From the NCBI GenBank assembly GCA_913777325.1, contig CAJYSA010000087.1:1-51788 (forward strand): a DNA stretch of 51,788 nucleotides, written 5' to 3'. Shown in pieces: positions 1 to 51,788 of this stretch. The notes beneath the pieces were generated by a model. It saw only the letters and a list, made by a program, of their open reading frames with translations, was not told the origin of the DNA and ran no database searches. A program made the position numbers and the translations under genes. Position 1 is the stretch's first letter. Each line of letters begins with the position of its first letter. Origin of the DNA: an uncultured Sphingomonas sp. Its GTDB lineage: Bacteria; Pseudomonadota; Alphaproteobacteria; Sphingomonadales; Sphingomonadaceae.

Positions 1-1
1 C

Positions 2-1162
2 GCCCGCGCCGATCGCGCCACACAGGAGCGGATGCTCGCCGATGCCCGCGCCCGGCTGGCCGGCGCGGGGGACGAGGCCGAAGGCTGGCGCAACCGGGCG
101 GGCGAAGCCGCGCGCCGCATCGCCGACATGGGCGCGCGCGCGGAGGCGCTCGACACGGAACTGGCGGAGCTGGAGCAGCGCCCCGCCACGCTCGATCGCG
201 ACATCGCCGCGTTGGCGGCGCAGCACGCTGCCGCCGTCACCGCGCTCGATACCGCGCAGGCAGCAGAGCGCGACGCCGATATGGCGCTCCGCACCGCGGA
301 TGCCGCACATGCGCGGGCCGGCGAATTGTTGGCCAGCGCCCGTGAGGCGCGGGCCGCCGCGACCGCACGGGTTGAGGGACATGAATTGCGCCGGGTCGAG
401 ATGGGCCGCGTCGCCGGCGAACGCTTCGAATGCCCGGCCCCGGTCCTGCCCGCGAAGGTCGGATTCGAGGCGGCAGGGGTCACCACTCCCGCCGAGGAAT
501 CGGCGGTGCACGAACGGCTGTCGATGGACCGCGAACGTCTCGGCCCGGTCAATCTGGTCGCCGAGCAGGAACTGGCCGAACTGGAGGCGGCCGGCACCAG
601 CACCGCCGCCGAGCGCGACGAGCTTGGTCAGGCGGTGAACCGGCTGCGTGGATCGATCGGCACGCTCAACCGCGAGGGACGCCAACGGCTGCTGGCGGCG
701 TTCGAGGCGGTGGACGGTCATTTCCGTCGACTGTTCACCACCCTGTTCGACGGCGGGCAGGCGCATCTCGCCCTGGTCGATTCGGACGATCCGCTGGAGG
801 CCGGGCTGGAGATCATGGCGCAACCGCCCGGCAAGCGGCTGCAATCGCTCACCCTGCTCTCCGGGGGCGAGCAGGCGCTTACCGCCATCGCGCTGATCTT
901 CGGGCTGTTCCTCACCAATCCGGCGCCGATCTGCGTTCTCGACGAGGTCGACGCGCCGCTCGACGACGCCAATATCGAGCGGTTCTGCGATCTGCTCGAT
1001 CGCATGACGCGCGAAACCGAGACGCGTTACCTGATCGTCACCCACAATGCGGTGACCATGAGCAGGATGCACCGCCTGTTCGGGGTCACGATGATCGAAA
1101 AAGGCGTCAGCCGGCTGGTATCGGTCGATCTTCAGGCGGCGGAGTTGATGGCCGCGGAATAG
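2..1162 (+). CDS. smc: Chromosome segregation ATPase SMC, C-terminal part (5' end outside window)
   Basis: SMC organises and segregates chromosomes as a condensin-like dimer with ScpA/ScpB. The reading frame is open from the window edge, so only about 386 C-terminal residues are present. First comes an Ala/Arg/Glu-rich coiled-coil arm, then the C-terminal ABC head: the signature LSGGEQALTAIAL (nt ~865-903) and the Walker B/D-loop VLDEVDAPLDD (nt ~934-966), followed by the H-loop region YLIVTHN. These are diagnostic of SMC heads. The last 56 bp overlap the 3' end of the convergent membrane-protein gene. The N-terminal Walker A and hinge lie upstream of the window. Confidence 0.95.
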   Translation, partial: ARADRATQERMLADARARLAGAGDEAEGWRNRAGEAARRIADMGARAEALDTELAELEQRPATLDRDIAALAAQHAAAVTALDTAQAAERDADMALRTADAAHARAGELLASAREARAAATARVEGHELRRVEMGRVAGERFECPAPVLPAKVGFEAAGVTTPAEESAVHERLSMDRERLGPVNLVAEQELAELEAAGTSTAAERDELGQAVNRLRGSIGTLNREGRQRLLAAFEAVDGHFRRLFTTLFDGGQAHLALVDSDDPLEAGLEIMAQPPGKRLQSLTLLSGGEQALTAIALIFGLFLTNPAPICVLDEVDAPLDDANIERFCDLLDRMTRETETRYLIVTHNAVTMSRMHRLFGVTMIEKGVSRLVSVDLQAAELMAAE

Positions 1163-2405
1163 CGATCCAGCGCGGCGCGGGGTCGCGGATCGCGCCATGG
1201 ATCAGCCACAGCATCGCCGCGCCACGCACGATCGCCGCCGCCAGAATGTCCGCCTGCGTCGCGGAGGGCCATGCGCCGTCCAGACCCGCGAAGAACCAGA
1301 ATTCGGCGAAATAGGCGGCGAGATCGCCTAGCAAGAACAGCGCCATGGCGCGCACGCGCGTCCCCGTCAGCACGATCATCGGCCACAGCCACAGGTCGAA
1401 CTGCGGCGAATAGACCTTGTTGGTCAGCAGGAACCACGCCAGCACCGGCATGAACAACAGCCAGGGCCGGTCGCGATGCCGGCGCCAGCCGACCGCGACG
1501 ATCGTCGCCGCGCCACCCGCGAACAGCACAAAGGACCAGAAATTGCGCGTCGGCAGGTCCGTCACCCACCAGTTGAACTGCGCCAGCAATTCCCACACGC
1601 TGGCCGCCGTCCCGCCCCGCTCACGCGAAAAGGCGTAGAATTCGCGCCAATTGTCGAACGCCACCACCGCGACCGGCACATTGACCGCACCCCACGCCAC
1701 CACCGCGACGATCACCAGCAACGCCGCGTCGCGAATGCGCCGCGGCCACGCGCGTCCGGCACGGAACAGCGCCGTCAGGCCCAGCAACGGCAGCATCAGC
1801 ACCGGGAACAGTTTCGCCGCGCCGCCCAGGGCCGCCAGCGCCGTCGCCTTCACCATCGCGCCACGCCGCGCCGCCAGCATGGCGGTCACCGCGAAGGTCA
1901 CCGCCAGCATGTCCCAATTGTGCCCCAGGTACAGCACCAGCGGCGGCGCCAGCGCCCAGCCATATTGTCGCCGCAGCCCCACGCCCGCGCCGCGCATCAA
2001 TTCCAGCACCGTGAACGCCAGCATCGCGTTGACCAGCGCGACCGCGTTCAGGAAATCGGCGGCATCCGCGCCGCGCCCGCCGATCACGCGTGCCAGCACG
2101 CCCTCGGCCCAGATCAACGCACCGGTCAGCACCGGATATTCCATCCGCGCCTGAAGGTACGGAATCTGCCCCGCCGCCACGCCGCGCAGCCCCCAGAACG
2201 GCACCGCATCGCTGTAACAGCCGGTGATATACTGCTCGGACCACGTCCAGCCGCCGCCGCAATGCGCCTTGAACGCCCAACCCAGCAGGCACGTCAACGC
2301 CAGCGCGATATAGGGGCCGTTCGGGCCAAGGCGATCGATCAGGCGCTGCACGGGGTTGATCCATGGCAAAGCGATCCGCTCTCGACAAGCCATGGATGCG
2401 AACAT
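1107..2405 (-). CDS. GT87/DUF2029-like polytopic membrane glycosyltransferase
   Basis: The 432-residue protein is strongly hydrophobic with roughly ten membrane segments, for example around YIALALTCLLGWAF, LAVTFAVTAMLAARR and AALLVIVAVVAWGAV. It carries an EYPVLTGALIW stretch resembling the F/Y-x-YPP loop of the GT87/DUF2029 family, which are polyprenyl-phosphate-sugar dependent (C-type) transferases in the inner membrane. Acceptor and sugar cannot be read from sequence. The start is uncertain: ATG 2405, ATG 2393 or an internal TTG/GTG near 2355-2372 are possible, and the choice affects overlap with the divergent radical SAM gene. The 3' end overlaps smc tail-to-tail by 56 bp. Confidence 0.7.
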   Translation of the reverse strand: MFASMACRERIALPWINPVQRLIDRLGPNGPYIALALTCLLGWAFKAHCGGGWTWSEQYITGCYSDAVPFWGLRGVAAGQIPYLQARMEYPVLTGALIWAEGVLARVIGGRGADAADFLNAVALVNAMLAFTVLELMRGAGVGLRRQYGWALAPPLVLYLGHNWDMLAVTFAVTAMLAARRGAMVKATALAALGGAAKLFPVLMLPLLGLTALFRAGRAWPRRIRDAALLVIVAVVAWGAVNVPVAVVAFDNWREFYAFSRERGGTAASVWELLAQFNWWVTDLPTRNFWSFVLFAGGAATIVAVGWRRHRDRPWLLFMPVLAWFLLTNKVYSPQFDLWLWPMIVLTGTRVRAMALFLLGDLAAYFAEFWFFAGLDGAWPSATQADILAAAIVRGAAMLWLIHGAIRDPAPRWIAIPRPSTPPPEDRPIPAG

Positions 2406-2416
2406 ACACCGAACGC

Positions 2417-3670
2417 ATGGCGCAGCTCGATGTCCGTCAAAAGCTGGAAATCCTGGCGGATGCCGCGAAATACGATGCGTCCTGCGCGTCGTCGGGCACC
2501 ACGAAACGCACGTCGGCGGACGGCAAGGGGCTGGGATCGACGGAGGGGATGGGCATCTGTCATGCCTATGCGCCGGATGGCCGTTGCATTTCGCTGTTGA
2601 AAATTTTGCTGACGAACAGCTGCATCTTCGACTGCCATTATTGCATCAATCGCAAAAGCTCGAACGTCCGGCGTGCGCGATTTACCGCGCAGGAGGTCGT
2701 GAACCTCACACTGTCGTTCTACCGCCGCAATTATATCGAGGGGCTGTTCCTTTCGTCGGGGATCATCAAATCCTCGAACTATACGATGGAGCAATTAGTG
2801 GAGGTCGCGCGCAGCCTGCGCGAGGATCATCATTTCCGCGGTTATATCCATTTGAAGACGATCCCCGACGCCGATCCCGAGCTGGTGCATCAGGCCGGTC
2901 TGCATGCCGATCGTGTGTCGATCAATGTCGAGTTGCCCACCGTCGGCGGGCTGAAGCGGCTCGCCCCCGAAAAGGACAATGACCGTATCGAAGGCGCGAT
3001 GCGGGACATGACCGACGCGATCACCGACACCACCGATGCGCGCAAACGCTACCGCTCCGCACCGCGTTTCGCCCCCGCTGGTCAGTCGACGCAGATGATC
3101 GTCGGCGCGGACGCGGCCACCGATGGCGACATCGTCACCAAGGCGTCGACCCTCTACGATCGCTTCGGATTGCGCCGCGTCTATTATTCGGCGTTCAGCC
3201 CGATCCCCGATGCGTCGAGCGTTCTCCCGCTGCAACGCCCTCCGCTGATGCGCGAGCACCGGCTGTATCAATCCGACTGGCTGATGCGCTTCTATGGCTT
3301 CCAGCCGCGCGAGGTGGTCGCCGCTGCCGACGACGCGACCGGGATGCTGCCGCTCGATATCGACCCCAAGCTTGCCTGGGCGCTCAAGTTTCGCGACCAG
3401 TTTCCGGTCGACGTCAATCGCGCACCGCGTGAGCTGCTGTGGCGCGTCCCCGGCCTGGGCGTGAAGGCGGTCAAAAGCATCCTGGCGGCGCGGCGCTGGC
3501 GACGGTTGCGGCTGGATGACGTCGCGCGTCTCACGGTGTCGATCGCGCGCGTCCGGCCCTTCATCGTCACCGAGGACTGGCGCCCGGTGACCTTGAGCGA
3601 TCGGGCCGAGCTCAAGCCACTGGTCGCGCCCCGCCCCGCGCGCCGACAACTGGAATTGTTCGGCGCGTGA
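2417..3670 (+). CDS. Putative DNA modification/repair radical SAM protein (TIGR03916 type)
   Basis: This 417-residue protein has the radical SAM cluster motif C69-x3-C73-x2-C76 (CIFDCHYC), which binds a [4Fe-4S] cluster and SAM, plus extra cysteines at 23, 48 and 57. The start KLEILADAAKYDASCASSG matches the family as I know it. The C-terminus carries a helix-hairpin-helix (VPGLGVKAVKSILAARR), a DNA-binding motif. The family is known to co-occur with DUF4130 proteins, here fused to UdgX two genes downstream. Its chemical reaction is unknown; a spore-photoproduct-lyase-like DNA lesion repair is an inference. ATG 2417 leaves no overlap with the divergent gene; ATG 2363 has a better GGGG ribosome-binding site and would add 18 residues. 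Confidence 0.88.
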   Translation: MAQLDVRQKLEILADAAKYDASCASSGTTKRTSADGKGLGSTEGMGICHAYAPDGRCISLLKILLTNSCIFDCHYCINRKSSNVRRARFTAQEVVNLTLSFYRRNYIEGLFLSSGIIKSSNYTMEQLVEVARSLREDHHFRGYIHLKTIPDADPELVHQAGLHADRVSINVELPTVGGLKRLAPEKDNDRIEGAMRDMTDAITDTTDARKRYRSAPRFAPAGQSTQMIVGADAATDGDIVTKASTLYDRFGLRRVYYSAFSPIPDASSVLPLQRPPLMREHRLYQSDWLMRFYGFQPREVVAAADDATGMLPLDIDPKLAWALKFRDQFPVDVNRAPRELLWRVPGLGVKAVKSILAARRWRRLRLDDVARLTVSIARVRPFIVTEDWRPVTLSDRAELKPLVAPRPARRQLELFGA

Positions 3671-3731
3671 GAATGAATCGCGGGTGAAACGGGGCGCCGC
3701 CTCGTGCGCTACGGCCACGAAGGAGATCGCC

Positions 3732-4217
3732 ATGGCCCATGCAGACATCTACGCCGACCTGAAGCGGGATCACGACAAGCATCGCGCAATGCTGAAGGAA
3801 TTGAGCGATTTGCGCGGCGAGCCGCAGAAGCGCCGCGATCTGTTCGAGGCGTTCCGGCTCGAGGTCCAGAGCCATGCCGCCGCGGAAGAAGAATCGCTAT
3901 ATGCCACGATGCTAGGTAAGCCGGACCTGCGCGACGACGCGCGCCATTCGGTCGCCGAGCATAAGGAGATCGACGATCTGATCGGCGAATTGCTCGACAT
4001 GGAGGCCGACGGCGCCGCGTGGGAAGACAAGTTCGCGCACCTGCGTCACCGCTACGAGCATCATATCGACGAGGAGGAGGAGGAGATGTTCCCCGCCGCC
4101 GAGGCGAAGCTCGATACGGCGACCGAGGAGCGGCTGGCCGAAACCTATGAGGAGCGCAAGCCCGCCGAACTGGAACTTGCCGGTGCCAATCCCCCCGGCG
4201 GCGACGATCGCGACTGA
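3732..4217 (+). CDS. Hemerythrin-domain (HHE) protein
   Basis: The 161-residue four-helix protein carries the spaced His/Glu ligands of a diiron hemerythrin: H14/H17, H48 and E52/E53, H72/H77, then H106, H110/H111 and E114 in an acidic run before MFPAAE. Hemerythrins bind O2, NO or iron, or sense redox state. The start at ATG 3732 follows an AAGGAGA ribosome-binding site (nt 3719-3725). The gene lies 61 bp after the radical SAM gene and 13 bp before the UdgX fusion, all on one strand, so co-transcription is likely. A role in buffering oxygen or iron for the radical SAM cluster is only an inference. The C-terminal tail is low complexity. Confidence 0.85.
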   Translation: MAHADIYADLKRDHDKHRAMLKELSDLRGEPQKRRDLFEAFRLEVQSHAAAEEESLYATMLGKPDLRDDARHSVAEHKEIDDLIGELLDMEADGAAWEDKFAHLRHRYEHHIDEEEEEMFPAAEAKLDTATEERLAETYEERKPAELELAGANPPGGDDRD

Positions 4218-4230
4218 TCGTTCGTCCCCG

Positions 4231-5628
4231 ATGCGCGCCGTCACGCTCCCCGCCCCCGATGACATGGATGCGTGGCGCGAGGCGGCGCGCGGGCTGATCG
4301 CGGAGGATGTGCCGCCGGACCGGGTGGTGTGGCAGGTGGGCAGCGCGCCGGAGGATCTGTTCGCGCTGTCCGCCGAACCCGCTGCGGCCCCGCCGGTCGA
4401 CGCCTCCGCCTTGCGGGTGTCGCGCGCGTTCATCGCGCTGGCGAACGACGTGGTGCTCCACCGGGATTCCGAGCGGTTCGCGCTGCTCTACACCTTGCTC
4501 TGGCGGCTTCGCGAGCACCCGCGGCTGGTCGAGGATCATGCCGATCCGCTGGTGCGGCGGCTGGACGGGCTGGCCAAGGCGGTGCGCCGCGACATTCACA
4601 AGATGCGGGCGTTCCTGCGCTTCCGCAGCGTCGCCGACGATGATGGCGACCGCTACGTCGCCTGGTTCGAGCCGGACCATCATATCGTCCGCGCCAACGC
4701 CGCCTTCTTCGTCAACCGCTTCGCCAGCATGCGCTGGTCGATCCTGACGCCCGAGGTGTCGGTCCATTGGGACGGCACGGCATTGCGCGAGGGGCCGCCC
4801 GCCGCCCGTGGCGACGCGCCGGAGGGCGATCCGATCGAGGAGGTGTGGAAGACCTATTACGCCAGCATCTTCAATCCGGCACGCGTCAAGGTGAAGGCGA
4901 TGCTGAAGGAGATGCCGCGCAAATACTGGAAGAACATGCCGGAAACCGCGCTGGTCCCGCAGTTGCTGGCCGGCGCGCAGGCACGGGAGAGCGGGATGAT
5001 CGAACGCGCGCGCGATCGGGTGGAGGTGGGCGGCAATGCTCAGGCGGCGTGGGAAGCGCTTCGCGACGAGGCGCTGGCCTGTACGCGCTGCCACCTCCAT
5101 CGTCCCGCCACGCAAACGGTGTTCGGAGAGGGGCCGATCGATGCCCCGATGATGTTCGTCGGCGAACAGCCGGGCGATCAGGAGGATCTGGCCGGCCATC
5201 CATTCGTCGGCCCGGCCGGGCAGATGTTCGATCGCGCGCTGGCGGCGGCGGGGATCACCCGCGCCGAGACCTATGTCACCAACGCCGTCAAGCATTTCAA
5301 GTTCGAACCCCGTGGCAAGCGCCGCATTCATGCCAAGCCCGACGCGGGCGAGATCGAGGCATGTCGCTGGTGGATCGAGCAGGAGCAGATGCTGCTGCGC
5401 CCCAAGGTGACCGTGGCGCTGGGGGCGACGGCGGCGCGCAGCCTGTTCGGCAAGGTGATGACGATCGGGCGCGAGCGTGGGCGTAAGCAGCGCCTCCCGG
5501 ATGGCGGCGCGGCATGGATCACCGTCCACCCCAGCTATCTGCTGCGGCTCCCCGACGAGGACGCGCGCACCACCGAATTCACGCGCTTCGTGGAGGATCT
5601 GAAGCTGGCGCACGCGGCACTGGCCTAG
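4231..5628 (+). CDS. udgX: DUF4130-UdgX fusion: uracil-DNA binding/excision protein
   Basis: The 465-residue protein has two parts. Residues ~1-225 match the DUF4130/TIGR03915 putative DNA-repair domain (KAVRRDIHKMRAFLRFR, YVAWFEPDHHI, RWSILTPEVSVHWDG, RKYWKNMPE). Residues ~265-465 are a family-4-like uracil-DNA glycosylase fold with GEQPGDQEDLAGHPFVGPAG and VHPSYLLR. The UdgX-specific loop KRRIH is intact at 363-367; in characterised UdgX the His forms a covalent bond to the abasic sugar after uracil removal. C-x2-C (CTRCHLH) plus later cysteines may hold a [4Fe-4S] cluster. ATG 4231 is chosen because the upstream extension overlaps the hemerythrin gene and has no family similarity. Confidence 0.93.
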   Translation: MRAVTLPAPDDMDAWREAARGLIAEDVPPDRVVWQVGSAPEDLFALSAEPAAAPPVDASALRVSRAFIALANDVVLHRDSERFALLYTLLWRLREHPRLVEDHADPLVRRLDGLAKAVRRDIHKMRAFLRFRSVADDDGDRYVAWFEPDHHIVRANAAFFVNRFASMRWSILTPEVSVHWDGTALREGPPAARGDAPEGDPIEEVWKTYYASIFNPARVKVKAMLKEMPRKYWKNMPETALVPQLLAGAQARESGMIERARDRVEVGGNAQAAWEALRDEALACTRCHLHRPATQTVFGEGPIDAPMMFVGEQPGDQEDLAGHPFVGPAGQMFDRALAAAGITRAETYVTNAVKHFKFEPRGKRRIHAKPDAGEIEACRWWIEQEQMLLRPKVTVALGATAARSLFGKVMTIGRERGRKQRLPDGGAAWITVHPSYLLRLPDEDARTTEFTRFVEDLKLAHAALA

Positions 5629-5652
5629 CCCCCGCCCTGCCCGACTCGCCGC

Positions 5653-6447
5653 TCACATCTCGCGCGGGTCCGGGCCCATCCGCCCGTCGGGATCGTCCAT
5701 CGCATCGATCGCGGCGATCTGCTCCCCTGTCAGCCGCACGTCGCGCGCCGCCCAATTGCTGGCCAGATGCTCCAGATCGCCGGCCTTGGGGATCACCGAA
5801 AAGCCCTTCGCCAGATGCCAGGCGATGATCACCTGCGCCGCCGTCGCGCCGGTCGCCTCGGCGATGGCGACGATCCGCTCGTCCTTCAGCGTGGCCCCCT
5901 GCCCCAACGGGCTCCAGCTTTGCGTCACGATCCCGCGTTCGCGATTGGCGGCCTGCACCGCGCGCTGCTGGAAGGTCGGGTGAAGTTCGATCTGATTGAC
6001 CGCCGGCGTCACCCCGGTGGCGTCGATGATCGCATCGAGATGCTCGGGCAGGAAGTTCGACACCCCGATCGATCGCGCCAGCCCCTGCTCGCGCAGCGAC
6101 ACCAACGCCCGCCACGCGTCCACGTAATGCGCGCCGGACGGATGCGGCCAGTGGATCAGATAGAGATCCACCTGATCGCGCCCCAGCAAAGCCAGGCTGG
6201 CGTCCAGTGCCGCGCCCGCATCGCCATGCGCGTCGTGCCACAATTTCGTCGTCAGCCACACGTCGTCGTGCGCCACGCCTTCGCCGACGCCGCGCTCGTT
6301 GTGATACATCGCCGCCGTGTCGACCAGCCGAAAGCCGAGGTCGAGCCCGGCGCGCACCACGGCGGCAACCTGTGCGTCGGGGATCTGATAAGTGCCCAGC
6401 CCAAGCTGGGGCATCGCGCGGCCATCGTTCAGGACAAGTTCGCTCAT
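5653..6447 (-). CDS. Aldo/keto reductase (2,5-diketo-gluconate reductase-like)
   Basis: The 264-residue protein is a TIM-barrel NADPH-dependent aldo/keto reductase. The catalytic tetrad is visible: D43 and Y48 in VDTAAMYHNE, K68 in TTKLW and H99 in LIHWPHP. Family sequences GVSNFLPEHLD, NQIELHP, QSWSPLGQG and SVIPKAG follow. It most resembles the DkgA/DkgB branch that reduces aldehydes and keto sugars; the exact substrate cannot be told. The start ATG 6447 gives the family N-terminus (ELVLNDGRAMPQLGLGTYQ); the open frame further upstream overlaps the divergent DedA gene and is not coding. Confidence 0.9.
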   Translation of the reverse strand: MSELVLNDGRAMPQLGLGTYQIPDAQVAAVVRAGLDLGFRLVDTAAMYHNERGVGEGVAHDDVWLTTKLWHDAHGDAGAALDASLALLGRDQVDLYLIHWPHPSGAHYVDAWRALVSLREQGLARSIGVSNFLPEHLDAIIDATGVTPAVNQIELHPTFQQRAVQAANRERGIVTQSWSPLGQGATLKDERIVAIAEATGATAAQVIIAWHLAKGFSVIPKAGDLEHLASNWAARDVRLTGEQIAAIDAMDDPDGRMGPDPREM

Positions 6448-6528
6448 GTGCGACGAACCGTTGCTCGCGGTGCGCGGTTCCCGCATTCGCGCTTCCCTTT
6501 CGCGGCCCGGTGCCGCAAGCGCGCGCGC

Positions 6529-7161
6529 ATGGTCGAGAAGATCCTTAGCGCCCTTGCGGGCTTCGCCATCGCCGTGATTTCCGCGGGCGGTTACTGGGGC
6601 ATCGCACTGCTGATGGCGATCGAGAGCGCGTGCATCCCGCTGCCCAGCGAGATCATCATGCCCTTCGCCGGCTATCTGGTGTCGACGGGCGAGCTGAACC
6701 TGTTCCTGGCGGCGACCGCCGGCGCGCTCGGCTGCAATCTCGGCTCGATCGTCGCCTATGAGATCGGTCGGCGCGGCGGGCGTCCGATGGCGGAAAAGTT
6801 CGGCCGCTACGTGCTGATCGGGCCGGGGGAGCTCGATCTGGCCGATCGCTTCTTCAACCGCTGGGGCGCGTGGGCGATCCTGATCGGCCGGATGCTGCCG
6901 GTGATCCGCACCTTCATCGCCTTCCCCGCCGGGGTCGCGCGAATGAAGCTGATCCCCTTCCACGTCTACACCTTCGTCGGCTCGTGGCCGTTCTGCCTGC
7001 TGCTCGCGTGGGTCGGCATGACGCTCGGCGACAAGTGGAACAGCGACCCGCGACTCAAGGCGTTCTTCCACCGCGCCGACGCGGTGATCGGCGTCGTGCT
7101 GGTCGCCGCGATCGCCTTCTACGTGTGGCATCGTGTCAAGGGCGTGCGCAAACCGCACTGA
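6529..7161 (+). CDS. DedA-family inner-membrane protein
   Basis: The 210-residue protein belongs to the DedA/VTT family, now linked to polyprenyl-phosphate and phospholipid flipping and to proton-motive-force homeostasis. Visible hallmarks are the acidic membrane-re-entrant segment ESACIPLPSEIIMPFAG and the G-R-x-L-P-x-x-R motif (GRMLPVIRTFIAFPAGVARM), plus about five hydrophobic segments. The length matches the family. It is divergent from the aldo/keto reductase with an 81-bp spacer. Which lipid it handles cannot be inferred. Confidence 0.9.
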   Translation: MVEKILSALAGFAIAVISAGGYWGIALLMAIESACIPLPSEIIMPFAGYLVSTGELNLFLAATAGALGCNLGSIVAYEIGRRGGRPMAEKFGRYVLIGPGELDLADRFFNRWGAWAILIGRMLPVIRTFIAFPAGVARMKLIPFHVYTFVGSWPFCLLLAWVGMTLGDKWNSDPRLKAFFHRADAVIGVVLVAAIAFYVWHRVKGVRKPH

Positions 7162-7375
7162 TCGCGCGTCCTGCGCGAAAAAGGGCGGTAAAGACGCTCG
7201 TAAATCAGCGAAGTTCCAAAACTTTCGCAGACACAAAATGTCATCTGTCAATCATGGTTAACGCGCTTTAAGTACATTGACTAACCCACATTGGTGACCA
7301 ACTGTCCGCGTCGAACGAAGCGCGGGCGGAGTGAGTCCGTGCCGGTCGTTCGGTACAACAGTGGGAGAATAGCCC
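7162..7375. other. AT-richer intergenic region upstream of the PEP-CTERM gene
   Basis: This 214-bp stretch has clearly lower GC than its neighbours and probably holds the promoter of the PEP-CTERM gene. It includes two TTAA words six bases apart (7258-7261 and 7268-7271). I could not assign a -35/-10 pair with confidence. A GGGAG ribosome-binding site at 7363-7367 precedes the GTG start at 7376. Confidence 0.4.
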
Positions 7376-8236
7376 GTGAAGACGGCAATGATGGCGGCTG
7401 CCTTGCTGGCAGCCGTATCCACCGACGCGTCCGCAGCCACGATCTTCGGCGTTGACGAAAACAACAATCTCGTCACGTTCGACAGCTCGTCTCCGGGAAC
7501 CTTTCTGTCAAGCGTGCGTATCACCGGCGCTGACAGCAGCTTCGAGGCGCTCGACTTCCGCCCGCTCAACAATATGCTGTATGGATTGACCGCGAACCGC
7601 GTCGTCCACATGATCGACACCGCCACCGGCGTGGCCAGTGCGGTCAGCGGTCGGCTGGCGATCGACGGCAGCGTGTTCGGCTTCGATTTCAACCCGACGA
7701 TCGATCGGGTGCGGATCGTCAGCAACACCGACAACAATTACGTCTTCAATCCGAACGACGGTTCGCTGACCGGCGCGCCGACCACCACCTCGCTCGGCTA
7801 CGCCAGCGGCGACGTGAACGCCGGTGCGAACCCGGGCGTCAGCGCGGCGGCCTACACCACCTCCACCTTCGGCGCGGCGGCGAGCACCACCCAGCTCTAC
7901 GTCATCGACACCGATCGTGACGTGCTGGCGAAGCAGAACAACAATGGCGGCGTCCTGAACACGGTCGGCGCGCTCGGCGTCGATCTCGGCTCGCGCACCA
8001 GCTTCGACATCTCGGGCACCGATGCCTTCGCGTTCAACGGCAACACGCTTTACCGCGCCGATCTGGGCACCGGAAAGCTGAATGCGATCGGGCAGACCAA
8101 CCGCGCGCTGTTCGGGATCGCGATCCAGGCGGTGCCGGAACCCGCCACCTGGGCGATGATGATCCTCGGCTTCGGTGTCGTCGGCTATTCGATGCGCCGT
8201 CGTCAGGCGACCGTGCGGATGCCGCAGGCGATCTGA
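7376..8236 (+). CDS. DUF4394 protein with PEPxxWA-CTERM sorting signal
   Basis: The 286-residue protein starts with GTG (read as Met) after GGGAG and has a signal peptide ending near DASAA. The body matches DUF4394, with repeated beta-propeller-like units (FGVDENNNLVTF, LDFRPLNNMLYGL, GFDFNPTIDRVRIVS, LYVIDTDRD). The C-terminus has the tripartite PEP-CTERM signal: PEPATWAMM, a hydrophobic helix and a basic RRR cluster. Such proteins are processed by exosortase/archaeosortase-type enzymes and delivered to the cell surface or an exopolysaccharide matrix. No exosortase is present in this window. Gly/Asn/Thr-rich composition fits an extracellular protein. Confidence 0.88.
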   Translation: MKTAMMAAALLAAVSTDASAATIFGVDENNNLVTFDSSSPGTFLSSVRITGADSSFEALDFRPLNNMLYGLTANRVVHMIDTATGVASAVSGRLAIDGSVFGFDFNPTIDRVRIVSNTDNNYVFNPNDGSLTGAPTTTSLGYASGDVNAGANPGVSAAAYTTSTFGAAASTTQLYVIDTDRDVLAKQNNNGGVLNTVGALGVDLGSRTSFDISGTDAFAFNGNTLYRADLGTGKLNAIGQTNRALFGIAIQAVPEPATWAMMILGFGVVGYSMRRRQATVRMPQAI

Positions 8237-8245
8237 GCCATGGAT

Positions 8246-8270
8246 CGGGCGGCGTGGCACACGCCGCCCG
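8246..8270. terminator. Strong hairpin between convergent genes
   Basis: Arms 8246-8256 and 8260-8270 are perfectly complementary over 11 bp, all but two pairs G-C, with a GCA loop. It sits in the 37 bp between the stop codons of the PEP-CTERM gene and the convergent exported-protein gene. There is no T-tract, so it may end or protect transcripts from both sides without being a classical intrinsic terminator. Confidence 0.6.
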
Positions 8271-8273
8271 ACA

Positions 8274-8729
8274 CTACGGAAGGTCCGGCGTGTCCCGCTT
8301 GGCGGTGGCACGCCGTTCCTTTTTCCAGCGCGTCGCATTCTGCGTGATACAGCCCGTCGCGCTGGCGGCGCCCACGGTCGAGCAACTGCCGACCCCGACG
8401 GTTCCGACATCGCGGTTCGCCTGTTCGCGCGCCGCCCAATTCTCGTTCTCGGGCGTCACCTCGAAATTCCGCAATTCCTTGGGGATGCGGAACTGCTCCT
8501 CGGCGGGGCGGCGCGTGCAGACCACCACCTCGTTGCCGTTGTTGTCGGTGGGGCAGCGTTCGTTGCCGTACAGCACGATCACGCCGTTGACGGGCGCGCT
8601 GCGCGATACCCCCTCCGCGATCGTCGTGCGCGCCGGGCGTGGTGTGTCCGGCGATGGCGGGCCGCTTTGCGCGACGGCGGGCATTGCGCTCAGGGCCAGC
8701 AGCAGGACGGGGGCGCGACGCAGCTTCAT
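8274..8729 (-). CDS. Small exported protein of unknown function
   Basis: The 151-residue product has a clear Sec signal peptide (MKLRRAPVLLLALSAMPAVAQ). The mature part contains four cysteines (NERCP, VVVCTRR, VGSCSTV, TGCITQ) that could form two disulfides, which fits its position behind dsbB. It is the last gene of the long minus-strand run, 8 bp after coq7. I recognise no domain; similar short exported proteins are common in sphingomonads. Confidence 0.75.
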   Translation of the reverse strand: MKLRRAPVLLLALSAMPAVAQSGPPSPDTPRPARTTIAEGVSRSAPVNGVIVLYGNERCPTDNNGNEVVVCTRRPAEEQFRIPKELRNFEVTPENENWAAREQANRDVGTVGVGSCSTVGAASATGCITQNATRWKKERRATAKRDTPDLP

Positions 8730-8737
8730 GCTTCCTC

Positions 8738-9271
8738 TCAGATACGTTTGGCGGTGGCGATCGCGACGCGGCAGCCCAGCCGGATCACCGCCGACATCAA
8801 CGGATAGGCCGGCGCGTTCTCCGCGCCGTTCGCCAGCGCGGTGTCGCGATGCTCCAGTTCCTCGGCCTGGAACTCGCGGATCGCGTCGGACAATTCGGGA
8901 TCGCTGTCGCCCAGCGCGACCAGCTGTTCCTCATAATGCTTGTCGATCTCGGTCTCGACCGCGGCAGTACACGCCATCGCGGCTTCCGGCCCGATCGCGG
9001 CGGTCACCGCACCCAGCGCGAAACCCGCGACGTCCCAGAACGGCTGGAACAACGTCGGGCGTACGCCCCGCTCGACGATCATCCGGTCGAAGAACGCGCG
9101 ATGCTTCTCTTCCTGCAACGCCATCGCGGAGATCTTGCGCGCCATCGGCGAACGCTGCCCCATGATCGCCAATTGCCCCGCATAGATGCGGATCGCGCCG
9201 AATTCGCCGGCCTGATCGACGCGGATCATCGCGTCGGACGGATGCGGCCGGTCACCGGGCTTCCACGTCAT
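8738..9271 (-). CDS. coq7: COQ7-type demethoxyubiquinone hydroxylase
   Basis: The 177-residue ferritin-like protein catalyses the C6 hydroxylation step of ubiquinone synthesis at the inner membrane. The diiron ligands are visible as E23 (VDQAGEFGA), E54/E55 and H57 (QEEKHRAFF), the ETEIDKHYEEQL segment, and E-x2-H in EELEHRD. This enzyme replaces the flavoprotein UbiF in many alphaproteobacteria. Its ATG (9271) overlaps the dsbB stop by 4 nt (ATGA), indicating translational coupling. The longer open frame upstream is the dsbB region in another frame. Confidence 0.93.
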   Translation of the reverse strand: MTWKPGDRPHPSDAMIRVDQAGEFGAIRIYAGQLAIMGQRSPMARKISAMALQEEKHRAFFDRMIVERGVRPTLFQPFWDVAGFALGAVTAAIGPEAAMACTAAVETEIDKHYEEQLVALGDSDPELSDAIREFQAEELEHRDTALANGAENAPAYPLMSAVIRLGCRVAIATAKRI

Positions 9272-9750
9272 GCACGCCTCCTCAGCTGCGTCGCGATCAG
9301 CACCGCACCAATCAACGAGATCAACGCATTCCACCCCGCGAGCGAGACGCCGAGCAACGACCATTGCGCCGCGTCGCATCGGACGATGGGGGCGGCCAGC
9401 AGGTCCTTCAAGGCCTGGTCGGTCGACAGTCCGGTCAGATTGGTGGTCTGGGTGCAGGCGGTGATGCCCTGCCACCAATGATATTCCACCCCGGCGTGAA
9501 AAATGCCGATCAGCCCCGATACCGCGATCAGCGCCGCCGCGCCCGCGACCAGCGTCGCCTTGCCGCGCGGGCCACCGGTCACGAACGCCAGCGCGGCGAA
9601 CACCAGCGCGCCGTAATGCGGCCAGCGCTGCCAATGGCACATCTCACAAGGATACAGCCCGCCGATCAGTTGGAGCGCCCAGGCACCGCCCAGCAACGCG
9701 GCCGGGATCAGCAGCGCCAGCAGCCGCGCGTTGCGCACGCCCGCGGTCAT
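9268..9750 (-). CDS. dsbB: Disulfide bond formation protein DsbB family
   Basis: The 160-residue protein has four membrane helices. The quinone-proximal redox pair is C35-x2-C38 (PCEMC), and the second periplasmic pair lies in TACTQ and IVRCD, as in DsbB. DsbB reoxidises the periplasmic thiol oxidase DsbA and passes electrons to ubiquinone; the next gene in the operon makes ubiquinone. The start ATG 9750 shares its A with the ctpA stop (TGATG), which decides the start. Confidence 0.92.
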   Translation of the reverse strand: MTAGVRNARLLALLIPAALLGGAWALQLIGGLYPCEMCHWQRWPHYGALVFAALAFVTGGPRGKATLVAGAAALIAVSGLIGIFHAGVEYHWWQGITACTQTTNLTGLSTDQALKDLLAAPIVRCDAAQWSLLGVSLAGWNALISLIGAVLIATQLRRRA

Positions 9751-11120
9751 CACTTCGCCGCCGGGGTGGCGGCGGCGGTCGGCTTGACCGTCATGGCCTG
9801 CGTCACCGCCGCCACCTGCGTGGCGCCGCCCAGCCGCGCGATCGTCTTCAGCGCGTACCAAAGCTGGAAGTCCTCGATGCCCTGCTTCTTCAGCACCTCG
9901 GGCGAGGTCGCGAAGCGCGGATCATCCTTCACATCCTCCTCCAGCACCGCATTGTCGGGCGACTTGATCTCGTTGATCAGGTGGCGGCGCAGATCGGCCT
10001 CACGGAAGACGGGTCGCGACTTGTAATCGGGGTCCGAGATCTGCGGCACCTTGATGTCCGGCTCGATCCCGCCTTCCTGCACGCTCCGCCCGGACGGCGT
10101 GAAATAGCGCGCGGTGGTCAGGCGCAGCGCGGTGCGCGGCCCCAGTTGCAGCAGCGTCTGCACCGATCCCTTGCCGAACGTCCGCTCGCCCATCACAAGC
10201 GCGCGGTGATGATCCTGGAGCGCGCCGGCGACGATCTCGCTGGCCGACGCCGTGCCCGAATCGGTCAGCACGATCACCGGCAGGCCATGCGCGTCGTCGC
10301 CGGGGCGCGCGAAATAGCGTTCGATATCGTCCTTCTCGCGCCCGCGCTGGCTCACGATCTCGCCATGGTCCAGGAACGCGTCCGACACCTCGATCGCCTG
10401 CGTCAGCAACCCGCCGCCATTCTCGCGCAGGTCCACGACATAGCCGAGCGGACGATGCCCCAGCGCCTTGTCGATCGCCATGATCGCCGCGCGCGTGTCG
10501 GCGCCGGTCTTCTCGGAGAAGGTGTTGATGTTGATATAGCCGACGTCGCCCTTCACTTCCCACTTCACCGGGCGCTGGACGATCACTTCGCGGACGAGGG
10601 TCACGACGATCGGCTTGTCGCGGCCCGGACGGATCAGCGTCAGCGTCACCTTGGTGCCGGGCTTGCCCCGCATCTGCGCGGTCGCCTCGTCCAGCGTGCC
10701 GCCATAGATCAGCTTGCCGTCGATATGCGTGATGAAGTCGCCGGACTTGATGCCCGCGCGCCCCGCCGGCGTATCCTCCTGCGGCGCGATCACCTTCACC
10801 GCGCCGTCCTCCATCGAGACGGTCAGGCCGAGCCCGCCGTAATTCCCCTCGGTCTGGATGCGCAGATTGTCGAAGTCGGACGCGTCGACATAGCTGCTGT
10901 GCGGGTCCAGCGCCGCCAGCATCCCGTCGATCGCGCCCTTGATGAGCTGATCGTCGGTCACCTTGTCGACGTAATCGGCCTTCACGCGGTTATAGACGTC
11001 CAGGAACTTGTCGAGCTGGCGATAGGTGGCGGTGTCCGACGCGGCCATCGCCCCGGTGGCGACCGGCACGGTGGCGATGGCGGTGACCAGCGCGACGGCC
11101 GGGAGCAGCTTTGACTTCAT
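9750..11120 (-). CDS. ctpA: S41-family carboxy-terminal processing protease
   Basis: The 456-residue periplasmic protease has a signal peptide (MKSKLLPAVALVTAIATVPV), a PDZ domain around residues 100-180 (YGGLGLTVSMEDG, PAGRAGIKSGDFI) and the S41 catalytic core. The Ser/Lys dyad is visible as the Ser of SGTASASEIVAGAL and the Lys of TFGKGSVQ. Such enzymes cleave C-terminal tails and, in gram-negatives, control peptidoglycan hydrolases. It follows the EnvC-like gene by 97 bp and overlaps dsbB by 1 nt. Confidence 0.95.
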   Translation of the reverse strand: MKSKLLPAVALVTAIATVPVATGAMAASDTATYRQLDKFLDVYNRVKADYVDKVTDDQLIKGAIDGMLAALDPHSSYVDASDFDNLRIQTEGNYGGLGLTVSMEDGAVKVIAPQEDTPAGRAGIKSGDFITHIDGKLIYGGTLDEATAQMRGKPGTKVTLTLIRPGRDKPIVVTLVREVIVQRPVKWEVKGDVGYININTFSEKTGADTRAAIMAIDKALGHRPLGYVVDLRENGGGLLTQAIEVSDAFLDHGEIVSQRGREKDDIERYFARPGDDAHGLPVIVLTDSGTASASEIVAGALQDHHRALVMGERTFGKGSVQTLLQLGPRTALRLTTARYFTPSGRSVQEGGIEPDIKVPQISDPDYKSRPVFREADLRRHLINEIKSPDNAVLEEDVKDDPRFATSPEVLKKQGIEDFQLWYALKTIARLGGATQVAAVTQAMTVKPTAAATPAAK

Positions 11121-11217
11121 GACGGGCGAAACTGTTCCTGCGAATGGACGATCCCGTGGTGTAGCGGAAACGTCGGGGCGTTCAATGCGCCCGTGCGGCT
11201 GAACCGTGGCTGAGCGG

Positions 11218-12288
11218 TCAGCCGAGCAGGGGCGCGATATCGACCGGGCGACCGTGCCGCCGCAGCTCGATCGTGACGCGCGCGCCATCGACCGGCGGCG
11301 CCGTGCCCAGCGGCGCCCCCGCCGCGACGCTGGCCCCGGCTTGCGGAGTGACCGATCCCAGCCCGGTCAGCAGCGAGGTCCAGCCCGCGCCATGATCGAC
11401 GATCACGATCCGGCCGAAGCTGCGAAACCGCCCGGCAAAGCGGATCCGCCCCCCCGCCGGCGCCACGACCGGTGCGGAGGCGGGCACCGCGAAGGTCAGC
11501 CCACGCGCGCGCACGCCGTTGCCCGACACCTCGCCCATCCCGGTCACCAGCCGCCCGTGCACCGGCAGACGATAGGCCGCCGTCGCGGCGGTCGGCGCAG
11601 GCGCCGGTGTCGGGGCCGGCAGCGATAGCGCCATGACGTCCTCCAGCACCGCCTGCTCGCTGCCGATCGTCGCCAGCCGTTCGGCGGTGTCGCGCACCGC
11701 CTCCTCCATCGCCAGCGCGCGATCGTCGTCGCCGCCCGTCACCGCCGCCAATTGCTCCCGCGCTTCCACCAGCCGGGCGCGCCCCGCGCGCAGCCGGCGT
11801 TCGGCGTCGGAGGCGCTGGCCTGCATCATCCGGGTGCGCGCCACCTCGGCCCGCAACGCCGCCGACCGCGCGCGCAGCACCGGCAGCGTCGCGGCGAGCA
11901 CCGCGCGGACGTGCACCAGATCGGCGACGCTCCCCGGTTGCGCGAGCGTCATGGCCGTCGGGCGCCGGGCCAGCGCGGTCAGCGCGGCGAGCAACCTCGC
12001 CACCGGCGCCTCGCGCGCGGCCAGTGCGCGCCGCTGCGTGGCCAGCCGTGTGTCGATCACGGCGGCACGCCGCCCCAGCGTCATCAGGTCCGCCTCCGCT
12101 GCCGCCACACGTGCCGCGACCGCTGCCTCGCGCAGTTGCGCGCGGCGCGCCGGATCGGCGGCGCGGTCGGCGCGCTCCTCCAGCGCCTGCGCGCGCCGCG
12201 TGGCGGTCGTGGCGGGCGGCGATTGCGCCAGCGCGCCGCCGCCCAGCGCCATCGCCAGCGTCACCGACCACACCGCCGCGCGCGCCAT
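11218..12288 (-). CDS. EnvC-like murein hydrolase activator with degenerate M23 domain
   Basis: The 356-residue protein has a signal peptide (MARAAVWSVTLAMALGGGALA), a long Ala/Arg-rich coiled coil (~residues 25-235) and a C-terminal LytM/M23 fold (~250-356). The zinc-ligand motifs look lost: the segment normally H-x-G-x-D reads RARGLTFA, and the H-x-H segment reads DHGAGWTSLLTGL with only one His. This fits EnvC-type activators of periplasmic amidases rather than an active endopeptidase. Its ATG shares a base with the rlmH stop. The rlmH-envC-ctpA order is common in alphaproteobacteria. Confidence 0.87.
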   Translation of the reverse strand: MARAAVWSVTLAMALGGGALAQSPPATTATRRAQALEERADRAADPARRAQLREAAVAARVAAAEADLMTLGRRAAVIDTRLATQRRALAAREAPVARLLAALTALARRPTAMTLAQPGSVADLVHVRAVLAATLPVLRARSAALRAEVARTRMMQASASDAERRLRAGRARLVEAREQLAAVTGGDDDRALAMEEAVRDTAERLATIGSEQAVLEDVMALSLPAPTPAPAPTAATAAYRLPVHGRLVTGMGEVSGNGVRARGLTFAVPASAPVVAPAGGRIRFAGRFRSFGRIVIVDHGAGWTSLLTGLGSVTPQAGASVAAGAPLGTAPPVDGARVTIELRRHGRPVDIAPLLG

Positions 12289-12710
12289 CAGCCTTCGCGA
12301 TGATAGGGATGGTTGGCCAGGATGCTGGTCGCGCGAAACAACTGCTCGGCCAGCATCGCGCGCGCCAGCAGGTGCGGCCAGGTGGCGCGCCCGAACGACA
12401 GCAGCATGTCCGCCTCGGCGCGCTCGCTCTCCGCGAAGCCGTCCGCCGCGCCGATCAGGAACCGCGCCTCGCGCACGCCATCGTCGCGCCAGCGTCCCAG
12501 CCGCTCGGCGAAGGCGGCGGAGCCGAGCACCTCGCCCTTTTCGTCCAGCAGGATGCGGCGTCCCTGCGCGGGACGATCGGGTTCGCGCCCGCCGCGATCG
12601 GGCAATTCGCTGATGCGCGTCGGCCAGGCGATCCGCTTCAGGTAGCGATCGACCAGTTCCGCTTCGGGAGAACGGCCGATCCGGCCACGCGCGACGATAT
12701 GGAGCAGCAT
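12288..12710 (-). CDS. rlmH: 23S rRNA (pseudouridine1915-N3)-methyltransferase RlmH
   Basis: The 140-residue SPOUT methyltransferase modifies pseudouridine 1915 in helix 69 of 23S rRNA on the 70S ribosome. Family sequences are visible: MLLHIVARGRIG at the start, LLDEKGEVLGSAAFAERL, FLIGAADGF (SAM-binding knot) and the C-terminal EQLFRATSILANHPYHR. Length matches the usual ~155 residues, slightly short. It follows rsfS by 33 bp and overlaps the EnvC-like gene by one base. Confidence 0.95.
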   Translation of the reverse strand: MLLHIVARGRIGRSPEAELVDRYLKRIAWPTRISELPDRGGREPDRPAQGRRILLDEKGEVLGSAAFAERLGRWRDDGVREARFLIGAADGFAESERAEADMLLSFGRATWPHLLARAMLAEQLFRATSILANHPYHREG

Positions 12711-12743
12711 CGCGGCGCCCGGGTCAGCTCGGGGAAGGCAGCG

Positions 12744-13136
12744 TCAGTTCGGCGCGGCCGGCGCCGCGGGCGCGTCGCCGAACGACCACATCCGCTCCAG
12801 ATTGTAGAAGCTGCGCACCTCGGGGCGGAACAGGTGAACGATCACGTCGCCGCCGTCGATCAGCACCCAATCGGCGCTGGGCAGCCCCTCGATCCGCGCG
12901 GGACGCCCGGTTTCGCCCTTGATGCGCTCGGCCAGTTTCTGCGCCATCGACGCCACTTGGCGGGTCGAGCGCCCGCTGGCGATCACCATATAGTCCGCGA
13001 TCGAGGACTTGCCGGCGAGCGGGATCGAGATCGTGTCCACCGCCTGATCGTCGTCCAGCGATTGCAGGACCAGACGATGCAGCGCCTCGACATCCGATGA
13101 TTCGGGCGAGCGGTGGGCGGGTTCGGTGGCGGGCAA
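12744..13136 (-). CDS. rsfS: Ribosome silencing factor RsfS
   Basis: The 130-residue RsfS/Iojap protein binds ribosomal protein L14 and blocks subunit joining when nutrients are short. Family core: LDDDQAVDTISIPLAGKSS, ADYMVIASGRSTRQV, IEGLPSADWVLIDGGDVIVH and FYNLERMW. No ATG fits; TTG at 13136 is chosen because AGGAG (13142-13146 on the minus strand) stands five bases upstream. GTG at about 13160 is the alternative but would overlap nadD. The gene lies 20 bp after nadD, its usual partner. Confidence 0.92.
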   Translation of the reverse strand: MPATEPAHRSPESSDVEALHRLVLQSLDDDQAVDTISIPLAGKSSIADYMVIASGRSTRQVASMAQKLAERIKGETGRPARIEGLPSADWVLIDGGDVIVHLFRPEVRSFYNLERMWSFGDAPAAPAAPN

Positions 13137-13156
13137 GGTTACTCCTGGGGTTGCCG

Positions 13157-13786
13157 TCACGATGCGGCGGGGGTTGGGCACGACGATATCGGATCGGCGA
13201 AGCGAGCGTGCCAGTCGGGATCGGCGGCGCGCAATTGCGTCGCGGATGTCCGGTCGGGGCGGAAACGCAGCAGCACCAGGGCTGGCACACTCCACTCGGC
13301 CCAGTTCGTCGCCTGGCGCGCGGGCCGCCGATAGCGCCGCAGCCAGCCCATCGCGGGAGCCGCGAGAGCGTCGTCATCATAGCCGGGCCGCGTCACGACC
13401 GCAATCGGCATCGTGCGGGCAATGCTACGCCACTGACGCCACTGATGAAATTGCGCCAGATTGTCTGCGCCCATGATCCATATGAAGCGATTGCGCGGAT
13501 AGCGGCGCACGACCTGGCGCAGCGTGTCCACGGTGTAGCGGGTGCGCCACCGCGCCTCCAGGTCGGTCGCGCGGATCGGCGCCCGCCGCGCCATCGCGCG
13601 CGCGGAGGCGAGCCGCGCGCGCAGCGGTGCCATCCCCGCGCGCGGCTTCAGCGGGTTGCCCGGGGAGACCAGCCACCACGCCTCGTCCAGCGCCAGTTGC
13701 CGGATCGCCTCCAGCGTGATGTGGCGATGCCCGCGATGCGCGGGGTTGAACGACCCGCCGAGCAGACCGATACGGCGGATGCTCAA
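13157..13786 (-). CDS. nadD: Nicotinate-nucleotide adenylyltransferase
   Basis: The 209-residue enzyme makes deamido-NAD from nicotinate mononucleotide and ATP. It has the nucleotidyltransferase motif GGSFNPAHRGHRHI near the N-terminus, IMGADNLAQFHQW in the middle and a C-terminal TSATQLR corresponding to the family ISSTxIR. The likely start is TTG at 13786, which overlaps the proA TGA in a TTGA arrangement; no ATG lies in a suitable place. It is the second gene of the proA-led operon. Confidence 0.93.
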   Translation of the reverse strand: MSIRRIGLLGGSFNPAHRGHRHITLEAIRQLALDEAWWLVSPGNPLKPRAGMAPLRARLASARAMARRAPIRATDLEARWRTRYTVDTLRQVVRRYPRNRFIWIMGADNLAQFHQWRQWRSIARTMPIAVVTRPGYDDDALAAPAMGWLRRYRRPARQATNWAEWSVPALVLLRFRPDRTSATQLRAADPDWHARFADPISSCPTPAAS

Positions 13787-15045
13787 CCGCGAACCTGCCC
13801 GGTGCCGTGGCCCAGCCACTTGTACGTCGTCAGCCCCTCCAGCGCGACCGGCCCGCGCGCATGGAGCCGCCCGGTCGCGATGCCGATCTCCGCCCCCAGC
13901 CCGAATTCGCCGCCATCGGCGAATTGCGTCGACGCGTTCCACAGCACGATCGCCGAATCGACCTCGCGCAGGAAACGTCCCGCCACCGCCTCATCCTGCG
14001 CGACGATCGCGTCGGTGTGATGCGATCCGTGCGCGGCGATGTGCGCCGTCGCGCCCTCCACGCCGTCGACGAGCGCGACGGACGCGATCGCGTCGAGATA
14101 TTCGGTATCCCAATCCGCCGCCGTCGCCGGCGCGATGCCGGGCACCAGCGCGCAGACCGCCGCGTCGCCGCGCACCGCGCACCCCGCCTCGGCCAGTGCG
14201 CGCACCAGCGCGGCGGGGTCCGGATAGCCGCGATCGATCAACAACGTCTCCATCGCGCCGCAGATACCCGTACGACGCAGCTTGGCGTCCAGCACGATCC
14301 GCGTCGCCATCGCCGCGTCCGCCGACGCATGCACGAACACATGGTTGATCCCGTCGAGATGCGCCAGCACCGGCACGCGCGCGTCGTTCTGCACCCGCTC
14401 GACGAGGCTGCGCCCGCCACGCGGGATGATCAGGTCGATCGCCCCCGCCGCCGCCAGCATCGCCCCCACCGCCGCCCGGTCGGTGGTCGGTACCAGTTGC
14501 ACCGCGTCCTGCGGCAGCCCCGCCCGCGTCAGCCCGCGGACGAACGCGGCATGCAGCGCGCGATTGCTCTCCACCGCTTCGGAGCCGCCCCGCAGGATCA
14601 CCGCATTGCCCGACCTGACACACAATGCGGCGGCGTCGACGGTCACGTTCGGGCGGCTTTCGTAGATGATGCCGATCACCCCGATCGGCACGCGCACGCG
14701 CGACAGCACCAGCCCATTGGGACGGGTGGAGCGGTCGATCGTCTCGCCGACCGGATCGGCCAGATCGGCCACCGTCGCCACCGCCTGCGCCACGCCCTCC
14801 AGCCGCGCCGGGTCCAGCCGCAGCCGATCGAGCATCGCCTCCGACAGGCCGTTCGCCCGGCCACGCTCCAGGTCCAGCGCGTTGGCGCCCAGAATCGTCG
14901 CGGCATCGTCGCGCAGCGCCTGCGCCGCGTCGTGCAACCCGCGCGCCTTGGCCGCATCGCTCGCCGCCGCCATGGCACGGGATGCGACGCGCGCGCGCCC
15001 GGCCAATGCGGCGATCACGGCAGCGGGGGAAGAAGGGTCCGTCAT
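13783..15045 (-). CDS. proA: Glutamate-5-semialdehyde dehydrogenase (gamma-glutamyl phosphate reductase)
   Basis: The 420-residue enzyme reduces glutamyl-5-phosphate with NADPH in proline synthesis. Hallmarks are VRVPIGVIGIIYESRPNVT, GNAVILRGGSEA, IDLIIPRGG, and the catalytic Cys in RRTGICGAMETLL. The length is normal. It heads the minus-strand operon that runs through nadD, rsfS, rlmH and beyond; proC, the next proline enzyme, is also in the window at 49.7 kb. The upstream 82 bp is shared with the divergent msrB. Confidence 0.95.
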   Translation of the reverse strand: MTDPSSPAAVIAALAGRARVASRAMAAASDAAKARGLHDAAQALRDDAATILGANALDLERGRANGLSEAMLDRLRLDPARLEGVAQAVATVADLADPVGETIDRSTRPNGLVLSRVRVPIGVIGIIYESRPNVTVDAAALCVRSGNAVILRGGSEAVESNRALHAAFVRGLTRAGLPQDAVQLVPTTDRAAVGAMLAAAGAIDLIIPRGGRSLVERVQNDARVPVLAHLDGINHVFVHASADAAMATRIVLDAKLRRTGICGAMETLLIDRGYPDPAALVRALAEAGCAVRGDAAVCALVPGIAPATAADWDTEYLDAIASVALVDGVEGATAHIAAHGSHHTDAIVAQDEAVAGRFLREVDSAIVLWNASTQFADGGEFGLGAEIGIATGRLHARGPVALEGLTTYKWLGHGTGQVRG

Positions 15046-15127
15046 CGTGGCGCCCTAGCACGCCGATCCGCACGTGCCCAGCATTCGCCCGCTGGCGGGA
15101 GGCCACGACGATCCCCATATCGCGCGC

Positions 15128-15625
15128 ATGCGCCATTCCTCGCTTGATCGTCGTCGCTTCCTGGCCGCCACGGGCACCGGGCTCCTCGCCTCCACGCTGC
15201 TCGCGTGCGGTTCGCGTGAGGCGGAAGCCGCCGAGCATTTCGCGGTGACGAAGACCGATGCGCAATGGCGCGCGCAACTCGGCCCGGCGGCGTTCGAGGT
15301 GCTACGCCAGGAGGGCACCGAGCGTCCGTACAGCAGCGCGCTGAATGGTGAGCATCGGGCCGGCACCTTCGCGTGCAAGGGCTGCGCCCAACCGCTCTTT
15401 TCCTCGAAGACGAAATTCGAAAGCGGCACCGGCTGGCCCAGCTTCTACGCGCCCTTGCCCCGCGCGATCGGCTATCGCCGCGATTCCACTCTGGGGATGG
15501 TGCGGACCGAGGTGCATTGCGCCCGTTGCGGCGGGCACCTGGGGCATGTGTTCGACGACGGGCCGCGCCCGACCGGCAAGCGTTATTGCATGAACGGCGT
15601 GGCGATGACGTTCCGCCCCGCCTGA
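15128..15625 (+). CDS. msrB: Peptide-methionine (R)-S-oxide reductase, Tat-exported
   Basis: The 165-residue MsrB has two zinc pairs (CKGC and CARC) and the catalytic cysteine in RYCMNG, with the family core GTGWPSF and GHLGHVF. Unlike cytosolic MsrB it begins with a twin-arginine leader, DRRRFLAATGTGLLAST, followed by LLAC, a lipobox. It is therefore predicted to be a Tat-exported, possibly lipid-anchored periplasmic enzyme that repairs oxidised methionines in envelope proteins. ATG 15128 puts the RR motif near the N-terminus. Divergent from proA; its stop is 6 bp from the convergent CHAP gene. Confidence 0.92.
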   Translation: MRHSSLDRRRFLAATGTGLLASTLLACGSREAEAAEHFAVTKTDAQWRAQLGPAAFEVLRQEGTERPYSSALNGEHRAGTFACKGCAQPLFSSKTKFESGTGWPSFYAPLPRAIGYRRDSTLGMVRTEVHCARCGGHLGHVFDDGPRPTGKRYCMNGVAMTFRPA

Positions 15626-15631
15626 GGGCGA

Positions 15632-16183
15632 TCAGCGCGCGATCGGCAGCGCCCCGGCCACCGGCACCGTGGCCGAGGTGGCGATCGTCAGCGGCGCCAT
15701 CGGAGCTTCCGACGCGGTCGTGGCCGGCGCCTTGCCGGCATAGATGAACCCGGCGAGCGGATAGGTGCTGGTGCCCAGGTCACCGACGCCCGCGAACCAC
15801 ACCCGCACTTCGCTCCAGTCGCCGGCCGCCGACACATCGACCGCGCGCACGTCGCGCTCGATCCCGCCGCGATGCGACCAGTTCGCGTGCGTCAGCAGTA
15901 CTTCGCGATCGCTGATCACGCGGCTGACCATCGCGACATGGCCGACCGGCATCGCGCGGGTGGCCTTGAACGCCATCACGGCGCCTTCCTGCGGCGTGGC
16001 GCCCCGCTCGTAACGACCGGCGGCCTGCCCCCACCACGTGTTGGCATTCCCGTGGATGTCGATCCCCGACACGTCGCGCGCAAACGGCGCGCACTGAAGG
16101 AAACGCGCCTGCGCCGGAGCAGACGTCATCAGGACGCACGAAACCACCAGCGCAAATCGCGCTGTCCACACCTTGACGTTCAC
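15632..16183 (-). CDS. Exported CHAP-domain protein (putative peptidoglycan amidase)
   Basis: The 183-residue protein has a signal peptide ending near APAQA and a CHAP (NlpC/P60-like) domain. The nucleophile is probably C31 (LQCAPFARDVSGI), the base His is in PVGHVAMVSRV, and THANWS supplies the polar third residue. CHAP enzymes cleave peptidoglycan amide bonds or glutathionylspermidine. Start GTG 16183 follows a G-run in the spacing expected of a ribosome-binding site; TTG codons at 16201-16204 would add seven residues. The C-terminal 40 residues are Ala/Pro/Thr-rich. Confidence 0.82.
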   Translation of the reverse strand: MNVKVWTARFALVVSCVLMTSAPAQARFLQCAPFARDVSGIDIHGNANTWWGQAAGRYERGATPQEGAVMAFKATRAMPVGHVAMVSRVISDREVLLTHANWSHRGGIERDVRAVDVSAAGDWSEVRVWFAGVGDLGTSTYPLAGFIYAGKAPATTASEAPMAPLTIATSATVPVAGALPIAR

Positions 16184-16544
16184 GGGCGACCCCCCGGTCA
16201 ACAACAGGACTGATGACGTCCGGCTAGCTACAATTTCTTACTTCACCAAATGCGCGCGGAACCTTTTCGGATGAACCGAAGATGACCGGCGACGAACCGA
16301 TCGACGCCGTCGAAAACGCGGCAGCGATGCTGACATTGAGTCTTACCTGGGGGTTAAGAACGCCCCCTTCCGGCCGTGCACCACGAGTCGCCGAGGGCTT
16401 CCCGCACGCTTTCGTCAACACAGTATGGCCGCAGACAACAGCTACGTGGCACCATTCGAAGATAGGGTATCGTTTCGCGCTTGCTGCGCGTCGATCACGG
16501 CCTTACACCGGCCCTGTACTTTGCTTTCAAAGGCATGCCCGCCG
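16184..16544. other. Intergenic region between CHAP gene and acyl-CoA dehydrogenase
   Basis: This 361-bp stretch has no convincing ORF. It must hold the promoter of the minus-strand CHAP gene and of the acyl-CoA dehydrogenase. An imperfect hairpin lies at about 16350-16368 (GGGGG and CCCCC arms around TTAAGAACG). The extended open frame from 16425 into the dehydrogenase shows no family similarity before residue MPLDPDTF and is treated as non-coding leader. Confidence 0.45.
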
Positions 16545-17690
16545 ATGCCCCTCGATCCGGACACGTTCGACGCCCTGCTTTCCACCGTCCGTCGCTTCGT
16601 CGGCGAACGGCTGCGTCCGTTGGAGGCGCAGGTCGAGGCCGACGATGCGGTGCCCGATGCGGTCATCGCCGAGATGCGCGAATTGGGACTGTTCGGCCTG
16701 TCGATCGCCCCCGAATATGGCGGACTGGGGCTGACCATGGACGAGGAAGCGCGCGTCGCGATCGAACTGGGCCGCACCACGCCGGCATTCCGGTCGGCGT
16801 TCGGCACCAACGTCGGGATCGGCAGCCAGGGTCTCGTGATCGCGGGCAGCGACGAACAGAAGGCCGCATGGCTGCCCCGCATCGCCAGCGGCGAGGTCAT
16901 CACCAGCTTCGCGCTCACCGAGCCGGAGGTCGGCAGCGATTCGGGCAACGTCGGCACCCGCGCGGTGCGCGATGGCGGCGTCTACCGGCTGTCGGGCACC
17001 AAACGCTACATCACCAATGCCGATCGCGCCGACCTGTTCACGGTGATGGCGCGGACGGGTGAGGAACGCGGCGGACGCGGCGTCTCCGCCTTCCTGGTGC
17101 CGCGCGACCTGCCCGGTGTGTCGATCGGCACGCCGGAGAAGAAGATGGGACAGAAAGGCGCGCGGGTCGCGGACGTCATGTTCGACGACGTGCCCGTCCC
17201 CGCCGCCAACCGCCTCGGGGCCGAGGGTGAAGGGTTTCGGATTGCGATGCGCGTGCTCGATCGCGGGCGGCTGCACATCGCGGCGGTCTGCGTCGGGGTG
17301 GCCGAGCGGCTGATCGCCGATGCGGTCGCCTATGCCGGCGAACGCCATCAATTCGGCAAGGCGATCGCCGAGCATCAACTGATCCAGGCCATGATCGCCG
17401 ATTCCAAGACGGAGGCGCTCGCCGCCCGCGCGTTGGTGCTCGACACCGCTGCGCGCAAGGATGCGGGCGACGATGTCGTCCTCGAAAGCGCAGCCGCCAA
17501 ATATTTCGCCAGCGAGATGGTCGGGCGCGTCGCGGACCGCGCGGTACAGATCCTGGGGGGCGCGGGCTATATCGCCGATTACGGCGTCGAACGGCTGTAT
17601 CGCGACGTGCGGCTCTTCCGCATCTACGAAGGCACCAGCCAGATCCAGCAGCTCATCATCGCGCGCGAAACGCTGAAGCGCGGCGGGTAA
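16545..17690 (+). CDS. Acyl-CoA dehydrogenase
   Basis: The 381-residue flavoenzyme oxidises an acyl-CoA to the trans-2-enoyl-CoA and passes electrons to ETF. Family motifs are FALTEPEVGSDSGN (ACAD signature 1), GTKRYITNADRADLF, QFGKAIAEHQL and the C-terminal catalytic Glu in RIYEGTSQIQ. That Glu position is the short/medium-chain type, unlike the isovaleryl-CoA enzyme at 40.3 kb. ATG 16545 gives the family length. It is followed after 13 bp by an SDR gene, probably co-transcribed. Chain-length preference cannot be told. Confidence 0.92.
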   Translation: MPLDPDTFDALLSTVRRFVGERLRPLEAQVEADDAVPDAVIAEMRELGLFGLSIAPEYGGLGLTMDEEARVAIELGRTTPAFRSAFGTNVGIGSQGLVIAGSDEQKAAWLPRIASGEVITSFALTEPEVGSDSGNVGTRAVRDGGVYRLSGTKRYITNADRADLFTVMARTGEERGGRGVSAFLVPRDLPGVSIGTPEKKMGQKGARVADVMFDDVPVPAANRLGAEGEGFRIAMRVLDRGRLHIAAVCVGVAERLIADAVAYAGERHQFGKAIAEHQLIQAMIADSKTEALAARALVLDTAARKDAGDDVVLESAAAKYFASEMVGRVADRAVQILGGAGYIADYGVERLYRDVRLFRIYEGTSQIQQLIIARETLKRGG

Positions 17691-17703
17691 CGGGAGACGA
17701 TCG

Positions 17704-18492
17704 ATGGACACCAATAATCTGTTCCGCCTCGACGGCCGCGTCGCCTTGGTCACCGGCGGCAGCCGCGGCATCGGCAAGATGATCGCGGCCGGCTTCGTCG
17801 CGCAGGGCGCGCGCGTCTACGTCTCCAGCCGCAAGGCGGAGGCATGCGCGGAAACCGCCGCCGCGCTCGGGCCGAACTGCATCGCGCTGCCGCAGGACGT
17901 CTCGACCGTCGATGGCTGCCGCGCGCTCGCCGCCGCGCTTGCCGAACGCGAGGAGCGGCTCGACATCCTCGTCAACAACGCCGGGGCCGCCTGGGGCGTG
18001 CCGTTCGAGGAGTTTCCCGAGAGCGGCTGGGACAAGGTGATGGACCTGAACGTCAAGTCGCCGTTCTTCCTCACCCAGTCGCTGCACGCGCTGCTGAAGG
18101 CGGGGGCCGCGCACCATGGGCCGGCCAAGGTCATCAACATCACCTCGATCGATGGCCTGCGCCTCAATCCGTGGGAGACCTACAGCTATCATGCGTCGAA
18201 GTCCGCGCTGATCTATCTGACGAAGCGGCTGGCGGCGCGGCTGGTGCGCGACGGCATCAACGTCACCTCGATCGCCCCCGGCGCCTTCGCCAGCGAGATG
18301 AACCGGGCCGCGCGCGATCACGGCGATGCCGTCGCCCGCGCGATCCCCGCGCGGCGGATCGGCAACGATGAGGATATGGCCGGCACCGCTATCTATCTGG
18401 CCAGCCGCGCGGGCGACTATGTCGTCGGGGAGACGATCGCGGTCGACGGCGGGCTGGTCCATGCCGCGCTCGGCAGCAGCATCGACGGCTGA
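17704..18492 (+). CDS. Short-chain dehydrogenase/reductase (SDR)
   Basis: The 262-residue classical SDR has the NAD(P)-binding TGGSRGIG, LVNNAGAAWG, the catalytic Ser in INITSIDG, and YSYHASK with the catalytic Tyr/Lys. It ends with GETIAVDGGLVHAALG as in family members that act on acyl or steroid-like substrates. GGGAGA precedes the ATG. Being coupled to an acyl-CoA dehydrogenase suggests a 3-hydroxyacyl-CoA or related oxidation, but this is inference. Confidence 0.92.
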   Translation: MDTNNLFRLDGRVALVTGGSRGIGKMIAAGFVAQGARVYVSSRKAEACAETAAALGPNCIALPQDVSTVDGCRALAAALAEREERLDILVNNAGAAWGVPFEEFPESGWDKVMDLNVKSPFFLTQSLHALLKAGAAHHGPAKVINITSIDGLRLNPWETYSYHASKSALIYLTKRLAARLVRDGINVTSIAPGAFASEMNRAARDHGDAVARAIPARRIGNDEDMAGTAIYLASRAGDYVVGETIAVDGGLVHAALGSSIDG

Positions 18493-18499
18493 GCGATCC

Positions 18500-18525
18500 G
18501 GAACGTCGGGACTGGGCGGTCCGTT
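18500..18525 (+). promoter_or_regulatory. EcfG-type general stress response promoter
   Basis: GGAAC (18500-18504), a 17-bp spacer and CGTT (18522-18525) match exactly the alphaproteobacterial EcfG consensus GGAAC-N16/17-CGTT. Transcription would start near 18532, just before the GAGGAGA ribosome-binding site of the 54-codon ORF. Confidence 0.75.
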
Positions 18526-18546
18526 GGTGGCGCGAGGAGAGCCGCG

Positions 18547-18711
18547 ATGACCGACGAATCGATCCGCCCGACGACCGAAACCAGGCGCCCCAACCTGTCG
18601 ACCGAGCACCAGCAGGACGGCGACGCGCGGCGCCCGTCCGACCAACTCGACAAAGGACAGCCGAACCAGGAAACGATCCCGCGAAAATCGTCGCTTCTCG
18701 GTTCCGATTGA
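18547..18711 (+). CDS. 54-residue hydrophilic protein behind an EcfG promoter
   Basis: A short ORF starts at ATG 18547, preceded by GAGGAGA (18534-18540), and ends in TGA at 18709-18711. The product begins MTDESIRPTTETRRPN, is rich in Asp, Glu, Arg, Gln and Pro, has no Cys and no hydrophobic segment, and is likely disordered. I do not recognise a family. A strong ribosome-binding site and a perfect EcfG promoter 22 bp upstream argue that it is real and part of the general stress regulon. It lies 54 bp after the SDR gene. Confidence 0.6.
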   Translation: MTDESIRPTTETRRPNLSTEHQQDGDARRPSDQLDKGQPNQETIPRKSSLLGSD

Positions 18712-18924
18712 TCACCACATCGAAAAGTGCGCGGTATATTGGGCGCGGTTGCGGAACCGGCGAGCGATAATGTGCGACGCGGCGCGACCGCCCATCGTTC
18801 CGATCGCGAACATTATGGACGACATCCCCCGTCCGTCATGTCCCGGACCACGGGGTTCGATCCACGACGCTCCGCAGGCGACGACGCGCCTGGTCCGCCC
18901 CGTCTGGCGAACAACATCCTTTTG

Positions 18925-19262
18925 TTAAGTGGGGAGCTTCTGTTGCCCGGTGCTCCCCGTACCGCTGGATTCCCCTTCTGTTGCCCGGTGGGGTCCAACC
19001 GCGCTATTTTGGTGTAACGTCAGGCCGTTAGGCCATCAGTTACGCCGCAATCGCGAGTGCTTCGTTATCGTTGGCACTTGTGTAATGGGCCGTTGCGGTG
19101 GTCCCATTCCGAGCGAAAACAGCGCCTTTCAACACACGTCGATCCTGGTTCGGCCCCGTCAGAAACGGTGTCCAGAACACCACCACTTATGGTGGAGCCG
19201 CCGGGTACTGCCCCCGGGTCCGCTGCGTCTATTCTACGCCGCAGTTTATCGCCATAGCCGGG
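18925..19262 (-). ncRNA. ssrA: Permuted two-piece tmRNA (ssrA)
   Basis: On the minus strand the acceptor piece comes first (about 19262-19190) and ends CGGCTCC-A-CCA. After a ~32-nt spacer that contains a GGTGT/ACACC hairpin, the coding piece starts at 19157 with GGGGCCGAACCAGGATCGAC. GGGGCCG pairs with CGGCTCC over 7 bp with a G-U at the third pair, the alanine identity element. The T-arm is CCGGG-loop-CCCGG with the unusual loop GGCAGTA. The tag reading frame is at 19075-19040. Downstream are two hairpins (18993-18972 and 18958-18931) with identical loops. tmRNA with SmpB rescues stalled ribosomes. The outer ends are approximate. The 213 bp between it and the 54-codon ORF holds nothing I recognise. 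Confidence 0.93.
19040..19075 (-). other. tmRNA proteolysis-tag reading frame (ANDNEALAIAA)
   Basis: Reading the minus strand from 19075, GCC AAC GAT AAC GAA encodes ANDNE and continues ALAIAA before TAA at 19042-19040. This matches the alphaproteobacterial tag pattern ANDN...LAA recognised by ClpXP. Confidence 0.93.
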
Positions 19263-19358
19263 TAGAACCCGACGAGGACGCATATAGGACGACCGGACGG
19301 CCAGGGAAAGAGGCGACCAGCCATTTGCCCGCCACAATATCCCTGTATATACTGGGCT

Positions 19359-19790
19359 ATGCTCACCCAGCGCTCCCGCTATGCTCTGCGATCGATGTTG
19401 TTCCTCGCGACCGCCCCGACGGACGCACCGCCGACGCCGATGACGCGCATCGCGGCCGAGGCCAATGTGCCACGCAAGTTCCTGGAGTTGATCCTCGCCG
19501 ACCTGCGCGATGCCGGCCTGCTGCATAGTTATCGTGGCAAGATGGGCGGTTACGTCCTGTCGCGCCCGGCGCATCTGATCTCCCTGGGCGAAGTGATCCG
19601 CGTGATCGAAGGGCCGCTCGCGCTGGTTCCCTGCGTCAGCCGCACCGCGTACCGTCCGTGCAAGGATTGCAAGTCGGAGGCGGACTGCGCGATCCGGCTG
19701 GCGATGATGCGGGTGCGTGACGAAACTGCCCGCATCCTCGACGGCACCACCCTCGCGGATGCCACTGCGGAGAAACTCGCGGCCGCGTGA
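19359..19790 (+). CDS. Rrf2-family transcriptional regulator with four clustered cysteines
   Basis: The 143-residue protein starts MLTQRSRYALRSMLFLA and has the Rrf2 winged helix (TRIAAEANVPRKFLELILADL, then GGYVLSRP). Cysteines lie at 92, 101, 104 and 110 (C-x8-C-x2-C-x5-C). IscR, NsrR and RirA use three cysteines spaced differently to hold an Fe-S cluster, so a cluster-based sensor is likely here but the ligand set differs. The gene is divergent from ssrA and 34 bp upstream of ligA. Targets are unknown; the sequence TATATAC at 19346-19352 may be part of its promoter. Confidence 0.88.
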   Translation: MLTQRSRYALRSMLFLATAPTDAPPTPMTRIAAEANVPRKFLELILADLRDAGLLHSYRGKMGGYVLSRPAHLISLGEVIRVIEGPLALVPCVSRTAYRPCKDCKSEADCAIRLAMMRVRDETARILDGTTLADATAEKLAAA

Positions 19791-19821
19791 AAGAATGGAC
19801 GCTGGCGTCCGGGTTTTATAA

Positions 19822-21981
<2,160 letters not shown>

Positions 21982-22022
21982 ACAAGCCGTCACCACCGAT
22001 CATTCAATGTCAGCCAAAACAG

Positions 22023-22048
22023 AAAGGGCGACCCTTGGGCCGCCCTTT
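22023..22048 (-). terminator. Intrinsic terminator of ftsH
   Basis: AAAGGGCG (22023-22030) pairs with CGCCCTTT (22041-22048) around a 10-nt loop. On the minus strand the hairpin is followed by TTTCTGTTTT, as expected for Rho-independent termination 20 bp after the ftsH stop. It may also stop ligA transcripts coming from the other side. Confidence 0.75.
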
Positions 22049-22068
22049 CACGTATCAACGAGGCTTCT

Positions 22069-24051
<1,983 letters not shown>

Positions 24052-24115
24052 CGGCTACCTTTCCGTCCGCTGCAATGTAGGCGCAGACGGGTTAATGGCA
24101 ATGGAACAACGCCGG

Positions 24116-25117
24116 TCAGAGTGATCGACGCGGCGGTGCTTTGTGAAATATCCATCCCCGCGCGGTCGGGCGGACGAGAATGCCGGCGCGGGTGGCGCTT
24201 CGATTCGCCTCCAGCGCATCGAGCAGGGGTTCCACATTCGCCGATTCGGCATCGAACAGCGGCGCGACAACGCCGAGTCGCCGGCGCGCTTCGTCGAGCG
24301 CGCGGCGGACCAGCCGGCGCCGCAGATCGCGCGGTTCGTCGGCGATCGCCAGGCCGTACTCCGGGCCGCGCCATCGTCCCTCCCACAGGCGCCCCGCATA
24401 GTGCGCCAGAACCTCCTCGGCCTCGGCAAGATAACAGGCCGATGCCGCCAGGGCGACGGGATCGAGCGACGGGGACGCCGCCAGCAAGGCGCGAACTTGG
24501 GTTCGGTCGTGGCGCGGATCGTCGTTCGATGGATCGTCGACGAACGGTGTCGCGCTGTCCTCGACAATGGCGCGCAGTGCCGCCCGCCGCCATTCCAGCA
24601 GCGGTCGCAGCACCACGCCCGATGCGTCACGACGAACCGCGCGGATCGCCGCCAGACCGGTCAGCCCCGAGGCACGTTGCAGCCGCATCAACAGCGTCTC
24701 GGCCTGATCGTCGGCGTGATGCGCGGTCAGGAGGACGCTCGCCTCCTCGCGCTTCATCCATTCGCCCAGCACCGCGTAACGGGCAGTTCGCGCCCGCATC
24801 TGCAGGCTGTTGCCCGTGATCGGTGCCGACGGCACCAGCGTGCCGTGCGGCACGTCCAGCCTGCGGCAAACATCGGCGACCATGGCAGCCTCCGCTGCCG
24901 ATCCGTGACGCAGTTGGTGATCGACGGTCGCCACGATGATGCGATCCGGCAAGGCCGCTGCGGCCAGTCGCAACATCGCCATACTGTCGGGGCCGCCCGA
25001 TACCGCCAGCGCGTATCGCCCTCCCGATGTCGACATCGAAGCGATCCCAGAGCGGGCAACCAGCCGCTCGACATCATCCCTGAACCGCGCGACCGCCGCG
25101 TCCGGCAGCGCGCGCAT
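24116..25117 (-). CDS. tilS: tRNA(Ile)-lysidine synthetase TilS
   Basis: The 333-residue enzyme adds lysine to C34 of the tRNA-Ile(CAU) anticodon. The PP-loop SGGPDSMAM, the VDHQLRHGSAAEA segment and AHHADDQAETLLMRLQRASG are diagnostic. ATG 25117 is preceded by GAGG at suitable spacing; the GTG at 25123 overlaps that site and is less likely. It follows cpoB by 7 bp. The C-terminal substrate-binding domain is short, as in many alphaproteobacteria. Confidence 0.93.
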   Translation of the reverse strand: MRALPDAAVARFRDDVERLVARSGIASMSTSGGRYALAVSGGPDSMAMLRLAAAALPDRIIVATVDHQLRHGSAAEAAMVADVCRRLDVPHGTLVPSAPITGNSLQMRARTARYAVLGEWMKREEASVLLTAHHADDQAETLLMRLQRASGLTGLAAIRAVRRDASGVVLRPLLEWRRAALRAIVEDSATPFVDDPSNDDPRHDRTQVRALLAASPSLDPVALAASACYLAEAEEVLAHYAGRLWEGRWRGPEYGLAIADEPRDLRRRLVRRALDEARRRLGVVAPLFDAESANVEPLLDALEANRSATRAGILVRPTARGWIFHKAPPRRSL

Positions 25118-25124
25118 CGTCACC

Positions 25125-26000
25125 TCACTTGCACTTGGCGGCGATGCGCGCCTTGGCGACGTCAGCCTTCATCTTCGCGGAAATCTTCGCGCCGTAAACG
25201 TCGGTCAACTCGCCATAAACCTTGCAGGCGTCACCTGCCTTGTCGAGCTTCACCAGCGCGCTGCCGAGATAGTACAGGCTGTCGGGTGCCCGCTCCCCAT
25301 CCGGGAATTTCTTGTAATTGTCGTAGAAGGCGATCGAGGCCAGACTGGGCTTGCCATCGTCGAGATAGGCGCGTCCGATCAGGTTCTGCGCGTAGCTGGC
25401 GCGGCGGCTCTTGGGGAAGTCCGCGACCACTTTCTTCAGGGCGGTCACCGCCTCGCCATAACGCTTCGCCTCCCACAGACGGAAGCCGTAGAGATAGCCA
25501 TCCTCCGCGCCGTCGCCCGTGCTCGGCTTGGTGACATTGGCGGCGCTGCCTCCAGCCGGCTCCGGCGCCTCTGGCACCGTCACGTCAGGGCCACCGACCG
25601 GCTGTACCGGCGTCGCGGAGGGCGGCGGCGCCGCGAGCTTTGCGTCGGTCGCCTTGCGATACTCGTTGAACTGCTCTTCCAGCTGGCGCAACCGATACTG
25701 GTTCTGCTCGATCTGCCCGGTCATCGACGCAAGTTGCTGTTCCAGCGACGTAACCCTGGCGGTCAGATCGGTGATCGCGCCCGATGCGGGCACCCCCTCC
25801 GCCTCTACCGTGATAGGGGCGCTCGGCGCGATCTGTGGCTCGACCATCGTTCCGGCGCCGCCGGGGAACACCTTGCGCTGCACCGCGCGCATCTCGCTCT
25901 CCAGCTTGCCGACGCGGGCATCGAGCGGCGCGTCGCGCTGCGCGAGCGCCGGGGTGGCGAGGGTCGCGGCGATCGCGGTGCCGAGCAGGAACTTCGTCAT
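25125..26000 (-). CDS. cpoB: Tol-Pal-associated periplasmic protein CpoB/YbgF
   Basis: The 291-residue protein has a signal peptide (MTKFLLGTAIAATLATPALAQ), an N-terminal coiled coil (LEQQLASMTGQIEQNQYRL, about residues 80-125), a Pro/Ala-rich linker and a TPR region from about residue 165 (DGYLYGFRLWEAKRYGEAV, GRAYLDDGKPSLASIAFYD). CpoB links Tol-Pal constriction to septal peptidoglycan synthesis. Here tolQRAB-pal is not upstream; a RodZ-like gene is. The downstream order tilS-ftsH is the one usually seen after ybgF. Confidence 0.9.
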   Translation of the reverse strand: MTKFLLGTAIAATLATPALAQRDAPLDARVGKLESEMRAVQRKVFPGGAGTMVEPQIAPSAPITVEAEGVPASGAITDLTARVTSLEQQLASMTGQIEQNQYRLRQLEEQFNEYRKATDAKLAAPPPSATPVQPVGGPDVTVPEAPEPAGGSAANVTKPSTGDGAEDGYLYGFRLWEAKRYGEAVTALKKVVADFPKSRRASYAQNLIGRAYLDDGKPSLASIAFYDNYKKFPDGERAPDSLYYLGSALVKLDKAGDACKVYGELTDVYGAKISAKMKADVAKARIAAKCK

Positions 26001-26096
26001 CTTTTCATCCCCCGATGCCATGCGGCAGCGGTTAGTGCCTTAGGAACAAGCAGCTTTCGCCAACCTGAAGCGGGCGACCGCCACCACCACCGCGCC

Positions 26097-26960
26097 CTAC
26101 CGGAACGCCGCCGGCGCGCCGGACGCACGTGGCGACGGCGCCGCGACGGGCGACGTCGTGGGCGCCGGCACGCCCGAGAAGCGCTCTGCCAACGCGGTCG
26201 CGCTGACGCCGACGTCCTTCATCGCCCGCTTCCCGTCGCCGAGCGGCGGCAGCTCGCGCCCGTCGACGGTGATCGCGAGCTGATCGGGGCGGCCGATGTT
26301 CAGCATCGGGCGATCGACGCCGGCGGGCACCTCGAACGTCTGCCCGGGTTGCAGCGTGCCGGTGAACAGCGTCTTGTTCGCGCCATCGTAGACGCGCATC
26401 CACACCTCGTTCTTCGCGGTCAGCACCACCTTGCCCAGCGCGGGCGTGGGGCTGGGCGGCGGGACCGGCGCACTGCGCGCCACCACCGTCGGGCTGGCGG
26501 CGGCTTCGGGTGCTTCCTGCGTGCCGCGGAACATACCGGTCGACATCCACAGCACGCCCAGGATCAACACCGCCAGCGCGATTCCCGCCGCGACGATCAC
26601 CAGACCGCGCGACGGCCCGCGCGAGGGATCGGCGATCTCCTCGATATGATGCTGGCGCATCGGCATCGCGCCGCGTGCCAGTTCACCACGGATACCGCGC
26701 CCGATCTCCGCCTGGTCCAGCCCGACCGCGCGGGCATAAGCGCGCGCGAAACCGGAGGCGTAGGTGGGCGACGGCAGCAGATCGAGCCGATCGTCCTCCA
26801 GCGCCTCCAGAAAGCGCTGCGTCACGCGAGTGCGGGCGGCGACCTCGGCCACCGACAAGCCTTGCGCCTCACGCGCGGCGCGCAGGCGCGCACCGACCGT
26901 ACCGGGGGGCGGGTTGCCGGTCGGGGACATGGCCTGCGCCGGATGCTCGCCTTCGCTCAT
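26097..26960 (-). CDS. RodZ-like cytoskeletal/HTH membrane protein with DUF4115
   Basis: The 287-residue protein has a Cro/Xre-type HTH at about residues 22-75 (LRAAREAQGLSVAEVAART, RFLEALEDDRLD), one membrane helix (GLVIVAAGIALAVLILGVLW), a Pro-rich linker and a C-terminal DUF4115 domain (VVLTAKNEVWMRVYDGANK). This is the RodZ architecture: RodZ tethers MreB to the cell-wall elongation machinery. ATG 26960 has GGAG six bases upstream. It is followed after 96 bp by cpoB. Regulation by its HTH is not implied. Confidence 0.87.
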   Translation of the reverse strand: MSEGEHPAQAMSPTGNPPPGTVGARLRAAREAQGLSVAEVAARTRVTQRFLEALEDDRLDLLPSPTYASGFARAYARAVGLDQAEIGRGIRGELARGAMPMRQHHIEEIADPSRGPSRGLVIVAAGIALAVLILGVLWMSTGMFRGTQEAPEAAASPTVVARSAPVPPPSPTPALGKVVLTAKNEVWMRVYDGANKTLFTGTLQPGQTFEVPAGVDRPMLNIGRPDQLAITVDGRELPPLGDGKRAMKDVGVSATALAERFSGVPAPTTSPVAAPSPRASGAPAAFR

Positions 26961-27071
26961 TCCTGTCTCCGACCCCCTGCGTTTACCGCGATGCGTGCGC
27001 ATCGTCTTTCAAAGCGGTCCCGGCGTGTCAACCGATCGCGCCGATCCACGCCGGCTCGATCGGTCCGATCG

Positions 27072-29339
27072 TTACGCCAGTTCGACGCCCTGCTCCGCCG
27101 CCCAGCGCGCCAGCGCGCCGCGCATGTCACGCGGCGGGGCCGCCAACAGCCCCTCCATGAACGCGACCAGCGCGCCGTGATCGAGCGAACGGATCATCGC
27201 CTTCACCGGACCGACCGCCGCCGGCGTGATCGACAGCCGCTCGATACCGATACCGATCAACGCCATCGCCTCCAGCGGGCGCCCGCCCATTTCACCGCAC
27301 ACCCCGAGCGGCACGCCCGCCTGCGCGGCCGGCACCGCGACACGGCGCAGGAAGCGCAGGATTGAGGTCGAGAGCCAGTCGTAGCGCTCCGCCAGCTTCG
27401 GATTGGCGCGATCGGCGGCGAACAGGAATTGCGTCAGGTCGTTGGTCCCGATCGACAGGAAGTCGATATTCGGGAGCAGCAGATCGAGCTGATAGGCCAG
27501 CGCCGGCACTTCCAGCATGGCGCCATAGCGAACCTCCAGCGGCAGCCGCTTTCCCCGGCCATGCAGGAAGTCACGCTGCTTCTCGAACAGGGCGCGCGCC
27601 TCGTCGAATTCCCACGCCTCCGACACCATCGGGAACATCACGTTCAGCGTGCGTCCGGCCGCCGCCTCCAGCAGCGCGCGCGCCTGCGCCTTCATCAACC
27701 CGTCGCGCTCCAGCGCGAGCCGCAGCGCGCGCCAGCCCATCGCCGGATTTTCCTCATCCTCCGCATGGATCAGATACGGCAGCGCCTTGTCCCCGCCGAT
27801 ATCCACCGTGCGGAAGATCACCGGGCGCGATCCCGCAGCATCGAGCACCTCGCGATAGAGCCGCTGCTGCCGTTCGCGCTGCGGCAGGGTGGCGGATATG
27901 AGGAACTGGAATTCGGTGCGAAACAGCCCGATCCCGTCCGCGCCGGTGACATCCAGCGCGGCGGCATCGTCGCGCAAACCGGCGTTGACCATCACCGTGA
28001 CGCGGTGGCCATCGCGGGTTTCGGGTGCGACGTCGCGGAGCGCGGCGTAAGCGGCCTTGCGCTTCTGCCGCGCCGCCAGCTTCGCCTCGAACGCCTCCTC
28101 CATCGCGGTGGTCGGGCGGACGGTGAGCGTCCCCTCGGTCACGTCGAGGAGCAGCAGATCACCCTCGCCGATCAGCCGCCGCACGTCGCGGACCCGGCCC
28201 AGCACCGGCACGCCCATCGCCCGCGCGACGATCGTGACGTGTGCGGTGAGCGACCCTTCCTCCAGCACCACGCCCTTCAGACGGCGACGATCATATTCCA
28301 GCAATTCGGCGGGGCCGAGGTTGCGCGCGATCAGGATCGTATCCTGCCGCAACCCCATCTGCGCCGCCGTGCCCATCTGCCCCGACACGATCCGCAGCAG
28401 GCGGTTCGACAGATCCTCCAGATCGTGCATGCGATCGGCGAGGAGCGGATCGTCGATCTCGCGCATCCGCTGGCGCGTGCGCTGTTGCACGCGCTCGATC
28501 GCGGCCTCGGCGGTCAGACCGCTGTCGATCGCCTCGTTGATCCGCCGCGCCCAGCCTTCGTCATAGGCGAACATCTTGTAGGTGGCGATCACCTCCTGAT
28601 GCTCGTCACCGACGCCGAATTCCGCCTCGCGTGCGATCCGGTCGATCTGTTCGCGCATCTTGTCGAACGCGGCATAGACGCGGTGGCGCTCGGCCTCGGT
28701 ATCCTCGGCGACGGTATGTTCGATATGGATGCGCGGCTGGTGGAACACCGCGCAGCCCGCCGCCATGCCGTCGACCAGCTTCTGGCCCGGGATGCGCGTG
28801 GGAGCGGTGGATTGCGGGCGGTCGCGCGGGCTGGCCTGGTCGATCAGCCCGGCATTGGCGATCAGCTCCGACAGCACCATCGCCACGGTCTGCAACGCCT
28901 CGATCTCGACGTCCTCGTAGCGACGCGGATCGGCGTGCTGAACCGCGAGCACCCCCACCGCACGCTCGCGCCGGATGATCGGAACGCCCGCGAAGCTGTG
29001 ATAGCGATCCTCGCCCGTCTCTGGCTTATAAGCGAAATCGGGGTGGCTGGCGGCTTCGTCGAGGTTCAGCACCTCGCTGTTCTGCGCGATCGTGCCGACC
29101 AGCCCCTCGCCCAGCGCCAGCTTCGTCACGTGCACCGCGGTGGGATCGAGCCCGCGCGTCGCGAACAGCTCCAGCACCCCTTCGCGGAGCAGATAGATCG
29201 AGCAGACCTCGCTATCCAGCGCCTCGCCGATGATGTCGACCACCGAGTTCAGCTTCGCCTGCGCGTTCGAGCGCGCGGCCATCACGTCGTGCAGGTTGAC
29301 GAGGATTTCGCGGGCGGAGCGGGCGGCGGACACAGGCAT
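27072..29339 (-). CDS. ptsP: Phosphoenolpyruvate-protein phosphotransferase PtsP (EI-Ntr)
   Basis: The 755-residue protein has an N-terminal GAF domain (~residues 20-165: EVCSIYLLREGVLELFATRG, FAGVPIIRRERAVGVLAVQH), then the enzyme I parts: the HPr-interacting helices, the phospho-histidine loop GSLTAHVTIVARAMGVP and the PEP-binding TIM barrel (GIGLFRTEFQFL, IGTNDLTQF, GVCGEMGG). PtsP starts the nitrogen PTS relay (PtsP-NPr-PtsN), which in alphaproteobacteria feeds into (p)ppGpp and potassium control. A 6-bp palindrome (27057-27071) directly follows the TAA stop. Confidence 0.95.
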   Translation of the reverse strand: MPVSAARSAREILVNLHDVMAARSNAQAKLNSVVDIIGEALDSEVCSIYLLREGVLELFATRGLDPTAVHVTKLALGEGLVGTIAQNSEVLNLDEAASHPDFAYKPETGEDRYHSFAGVPIIRRERAVGVLAVQHADPRRYEDVEIEALQTVAMVLSELIANAGLIDQASPRDRPQSTAPTRIPGQKLVDGMAAGCAVFHQPRIHIEHTVAEDTEAERHRVYAAFDKMREQIDRIAREAEFGVGDEHQEVIATYKMFAYDEGWARRINEAIDSGLTAEAAIERVQQRTRQRMREIDDPLLADRMHDLEDLSNRLLRIVSGQMGTAAQMGLRQDTILIARNLGPAELLEYDRRRLKGVVLEEGSLTAHVTIVARAMGVPVLGRVRDVRRLIGEGDLLLLDVTEGTLTVRPTTAMEEAFEAKLAARQKRKAAYAALRDVAPETRDGHRVTVMVNAGLRDDAAALDVTGADGIGLFRTEFQFLISATLPQRERQQRLYREVLDAAGSRPVIFRTVDIGGDKALPYLIHAEDEENPAMGWRALRLALERDGLMKAQARALLEAAAGRTLNVMFPMVSEAWEFDEARALFEKQRDFLHGRGKRLPLEVRYGAMLEVPALAYQLDLLLPNIDFLSIGTNDLTQFLFAADRANPKLAERYDWLSTSILRFLRRVAVPAAQAGVPLGVCGEMGGRPLEAMALIGIGIERLSITPAAVGPVKAMIRSLDHGALVAFMEGLLAAPPRDMRGALARWAAEQGVELA

Positions 29340-29420
29340 GATCGAGTCGCTATCAGACCTGTGGCCTGGGTGCCACGCAGCAATTTTCTTTTATGGTCGC
29401 CTGCCCGGCGTTCACCCGCG

Positions 29421-29464
29421 AATGTTGCGAATGTTGAGACGCTGGCGGGTTCTTTCTCAACATT
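29421..29464. repeat. AATGTTG repeats: 9-bp inverted repeat plus half site upstream of ptsP
   Basis: AATGTTGAG (29430-29438) and CTCAACATT (29456-29464) form a perfect 9-bp inverted repeat with a 17-nt gap; a direct half copy AATGTTGCG lies at 29421-29429. The three copies of the AATGTTG core sit about 80-125 bp upstream of the ptsP start and 57 bp or more after the ruvB stop. There is no T-tract, so an operator is more likely than a terminator. Confidence 0.45.
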
Positions 29465-29527
29465 GGCGGTCGCCGATCATGCACCGGTGGTGACACGATC
29501 AACGGATGTAGGACAGCCCGGCACGCG

Positions 29528-30550
29528 TCAGTCGAACAATCCGTCCTGCGATCCGGCGGGCGGATTGAGGCCCAGATGCTTCCAGCCCCCCGCGTTCAGC
29601 ACACGCCCGCGCGCGGTGCGCGCCACCAGCCCGAGCTGGATCAGATAGGGCTCGATCACCTCCTCGATCGTGTCGCGCGGTTCGCTGAGGCCCGCGGCCA
29701 GCGTCTCGACGCCGACCGGCCCACCACGATAGATATCCGCGATCATGATCAGATAACGGCGGTCCATCGCGTCGAGGCCAAGCTTGTCGACCTCCAGCCG
29801 GTCGAGCGCGCGGTCCGCGACCGCCGCATCCACGACGGCGACCCCCGCGACGTTCGCGAAGTCGCGTACCCGGCGCAACAGGCGACCGGCGATACGCGGC
29901 GTGCCGCGCGCGCGCCGTGCGATCTCCACCGCGCCGTCGCGCGCGATGCCGAGATCGAGCAACTGCGCCGCGCGCGACACGACCCGTTCCAGTTCGTCCA
30001 CCGTGTAGAATTGCAAGCGCACGGGGATGCCGAAACGATCACGCAGCGGCGTGGTCAGCAATCCCTGCCGCGTCGTCGCGCCAACCAGAGTGAACCGCGG
30101 CAGATCGATCCGCACGCTGCGTGCCGACGGCCCCTCCCCGATCATCAGATCGAGCGCGCGATCCTCCATCGCCGGGTACAGCACCTCCTCCACCGCCGGT
30201 TGCAGCCGATGGATCTCGTCGATGAACAGCACGTCGCCATCCTCGAGGTTGGTCAGCAGCGCGGCGAGATCGCCCGACTTCGCGATCACCGGGCCGGAGG
30301 TGGCGCGGAAGCCGACGCCCATTTCGCGCGCGACGATCTGCGCCAGCGTCGTCTTCCCCAGCCCCGGCGGACCGAAGAACAACACGTGATCGAGCGCGTC
30401 GCCGCGCCCGCGCGCCGCCTCGATGAACACCCGCAGATTTTCGCGCGCCGCCTTCTGCCCGACGAAGTCGTCGAGCGTCTTGGGGCGCAACGCGGCATCG
30501 ACGTCCTCGACGCGGCGCGCGGGCGAGATCAGGCGATCATTCTCGGTCAC
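29528..30550 (-). CDS. ruvB: Holliday junction DNA helicase RuvB
   Basis: The 340-residue AAA+ motor drives branch migration with RuvA. Walker [14 protein letters not shown], Walker [12 protein letters not shown], sensor/arginine-finger region [16 protein letters not shown] and the C-terminal winged helix ([19 protein letters not shown]) are all present. GTG 30550 ([10 protein letters not shown]) is chosen because it gives the family N-terminus; the in-frame start 48 bp upstream would add unrelated residues. ruvA and ruvC are not adjacent in this window. Confidence 0.96.
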
Positions 30551-30606
30551 GCTTCGTTCCGTAGCGAAGCGTGGCGACGGGGCAAGCCCCGTCGGCATCC
30601 CGCCGA

Positions 30607-30897
30607 TCAGGCGAGCCGGTCGACGATCCGCCCCTGCCCCATCGCGGGCGCCCCGCCATAGGTGACCGCGCCCGCCGCCATGTTCGAGCGCAGCTTCTCC
30701 ATGACGCGATCGAACTGATCGAGCTGCTCGCTGGCGGTGCGGATCAGGCTGCCGGTCGAGCCGGCGCCCTTGTCGGTCGCGACCGCCGGCGTCGCGGCAA
30801 CCGGCGCGGCAGGCGCCGGCGCCGAGCGGGCAACCGACATCTGTCGCGCCATCGAGAGAGAACTGGCAATCGGCGACAGGCTGGTCACGTCATTCAT
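30607..30897 (-). CDS. 96-residue protein of unknown function under an EcfG promoter
   Basis: The product starts [20 protein letters not shown], has an Ala/Pro-rich middle and a helical part ([20 protein letters not shown]), then ends Gly-rich. No signal peptide or membrane segment is visible and I recognise no family. AAGGAT precedes the ATG. A perfect GGAAC-N16-CGTT promoter ends 26 bp upstream, so it is predicted to be induced in the general stress response. It is followed by ruvB after 56 bp and may be partly co-transcribed with it. Confidence 0.72.
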
Positions 30898-30923
30898 CCT
30901 TCGGCCACGACAACGACGACCGC

Positions 30924-30948
30924 AACGTATGTTGTTAGCCGCCGTTCC
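30924..30948 (-). promoter_or_regulatory. EcfG-type general stress response promoter
   Basis: On the minus strand GGAAC (30948-30944), a 16-bp spacer and CGTT (30927-30924) match the EcfG consensus exactly. The predicted start near 30917 leaves a ~20-nt leader before the ATG of the 96-residue gene at 30897. Confidence 0.75.
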
Positions 30949-30992
30949 TTACCCAAAGGTTCACATAGGTTGGGAAATGCCCCCGCGCCGGC

Positions 30993-31649
30993 TCAGCGCG
31001 TGGCGTTGTAGCGCAGTTGATCCGGCGTCAACTGGAAGCCGACCAGCGCCTCGAACGACGCGGATGCCACCGCCTGCCGCACCTTGGGATCGGCGAGCGG
31101 ATCGACCGCCGCATCCTCGTCACCCGCCTTGCGCCGGCGCGTCAGCCGCTCGCGGACCTCCTGCGGGAGCGTCGCGGCGCTGCGCGCGACCGCGCTGGTC
31201 GCCTCCGCACTGGTCGTGGCGAGCCCCTGCCCGGCGTCGAAGTGCAATCCGACCTGCGACACGCGCTTGGCGACCACCTGGCTGCCGCCGCGCGTCACGA
31301 CGATGAAATAGGGCAGCGTCACGTCGCGCGCACCGTCGGTGCGGGTGCGGCGCGCGCGCACGTCGAAGGTGACGCGCGTGGTGACGTCCGCGCCCTGATC
31401 GTCGCACGTGGAGCGGACGTTGCTGATCGTGGCCACCACGTCGATCGCGGCGGCGTCGCGGCTGGAAGGCGGATCGAACAGCGTGACGTCGCCGGTGCCG
31501 GCGGGCACGCCGACCGTGGGGCACGCGCTGCGCACCGCGGTGATCCCGGCCCCGCCCCCGGAGACATCGATCTCCCCGCTCTTCGCGCAGCCGGCCACGA
31601 GCAAGAGGACCAGCGGAGCGGCGACATGGCGAGCGTTCACGGATATCAT
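30993..31649 (-). CDS. Putative outer-membrane or periplasmic lipoprotein of unknown function
   Basis: The 218-residue product has a lipoprotein signal with lipobox LVAGC ([15 protein letters not shown]), two further cysteines (SACP and STCDD) and a mixed beta-rich body with [20 protein letters not shown] recognise no named domain. ATG 31649 is used; GTG 31640 is possible and also gives a full signal peptide. It is divergent from ispH with 106 bp between the starts. Confidence 0.8.
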
Positions 31650-31755
31650 CCCGGACAATGGGCAGGAAACGACACGGCACCGCGAAGCGGCCCCGGACGC
31701 AACCAGCATAGGAAGCGTCTATCGCCGGAGCAAGCATTCGCGTAGAGCCGGGATC

Positions 31756-32769
31756 ATGTCCGAACCCGCTTCCGTGACCGCGCAGCCGACCGCCCCGGCG
31801 AGCGCCGCGCCGAACCCGAGCCAGCCGCGCCGCCCGCTCGAACTGCTGATCGCCGCGCCGCGCGGTTTCTGCGCTGGGGTGGATCGCGCCATCCGTATTG
31901 TCGAGCTGGCGATCGAGAAGCACGGCGCGCCGGTCTATGTCCGGCACGAGATCGTCCACAACAAATTCGTGGTCGACTCGCTGAAGGCCAAGGGCGCGGT
32001 GTTCGTCGAGGAACTGGACGAGGTGCCCAATGGCGCGCCGGTCGTCTTCTCCGCTCATGGCGTCCCCAAGTCGGTGCCCGCCGAGGCGCAGAACCGCGGC
32101 CTCGACTATCTGGACGCCACCTGTCCGCTGGTGTCAAAGGTGCACCGCCAGGCCGAGCGGCTGGTGGAAAGCGGGCGGCACATCATCTTCATCGGCCATG
32201 CCGGCCACCCGGAAGTGATCGGCACCTTCGGCCAGGTGCCCGACGGCGCGATGTCGCTGGTCGAGACGGTGGCGGATATCGAGACGCTGCGCGTTCCCGA
32301 CGAGCACAACCTGTCGTTCCTGACGCAGACCACACTGTCGGTGGACGACACCGCGGCGATGGTCGCCGCGCTCCACCAGCGCTTCCCCGCGATCCAGGCG
32401 CCGCGTGGCGAAGACATCTGCTACGCCACCTCCAACCGGCAGGCGGCGGTGAAGGCGATCGCCGATGCGTGCGACGCGGTGCTGGTGATCGGTGCGCCGA
32501 ATTCGTCCAACTCGGTGCGGCTGGTCGAGGTCGCGGAGCGCCAGGGGATCCGGGCCGCGCTGATCCAGCGCGCCACCGACCTCGACTGGGACTTCCTGGA
32601 CGGCGTGGGCACGCTGGGCATCACCGCCGGGGCGTCGGCGCCCGAGCTGCTGGTGCGCGAGCTGGTCGATCACCTCGCGACGCGTTTCGACGTGACCGAG
32701 CACGAGGAGGAGACGACGCGCGAGACGATCGCGTTCAAGCTGCCGCGCGGCCTGGACGCCGCCGCGTAA
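31756..32769 (+). CDS. ispH: 4-hydroxy-3-methylbut-2-enyl diphosphate reductase IspH
   Basis: The 337-residue iron-sulfur enzyme makes IPP and DMAPP in the last MEP-pathway step. The three cluster cysteines are in [23 protein letters not shown] and [26 protein letters not shown] and [11 protein letters not shown] are also family motifs. The first ~25 residues are a Pro/Ala-rich extension. It leads a tight plus-strand group ispH-thrB-rnhA (7-bp gap, then 4-nt overlap), an order known from other alphaproteobacteria. Confidence 0.96.
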
Positions 32770-32776
32770 CCGCACG

Positions 32777-33730
32777 ATGGCCGTCTATACCCAGGTATCC
32801 GCAGAGGCGCTGACGGCGTTCCTGCACCGTTACGATGTCGGCGCGCTGGTGTCCGCCAAGGGGATCGCCGAGGGGGTGGAGAATTCCAACTACCTCGTCG
32901 ACACCACGACCGCCCGCTTCATCCTGACGCTCTATGAAAAGCGCGTGGCGGCGGGTGATCTGCCGTTCTTCATGGCGCTGCTCGATCATCTCGCCGCGCG
33001 CGGGCTAGCGGTGCCACCGGCGATCGCGGATCGTGACGGCGGCGTCATCCAGACGCTGGAAGGACGCCCGGCGTGCCTGATCCGCTTCCTGCCCGGCGTG
33101 TCGGTGTCGCACCCCACCCCGGCGCAGGCGCATGCCGCCGCCGGTGCGATGGGCGAGATGCATGCCGCCCTTGCCGATTTCGCGCCGACCCGCGTCAATT
33201 CGATGGGCATCGCCACATGGCGCCCGCTGCTCGAAACGTGCGGGCGCGAGCTCGATACGATCCAGCCCGGGCTGTTCGACCGGATCGACGCCGCGCTGAC
33301 GCGTGTCGAGGGGGCGTGGCCGCTCGACCTGCCGGTCAGCGCGATCCATGCGGACCTGTTCCCCGACAATGTGCTGATGCACGGCGACGACGTGACCGGG
33401 CTGATCGACTTCTATTTCGCATGCACCGACGTGCGCGCCTATGATCTGGCGGTGATGCATTCCGCGTGGACGTTCGATGCGCAGGGCCGCAACCCGGACG
33501 CCGCGGTGGGCGCGGCGTTGCTGGCGGGCTATACCGAGGCGTTCGGCCTGTCCGAGGCGGAGCGGGCGGCGCTGCCGGTGCTGGCGCAGGGTGCGTGCGT
33601 CCGCTTCCTGCTGAGCCGTGCGTGGGACTGGCTGCACACCCCCGCCGACGCACTGGTGATGCGCAAGGATCCGCTGGCGTATCTGCGCCGGCTCGACTGG
33701 TATGTCGCCAACCCACAGGCGTTCGCATGA
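32777..33730 (+). CDS. thrB: Homoserine kinase, aminoglycoside-phosphotransferase-like type
   Basis: The 317-residue enzyme phosphorylates homoserine in threonine synthesis. It belongs to the APH/ThrB-II fold rather than the GHMP type: [20 protein letters not shown] at the N-lobe, [13 protein letters not shown] (catalytic loop) and [11 protein letters not shown] (Mg-binding DFG-like). The start ATG 32777 is 7 bp after ispH and the TGA overlaps the rnhA ATG (ATGA). Confidence 0.94.
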
Positions 33731-34188
33731 GCGAGCTGACCCAGGTGGAGCTGTTCACCGACGGCGCGTGCAAGGGCAATCCCGGCCCCGGCGGCTGGGG
33801 CGCGGTGATCCGCGCGGGCCGCCACGAAAAGGAGCTGGCGGGGGGCGAAGCGCTGACCACCAACAACCGCATGGAGCTGACCGCCGCGATCCAGGGGCTG
33901 AACGCGCTGACGCGCCCGTGCCGCGTGATGCTGTCCACCGACAGCCGCTATGTCATGGACGGGCTGACCAAGTGGATCCACGGCTGGCAGCGCAACGGGT
34001 GGAAGACCGCCGACAAGAAGCCGGTGAAGAACGCCGACCTCTGGCAGGCGCTGATCGAGGCCGCGAAGCCGCACCGTGTCGAGTGGAAATGGGTGAAGGG
34101 CCACGCCGGCCATCCGGAGAACGAGCGTGCCGACCGGCTGGCGAGCGATGCGGCGGTGGCGGCGGGACGCGTGACCGCCTCAGCCTGA
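33727..34188 (+). CDS. rnhA: Ribonuclease HI
   Basis: The 153-residue enzyme removes RNA from RNA-DNA hybrids. The four acidic catalytic residues are visible in [37 protein letters not shown] and NERADRLA, with the basic [11 protein letters not shown] handle before the last. The ATG overlaps the thrB stop, and the 3' end overlaps the convergent kinase gene by 9 bp. Confidence 0.97.
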
Positions 34189-35517
34189 CGCGTCGATCGC
34201 CGCCGCCGCCAAGCCACGCACATCGACCCGCGCCTTCAGCCGCGCCGCCAGCAGCGCGGTGCCGCTGACCTTGCGCTGCACGAACAGCGTTTCGACGTGC
34301 GGGACGTGCCAGGTCGCACGATCGGCGACCAGCGCCTTGGCCTCCTCGCGCACCACCGGCACGAATGCGCGGTCGCCGAAGTCGAACGGGCCGGGACGAT
34401 TGAGCGCTTCATCGATCGCGGCGATGATGCGGTCGATCGCGGCGCGGTGCGCCCGCGTGGCGGCGGCGCCGAGGAAGCCGGTTTCCACCGCGATGTCGCG
34501 GATCCGGTCCCGGTCGCGCGCCAGCCCGGCCTCGATCAGACGGCGATAGCTGTCGGCGGTGTCGGCCGGCACCGCACGCGCGGCGCCGAAATCGAGCAGC
34601 ACCAACGTGCCGGTGGCGGGCTGCCAGCGATAGTTCGCGAAATTGGGGTCGGTCTGCATCACGCCGAACGCGAAGATCTCGCGCAGCACCAGCGCGATCA
34701 ACGCGGTCATCGCGCGATCCCGCTCATCCTGCGGCGCATCGGCCAACGTCTCGATCGCGCGGCCCTCGACGAATTCCATCGCCAGCACGCGCCGGGTGGT
34801 AAGCGACTCCTCCAGCGCGGGGACGACATAGCGTGCGTCGCCGGCCAGCCGCTCGCGATAGGCGCGCAGTTGCTGCCCCTCGCGGATATAATCGGCCTCC
34901 TCGCTCAATTGCCGCTTCGCCTCGGCCAGCAACGGCTTGAGGTCCAGCGTCGCGGGAAGCAGGCCGGAGACACGCAGCAAGGTCGCGACATTGTCGACGT
35001 CCGACGTGATGCTGTCGGCGACGCCGGGATATTGCACCTTGATCGCCAGCACGCGCCCGTCCGGCAGCGTGGCGCGGTGGACCTGCCCGATCGACGCAGC
35101 GGCGATCGGCGATGCCTCGAAATGACGAAAGCGGCGGCGCCAGTCCGCGCCCCATTCGGCGCGCAGCACGCCGTCGAGCTGCTGCGGGGGCATGCGATAC
35201 GCCTGGTTGCGCAGTTGCGCGAGGATCGTCTGAAGCTCGGCGGGCAGGACGTCGCCGGCGTCCATCGAGATCATCTGCCCCAGCTTCATCGCCGCGCCGC
35301 GCAGGTGCGACAGGCGGTCTGCGACGCGCGCGGCATTGCCGGGGGTGAGGATCAGGTCACCGACACGCGGACGCTCCCCCGCCGCGAGCCGCCGCGCGCC
35401 CTCCGCCAGCATCCCGCCCGCGACGCCGCCCGCGAGCCGCCCGAAACCGCCGAGCCGCGCCAGCCGTCCGCTGGGCACCGCGCGATGGCGGGCGCCGTTG
35501 CTGTCATCATCCTGCAT
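34180..35517 (-). CDS. AarF/ABC1/UbiB-family atypical kinase
   Basis: The 445-residue protein has the family-specific KxGQ motif ([15 protein letters not shown]), the Ala-rich nucleotide loop region ([25 protein letters not shown]), the catalytic loop with D-P-N-F-A-N ([10 protein letters not shown]) and LLDFGAAR. These kinases/ATPases (COQ8/UbiB) support ubiquinone synthesis. It lacks an obvious C-terminal membrane helix pair of UbiB, so it may be the soluble ADCK-like type. ubiK and coq7 are elsewhere in the window. Confidence 0.9.
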
Positions 35518-35558
35518 CCCCGCAGAGCGCCGGAGAACCCGCCGGGTTCCGTGCGCGC

Positions 35559-36398
35559 TCAGTGCCGGTCGATCAGCCGCCGCGCCTGCACCAGATGCGG
35601 TGCATCGATCATCTTGCCGTCGAGCTGCAACACCCCTGCCCCCGGCGCCGCATCGAACGCGGCGATGACGCGCCGGGCGTGCGCGACCTGATCGTCGGTG
35701 GTGGTGAAGGCGGCGTTGATCGTCGCGACCTGCGCCGGGTGGATCGCCATCATCCCGGTAAAGCCGTCGCGTGCCGCGCGCCGCGCATAGGCGTCGAGCC
35801 CGTCGAGATCGCGAAAGGCCGGATAGACCGTCTCGATCGCCGCCACCCCGGCGGCATGCGCGCCGAACAGGGTCAGCGAGCGGGCCAGCTCATACGGCGG
35901 GGTGAAGCGACCGTCGTCCTCGCGGCTGGTCGCCGCCCCGATCGCGGCGGGAAGATCCTCCGCACCCCAGGTCAGCCCGGCCAACGGCACGCCGCACCCG
36001 GCGTAGCTGCCGAGCTGGAAGATCGCCGCCGGGGTTTCGGTCGCGATCGGCAGGATCGGCGCCGCGATCCCGGCCGCCGCCAAGCGATCGTGAAGCGCGC
36101 GAACACTGGCCGCGCCCTCCGCCTTGGGCAGGACGATCGCGGCGGGGCGCAATCCCGCCAGCGCGGCCAGATCCTCAACGCACAGCACGGTGCCGAGCGG
36201 ATTGACGCGCACGAACACCGCCGCGCCGTCGCGCGGACCACGCAGATGCTCCGCCACCGCCGCGCGCGCCGCCGGCTTCGCGCCGGGCCCGACCGCATCC
36301 TCCAGATCGAGGATCAGCGCGTCGGCACCGCTGGCGGCGGCCTTGGCGAACCGCTCGGGGCGGTCGCCGGGCACGAACAGCAGCGACCGTAGCCTCAT
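35559..36398 (-). CDS. CoA ester lyase (CitE/HpcH family)
   Basis: The 279-residue TIM-barrel lyase has LLFVPGDRPERFAKA, ALILDLEDAVG (metal site), VFVRVNPLGT, LPKAEGAASV, ATETPAAIF and MMAIHPAQVATINAAF, all typical of the CitE-like group that cleaves malyl-, citramalyl- or methylmalyl-CoA. It lies at the end of the leucine-type operon; ATG 36398 overlaps the maoC stop by 4 nt. Standard leucine operons have HMG-CoA lyase at this step, so this gene may either stand in for it or serve a side reaction. Confidence 0.9.
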   Translation of the reverse strand: MRLRSLLFVPGDRPERFAKAAASGADALILDLEDAVGPGAKPAARAAVAEHLRGPRDGAAVFVRVNPLGTVLCVEDLAALAGLRPAAIVLPKAEGAASVRALHDRLAAAGIAAPILPIATETPAAIFQLGSYAGCGVPLAGLTWGAEDLPAAIGAATSREDDGRFTPPYELARSLTLFGAHAAGVAAIETVYPAFRDLDGLDAYARRAARDGFTGMMAIHPAQVATINAAFTTTDDQVAHARRVIAAFDAAPGAGVLQLDGKMIDAPHLVQARRLIDRH

Positions 36399-36847
36399 GC
36401 CGGACGGCGCTTCAGGAGCGCGGTGCGCAGGCATTGGCACACCACTTCATCGCGCTGGTTGATGAGACGATGCGCGAAGGTGACGATCCCCGCCTCGGGA
36501 CGCGAGCGGCTGTCCTTCAGGTCATGGACCTCGGTTTCGGCGCGCATCGTATCGCCGATGAAGACGGGGTTCGGCATCACCAGTTTGTCGTAGCCGAGGT
36601 TGGCGACCAGCGTGCCGAGCGTCGTGTCGCCGACCGACAATCCGACCATCAGCGCGAAGGTGAAGGTGCCGTTGACCAGGATCTGTCCGAACTCGCTGGC
36701 GCGCGCCGCTTCGGCGTCCAGGTGCAGCGGCTGCGGATTGTGGGTCATGGTCGAAAACAGCAGATTGTCGGTTTCGGTCACCGTCCGGCGGATCTCGTGG
36801 ACGATCCGGTCGCCGACCTGCCATTCGTCATAGTGGCGTCCGGCCAT
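36395..36847 (-). CDS. MaoC-like dehydratase (hot-dog fold)
   Basis: The 150-residue protein is a MaoC-domain enoyl-CoA hydratase. The active-site segment reads MTHNPQPLHLDAEAA: the His is kept but the Asp of the usual D-x4-H pair appears to be Asn, as I recall for the mesaconyl/itaconyl-CoA hydratase-like branch. LVNGTFTFALMVGLSVGD and NLGYDKLVMPNPVFIGDT are family sequences. The ATG shares one base with the carboxylase stop (TGATG). A likely job is hydration of 3-methylglutaconyl-CoA or a related branched enoyl-CoA. Confidence 0.9.
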   Translation of the reverse strand: MAGRHYDEWQVGDRIVHEIRRTVTETDNLLFSTMTHNPQPLHLDAEAARASEFGQILVNGTFTFALMVGLSVGDTTLGTLVANLGYDKLVMPNPVFIGDTMRAETEVHDLKDSRSRPEAGIVTFAHRLINQRDEVVCQCLRTALLKRRPA

Positions 36848-38700
36848 CAATCCTCTCCCGTCACGATCCGCGCCAGCACCATGCCCTCGGTGACCTGCGC
36901 GCCTTCGACCGCCTTCAACTCGGCGACGACCCCGTCGAACGGCGCGACCAGCGCCTGTTCCATCTTCATCGCCTCCAGCACCAGCAGCCGCTCGCCACGC
37001 GCCACCCGCAGGCCCTCGACCACCGGCACCGCGATCACGCGGCCCGGCATCGGGGCGAGCAGCGCACCATCTCCCTCGCTGGCACCGGCAAGGTGGTCGG
37101 CGCGCCGCTCACCGAACGGCCATGCCTCGCCACGCGCGAAGATCACGCCATCGACGACCGCTGCGTCCGGCAGCGACGCCGGGTCGGTGAGATATGGCTG
37201 ACCCGCGACCTCCACCGCGACGCGCATGGCGGGGGTGGCATTGGAGCGGAACCCGCGCAGGGCGGTCCAAGGATCGTTGCCCGCTGCCGGTACGATTGCC
37301 GCCGCCGCCGCCGCGACGATCGCGGGCGACGGCTCGGCGGTAGGGATGAGGGCGTCGGCGTGCCGCGCGATGAAGCCGGTATCCACGCGCCCCGCCACGA
37401 AATCCGGGTGCGCGGCGGCACGGGCGAGAAAGGCGGCGTTGGTGCGCACCGGCCACACGCGCGTCCCGCCCGCCGCCGCCGCCAACCGGCTTGCAGCCTC
37501 CGCACGGGTCGCGCCCTGCACGATCAGCTTGGCGATCATCGGGTCGTAATAGGGCGTGACGTCGCCGCCCTCCTCGACCCCGCTGTCGATGCGCACGCCG
37601 GACGGAAAGCGCAGCACGTCGAGCGGGCCGGTTGACGGCAGGAAGCCGGTCGCGGGATTCTCGGCATAGAGCCGCGCCTCCATCGCCCATCCGGTGATCG
37701 ACAGCGCGTCCTGCGTCTTCGGCAGCGGCTCGCCGCTCGCGACGCGCAACTGCCATTCGACCAGATCCTGCTCGGTGATCGCCTCGGTCACGGGATGCTC
37801 GACCTGCAGCCGGGTGTTCATCTCCATGAACCAGATACGGTCGGCGCGCAGCCCTTCGGAACCGTCGGCGATGAACTCGATCGTACCGGCGCCGACATAA
37901 TCCACCGCCTTCGCCGCGCGCACCGCCGCGTCGCATACCGCCGCGCGGGTCGCGGCGTCCATGCCCGGCGCGGGGGCTTCCTCAATCACCTTCTGGTGGC
38001 GGCGCTGAAGCGAGCAATCGCGCTCGAACAGGTGGACGACCTGGCCGTGCATGTCGCCGAACACCTGCACCTCGATATGGCGGGGCGACAGGATGTACTT
38101 TTCGATCAGGACGCGATCGTCGCCGAACGAGGCCGCCGCCTCGCGTTGGCAACTCGCCAGCGCCTCCGCGAAGTCGCCGGGCGCATCGACCTGCCGCATC
38201 CCCTTGCCGCCGCCGCCCGCGACCGCCTTGATGAGGACGGGGTAGCCGATCGCATCCGCCTCGGTCTTCAGCCGCGCCGGCGACTGGTCCTCGCCCAGAT
38301 AGCCGGGCGTGACCGGAACCCCGGCGGCGATCATCCGCGCCTTGGCCGCGTCCTTCAGCCCCATCGCCCGGATCGCGGCCGGGGGGGCACCGACCCACAC
38401 CAGCCCGGCGGCGACCACCGCCTCGGCGAAGTCGGCGTTCTCCGACAGGAAGCCGTAGCCGGGATGGATCGCCTGCGCGCCGGTCGCGCGTGCGGCGTCG
38501 AGCAGGCGGTCCTGCCGCAGATAGCTGTCGGCGGCAGGCGCGGTGCCGATGCACACCGCCTCGTCCGCCTCGCGCACGAACGGCATGGCGGCATCGACGT
38601 CGGAATGGACCGCGATGGTGCGGATGCCCAGCGCGCGCGCGGTGCGGGTGATGCGGCGGGCGATCTCGCCGCGGTTGGCGATCAACAGGCTTTCGATCAT
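36847..38700 (-). CDS. Methylcrotonyl-CoA carboxylase biotin-containing alpha subunit
   Basis: The 617-residue protein has the biotin-carboxylase domain (IANRGEIARRI, AIHPGYGFLSENADFA, ATP-grasp KAVAGGGGKGMR, ERDCSLQRRHQKVIEEAP, MNTRLQVEHPVTE) and a C-terminal biotinyl domain with the modified Lys in LEAMKMEQ. In the order ivd-carboxyltransferase-this gene it is best assigned to 3-methylcrotonyl-CoA carboxylase (LiuD/MccA) of leucine breakdown. It starts 5 bp after the carboxyltransferase stop. Acyl specificity rests on context. Confidence 0.92.
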   Translation of the reverse strand: MIESLLIANRGEIARRITRTARALGIRTIAVHSDVDAAMPFVREADEAVCIGTAPAADSYLRQDRLLDAARATGAQAIHPGYGFLSENADFAEAVVAAGLVWVGAPPAAIRAMGLKDAAKARMIAAGVPVTPGYLGEDQSPARLKTEADAIGYPVLIKAVAGGGGKGMRQVDAPGDFAEALASCQREAAASFGDDRVLIEKYILSPRHIEVQVFGDMHGQVVHLFERDCSLQRRHQKVIEEAPAPGMDAATRAAVCDAAVRAAKAVDYVGAGTIEFIADGSEGLRADRIWFMEMNTRLQVEHPVTEAITEQDLVEWQLRVASGEPLPKTQDALSITGWAMEARLYAENPATGFLPSTGPLDVLRFPSGVRIDSGVEEGGDVTPYYDPMIAKLIVQGATRAEAASRLAAAAGGTRVWPVRTNAAFLARAAAHPDFVAGRVDTGFIARHADALIPTAEPSPAIVAAAAAAIVPAAGNDPWTALRGFRSNATPAMRVAVEVAGQPYLTDPASLPDAAVVDGVIFARGEAWPFGERRADHLAGASEGDGALLAPMPGRVIAVPVVEGLRVARGERLLVLEAMKMEQALVAPFDGVVAELKAVEGAQVTEGMVLARIVTGED

Positions 38701-38705
38701 CGCGG

Positions 38706-40301
38706 TCACATCCGGAACAGGCCGAAGCGCGCACGCTCCGGCACGGGGGCGTTCAGCGTGGCGGCGAAGGCGAGGCCCAGCACCTCGCGGGTCTGCACGG
38801 GATCGATGATCCCGTCGTCCCACAGCCGCGCGGTGGCGTAGTAGGGATTGCCCTCGTCCTCGTATTTCTGGCGGATCGGCGCCTTGAAGCGTTCGGCCTC
38901 TTCCGCGCTCCAGGTCTCCGCATCGCGGTGGACGGTCGCCAGCACGCTCGCCGCCTGCTCGCCGCCCATCACCGAGATGCGCGCGTTGGGCCAACTGAAC
39001 AGGAAGCGCGGGCTATAGGCGCGTCCGCACATCCCGTAATTGCCCGCGCCGAAGCTGCCGCCGATCAGCACCGTCACCTTCGGCACCGACGCGGTGGCGA
39101 CGGCGGTGACCAGCTTCGCGCCGTTCTTGGCGATCCCCTCCGCCTCATACTTCCCGCCGACCATGAAGCCGGAGATATTCTGGAGGAACAGCAGCGGAAT
39201 GCGCCGCTGGCATGCCAGTTCGATGAAGTGCGCGCCCTTCAGCGCGGACTCGCTGAACAGCACGCCGTTGTTGGCGAGGATCGCGACCGGCATTCCCCAG
39301 ATATGCGCGAAGCCACAGACGAGCGTCGTGCCGTACAATGCCTTGAACTCGTGGAAGTCGGAGCCGTCGACGATCCGCCCGATCACTTCGCGCACGTCAT
39401 AGGGCGCGCGAACGTCCTGCGGGACGATGCCGTACAGCTCCTGCGGGTCGAGCAGCGGCGCGCGCGGTGGCTTCAGCGTCACGTCGGGCGCCGGCTTCGC
39501 GCCCAGCGTCGCGACGATATCGCGGACGATCAGCAGCGCATGCTCGTCATTCTCCGCAACGTGATCGACCACGCCCGATCGGCGCCCGTGCGTTTCCGCG
39601 CCGCCCAGTTCCTCCGCCGAGATCACCTCGCCGGTCGCGGCCTTCACCAGCGGCGGACCGGCGAGGAAGATCGTGCCCTGGTTGCGGACGATCACGCTTT
39701 CGTCGGACATCGCGGGAACATAGGCACCACCGGCGGTGCAACTGCCCATCACGCACGCGATCTGCGCGATCCCCTCCGCCGACATCTGCGCCTGGTTGAA
39801 GAAGATCCGCCCGAAATGCTCGCGGTCGGGGAACACCTCCGCCTGATGCGGCAGGTTCGCGCCGCCGCTGTCGACCAGATAGAGGCACGGCAGACGGTTC
39901 TCGCGGGCGATTTCCTGCGCGCGCAGGTGCTTCTTCACCGTCATCGGGAAGTAGGCGCCGCCCTTCACCGTCGGATCGTTCGCGACGATCATGCACTCGC
40001 GTCCCGACACGCGCCCGACGCCCGCGATCATCCCCGCGCCAGGCGCGCCATCCTCATACATGCCGTTCGCGGCCAGCGCGCCGATCTCCAGGAACGGCGC
40101 GGCGGGATCGAGCAGCCGGTCGACGCGGTCGCGCGGCAGCAGCTTGCCGCGCGCGACGTGGCGCGCGCGGTGCTGTTCCGACCCACCCAGCGCGGTGCGG
40201 GCGCTGCGATCGCGCAGCGTCTCGGCGAGCGCGCGATTGTGCGCGGCGTTGGCGGCAAAGGTGTCGGCGCCGACATCGACCAGCGAGCGGAGCGTCGTCA
40301 T
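38706..40301 (-). CDS. Methylcrotonyl-CoA carboxylase carboxyltransferase beta subunit
   Basis: The 531-residue carboxyltransferase has [64 protein letters not shown] and [16 protein letters not shown]. The GANLP and [12 protein letters not shown] forms are those of the methylcrotonyl-CoA type (LiuB/MccB) rather than PccB. The ATG overlaps the upstream dehydrogenase stop by 4 nt. Together with the biotin subunit it converts 3-methylcrotonyl-CoA to 3-methylglutaconyl-CoA. Confidence 0.93.
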
Positions 40302-41464
40302 TGCGCGCGCGGTGCGTCATGGCCGATCAGCTCGCGCCCGATCAGCATCCGCCGCACCTCGTTGGTGCCCGCGCCGATATCGAGCAGCTTGGCGTCACGC
40401 CAATAGCGCTCGACCGGCCAATCCGTCGTATAGCCGGCACCACCCAGCGCCTGGATCGCTTCGCCTGCGACCTTCACCGCGCTTTCGGAGGCGAGCAGGA
40501 TGCAGCCCGCCGCATCGAACCGCGTCGTGCGCCCCGCGTCGCACGCCCTGGCGACCGCATAGACATAGGCACGGGCGGCGTTGAGCGCGACGTGCATGTC
40601 GGCGACCTTGGCCTGCATCAGCTGGAACTCCCCGATCGGGCGCCCGAACTGGCGGCGTTCGCGGACATAGGGCAGCACGGTGTCGAGGCACGCCTGCATG
40701 ATCCCGAGCTGGATGCCCGACAGCACGACCCGCTCGTAATCGAGGCCGGACATCAACACCTTCACCCCGCCGTTCAGCGGCCCCATCACCTGCGCGTCGG
40801 CGACGAAGCAATCGTCGAACACCAGTTCGGCGGTCGGCGATCCGCGCATCCCGACCTTGTCGATCTTCTGCCCGATCGAGAAGCCCGCGACGTCCTTCTC
40901 CACCAGGAACGCGGTGATCCCCTTCGACCCGGCGTCCATGTCGGTCTTCGCATAGACGACCAGCGTGTCGGCATAGGGTGCGTTGGTGATCCAGAACTTC
41001 GTGCCGTTCAGCCGCCAGCCGCCGTCGACCTTCGTCGCGCGCAGCTTCATCGACACGACGTCGGACCCGGCACCCGCCTCCGACATGGCGAGGCTGCCGA
41101 CATGTTCGCCCGAGATCAGCCTTGGCAGATACTTCGCCTTCTGCTCGGGCGACCCCCAGCGGCGAATCTGGTTGATGCACAGGTTGGAATGCGCGCCGTA
41201 GCTGAGCCCGATCGCGGCGGAGGCGCGGCTGACCTCCTCACAGGCGACGACATGCTCCAGATAGCCGAGGCCCAGGCCACCATCGGCCTCCTCGACGGTG
41301 ATCCCGTGCAGCCCCAGCGCGCCCATCTCGGGCCACAATTCGCGCGCGAAGCGATCCTCGGCATCGACCCGCGCGGCGATCGGCGCGATCCGGTCGGTCG
41401 CGAAGCGCCGCACCGTGTCGCGGATCGTGTCCGCCATCTCGCCCAGACCGAAATCGAGGTCCAT
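40298..41464 (-). CDS. Isovaleryl-CoA dehydrogenase
   Basis: The 388-residue acyl-CoA dehydrogenase has [37 protein letters not shown] and [13 protein letters not shown]. Its catalytic base appears as the Glu in [12 protein letters not shown], and the C-terminal site where other ACADs have Glu reads GAGTNEVRR; this swap is the mark of isovaleryl-CoA dehydrogenases. AGGAG stands five bases before ATG 41464. It leads the operon for leucine/isovalerate breakdown and is divergent from a LysR gene. Confidence 0.93.
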
Positions 41465-41545
41465 CGCTCTCTCCTGTATCGTCGTTGCCGCACATCCTAG
41501 GCCGCGGCGATGGCGCTGCAAAATTGAAAGGCGCGCAAGCTGTGT

Positions 41546-41560
41546 ATAGATATCGTCTAT
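41546..41560. promoter_or_regulatory. LysR-type T-N11-A palindrome overlapping the lysR start
   Basis: ATAGA-TATCG-TCTAT (41546-41560) is a perfect 5-bp inverted repeat containing a T-N11-A core (T41547, A41559), the usual LysR contact pattern. It covers the lysR start codon (41559) and lies 82 bp upstream of the divergent dehydrogenase start, so it could serve autorepression and activation at once. Confidence 0.5.
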
Positions 41561-42404
41561 GATCGACCGGTACCATCTTCGCTATTTCCTCAGCGTGGTC
41601 GACACCGGCAATTTCTCGCGCGCCGCAGCGGCGTGCAACGTGTCGCAACCGACGCTGTCGGTGGGGATCGCGCGGCTGGAGGCGCAACTGGGGCGCACGT
41701 TGTTCGATCGCACCAACCGGCGGGTCGCGCTGACCGATGCCGGCGCCGGGTTGCTCCAGCATGCGCGGACGATCGAGGCCGGATTCGCCGCCGCCGAACG
41801 CGCGGTGACCGGCGCCGCCGCCGCGCCGGTGCTGCGGCTGGGCATCCTCTCCACGATCCCCGCGCGGTGGATCGAGCGCTGGCTGGCCGCACGGCCCCAC
41901 GCGCCGGTCGAGCTGGTGGAGGGCAACGAACGCGAACTGCGCGCGCGGCTCGCACGCGGACGGATCGACGCGGCGCTGACGATCCTGCGCGACGGTGACG
42001 AACGCGGCGCGGGACAGCACCTGCTCTCCGAAGGCTATGCGCTGGCGATCGGCGCGACCCATCCGCTCGCCGGGCGCGCCAGCGTCCGCGCGGAAGAACT
42101 GGCCCACGAGCCGATGATCGTGCGACGCCATTGCGAGATGCTGTCGGAGACCAGCCGCTTCTTCACCGCGCGCGGCGTGCGCCCGTTCTTCCCGGCGCGC
42201 ACCACCAGCGACGATCGCGCCCTGTCGCACGTCCGCGCGCGGCTGGGGATCACGGTGATGCCCGACGGGTTCCGCGCCGACGGCGTGGCGCGGGTGACGC
42301 TGGAGGGGTTCGACGCGACGCGCGACGTCGGACTGGTATTCGCGGCGCATGCGCCCGCCGACGCGGCGCTGATCGCGGAGATCGGCGCCGCCGTCGCGGG
42401 CTGA
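41559..42404 (+). CDS. LysR-family transcriptional regulator
   Basis: The 281-residue regulator has the N-terminal winged HTH (LRYFLSVVDTGNFSRAAAACNVSQPTLSVG split over residues 7-36, and QLGRTLFDRTNRRVALTDAG) and a substrate-binding domain from about residue 88. Divergence from the isovaleryl-CoA dehydrogenase operon suggests control of that operon, with an acyl-CoA or acid as ligand; this is inferred from arrangement. No ribosome-binding site is visible before the ATG, so translation may be leaderless. It is shorter than typical (~300). Confidence 0.92.
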   Translation: MIDRYHLRYFLSVVDTGNFSRAAAACNVSQPTLSVGIARLEAQLGRTLFDRTNRRVALTDAGAGLLQHARTIEAGFAAAERAVTGAAAAPVLRLGILSTIPARWIERWLAARPHAPVELVEGNERELRARLARGRIDAALTILRDGDERGAGQHLLSEGYALAIGATHPLAGRASVRAEELAHEPMIVRRHCEMLSETSRFFTARGVRPFFPARTTSDDRALSHVRARLGITVMPDGFRADGVARVTLEGFDATRDVGLVFAAHAPADAALIAEIGAAVAG

Positions 42405-42417
42405 CGCGCGGGCTATC

Positions 42418-43425
42418 TCACCACTCCACGCCGATCTTGCCGAAGTGCGCCGCGCTCATCTCGTAACGGAAGGCGTCGGCCAATTCCTCCAGCGCGAAGC
42501 GGCGATCGACGACCGGCTTCAGTCCGCCCTGCTCGATCGCGCGGACGAAATCCTGCTGCTCGCGCCGGCTGCCGACGATCAGCCCCTGCAACCGCGCCTG
42601 CTTGCCCATCAAGGCGGCGGTCGGCACCTCGCCGCTCGCGCCGGTCAGGACGCCGATCAGCGAGATGTGCCCACCGACGCGCACCGCCGCGATCGACTGC
42701 GCCAGCGTGGCCGGGCCGCCGACCTCGACGACATGATCGACGCCGCGCCCGTCGGCCCAGTCGAACATCGCCTGCCCCCATTCCGACTGGCTGCGGTAGT
42801 TCAAGACGTGATCGGCTCCGAGCGCCGTCGCGCGCTCCAGCTTCTCGTCGGACGACGACGTGATCGCGACGCGTGCGCCCATCAGCTTGGCGATCTGCAG
42901 CGCCCAGATCGACACGCCGCCGGTGCCGAGCAGCAGCACCGTGTCGCCGGCCTTCAGCTTGCCGTCCACCACCAGCGCGCGCCATGCGGTGAGACCGGCG
43001 GTGGTGATCGTCGCGGCCTCCACCGCGTCCAGCCCCTGCGGCGCGCGGGTGAAGGCGGTGGCGGGGCGCACGACATGCGCCTGCGCATAACCGTCGATTC
43101 CGTCACCCGGGGTGCGGCTGAAATCGCCGATCGTGGGCGTGCCGTCCTGCCAGTCCGGGAAGAAGCACGACACCACCGCGTCGCCGACCGCGAAGTTGGT
43201 CACCCCCTCGCCCACCGACTCGACCACGCCCGCGCCATCGGCGAGCGGCACCAGCCCGTCCGCCGCGCCCATCCGCCCGGTGACCACTCCCAGATCGTGG
43301 AAGTTCAGCGAGCTGCCGTGCAGCGCGACGCGGATCTCGCCCGCGCCGGGCGCTCCGGGGTCGGCGCGTTCCTCCAGCTGCAGATTGTCGAGCCCCGCAG
43401 GCGCGTGCACCACCATTGCCTTCAT
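42418..43425 (-). CDS. NAD(P)-dependent alcohol dehydrogenase/quinone oxidoreductase (MDR)
   Basis: The 335-residue medium-chain dehydrogenase has the GroES-like N-domain (IRVALHGSSLNFHDLGVVTG, PLADGAGVVESVGEGV) and a Rossmann fold with GTGGVSIWALQIAKLMGARV. The zinc-binding cysteines of classical alcohol dehydrogenases are missing, so it is closer to zinc-free quinone or enoyl reductases. AAGGAGG lies seven bases before the ATG. It is convergent with lysR (13 bp apart). Substrate unknown. Confidence 0.88.
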   Translation of the reverse strand: MKAMVVHAPAGLDNLQLEERADPGAPGAGEIRVALHGSSLNFHDLGVVTGRMGAADGLVPLADGAGVVESVGEGVTNFAVGDAVVSCFFPDWQDGTPTIGDFSRTPGDGIDGYAQAHVVRPATAFTRAPQGLDAVEAATITTAGLTAWRALVVDGKLKAGDTVLLLGTGGVSIWALQIAKLMGARVAITSSSDEKLERATALGADHVLNYRSQSEWGQAMFDWADGRGVDHVVEVGGPATLAQSIAAVRVGGHISLIGVLTGASGEVPTAALMGKQARLQGLIVGSRREQQDFVRAIEQGGLKPVVDRRFALEELADAFRYEMSAAHFGKIGVEW

Positions 43426-43442
43426 CGAACCGCCTCCTTCAT

Positions 43443-43465
43443 CGCGCCCCCAACGCGGGGGCGCG
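43443..43465 (-). terminator. GC-rich hairpin downstream of the glycosyltransferase gene
   Basis: CGCGCCCCC (43443-43451) and GGGGGCGCG (43457-43465) pair perfectly over 9 bp around AACGC, 7 bp after the glycosyltransferase stop and 18 bp before the next start. No T-tract follows; it may attenuate or protect the transcript. Confidence 0.45.
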
Positions 43466-43471
43466 GGGAAG

Positions 43472-44677
43472 CTATCCGTGCGCGGATGCGTTTCGCCGGG
43501 TCATCCGGGCCAACACCGCGCGCAGCTTCGCGCCATAGCCGCGCGCATCGTCGAAGAACGCATCGCGCACGTCCTCCGCCGCCGCGACCTTCTGCGCATG
43601 GAGCGCCGGATCGGTCGCCAGATTCCAGATCGCCTCGGCATAGCCCGCGACATCGTCAGGCTCGACCTCGATCGCCGCCGGGCGCACCACATCGAGCGCC
43701 GGGCAGACGCGCGAGGTGACGACCGGACGGCGCGCGATCACCCCCTCCGCCACGATCATCGCGAAGCCTTCCTCGAAATCGCTTCGCGTCGGCACGACCA
43801 CCGCGTCGCTTTCCGACAGCAAGCGCGCCAGCGCATCACGATCACAGAAACCGTGGAGCACGAACGCGTCCGACAATTCCGCGTCGCGCACCGCCGCCGC
43901 GAGCTCCGCCGAGGCCGTTCCCTCCCCGCAAATATCGAACACGATCCGGGGGCCGGCGCGCCCCTGCAAGCGCCGACAGACGTCGAGCAGGTCGAACACA
44001 CCCTTGTTGCGCTCCACACGGCCGGCGAACAACACGCGGAAAACGTCCTTCGCCACGCGCGGCGTGATCGCCGCGAATTGCTCACGCGCGTAGGTGGGCA
44101 GGAACAACGTGGCCGCGATCCGACCGCCCGACAGCGCCGCGACCTGATTGACGATCAGCGGCGACGCCGCCAGCGTGGGATCGGCGAAGCGATAATGGAG
44201 CCGTGCCAGCAACCACGCCAGGATGCGGCGCGTGCGCGGCTCGCGTGCCGCCGGGCGCGTGATCGCACAATGCAGCGCATTGACGAACCGCACGCCGCGC
44301 AGTCGCCACGGCCACAAGGCCCACCAGTGGTACATCGCATCGGTGAGGACGATGATCCGCGCACCGCCCGCCACCGTCTCCGCGACGCGCGCCCACAGCC
44401 ACGCCACCTCCGCCAGATGGTAGCGAATGCCGCCGGCGAGGCGACGCGGCCTGTTCATGATCCGCACGCCGGGACGCACGTCGTCATATCGGTCCCCCGC
44501 GTAGCTGGTGGTGACGATCAGGTCCAGCCCGAGGTCACTGGCGACTGAATAAAATTGCAGCAGATAACTGGTGCCGAAATACGCGAGCGCGTGGCCGCTT
44601 CGCCAACTGTCATGCACGATCCGTGCGTCGACGGGGCCGCTGATATAGCCGATCTTCACCGCATCCGGACGCGACAT
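43472..44677 (-). CDS. GT4-family glycosyltransferase
   Basis: The 401-residue protein has a GT-B fold: an N-domain that scans for membrane acceptors and a C-domain with FRVLFAGRVERNKGVFDLL, IVFDICGEG and the E-x7-E motif EEGFAMIVAEG that binds the sugar nucleotide. AAGGGG precedes ATG 44677. No other polysaccharide genes are adjacent, so its product (capsule, glycolipid or glycoprotein) is unknown. Confidence 0.88.
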   Translation of the reverse strand: MSRPDAVKIGYISGPVDARIVHDSWRSGHALAYFGTSYLLQFYSVASDLGLDLIVTTSYAGDRYDDVRPGVRIMNRPRRLAGGIRYHLAEVAWLWARVAETVAGGARIIVLTDAMYHWWALWPWRLRGVRFVNALHCAITRPAAREPRTRRILAWLLARLHYRFADPTLAASPLIVNQVAALSGGRIAATLFLPTYAREQFAAITPRVAKDVFRVLFAGRVERNKGVFDLLDVCRRLQGRAGPRIVFDICGEGTASAELAAAVRDAELSDAFVLHGFCDRDALARLLSESDAVVVPTRSDFEEGFAMIVAEGVIARRPVVTSRVCPALDVVRPAAIEVEPDDVAGYAEAIWNLATDPALHAQKVAAAEDVRDAFFDDARGYGAKLRAVLARMTRRNASAHG

Positions 44678-44844
44678 CGACGTACCCCTTGCATGCCGCC
44701 GCAGCGTTCATCCCGATGTCGCACGTCCACGTCAAGCGGCATCGCGTGCGATCCTCTGGTGGGTGGTGCGGCGCAAGAGCCATCGTGTCGCTCAGGGGCC
44801 GACGACGGCTGCTCACCGCACCTAAGCGTGCAGCCGGGTGGCGC

Positions 44845-46941
44845 TCACAGGTCGAGAGACAGACTCAGCTTCACCGTCCGTGGCAGCCCCTGTGCCAGCA
44901 GGCCCGATCCGGTAGAGGCCCAGTAGCGCCGGTCGGTGATATTGTCGCCATAGGCGCGCAGCGTCGCGTCGCGGCCCAACAGGACGAAGCGATATGCCGC
45001 GCCGAGATCGAAGGTGGTGTAACCGGGCGCATAGCCCTGATTGAGCGCGTTCACCGCGCGCCGTCCCACGCGGAACATGCCCGCCGACAGGCTCAGCCCC
45101 GGCACGGCGGAGAGACGGTATTCGGCGAAGATCGAGCCCGAGAAGCGCGCGGCATTCTCGATCCGCTTGCCGACCACGCTGGCCGCGCCCGTCCGCTGGC
45201 GGGCGGAAAGCGTCATCGCGCTCGCGGTAATCGACAACTGGCGGCCGAGTTCGCCGACCGCGCTGAACTCGCCGCCTTCATACACGGCCTCGCCGTCCTG
45301 CACGAAGACGTTCGCACTGTTCAGATAGGCCGAGGGCCGCGCGATGTGGAAATAGGTGCCGGTCAGCAGCAGTCCCGCGAGCGGCGCGATCTTCACCCCC
45401 GCCTCCTTCTGGCGGCTGACGGCGGCCGGCAGGATCTCGCCCGCATTGTTGGCGATCTGCTGCGCGATCGGTCCCGGCTCCAGCCCCTCGATGTAATTGG
45501 CATAGGCGCTGACCCAGCGAACCGGCTTGAGCATGAGGCCGTAGGACAGCGTGTCGGGCGTCACCTTGTACGAGCTGGTCCGGCTGACATCGGTGTAGCG
45601 CGTCTTGCGCCACCCGATCGTCGCCTGCAGCCAGTCGCCCCACGAGGCCTGATCGAAGACGTAGACGCCCAGATCCTCGGTCCGCGTCGGGTTCGGGATG
45701 ATCCGCGGTGCCATCGGCTGATAGGGGATGAGAACCGGCGCGTAGAGGTTCTGCGCGAAGTTCCGGCGCACGGCGATCGGCACGTCGCCGTCGCGCGTCT
45801 GGAAGGCGACGCCCGCCAGCAGGCTATGCTCGATCGGCCCCGTGCGGATCGTGCCGGACAGGTCACCGCGATAGACGACGTTCGTATAATCGTTGCCGGT
45901 CGTCCGCGCGACGGTGAGCGTGCCGTTGCCGGTCACCGGATCATAGCGCCCGAACGAGGAATAGGCGCGATCGCGCGTCAGATAGGAGCGCCCGACCGCG
46001 CCGGCGAAGCGCCAGCCGGGCGCGAAATCATAGTTTACCCGCGCCAGCAGGTTCGTCTCTCGCCCCCGCGCCTGCATCCAGTCGGCGCCCAGGTTCTGGC
46101 GTGGCGATGGAAGCGGTGGCAGCGTGATCGTGCCGTTCACCGCGGTCAGGCTGAACTCGGTGGGCTCGGTGATCGACTTGGCGATGTACTCGGCATCGAG
46201 CAGGATCTGCACGCCGTCCACCGGTGTCCAGTCGAACGCGCCGGTCACGAAGCTGCGCGTCCCATCGGTCCGGCGCACGCCCGTTTGGAGGATGCCGGTG
46301 CCGGCGTTGACGCGCACGCCCGCGGTGCCGAAGCGCCGGCTGATATCCGTGTTCATGCCGATCGATCCATTCGCGTCGCCCTGCAGCTCGAAGCGGGTCA
46401 CCGGCGTGGCGGTCGGGCGTTCGGTGACGAGGTTGACGATGCCCGAGGGGGTGGCAAAGCCGTAATAGAGGCCGGCCGCCCCCTTCAGCACCTCGATCCG
46501 GTCCTTGCTCTCGATCGGCTGCTCGATCAGATTGACCACCGGCAGGACGCCGTTCCACCTAACGTTGGTGAAATTGTTGAGCGTGATCCCGCGCACCGCC
46601 AGATTGCTGAAGATGCTGGTGTTGATCTGCGCCTGGGAAACCCCGGCGGTGTTGCGCACGGCATCGTTGAGCGAGCGTGCCTGTTGCGCGTCGAGCAGCG
46701 ACTTCGGCATGATCGCGACGGTCAGCGGCGTATCGATGAGCCGCGCGTCGCGGAACGTGCCGACCTGGACATAGTCGGTGCCGAAGCTGTCCCGCCGATC
46801 GGCGGTGACGACGATATCCTGGGTCGACGCGCCCTGAGGCTGCTGCGCGGCGACCGGGGTCGCGTACAGCGATCCCGCGAAGACGCACGACGTCAATAGC
46901 AGAAGCACCCGCGCCGAGCGGGCCTGCGGCATAGCAAGCAT
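44845..46941 (-). CDS. TonB-dependent siderophore receptor
   Basis: The 698-residue outer-membrane receptor has a signal peptide ending near TPVAAQ, a TonB-box-like DIVVTA after it, a plug domain (MPKSLLDAQQARSLNDAVRNT, then GLYYGFATPSGIVNLVTERP) and a long beta-barrel (e.g. RAYGDNITDRRYW near the C-terminus). The plug sequence fits the FhuA/FpvA-like siderophore group. ATG 46941 follows GGGGA. A 160-bp promoter region precedes it, with no certain Fur box. No periplasmic or ABC transporter partner lies next to it. Confidence 0.9.
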   Translation of the reverse strand: MLAMPQARSARVLLLLTSCVFAGSLYATPVAAQQPQGASTQDIVVTADRRDSFGTDYVQVGTFRDARLIDTPLTVAIMPKSLLDAQQARSLNDAVRNTAGVSQAQINTSIFSNLAVRGITLNNFTNVRWNGVLPVVNLIEQPIESKDRIEVLKGAAGLYYGFATPSGIVNLVTERPTATPVTRFELQGDANGSIGMNTDISRRFGTAGVRVNAGTGILQTGVRRTDGTRSFVTGAFDWTPVDGVQILLDAEYIAKSITEPTEFSLTAVNGTITLPPLPSPRQNLGADWMQARGRETNLLARVNYDFAPGWRFAGAVGRSYLTRDRAYSSFGRYDPVTGNGTLTVARTTGNDYTNVVYRGDLSGTIRTGPIEHSLLAGVAFQTRDGDVPIAVRRNFAQNLYAPVLIPYQPMAPRIIPNPTRTEDLGVYVFDQASWGDWLQATIGWRKTRYTDVSRTSSYKVTPDTLSYGLMLKPVRWVSAYANYIEGLEPGPIAQQIANNAGEILPAAVSRQKEAGVKIAPLAGLLLTGTYFHIARPSAYLNSANVFVQDGEAVYEGGEFSAVGELGRQLSITASAMTLSARQRTGAASVVGKRIENAARFSGSIFAEYRLSAVPGLSLSAGMFRVGRRAVNALNQGYAPGYTTFDLGAAYRFVLLGRDATLRAYGDNITDRRYWASTGSGLLAQGLPRTVKLSLSLDL

Positions 46942-47126
46942 GAACGATTCCCCTTTGACGGCGCGCTGATCGCATTTGTGCGAATGACATGCAATAGCGC
47001 ACGACCAAGCGTTTGAATTCGGGCAACGTACGGCGGGAACAGACCCGACGGCTGGTCGCCACGTCATCGGATCGCGGCGAGGTTTTATGCCACTCTCTTG
47101 TGTATTGCCTGCGCAATACACCATAA

Positions 47127-47809
47127 GGTCGCTCAATCACCGGTGAACGGCTGGTCGGGCAGGCGTCGCTGGACGCGATGTTCACTCCGTTCAGGAACAA
47201 TTACGGCTTCGGATGGCGGATCGGCGAACGCTTCGGGCGGCGCGAGATGGATCATTCGGGGAGCGACAATGGCTTCTCGACCTACATCATCCGCTTCCCG
47301 AACGATGGCCTGACCGCGATGGTCCTGAGCAACAGCGACCGGGCGTCCGCATCAAGGGTCGGCAACGCGATGGCGGGGATCGCTTTTGGTGAGCCGGTAA
47401 CGCTGCCGGTCGCACAGCTTCGCGACATTCTGTGGGACCGGATCGATCGCGATGGCGTTGCCGGGGCAATCGCGCATTATCGCGACATGAAGCGATCCGG
47501 CGCCAAGCTGGATTTCAGCGACGATACGCTCGTCGGGCTGGGATATGATCTGTTCGCGGCGCGGCGCTATACCGATGCCGAAGCGATCTTCCGCTTCAAC
47601 CTGAAGCTCTATCCCAGGTCCGCGTATAGCCATGACGGACTGGCCGATATCGCATCGCTAGGGGTGATCCGAAGGAAGCGATCGTGCTGTTCCGACAGTC
47701 GCTGGCGCTCGACCCGGCCAACAGCTACGCCAGCGACGCGCTGAAGCGGCTGCAGCCACCGCCGCTCGGTCACGCGTGGTCGCCCTCACCAGCGCTGCGG
47801 GAAAGATGA
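47127..47809 (+). pseudogene. Remnant of a serine hydrolase (beta-lactamase family) with TPR tail
   Basis: The frame opens at 47127 after a TAA and gives only the C-terminal part of a class C beta-lactamase-like serine hydrolase: YGFGWRIGERFGRREMDHSG, then GFSTYIIRFPNDGLTAMVLSN, followed by a TPR-like tail (LDFSDDTLVGLGYDLFAARR). The catalytic S-x-x-K part is missing. Near 47660 the coding sense moves to another frame (GDPKEAIVLFRQSLALDPA), ending at TGA 47807-47809. So it is truncated at the 5' end and frameshifted. It abuts the promoter of the TonB receptor. Confidence 0.75.
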
Positions 47810-47910
47810 ACGTGGGCGTCTCGCCGGCGGTCGCGGAGTTCGAGCGGGACTGTGGCCGCTGTTCGCATGCGATTGGATCGCGGGTTCTTGGAAAAGGTAT
47901 TTTGTTGACG

Positions 47911-47985
47911 TGGCTGGGGCGGCAGGATTCGAACCTGCGAATGCCGGTACCAAAAACCGGTGCCTTACCGCTTGGCGACGCCCCA
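47911..47985 (-). tRNA. tRNA-Gln (anticodon TTG)
   Basis: The minus strand folds into a full tRNA: acceptor TGGGGCG with CGCCCCA, anticodon stem CCGGT/ACCGG with loop TTTTGGT (anticodon TTG, reading CAA), T-arm GCAGG-TTCGAAT-CCTGC, discriminator G and an encoded CCA at 47913-47911. Length is 75 nt. Confidence 0.97.
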
Positions 47986-47990
47986 ACGAG

Positions 47991-48015
47991 CCGCGCGCCT
48001 TAGCCGGGCGCGCGG
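47991..48015 (-). terminator. Hairpin between ilvE and tRNA-Gln
   Basis: CCGCGCGCC (47991-47999) and GGCGCGCGG (48007-48015) pair perfectly over 9 bp with a 7-nt loop, 6 bp after the ilvE stop and 5 bp before the tRNA 5' end. It lacks a T-tract; it may terminate ilvE or separate it from the tRNA by processing. Confidence 0.5.
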
Positions 48016-48021
48016 GAAAGC

Positions 48022-49101
48022 TCAACCGATACGATGCAGCCAATCGTGCGAATCTTCCGCGCGACCGCGCTGGATCGCGCTCAATTGCTCAAGGAAGCGC
48101 GCGGTCAATTGCCCGATACCGCCACCACCGATGGTGAAGTCATAGTCCGGACCCGCAACGCGCCCGATCGGTGTCACCACCGCGGCGGTGCCGCAGGCGA
48201 AGCTCTCGACCAGCCGTCCGCTTGCGGCGTCCGCGCGCCAATCCTCGATCGCATAGGGCGCTTCCTGCACCTCCAGCCCCTGATCGCGCGCGATCTGAAG
48301 GATCGAATCGCGGGTGATGCCCGGCAAGATCGTGCCGGTGAGCGGAGGCGTGCGCAGCGATCCGTCGTCGAAGACGAAGAAGATGTTCATGCCGCCCAGC
48401 TCCTCGATCCAGCGGCGCTCGCTGGCGTCGAGGAACACCACCTGATCGTAGCCGCGACGGATCGCCTCCTGCTGCGCGACGAGGCTGGTGGCATAATTGC
48501 CGCCGCACTTGGCGGCTCCGGTCCCGCCGGGTGCCGCGCGGGTATATTCATGGCTGACCCACAACGACACTGCCCGCGCCCCGCCCTTCCAATAGGCGCC
48601 GACCGATGAGGCGATCACCATGTAGAGATATTCCGAAGACGGCTTGACGCCCAGGAACGCCTCCGACGCGATCATGAACGGGCGCAGGTACAGCGATCCA
48701 CCCTCGACGTTCGGCAGCCAGTCCCGCTCGGTCAGCACGAGTTGCTCGACCGATTCGAGGAACAATTCCTCGGGCAGGTCGGGCATCGCCATGCGCCGCG
48801 CGGACGCGTTGAAGCGGCGGGCGTTCGCCTCCGGGCGGAACAGCGCGAGCCCGCCGTCCTCCAGCCGATAGGCTTTCAGCCCCTCGAAAATCTCCTGCGC
48901 ATAGTGAAGCACCGAGGAGGCGGGATCCATCGTCAGCGGCACGCGCTGCGAAATGCGCCCGTCGTGCCAGCCGCGCCCCTCTGAATAATGAAGCACCGCC
49001 ATATGATCGGTGAACACGCGCCCGAAGCCGGGATCGACCAGCCGCGCCGCGCGGACGCTGGCGGAAACGGGGGACGGATGCGGTTCGAACGCGAAGTTCA
49101 C
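48022..49101 (-). CDS. ilvE: Branched-chain amino acid aminotransferase
   Basis: The 359-residue PLP enzyme interconverts branched-chain amino acids and 2-keto acids. Family core: HYAQEIFEGLKAYR, FNASARRMAMP, the PLP Lys in GGTGAAKCGGNYATSL, and ERRWIEELGGMNIFFV. It is the larger bacterial/eukaryotic-type BCAT (~360 residues). GTG 49101 gives the family N-terminus (NFAFEPHPSP) with GGAGG upstream; longer frames run into the divergent marR. It could supply the keto acid degraded by the operon at 35.5-41.5 kb. Confidence 0.93.
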   Translation of the reverse strand: MNFAFEPHPSPVSASVRAARLVDPGFGRVFTDHMAVLHYSEGRGWHDGRISQRVPLTMDPASSVLHYAQEIFEGLKAYRLEDGGLALFRPEANARRFNASARRMAMPDLPEELFLESVEQLVLTERDWLPNVEGGSLYLRPFMIASEAFLGVKPSSEYLYMVIASSVGAYWKGGARAVSLWVSHEYTRAAPGGTGAAKCGGNYATSLVAQQEAIRRGYDQVVFLDASERRWIEELGGMNIFFVFDDGSLRTPPLTGTILPGITRDSILQIARDQGLEVQEAPYAIEDWRADAASGRLVESFACGTAAVVTPIGRVAGPDYDFTIGGGGIGQLTARFLEQLSAIQRGRAEDSHDWLHRIG

Positions 49102-49177
49102 GGGACGTGGCCTCCAAGGAACGTAGGCAGCGCGTGACGTTACGGGGACGCGCCGGGGTTGCGGTGGCCTAGGGCGG

Positions 49178-49684
49178 ATGGCAAAGCCGGTCAACATGGC
49201 TGCCACAACCCACTCCGCCTCGCCGCTTTTCCTGCGCGAAACCGAGATTCGTCGCGGGCTGGAGCTTCTGTATTTCGGCAATGCGCACATCACGCGCTCG
49301 ATCGATCGCGGCCTGGCCAAGCAGGGGCTGGGGCGCGCGCACCACCGCGCATTGTATTTCATCGCGCGCAAGCCCGACATGCCGGTCAGCGACCTGTTGG
49401 CGTTGCTGGCGATCACCAAACAGTCGCTCGGGCGCGTGCTGAACGAGTTGATGGAACGCGAGCTGGTGGAAACGCGCGCAGGCGACCGCGACCGGCGCCA
49501 ACGGTTGCTGCGACTCACGCCGGCAGGGGTGGAGCTGGAAGGCAGCCTGTACGAGGCTCTGCGCGAGAAACTGTCGGCGGCCTATTCACGCGCCGGACAG
49601 GGCGCGGTCACGGGTTTCTGGGCGGTGTTGGAGGGCTTGATCCCCGACGACGAGATCGCGCGGGTCGAAGGATTGCGCGGCTAA
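49178..49684 (+). CDS. MarR-family transcriptional regulator
   Basis: The 168-residue protein has the MarR winged helix: HHRALYFIARKPDMPVSDL, ITKQSLGRVLNELMEREL and the wing ETRAGDRDRRQRLLRLTPAG. It is divergent from ilvE with 76 bp between the starts, so it may regulate ilvE and itself; the ligand is unknown. ATG 49178 or ATG 49196 are both possible. The stop overlaps the convergent proC stop by 4 bp. Confidence 0.9.
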   Translation: MAKPVNMAATTHSASPLFLRETEIRRGLELLYFGNAHITRSIDRGLAKQGLGRAHHRALYFIARKPDMPVSDLLALLAITKQSLGRVLNELMERELVETRAGDRDRRQRLLRLTPAGVELEGSLYEALREKLSAAYSRAGQGAVTGFWAVLEGLIPDDEIARVEGLRG

Positions 49685-50466
49685 CCGCGCGCCATCTCCG
49701 CACCGCGCTCGATCGATGCCCGCAGCGTGCGATCGAGCAGGGCGGCGATCCCATCCTCCTGATCGAGCACGTTGAGCCCGGCGCGGGTCATGCCGCCGGG
49801 GCTGGCGACCGCATCGGCCAGCGCGCTGGGGCCACGATCGCTGGCCGCCGCCATCGCCGCCGCGCCATCGACCGTGGCCAGCGCGACCGCCGCCGCATCG
49901 GAGGCATTCAGCCCCGCCGCCACCCCGGCGGCCGCCAACGCGTCGATAAAGCGGAACAGGAAGGCCGGGCCGCAACCCGACAACGCCCCCGCCGTCGCAA
50001 AGCGGGCCGGATCGTCGAGCCATTGCACCAGTCCCAGCGGCGCCATCAGGCGATCGACGGTGGCGCGCGCGGCGGTCTGCGCATGGGGGGCGTGGATCGC
50101 GACCACGCCGCGTCCAAGTTCGACCGGCAGGTTGGGCATCGTCTGGATCGCGACCGGGCCGGGGATCGCCGCCGACAGCCGCGCGGGATCGGCCCCGGCC
50201 AGCATCGACACCAGCAACGGCACCTCACGCAGCCGTCCGCGGTGAGTGGCCGCCACCTCGTCGAGTTGCTGCGGCTTGATCCCCAGCACGACGACATCGG
50301 GTAACGGTCCGTCGGGCAAAGCGCGCGCCTGACGCACATCGCCGGGCAGCACACGGTCGCCGCGATTAACGACATCGACGTCGCCGACGGCGACCACGCC
50401 GCTGTCCAGCCAGCGCCGCAGCATCGCCGAAGCCATGTTGCCGCACCCGATCATCCAGAGCCGCAT
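49681..50466 (-). CDS. proC: Pyrroline-5-carboxylate reductase
   Basis: The 261-residue enzyme makes proline from pyrroline-5-carboxylate. It has the Rossmann motif MIGCGNMASAMLRRW, VVLGIKPQQLDEV, GALSGCGPAFLFRFIDAL and the SPGGMTRAGL signature (usually SPGGTT). ATG 50466 lies 5 bp after the YbjN gene stop, so the two are co-transcribed. proA is 35 kb away in the same window, so proline genes are dispersed. Confidence 0.94.
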   Translation of the reverse strand: MRLWMIGCGNMASAMLRRWLDSGVVAVGDVDVVNRGDRVLPGDVRQARALPDGPLPDVVVLGIKPQQLDEVAATHRGRLREVPLLVSMLAGADPARLSAAIPGPVAIQTMPNLPVELGRGVVAIHAPHAQTAARATVDRLMAPLGLVQWLDDPARFATAGALSGCGPAFLFRFIDALAAAGVAAGLNASDAAAVALATVDGAAAMAAASDRGPSALADAVASPGGMTRAGLNVLDQEDGIAALLDRTLRASIERGAEMARG

Positions 50467-50471
50467 CGGAA

Positions 50472-50987
50472 TCAGGCCTCGCCCTGCGTCTCGACCATCG
50501 CGGCCGCGATCGCTTCGGCAGGGGACTTGCCGCCCCACAGCACGAACTGGAACACGGGATAGAAACGCTCGCACTCGTCGATCGCCGAATCGATCAACAG
50601 CTCGGCGGTGGCGAGCGACATGGTCGCCTCTCCCTCGCGCGTCTCGATCGCGGTGGCGCAGCGGTAGAGCAGGATGCCGCTCGACGACCACATCTCGAAA
50701 TGACCGAGCCAGAGCTGTTCGTTGATCAGCCCCAGCGTCTCGTAGATCTTGCCGCGCCGCCCCTCGGCCACCTTCACGTCGGGGAAGGCGAGCAGCTGCA
50801 CCACCCCGTCCTCCTCCCGCCAAAGCGCGCGAAGTTCATACTCCGTCCAGCTGCCCTTTACCGTCGCGGTGATCTCATCCTCGTTCCGCTCGCACGGCCA
50901 ACCATGCGCAAGGAAATAGGATTCGAGCGTATCGAGGGGGGCTTCGGGTTCGGAGAAGGTATCGGCTTCGTCGAGCATCCCGGTCAT
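50472..50987 (-). CDS. YbjN-domain protein
   Basis: The 171-residue protein matches the YbjN family (LESYFLAHGWPCERNEDEI, LGHFEMWSSSGILLYR, LIDSAIDECERFYPVFQFV, GGKSPAEAI). YbjN proteins adopt a type III secretion chaperone-like fold and are linked to stress tolerance; the exact role is unknown. Its place just before proC is common in alphaproteobacteria. ATG 50987 or ATG 50978 can start it; no strong ribosome-binding site separates them. Confidence 0.9.
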   Translation of the reverse strand: MTGMLDEADTFSEPEAPLDTLESYFLAHGWPCERNEDEITATVKGSWTEYELRALWREEDGVVQLLAFPDVKVAEGRRGKIYETLGLINEQLWLGHFEMWSSSGILLYRCATAIETREGEATMSLATAELLIDSAIDECERFYPVFQFVLWGGKSPAEAIAAAMVETQGEA

Positions 50988-51028
50988 ATCGCACGCCGAA
51001 CGACGCGCGTCATCCCCGTGCGCCGCGA

Positions 51029-51289
51029 TCAGGCCGCCGGGTTCGCCGCCAGCGCGGCTTCCAGCTTCTCGATGCGGGCGCGCAGCGCGTCATTCTCGTC
51101 CCGGGCGGCAACGGCCATCGCCTTCACCACTTCGAACTCGTCCCGCGCGACGAAATCCAGCCCGCCGATCCACTCACGCGCACGGGCGCGCGCATTCGCC
51201 TCTGCCTCGCGGCCCATGCCCGCGATGGTGCCGGCAGCGCCGTTGAACAGCTTGGCGACGTCGCCGAACAGGTGGTTTTCGGATTGCAT
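51029..51289 (-). CDS. ubiK: Accessory factor UbiK family protein (BMFP)
   Basis: The 86-residue protein has an amphipathic N-terminal helix (LFGDVAKLFNGAAGTIAGM) and a C-terminal coiled coil (ENDALRARIEKLEAALA). UbiK assists the soluble ubiquinone-biosynthesis complex with UbiJ; family members also bind membranes. ATG 51289 follows AGGACG. It lies 41 bp upstream of the YbjN-proC pair. Confidence 0.9.
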   Translation of the reverse strand: MQSENHLFGDVAKLFNGAAGTIAGMGREAEANARARAREWIGGLDFVARDEFEVVKAMAVAARDENDALRARIEKLEAALAANPAA

Positions 51290-51317
51290 GGCGATTCGTC
51301 CTGCAGAAGCCAGTGGT

Positions 51318-51788
51318 TCAGCGGATTACTTGGGACGCGACGGGCGCCTGCACAACCCGTTCCGCGTCCGGATTGAGCCGCCCGATCTCCCAATTCAACG
51401 CCCCAGCCAGGCACAGCCACGCCATGTAAGGCACCATCAACCACGCCGCGACCCAGCGAATTTGCGCGAAGACGATCGTGGTGAGGATCGACAGGCCCAG
51501 GATCGCGACGATCAGCAGAAAGGCCGCGTCAACGCGGTGGGCGCCGAAGAACAGCGGCGTCCAGGCGAGATTGCCGGCCAGCTGCGCGACGAACAAGGCG
51601 ATCCCCAGCCCCCGCAGCCGCGCGCCGCGGGCGCTGACCACCAGTGCCAGCGCCAGGCCCAACATCACGTAGAGCAGCGACCATACGACCGGGAAAGCCC
51701 AGCCGGGCGGGGTGAAGCCGGGCTTTGCGAGCGCCGCATACCAGCCGTTCTGCTCACCCGACGGCACCGTGCGGCCCGACAGGAAACC
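51318..51788 (-). CDS. tspO: TspO/MBR tryptophan-rich sensory protein, N-terminus outside window
   Basis: The frame stays open through the window edge (GFLSGRTVPSGEQNGWY before the first in-window start codon), so the 5' end is missing. Visible are GWYAALAKPGFTPPGW, FPVVWSLLYVMLGLALALV, AQLAGNLAWTPLFFGAHR and PYMAWLCLAGALNW, the hallmarks of TspO. The protein binds tetrapyrroles and cholesterol-like ligands in the membrane and in alphaproteobacteria tunes tetrapyrrole and photosynthesis-gene control. It is followed by ubiK. Confidence 0.92.
   Translation of the reverse strand, partial: GFLSGRTVPSGEQNGWYAALAKPGFTPPGWAFPVVWSLLYVMLGLALALVVSARGARLRGLGIALFVAQLAGNLAWTPLFFGAHRVDAAFLLIVAILGLSILTTIVFAQIRWVAAWLMVPYMAWLCLAGALNWEIGRLNPDAERVVQAPVASQVIR

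Follow-up and report, generated by a model that had tools for sequence, protein, structure and literature searches.

A probable SOS operon of a radical SAM gene and a DUF4130-UdgX fusion gene with an optional hemerythrin-like gene in an uncultured Sphingomonas

The locus described here is probably a LexA-repressed SOS DNA-repair operon, formed by a radical SAM gene of the TIGR03916 family and a DUF4130-UdgX fusion gene, that captured a stand-alone hemerythrin-like protein. The strongest functional clue at the locus is a LexA-type box just upstream of the radical SAM gene, which the original prediction for this DNA had missed. Earlier publications already describe the pair without the hemerythrin gene, and also its regulation by SOS. 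The window (the whole stretch of DNA analysed, 51,788 nucleotides) carries the following features at this locus:

2382..2387, + strand: position of the -35-like element of relatives (TCGACA here), 17-nt spacer to the -10-like element, from a column profile of 159 upstream regions
2400..2414, + strand: LexA/SOS-type box GAACATACACCGAAC (GAAC-N7-GAAC), exact, with 2 bp between its end and the ATG of the radical SAM gene
2405..2410, + strand: position of a -10-like element inside the box, from the same column profile; weak here (TACACC), of TATAAG type in relatives
2417..3670, + strand: radical SAM gene, 417 aa, TIGR03916 (rSAM_link_UDG), CX3CX2C motif, C-terminal HhH
3720..3725, + strand: likely ribosome-binding site (AAGGAG) of the hemerythrin gene, in the sequence upstream of its ATG
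3732..4217, + strand: hemerythrin-like gene, 161 aa, PF01814, start ATG at 3732
4231..5628, + strand: DUF4130 (TIGR03915)-UdgX (TIGR03914) fusion gene, 465 aa, with GEQPG, KRRIH (His367) and HPSYLLR motifs

Identity of the three genes

The radical SAM, hemerythrin and DUF4130-UdgX genes are complete, co-directional open reading frames with operon-like gaps of 61 and 13 bp, and the families, adjacency and spacing originally read from the sequence are borne out, with profile scores over the cut-offs. The radical SAM protein scores 570.2 bits (cut-off 343.5) against TIGR03916, a family that we take to be the same as COG4277. Its cluster motif (C69/C73/C76) is invariant in all 48 aligned sequences, three further cysteines (C23, C48 and C57) are also invariant, and at a threshold of E<=1 HHH_3 is found at the C-terminus of 47 of the 48; in the window's protein this match has an E of 0.0013 and stays under the Pfam cut-off. 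In the fusion, the DUF4130 half reaches 223.8 bits against TIGR03915 (cut-off 112.25) and the UdgX half 315.8 bits against TIGR03914 (cut-off 189.95). UdgX structures, including 6ajo and 6io9, presumably from Mycobacterium smegmatis, match at E 1.3e-48; the KRRIH loop and the GEQPG motif are common to the mycobacterial enzyme and the window's UdgX, which, unlike the former, is fused to DUF4130. Motif B of the window's protein (HPSYLLR) is one position off the HPS(S/A)(L/V)(L/V)R given in PMC10359453.

The hemerythrin scores 72.9 bits against PF01814 (cut-off 25.3), and its H14, H48xxxE52, H77 and H111xxxE115 are the likely diiron ligands; these six residues are invariant in all 25 cassette hemerythrins, among which the L042 protein was cut at its own stop codon. 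Two identities were considered for this protein and rejected, namely the PA2171 persister hemerythrin (NF053874), as the score of 54.9 bits is far under the equivalog cut-off of 190, and the RIC Fe-S repair protein (TIGR03652), to which the window's protein has no match at E<=0.001; the latter profile weakly matches 14 of the 25 cassette relatives, at best with E 2.4e-5. The nearest solved structure is distant: 6q09, the hemerythrin-like protein (HLP) of M. kansasii, is the sole PDB entry that the profile of the cassette hemerythrins matches at E<=0.01 (E 2.3e-11, positions 6-142). According to PMC8913304, the M. kansasii protein is a NO peroxidase with weak catalase activity, and its activity cannot safely be transferred to the cassette protein because the same paper stresses that mycobacterial HLP ligands are unlike those of other HLPs. 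PADLOC returned no defence-system match for the three proteins, and no RNA element matched Rfam at gathering score in the first 9 kb.

The LexA-type box and the promoter

An exact GAAC-N7-GAAC box, which we take to be the alphaproteobacterial SOS (LexA) motif, precedes the radical SAM gene in 149 of 152 loci (a count that is not de-duplicated, L045 and L088, two of the three misses, being one genome, and L144 the third), mostly at -17 from the ATG, compared with 53 of 4457 control windows. The 152 do not include L001-L003 and L154-L183, which are short and repeat other loci, or any locus whose start is truncated or whose upstream sequence is shorter than 200 bp. Of 17 additional loci sampled at class level, 16 likewise carry the box. 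A 30-locus sample of the phylum, with some genomes repeated, gave 22 loci with the alpha-type box, six with CTGTN8ACAG and two with neither; outside the window's class this other LexA motif replaces the alpha-type box in six of eight sampled loci, and altogether 7 of 104 windows at out-of-class loci contain it, versus 4 of 3035 windows at named family loci. The strict pattern GAACRTAN4GAAC alone is no proof, since of its seven sites in the window's own genome (the reversed pattern has one) one is inside a 636-aa open reading frame and another is some 190 bp ahead of the gene for ribosomal protein S2; the former, the window's second site (23266), was set aside as chance.

The promoter-like elements come from upstream regions counted without the repeats L100, L088, L030 and L228, and a strict sigma-70 scan called no consensus promoter here. 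With the -10-like element placed within the box, the mRNA may have no leader or hardly any. No terminator-like site was found, which says little because shuffling predicts only 1.7. There is no exact box within 300 bp of the hemerythrin gene in any of the 25 cassette copies or of 37 free copies (31 of the 76 in the family sample and six from other families), and one free copy has a box with one mismatch. At loci such as the window's, capture by the LexA-controlled operon probably makes the hemerythrin SOS-inducible. The predicted SOS control does not always extend to UdgX, as only one (L077) of 18 UdgX genes that are separated from the radical SAM gene or lie behind an insert has an exact box.

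Published systems and a proposed mechanism

In passages of PMC8565304, a two-gene operon of a uracil-DNA glycosylase and COG4277 is reported to be SOS-regulated in Bacteroidetes, Verrucomicrobia and Alphaproteobacteria. The likeness to our locus lies in a uracil-DNA glycosylase and a partner gene under LexA, and the difference in the hemerythrin, which those passages do not mention. An association of DUF4130, radical SAM protein and uracil-DNA glycosylase was printed in 2013 and predicted to be mutagenesis-related (PMC3765255); the word hemerythrin is absent from that paper, which names the radical SAM protein SplB-like. A weak test with a narrow profile gave no sign of such kinship beyond the shared radical SAM domain: hhalign put the probability of a match to the PA0069-family protein of the window's own genome at 4%, and no protein of the spore photoproduct lyase kind was among the 21 PDB matches up to E 10. 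For the reaction of the TIGR03916/DUF4130 pair, we found no report in the CC-licensed literature searched. In Paracoccus aminovorans UdgX is followed by a catalase gene, which was rejected as a parallel to the hemerythrin, as it is found in only one of the eight annotated plasmid regions that show what comes after the radical SAM gene; this count omits one region that carries no annotation and another cut off by the edge of its record.

ImuB-like and DnaE-type genes, which recall the ImuB-DnaE2 mutagenesis cassette, stand on either side of the radical SAM/UdgX pair in 20 of the 102 loci whose flanks are long enough (repeats L100, L088 and L030 omitted); beside the 25 hemerythrin-bearing loci, some with short flanks, there are none. 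The pair is widespread, and the near-universality of its box, the exchange of that box for the other LexA motif in most out-of-class genomes sampled, and the position of the pair between ImuB-like and DnaE-type genes provide firm ground for testing a translesion or base-repair role. In the mechanism that we propose, DNA damage would remove LexA, and the promoter with its -10 element in the LexA box would fire to give a leaderless or nearly leaderless mRNA spanning all three genes. By analogy with the literature on its relatives, UdgX would excise uracil and remain covalently bound to the abasic site through His367, while the HhH radical SAM enzyme and DUF4130 might, in that SOS/translesion setting too, act on a base that is damaged or trapped. 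The SOS-inducible hemerythrin, in turn, could remove peroxide or NO, or buffer iron, during production of Fe-S enzymes.

Hemerythrin between the pair: a minority arrangement

A hemerythrin gene lies between the radical SAM and UdgX genes in 10 of the 127 family genomes with both partners, and 117 have none there, in agreement with the earlier remark that it stands outside the standard pair; the hemerythrin-bearing arrangement is a minority state. Distinct loci of this kind total 25, all with the hemerythrin on the same strand as the pair. The gap to the radical SAM gene is 31-117 bp in 21 of them and 442-499 bp, with a small open reading frame inside, in L042, L092 and L139; L094 has two further genes between hemerythrin and UdgX, and in L035, L076, L078 and L086 the UdgX start overlaps the hemerythrin stop. 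Because all 25 are co-directional, and any other open reading frame in the radical SAM-UdgX gap recurs in one or two loci at most, we regard the arrangement as real and recurrent. In the smallest starred clade of the radical SAM tree that contains the window's protein (tree states counted without the repeats L100, L088 and L030), hemerythrin is present in two of ten rows, the window and L084, and one (G155) of the two other same-genus genomes sampled has none at the locus.

The original prediction had raised the idea of joint repair at UdgX-trapped sites with hemerythrin guarding the cluster, and had named absence from the locus in close relatives as evidence to the contrary. Taken as a functional triad, the three proteins would share a single repair reaction at such sites, and hemerythrin would shield or supply the Fe-S cluster of the radical SAM enzyme. 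Such absence is what we found, in eight of the ten nearest rows, besides G155 and the 117 family genomes. The claim of a triad is weakened further by the ortholog's survival without the radical SAM gene in 16 of the 199 genomes, by 21 genomes of the class from beyond the family, in none of which a hemerythrin adjoins the radical SAM gene (the G242 contig being short), and by hemerythrin distances, which track radical SAM distances poorly (r 0.32, a value that 41 of 2000 permutations also reached, against 0.76 between radical SAM and UdgX). Relatives at 45-48% identity also occur, among the matches listed, in Fusobacterium and Acetoanaerobium, presumably anaerobes. The recurrent, always co-directional insertion speaks for a unit, as does the purifying selection on hemerythrin (dN/dS 0.045-0.24 in nine pairs, cassette and free). 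In each of three cassette-bearing genera (g22, g78 and g82), moreover, one genome without the radical SAM gene is also without the ortholog, and the ortholog is commoner with the radical SAM gene (70 of 128 genomes versus 16 of 71, Fisher p 1.2e-5), an association set aside as proof because kinship is uncorrected. On balance we consider a functional triad improbable and unsupported as a required unit, and the best reading of hemerythrin is that of an accessory, an optional extra. That it is instead a neutral passenger, a common gene in an insert-tolerant spot kept for its own non-SOS job, is a possibility of some weight, though short of even. Unrelated genes, some on the opposite strand, do enter the same gap, and the free ortholog also occurs in other settings, next to PLD-like and GTP cyclohydrolase I genes, to Lon/HU or to a GGDEF-EAL gene; against this, hemerythrin is far commoner in the gap than any other gene at the loci examined, never reversed, and overlapped by UdgX in four loci.

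How the gene came to lie there is a related matter. That the gene entered the family just once, long ago, and was then lost many times, instead of being inserted again and again, is conceivable and somewhat doubtful. The cassette hemerythrins do cluster, one starred group of their tree holding 18 cassette copies and one free copy, and in G195 the ortholog (L187) sits in the same chromosomal neighbourhood with the pair absent. Against it stand the weak congruence with the radical SAM protein and the number of state changes, 14 on the radical SAM tree (five forced by starred branches) and six on the hemerythrin tree (three forced), counts that do not separate gains from losses. It is rather unlikely, in our opinion, that sphingomonads repeatedly recruited the same hemerythrin for an SOS-inducible control of peroxide/NO or oxygen serving oxygen-sensitive radical SAM repair. 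Returning to hemerythrin as an optional extra of the probable SOS operon, even close relatives differ, as L038 has the gene and L130 does not, and such a mix of loci offers a natural comparison for asking whether a diiron protein may help an oxygen-labile repair enzyme.

Three genes behind a LexA-type box

At 2417-5628 of the window lie three adjoining, co-directional genes with intergenic distances of 61 and 13 bp, an arrangement that the original prediction of a three-gene DNA-repair cassette (radical SAM, hemerythrin, DUF4130/UdgX) had right, as it had the hemerythrin and the DUF4130-UdgX fusion; all three proteins exceed the curated cut-offs of the models named here.

2400-2414, plus strand: LexA-type box GAACATACACCGAAC, with 2 bases between box end and radical SAM ATG
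2417-3670, plus strand: radical SAM protein, 417 aa, NCBIfam TIGR03916
3732-4217, plus strand: hemerythrin, 161 aa, PF01814
4231-5628, plus strand: DUF4130 (TIGR03915)-UdgX (TIGR03914) fusion, 465 aa

Alignment (n=48) also bore out the CX3CX2C motif (C69, C73, C76) and C-terminal HhH predicted for the radical SAM protein; C23, C48 and C57, N-terminal to that motif, are likewise invariant, and it is possible that they form a second cluster or catalytic site. Residues H14, H48, E52, H77, H111 and E115 of the hemerythrin are kept in all 25 copies at the same locus position. The UdgX portion of the fusion carries GEQPG and KRRIH, with HPSYLLR as motif B, and is not the only uracil-type enzyme of this genome, as three further UDG-superfamily matches were found there.

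Within 300 bp upstream of the radical SAM gene, 149 of 152 loci had an exact GAAC-N7-GAAC, compared with 53 of 4457 control windows, and in most it stood at position -17; the three loci without it are L144 and L045/L088, the latter being one genome seen twice. It was also found in 16 of 17 additional alphaproteobacterial loci, the exception being L232. Of 30 loci sampled across the phylum, some of them from genomes in the earlier samples, 22 carried this alpha-type box, six carried CTGT-N8-ACAG, presumably the beta/gamma-type LexA motif, and two (L251, L266) neither. Those six are all among the sample's eight loci from outside the class, where that motif turned up in 7 of 104 windows in total; in the named family loci the figure was 4 of 3035. 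The upstream profile of 159 loci shows a -35-like T-T-G-A-C (T and G 86%, the others weaker), a 17-nt spacer and TATAA within the box. Because the ATG lies 2 nt past the box in 120 of the 159, this profile suggests a leaderless message. The window's own -10 element is weak, and a promoter scan of its upstream region called no consensus promoter.

We take COG4277 to be the TIGR03916 family. PMC8565304 describes a COG1573-COG4277 operon with uracil-DNA glycosylase that is SOS-regulated in Bacteroidetes, and cites earlier reports of SOS regulation of such a system in Verrucomicrobia and Alphaproteobacteria; given this and other earlier publications, the pair and its SOS control are not new. In the CC-licensed literature searched, no paper mentioned UdgX together with either radical SAM or hemerythrin, while DUF4130 and TIGR03914 came up in one paper each; as far as that literature shows, the new element is the capture of a hemerythrin, putatively under LexA.

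An optional hemerythrin

The survey for a conserved hemerythrin that the original prediction proposed was run in 199 Sphingomonadaceae genomes: the radical SAM and DUF4130 genes were together in 127, with a hemerythrin between them in 10. Among named loci, the best 80 of 593 confirmed relatives of the window's radical SAM protein, DUF4130 was visible in 75 and the hemerythrin lay between in 16, including one from a genome already counted in the family, for a total of 25 distinct loci. Mapped onto a radical SAM tree of 149 rows built by a quick method, the hemerythrin state requires 14 changes, five of which starred branches force. Within the smallest starred clade that includes the window, 2 of 10 members have the gene (window and L084), and the starred pair L038 and L130 differ in state. 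A tree of 62 hemerythrins, 25 from cassettes and 37 free, requires six changes of cassette state, three forced. Distances across the 25 cassettes correlate weakly between hemerythrin and radical SAM (r 0.32, matched in 41 of 2000 permutations), at 0.48 between hemerythrin and DUF4130, and at 0.76 between radical SAM and UdgX. No adjoining hemerythrin match was seen in 21 alphaproteobacterial genomes outside the family with the radical SAM gene (the contig of G242 being short), the nearest on the same contig lying about 9 kb off in G473; in the phylum sample, whose loci came with some 1.5 kb of flank, the sole matches were in the window's genome and in G091 of the same genus.

The hemerythrin is thus an optional part of the locus. 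That the three parts of the original prediction's repair machine are all required is not supported, and the locus is better read as a known SOS repair operon that has captured a hemerythrin as an optional member. In favor of the required triad, in the cassette-bearing genera g22, g78 and g82 a genome lacking the radical SAM gene also lacks a hemerythrin ortholog (at least 140 bits with the cassette hemerythrin profile). Such an ortholog is present in 86 of the 199 family genomes, in 70 of the 128 that have the radical SAM gene (counting G116, a fragment under the family cut-off) vs 16 of the 71 that lack it, and in eight genera (g5, g9, g15, g33, g43, g62, g67, g70) some genomes have radical SAM plus a free hemerythrin and others the hemerythrin only. 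Several free copies lie near a PLD-like and/or GTP cyclohydrolase I gene (L199-L202, L204-L210, L213, L223).

Where present, the hemerythrin is co-directional with the pair in all 25 loci. It starts 31-117 bp past the radical SAM stop in 21, 254 bp in L076, and 442-499 bp in L042, L092 and L139, where the gap holds a small ORF; the UdgX start overlaps its stop in L035, L076, L078 and L086, and two extra genes intervene before UdgX in L094. Other genes filling the radical SAM-UdgX gap mostly lack kinship among themselves. Nine hemerythrin pairs, of which six were cassette, two free and one mixed, gave dN/dS values of 0.045-0.24; in some of them dS was close to saturation. No exact box was found within 300 bp of any cassette (0/25) or free (0/37) copy, so SOS control of the cassette hemerythrin would come via the radical SAM promoter; a mismatch-tolerant scan gave a one-mismatch box at one free copy.

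We propose that DNA damage would induce a single transcript over all three genes, that UdgX would trap uracil sites, that radical SAM and DUF4130 might process a base lesion, and that the hemerythrin may handle peroxide/NO or iron during the SOS response. According to PMC10359453, UdgX removes uracil, and His109 of its KRRIH loop then forms a bond with the abasic site; 6q09, a distant solved relative of the cassette hemerythrin, is described in PMC8913304 as a hemerythrin-like NO peroxidase with weak catalase activity.

Core pair, variants and other box sites

DUF4130 was present at all 30 phylum-sample loci and UdgX at at least 21, a lower bound as flanks are short. Because six 8-kb class-level loci (L231, L232, L234-L237) have DUF4130 beside the radical SAM gene without a UdgX match, radical SAM and DUF4130 seem to be the core pair, and UdgX an add-on. 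Of 102 loci whose flanks show enough genes, 20 have the pair enclosed by a Y-family polymerase-like gene carrying DUF6504 on one side and a gene of the DNA polymerase III alpha type on the other (Pfam run on one representative per neighbor type), which from such features we take to be ImuB- and DnaE2-type; no hemerythrin-bearing locus has this arrangement. At L077:7255-8068 an opposite-strand gene parts radical SAM from UdgX, and UdgX has an exact GAAC-N7-GAAC at -22; 17 other UdgX genes that stand apart from radical SAM or follow an insert lack such a box. On a Paracoccus aminovorans plasmid (L287:4001-8786) radical SAM, UdgX and catalase genes follow in close succession, an order not seen in the seven other annotated plasmid regions with downstream genes visible. 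In Azospirillum sp. TSA2s (L293:5737-6879) a TnpB-family gene lies between radical SAM and UdgX.

The strict box pattern has seven sites in the window's genome vs one for the reversed pattern. One is that of the radical SAM operon; others lie at a PA0069-family radical SAM gene, at an RmuC-like gene (NCBIfam match under its cut-off), about 190 bp upstream of the S2 ribosomal protein gene, and within an ORF. Another, at L225:1207-3014, separates an 88-aa ORF from a divergent ORF of at least 453 aa, for which neither Pfam nor NCBIfam gave a match at E<=0.001. The last, an exact LexA-type box at L227:1501-2016, precedes two small ORFs of 58 and 101 aa, the former without a Pfam match, which are possibly SOS-induced small proteins.
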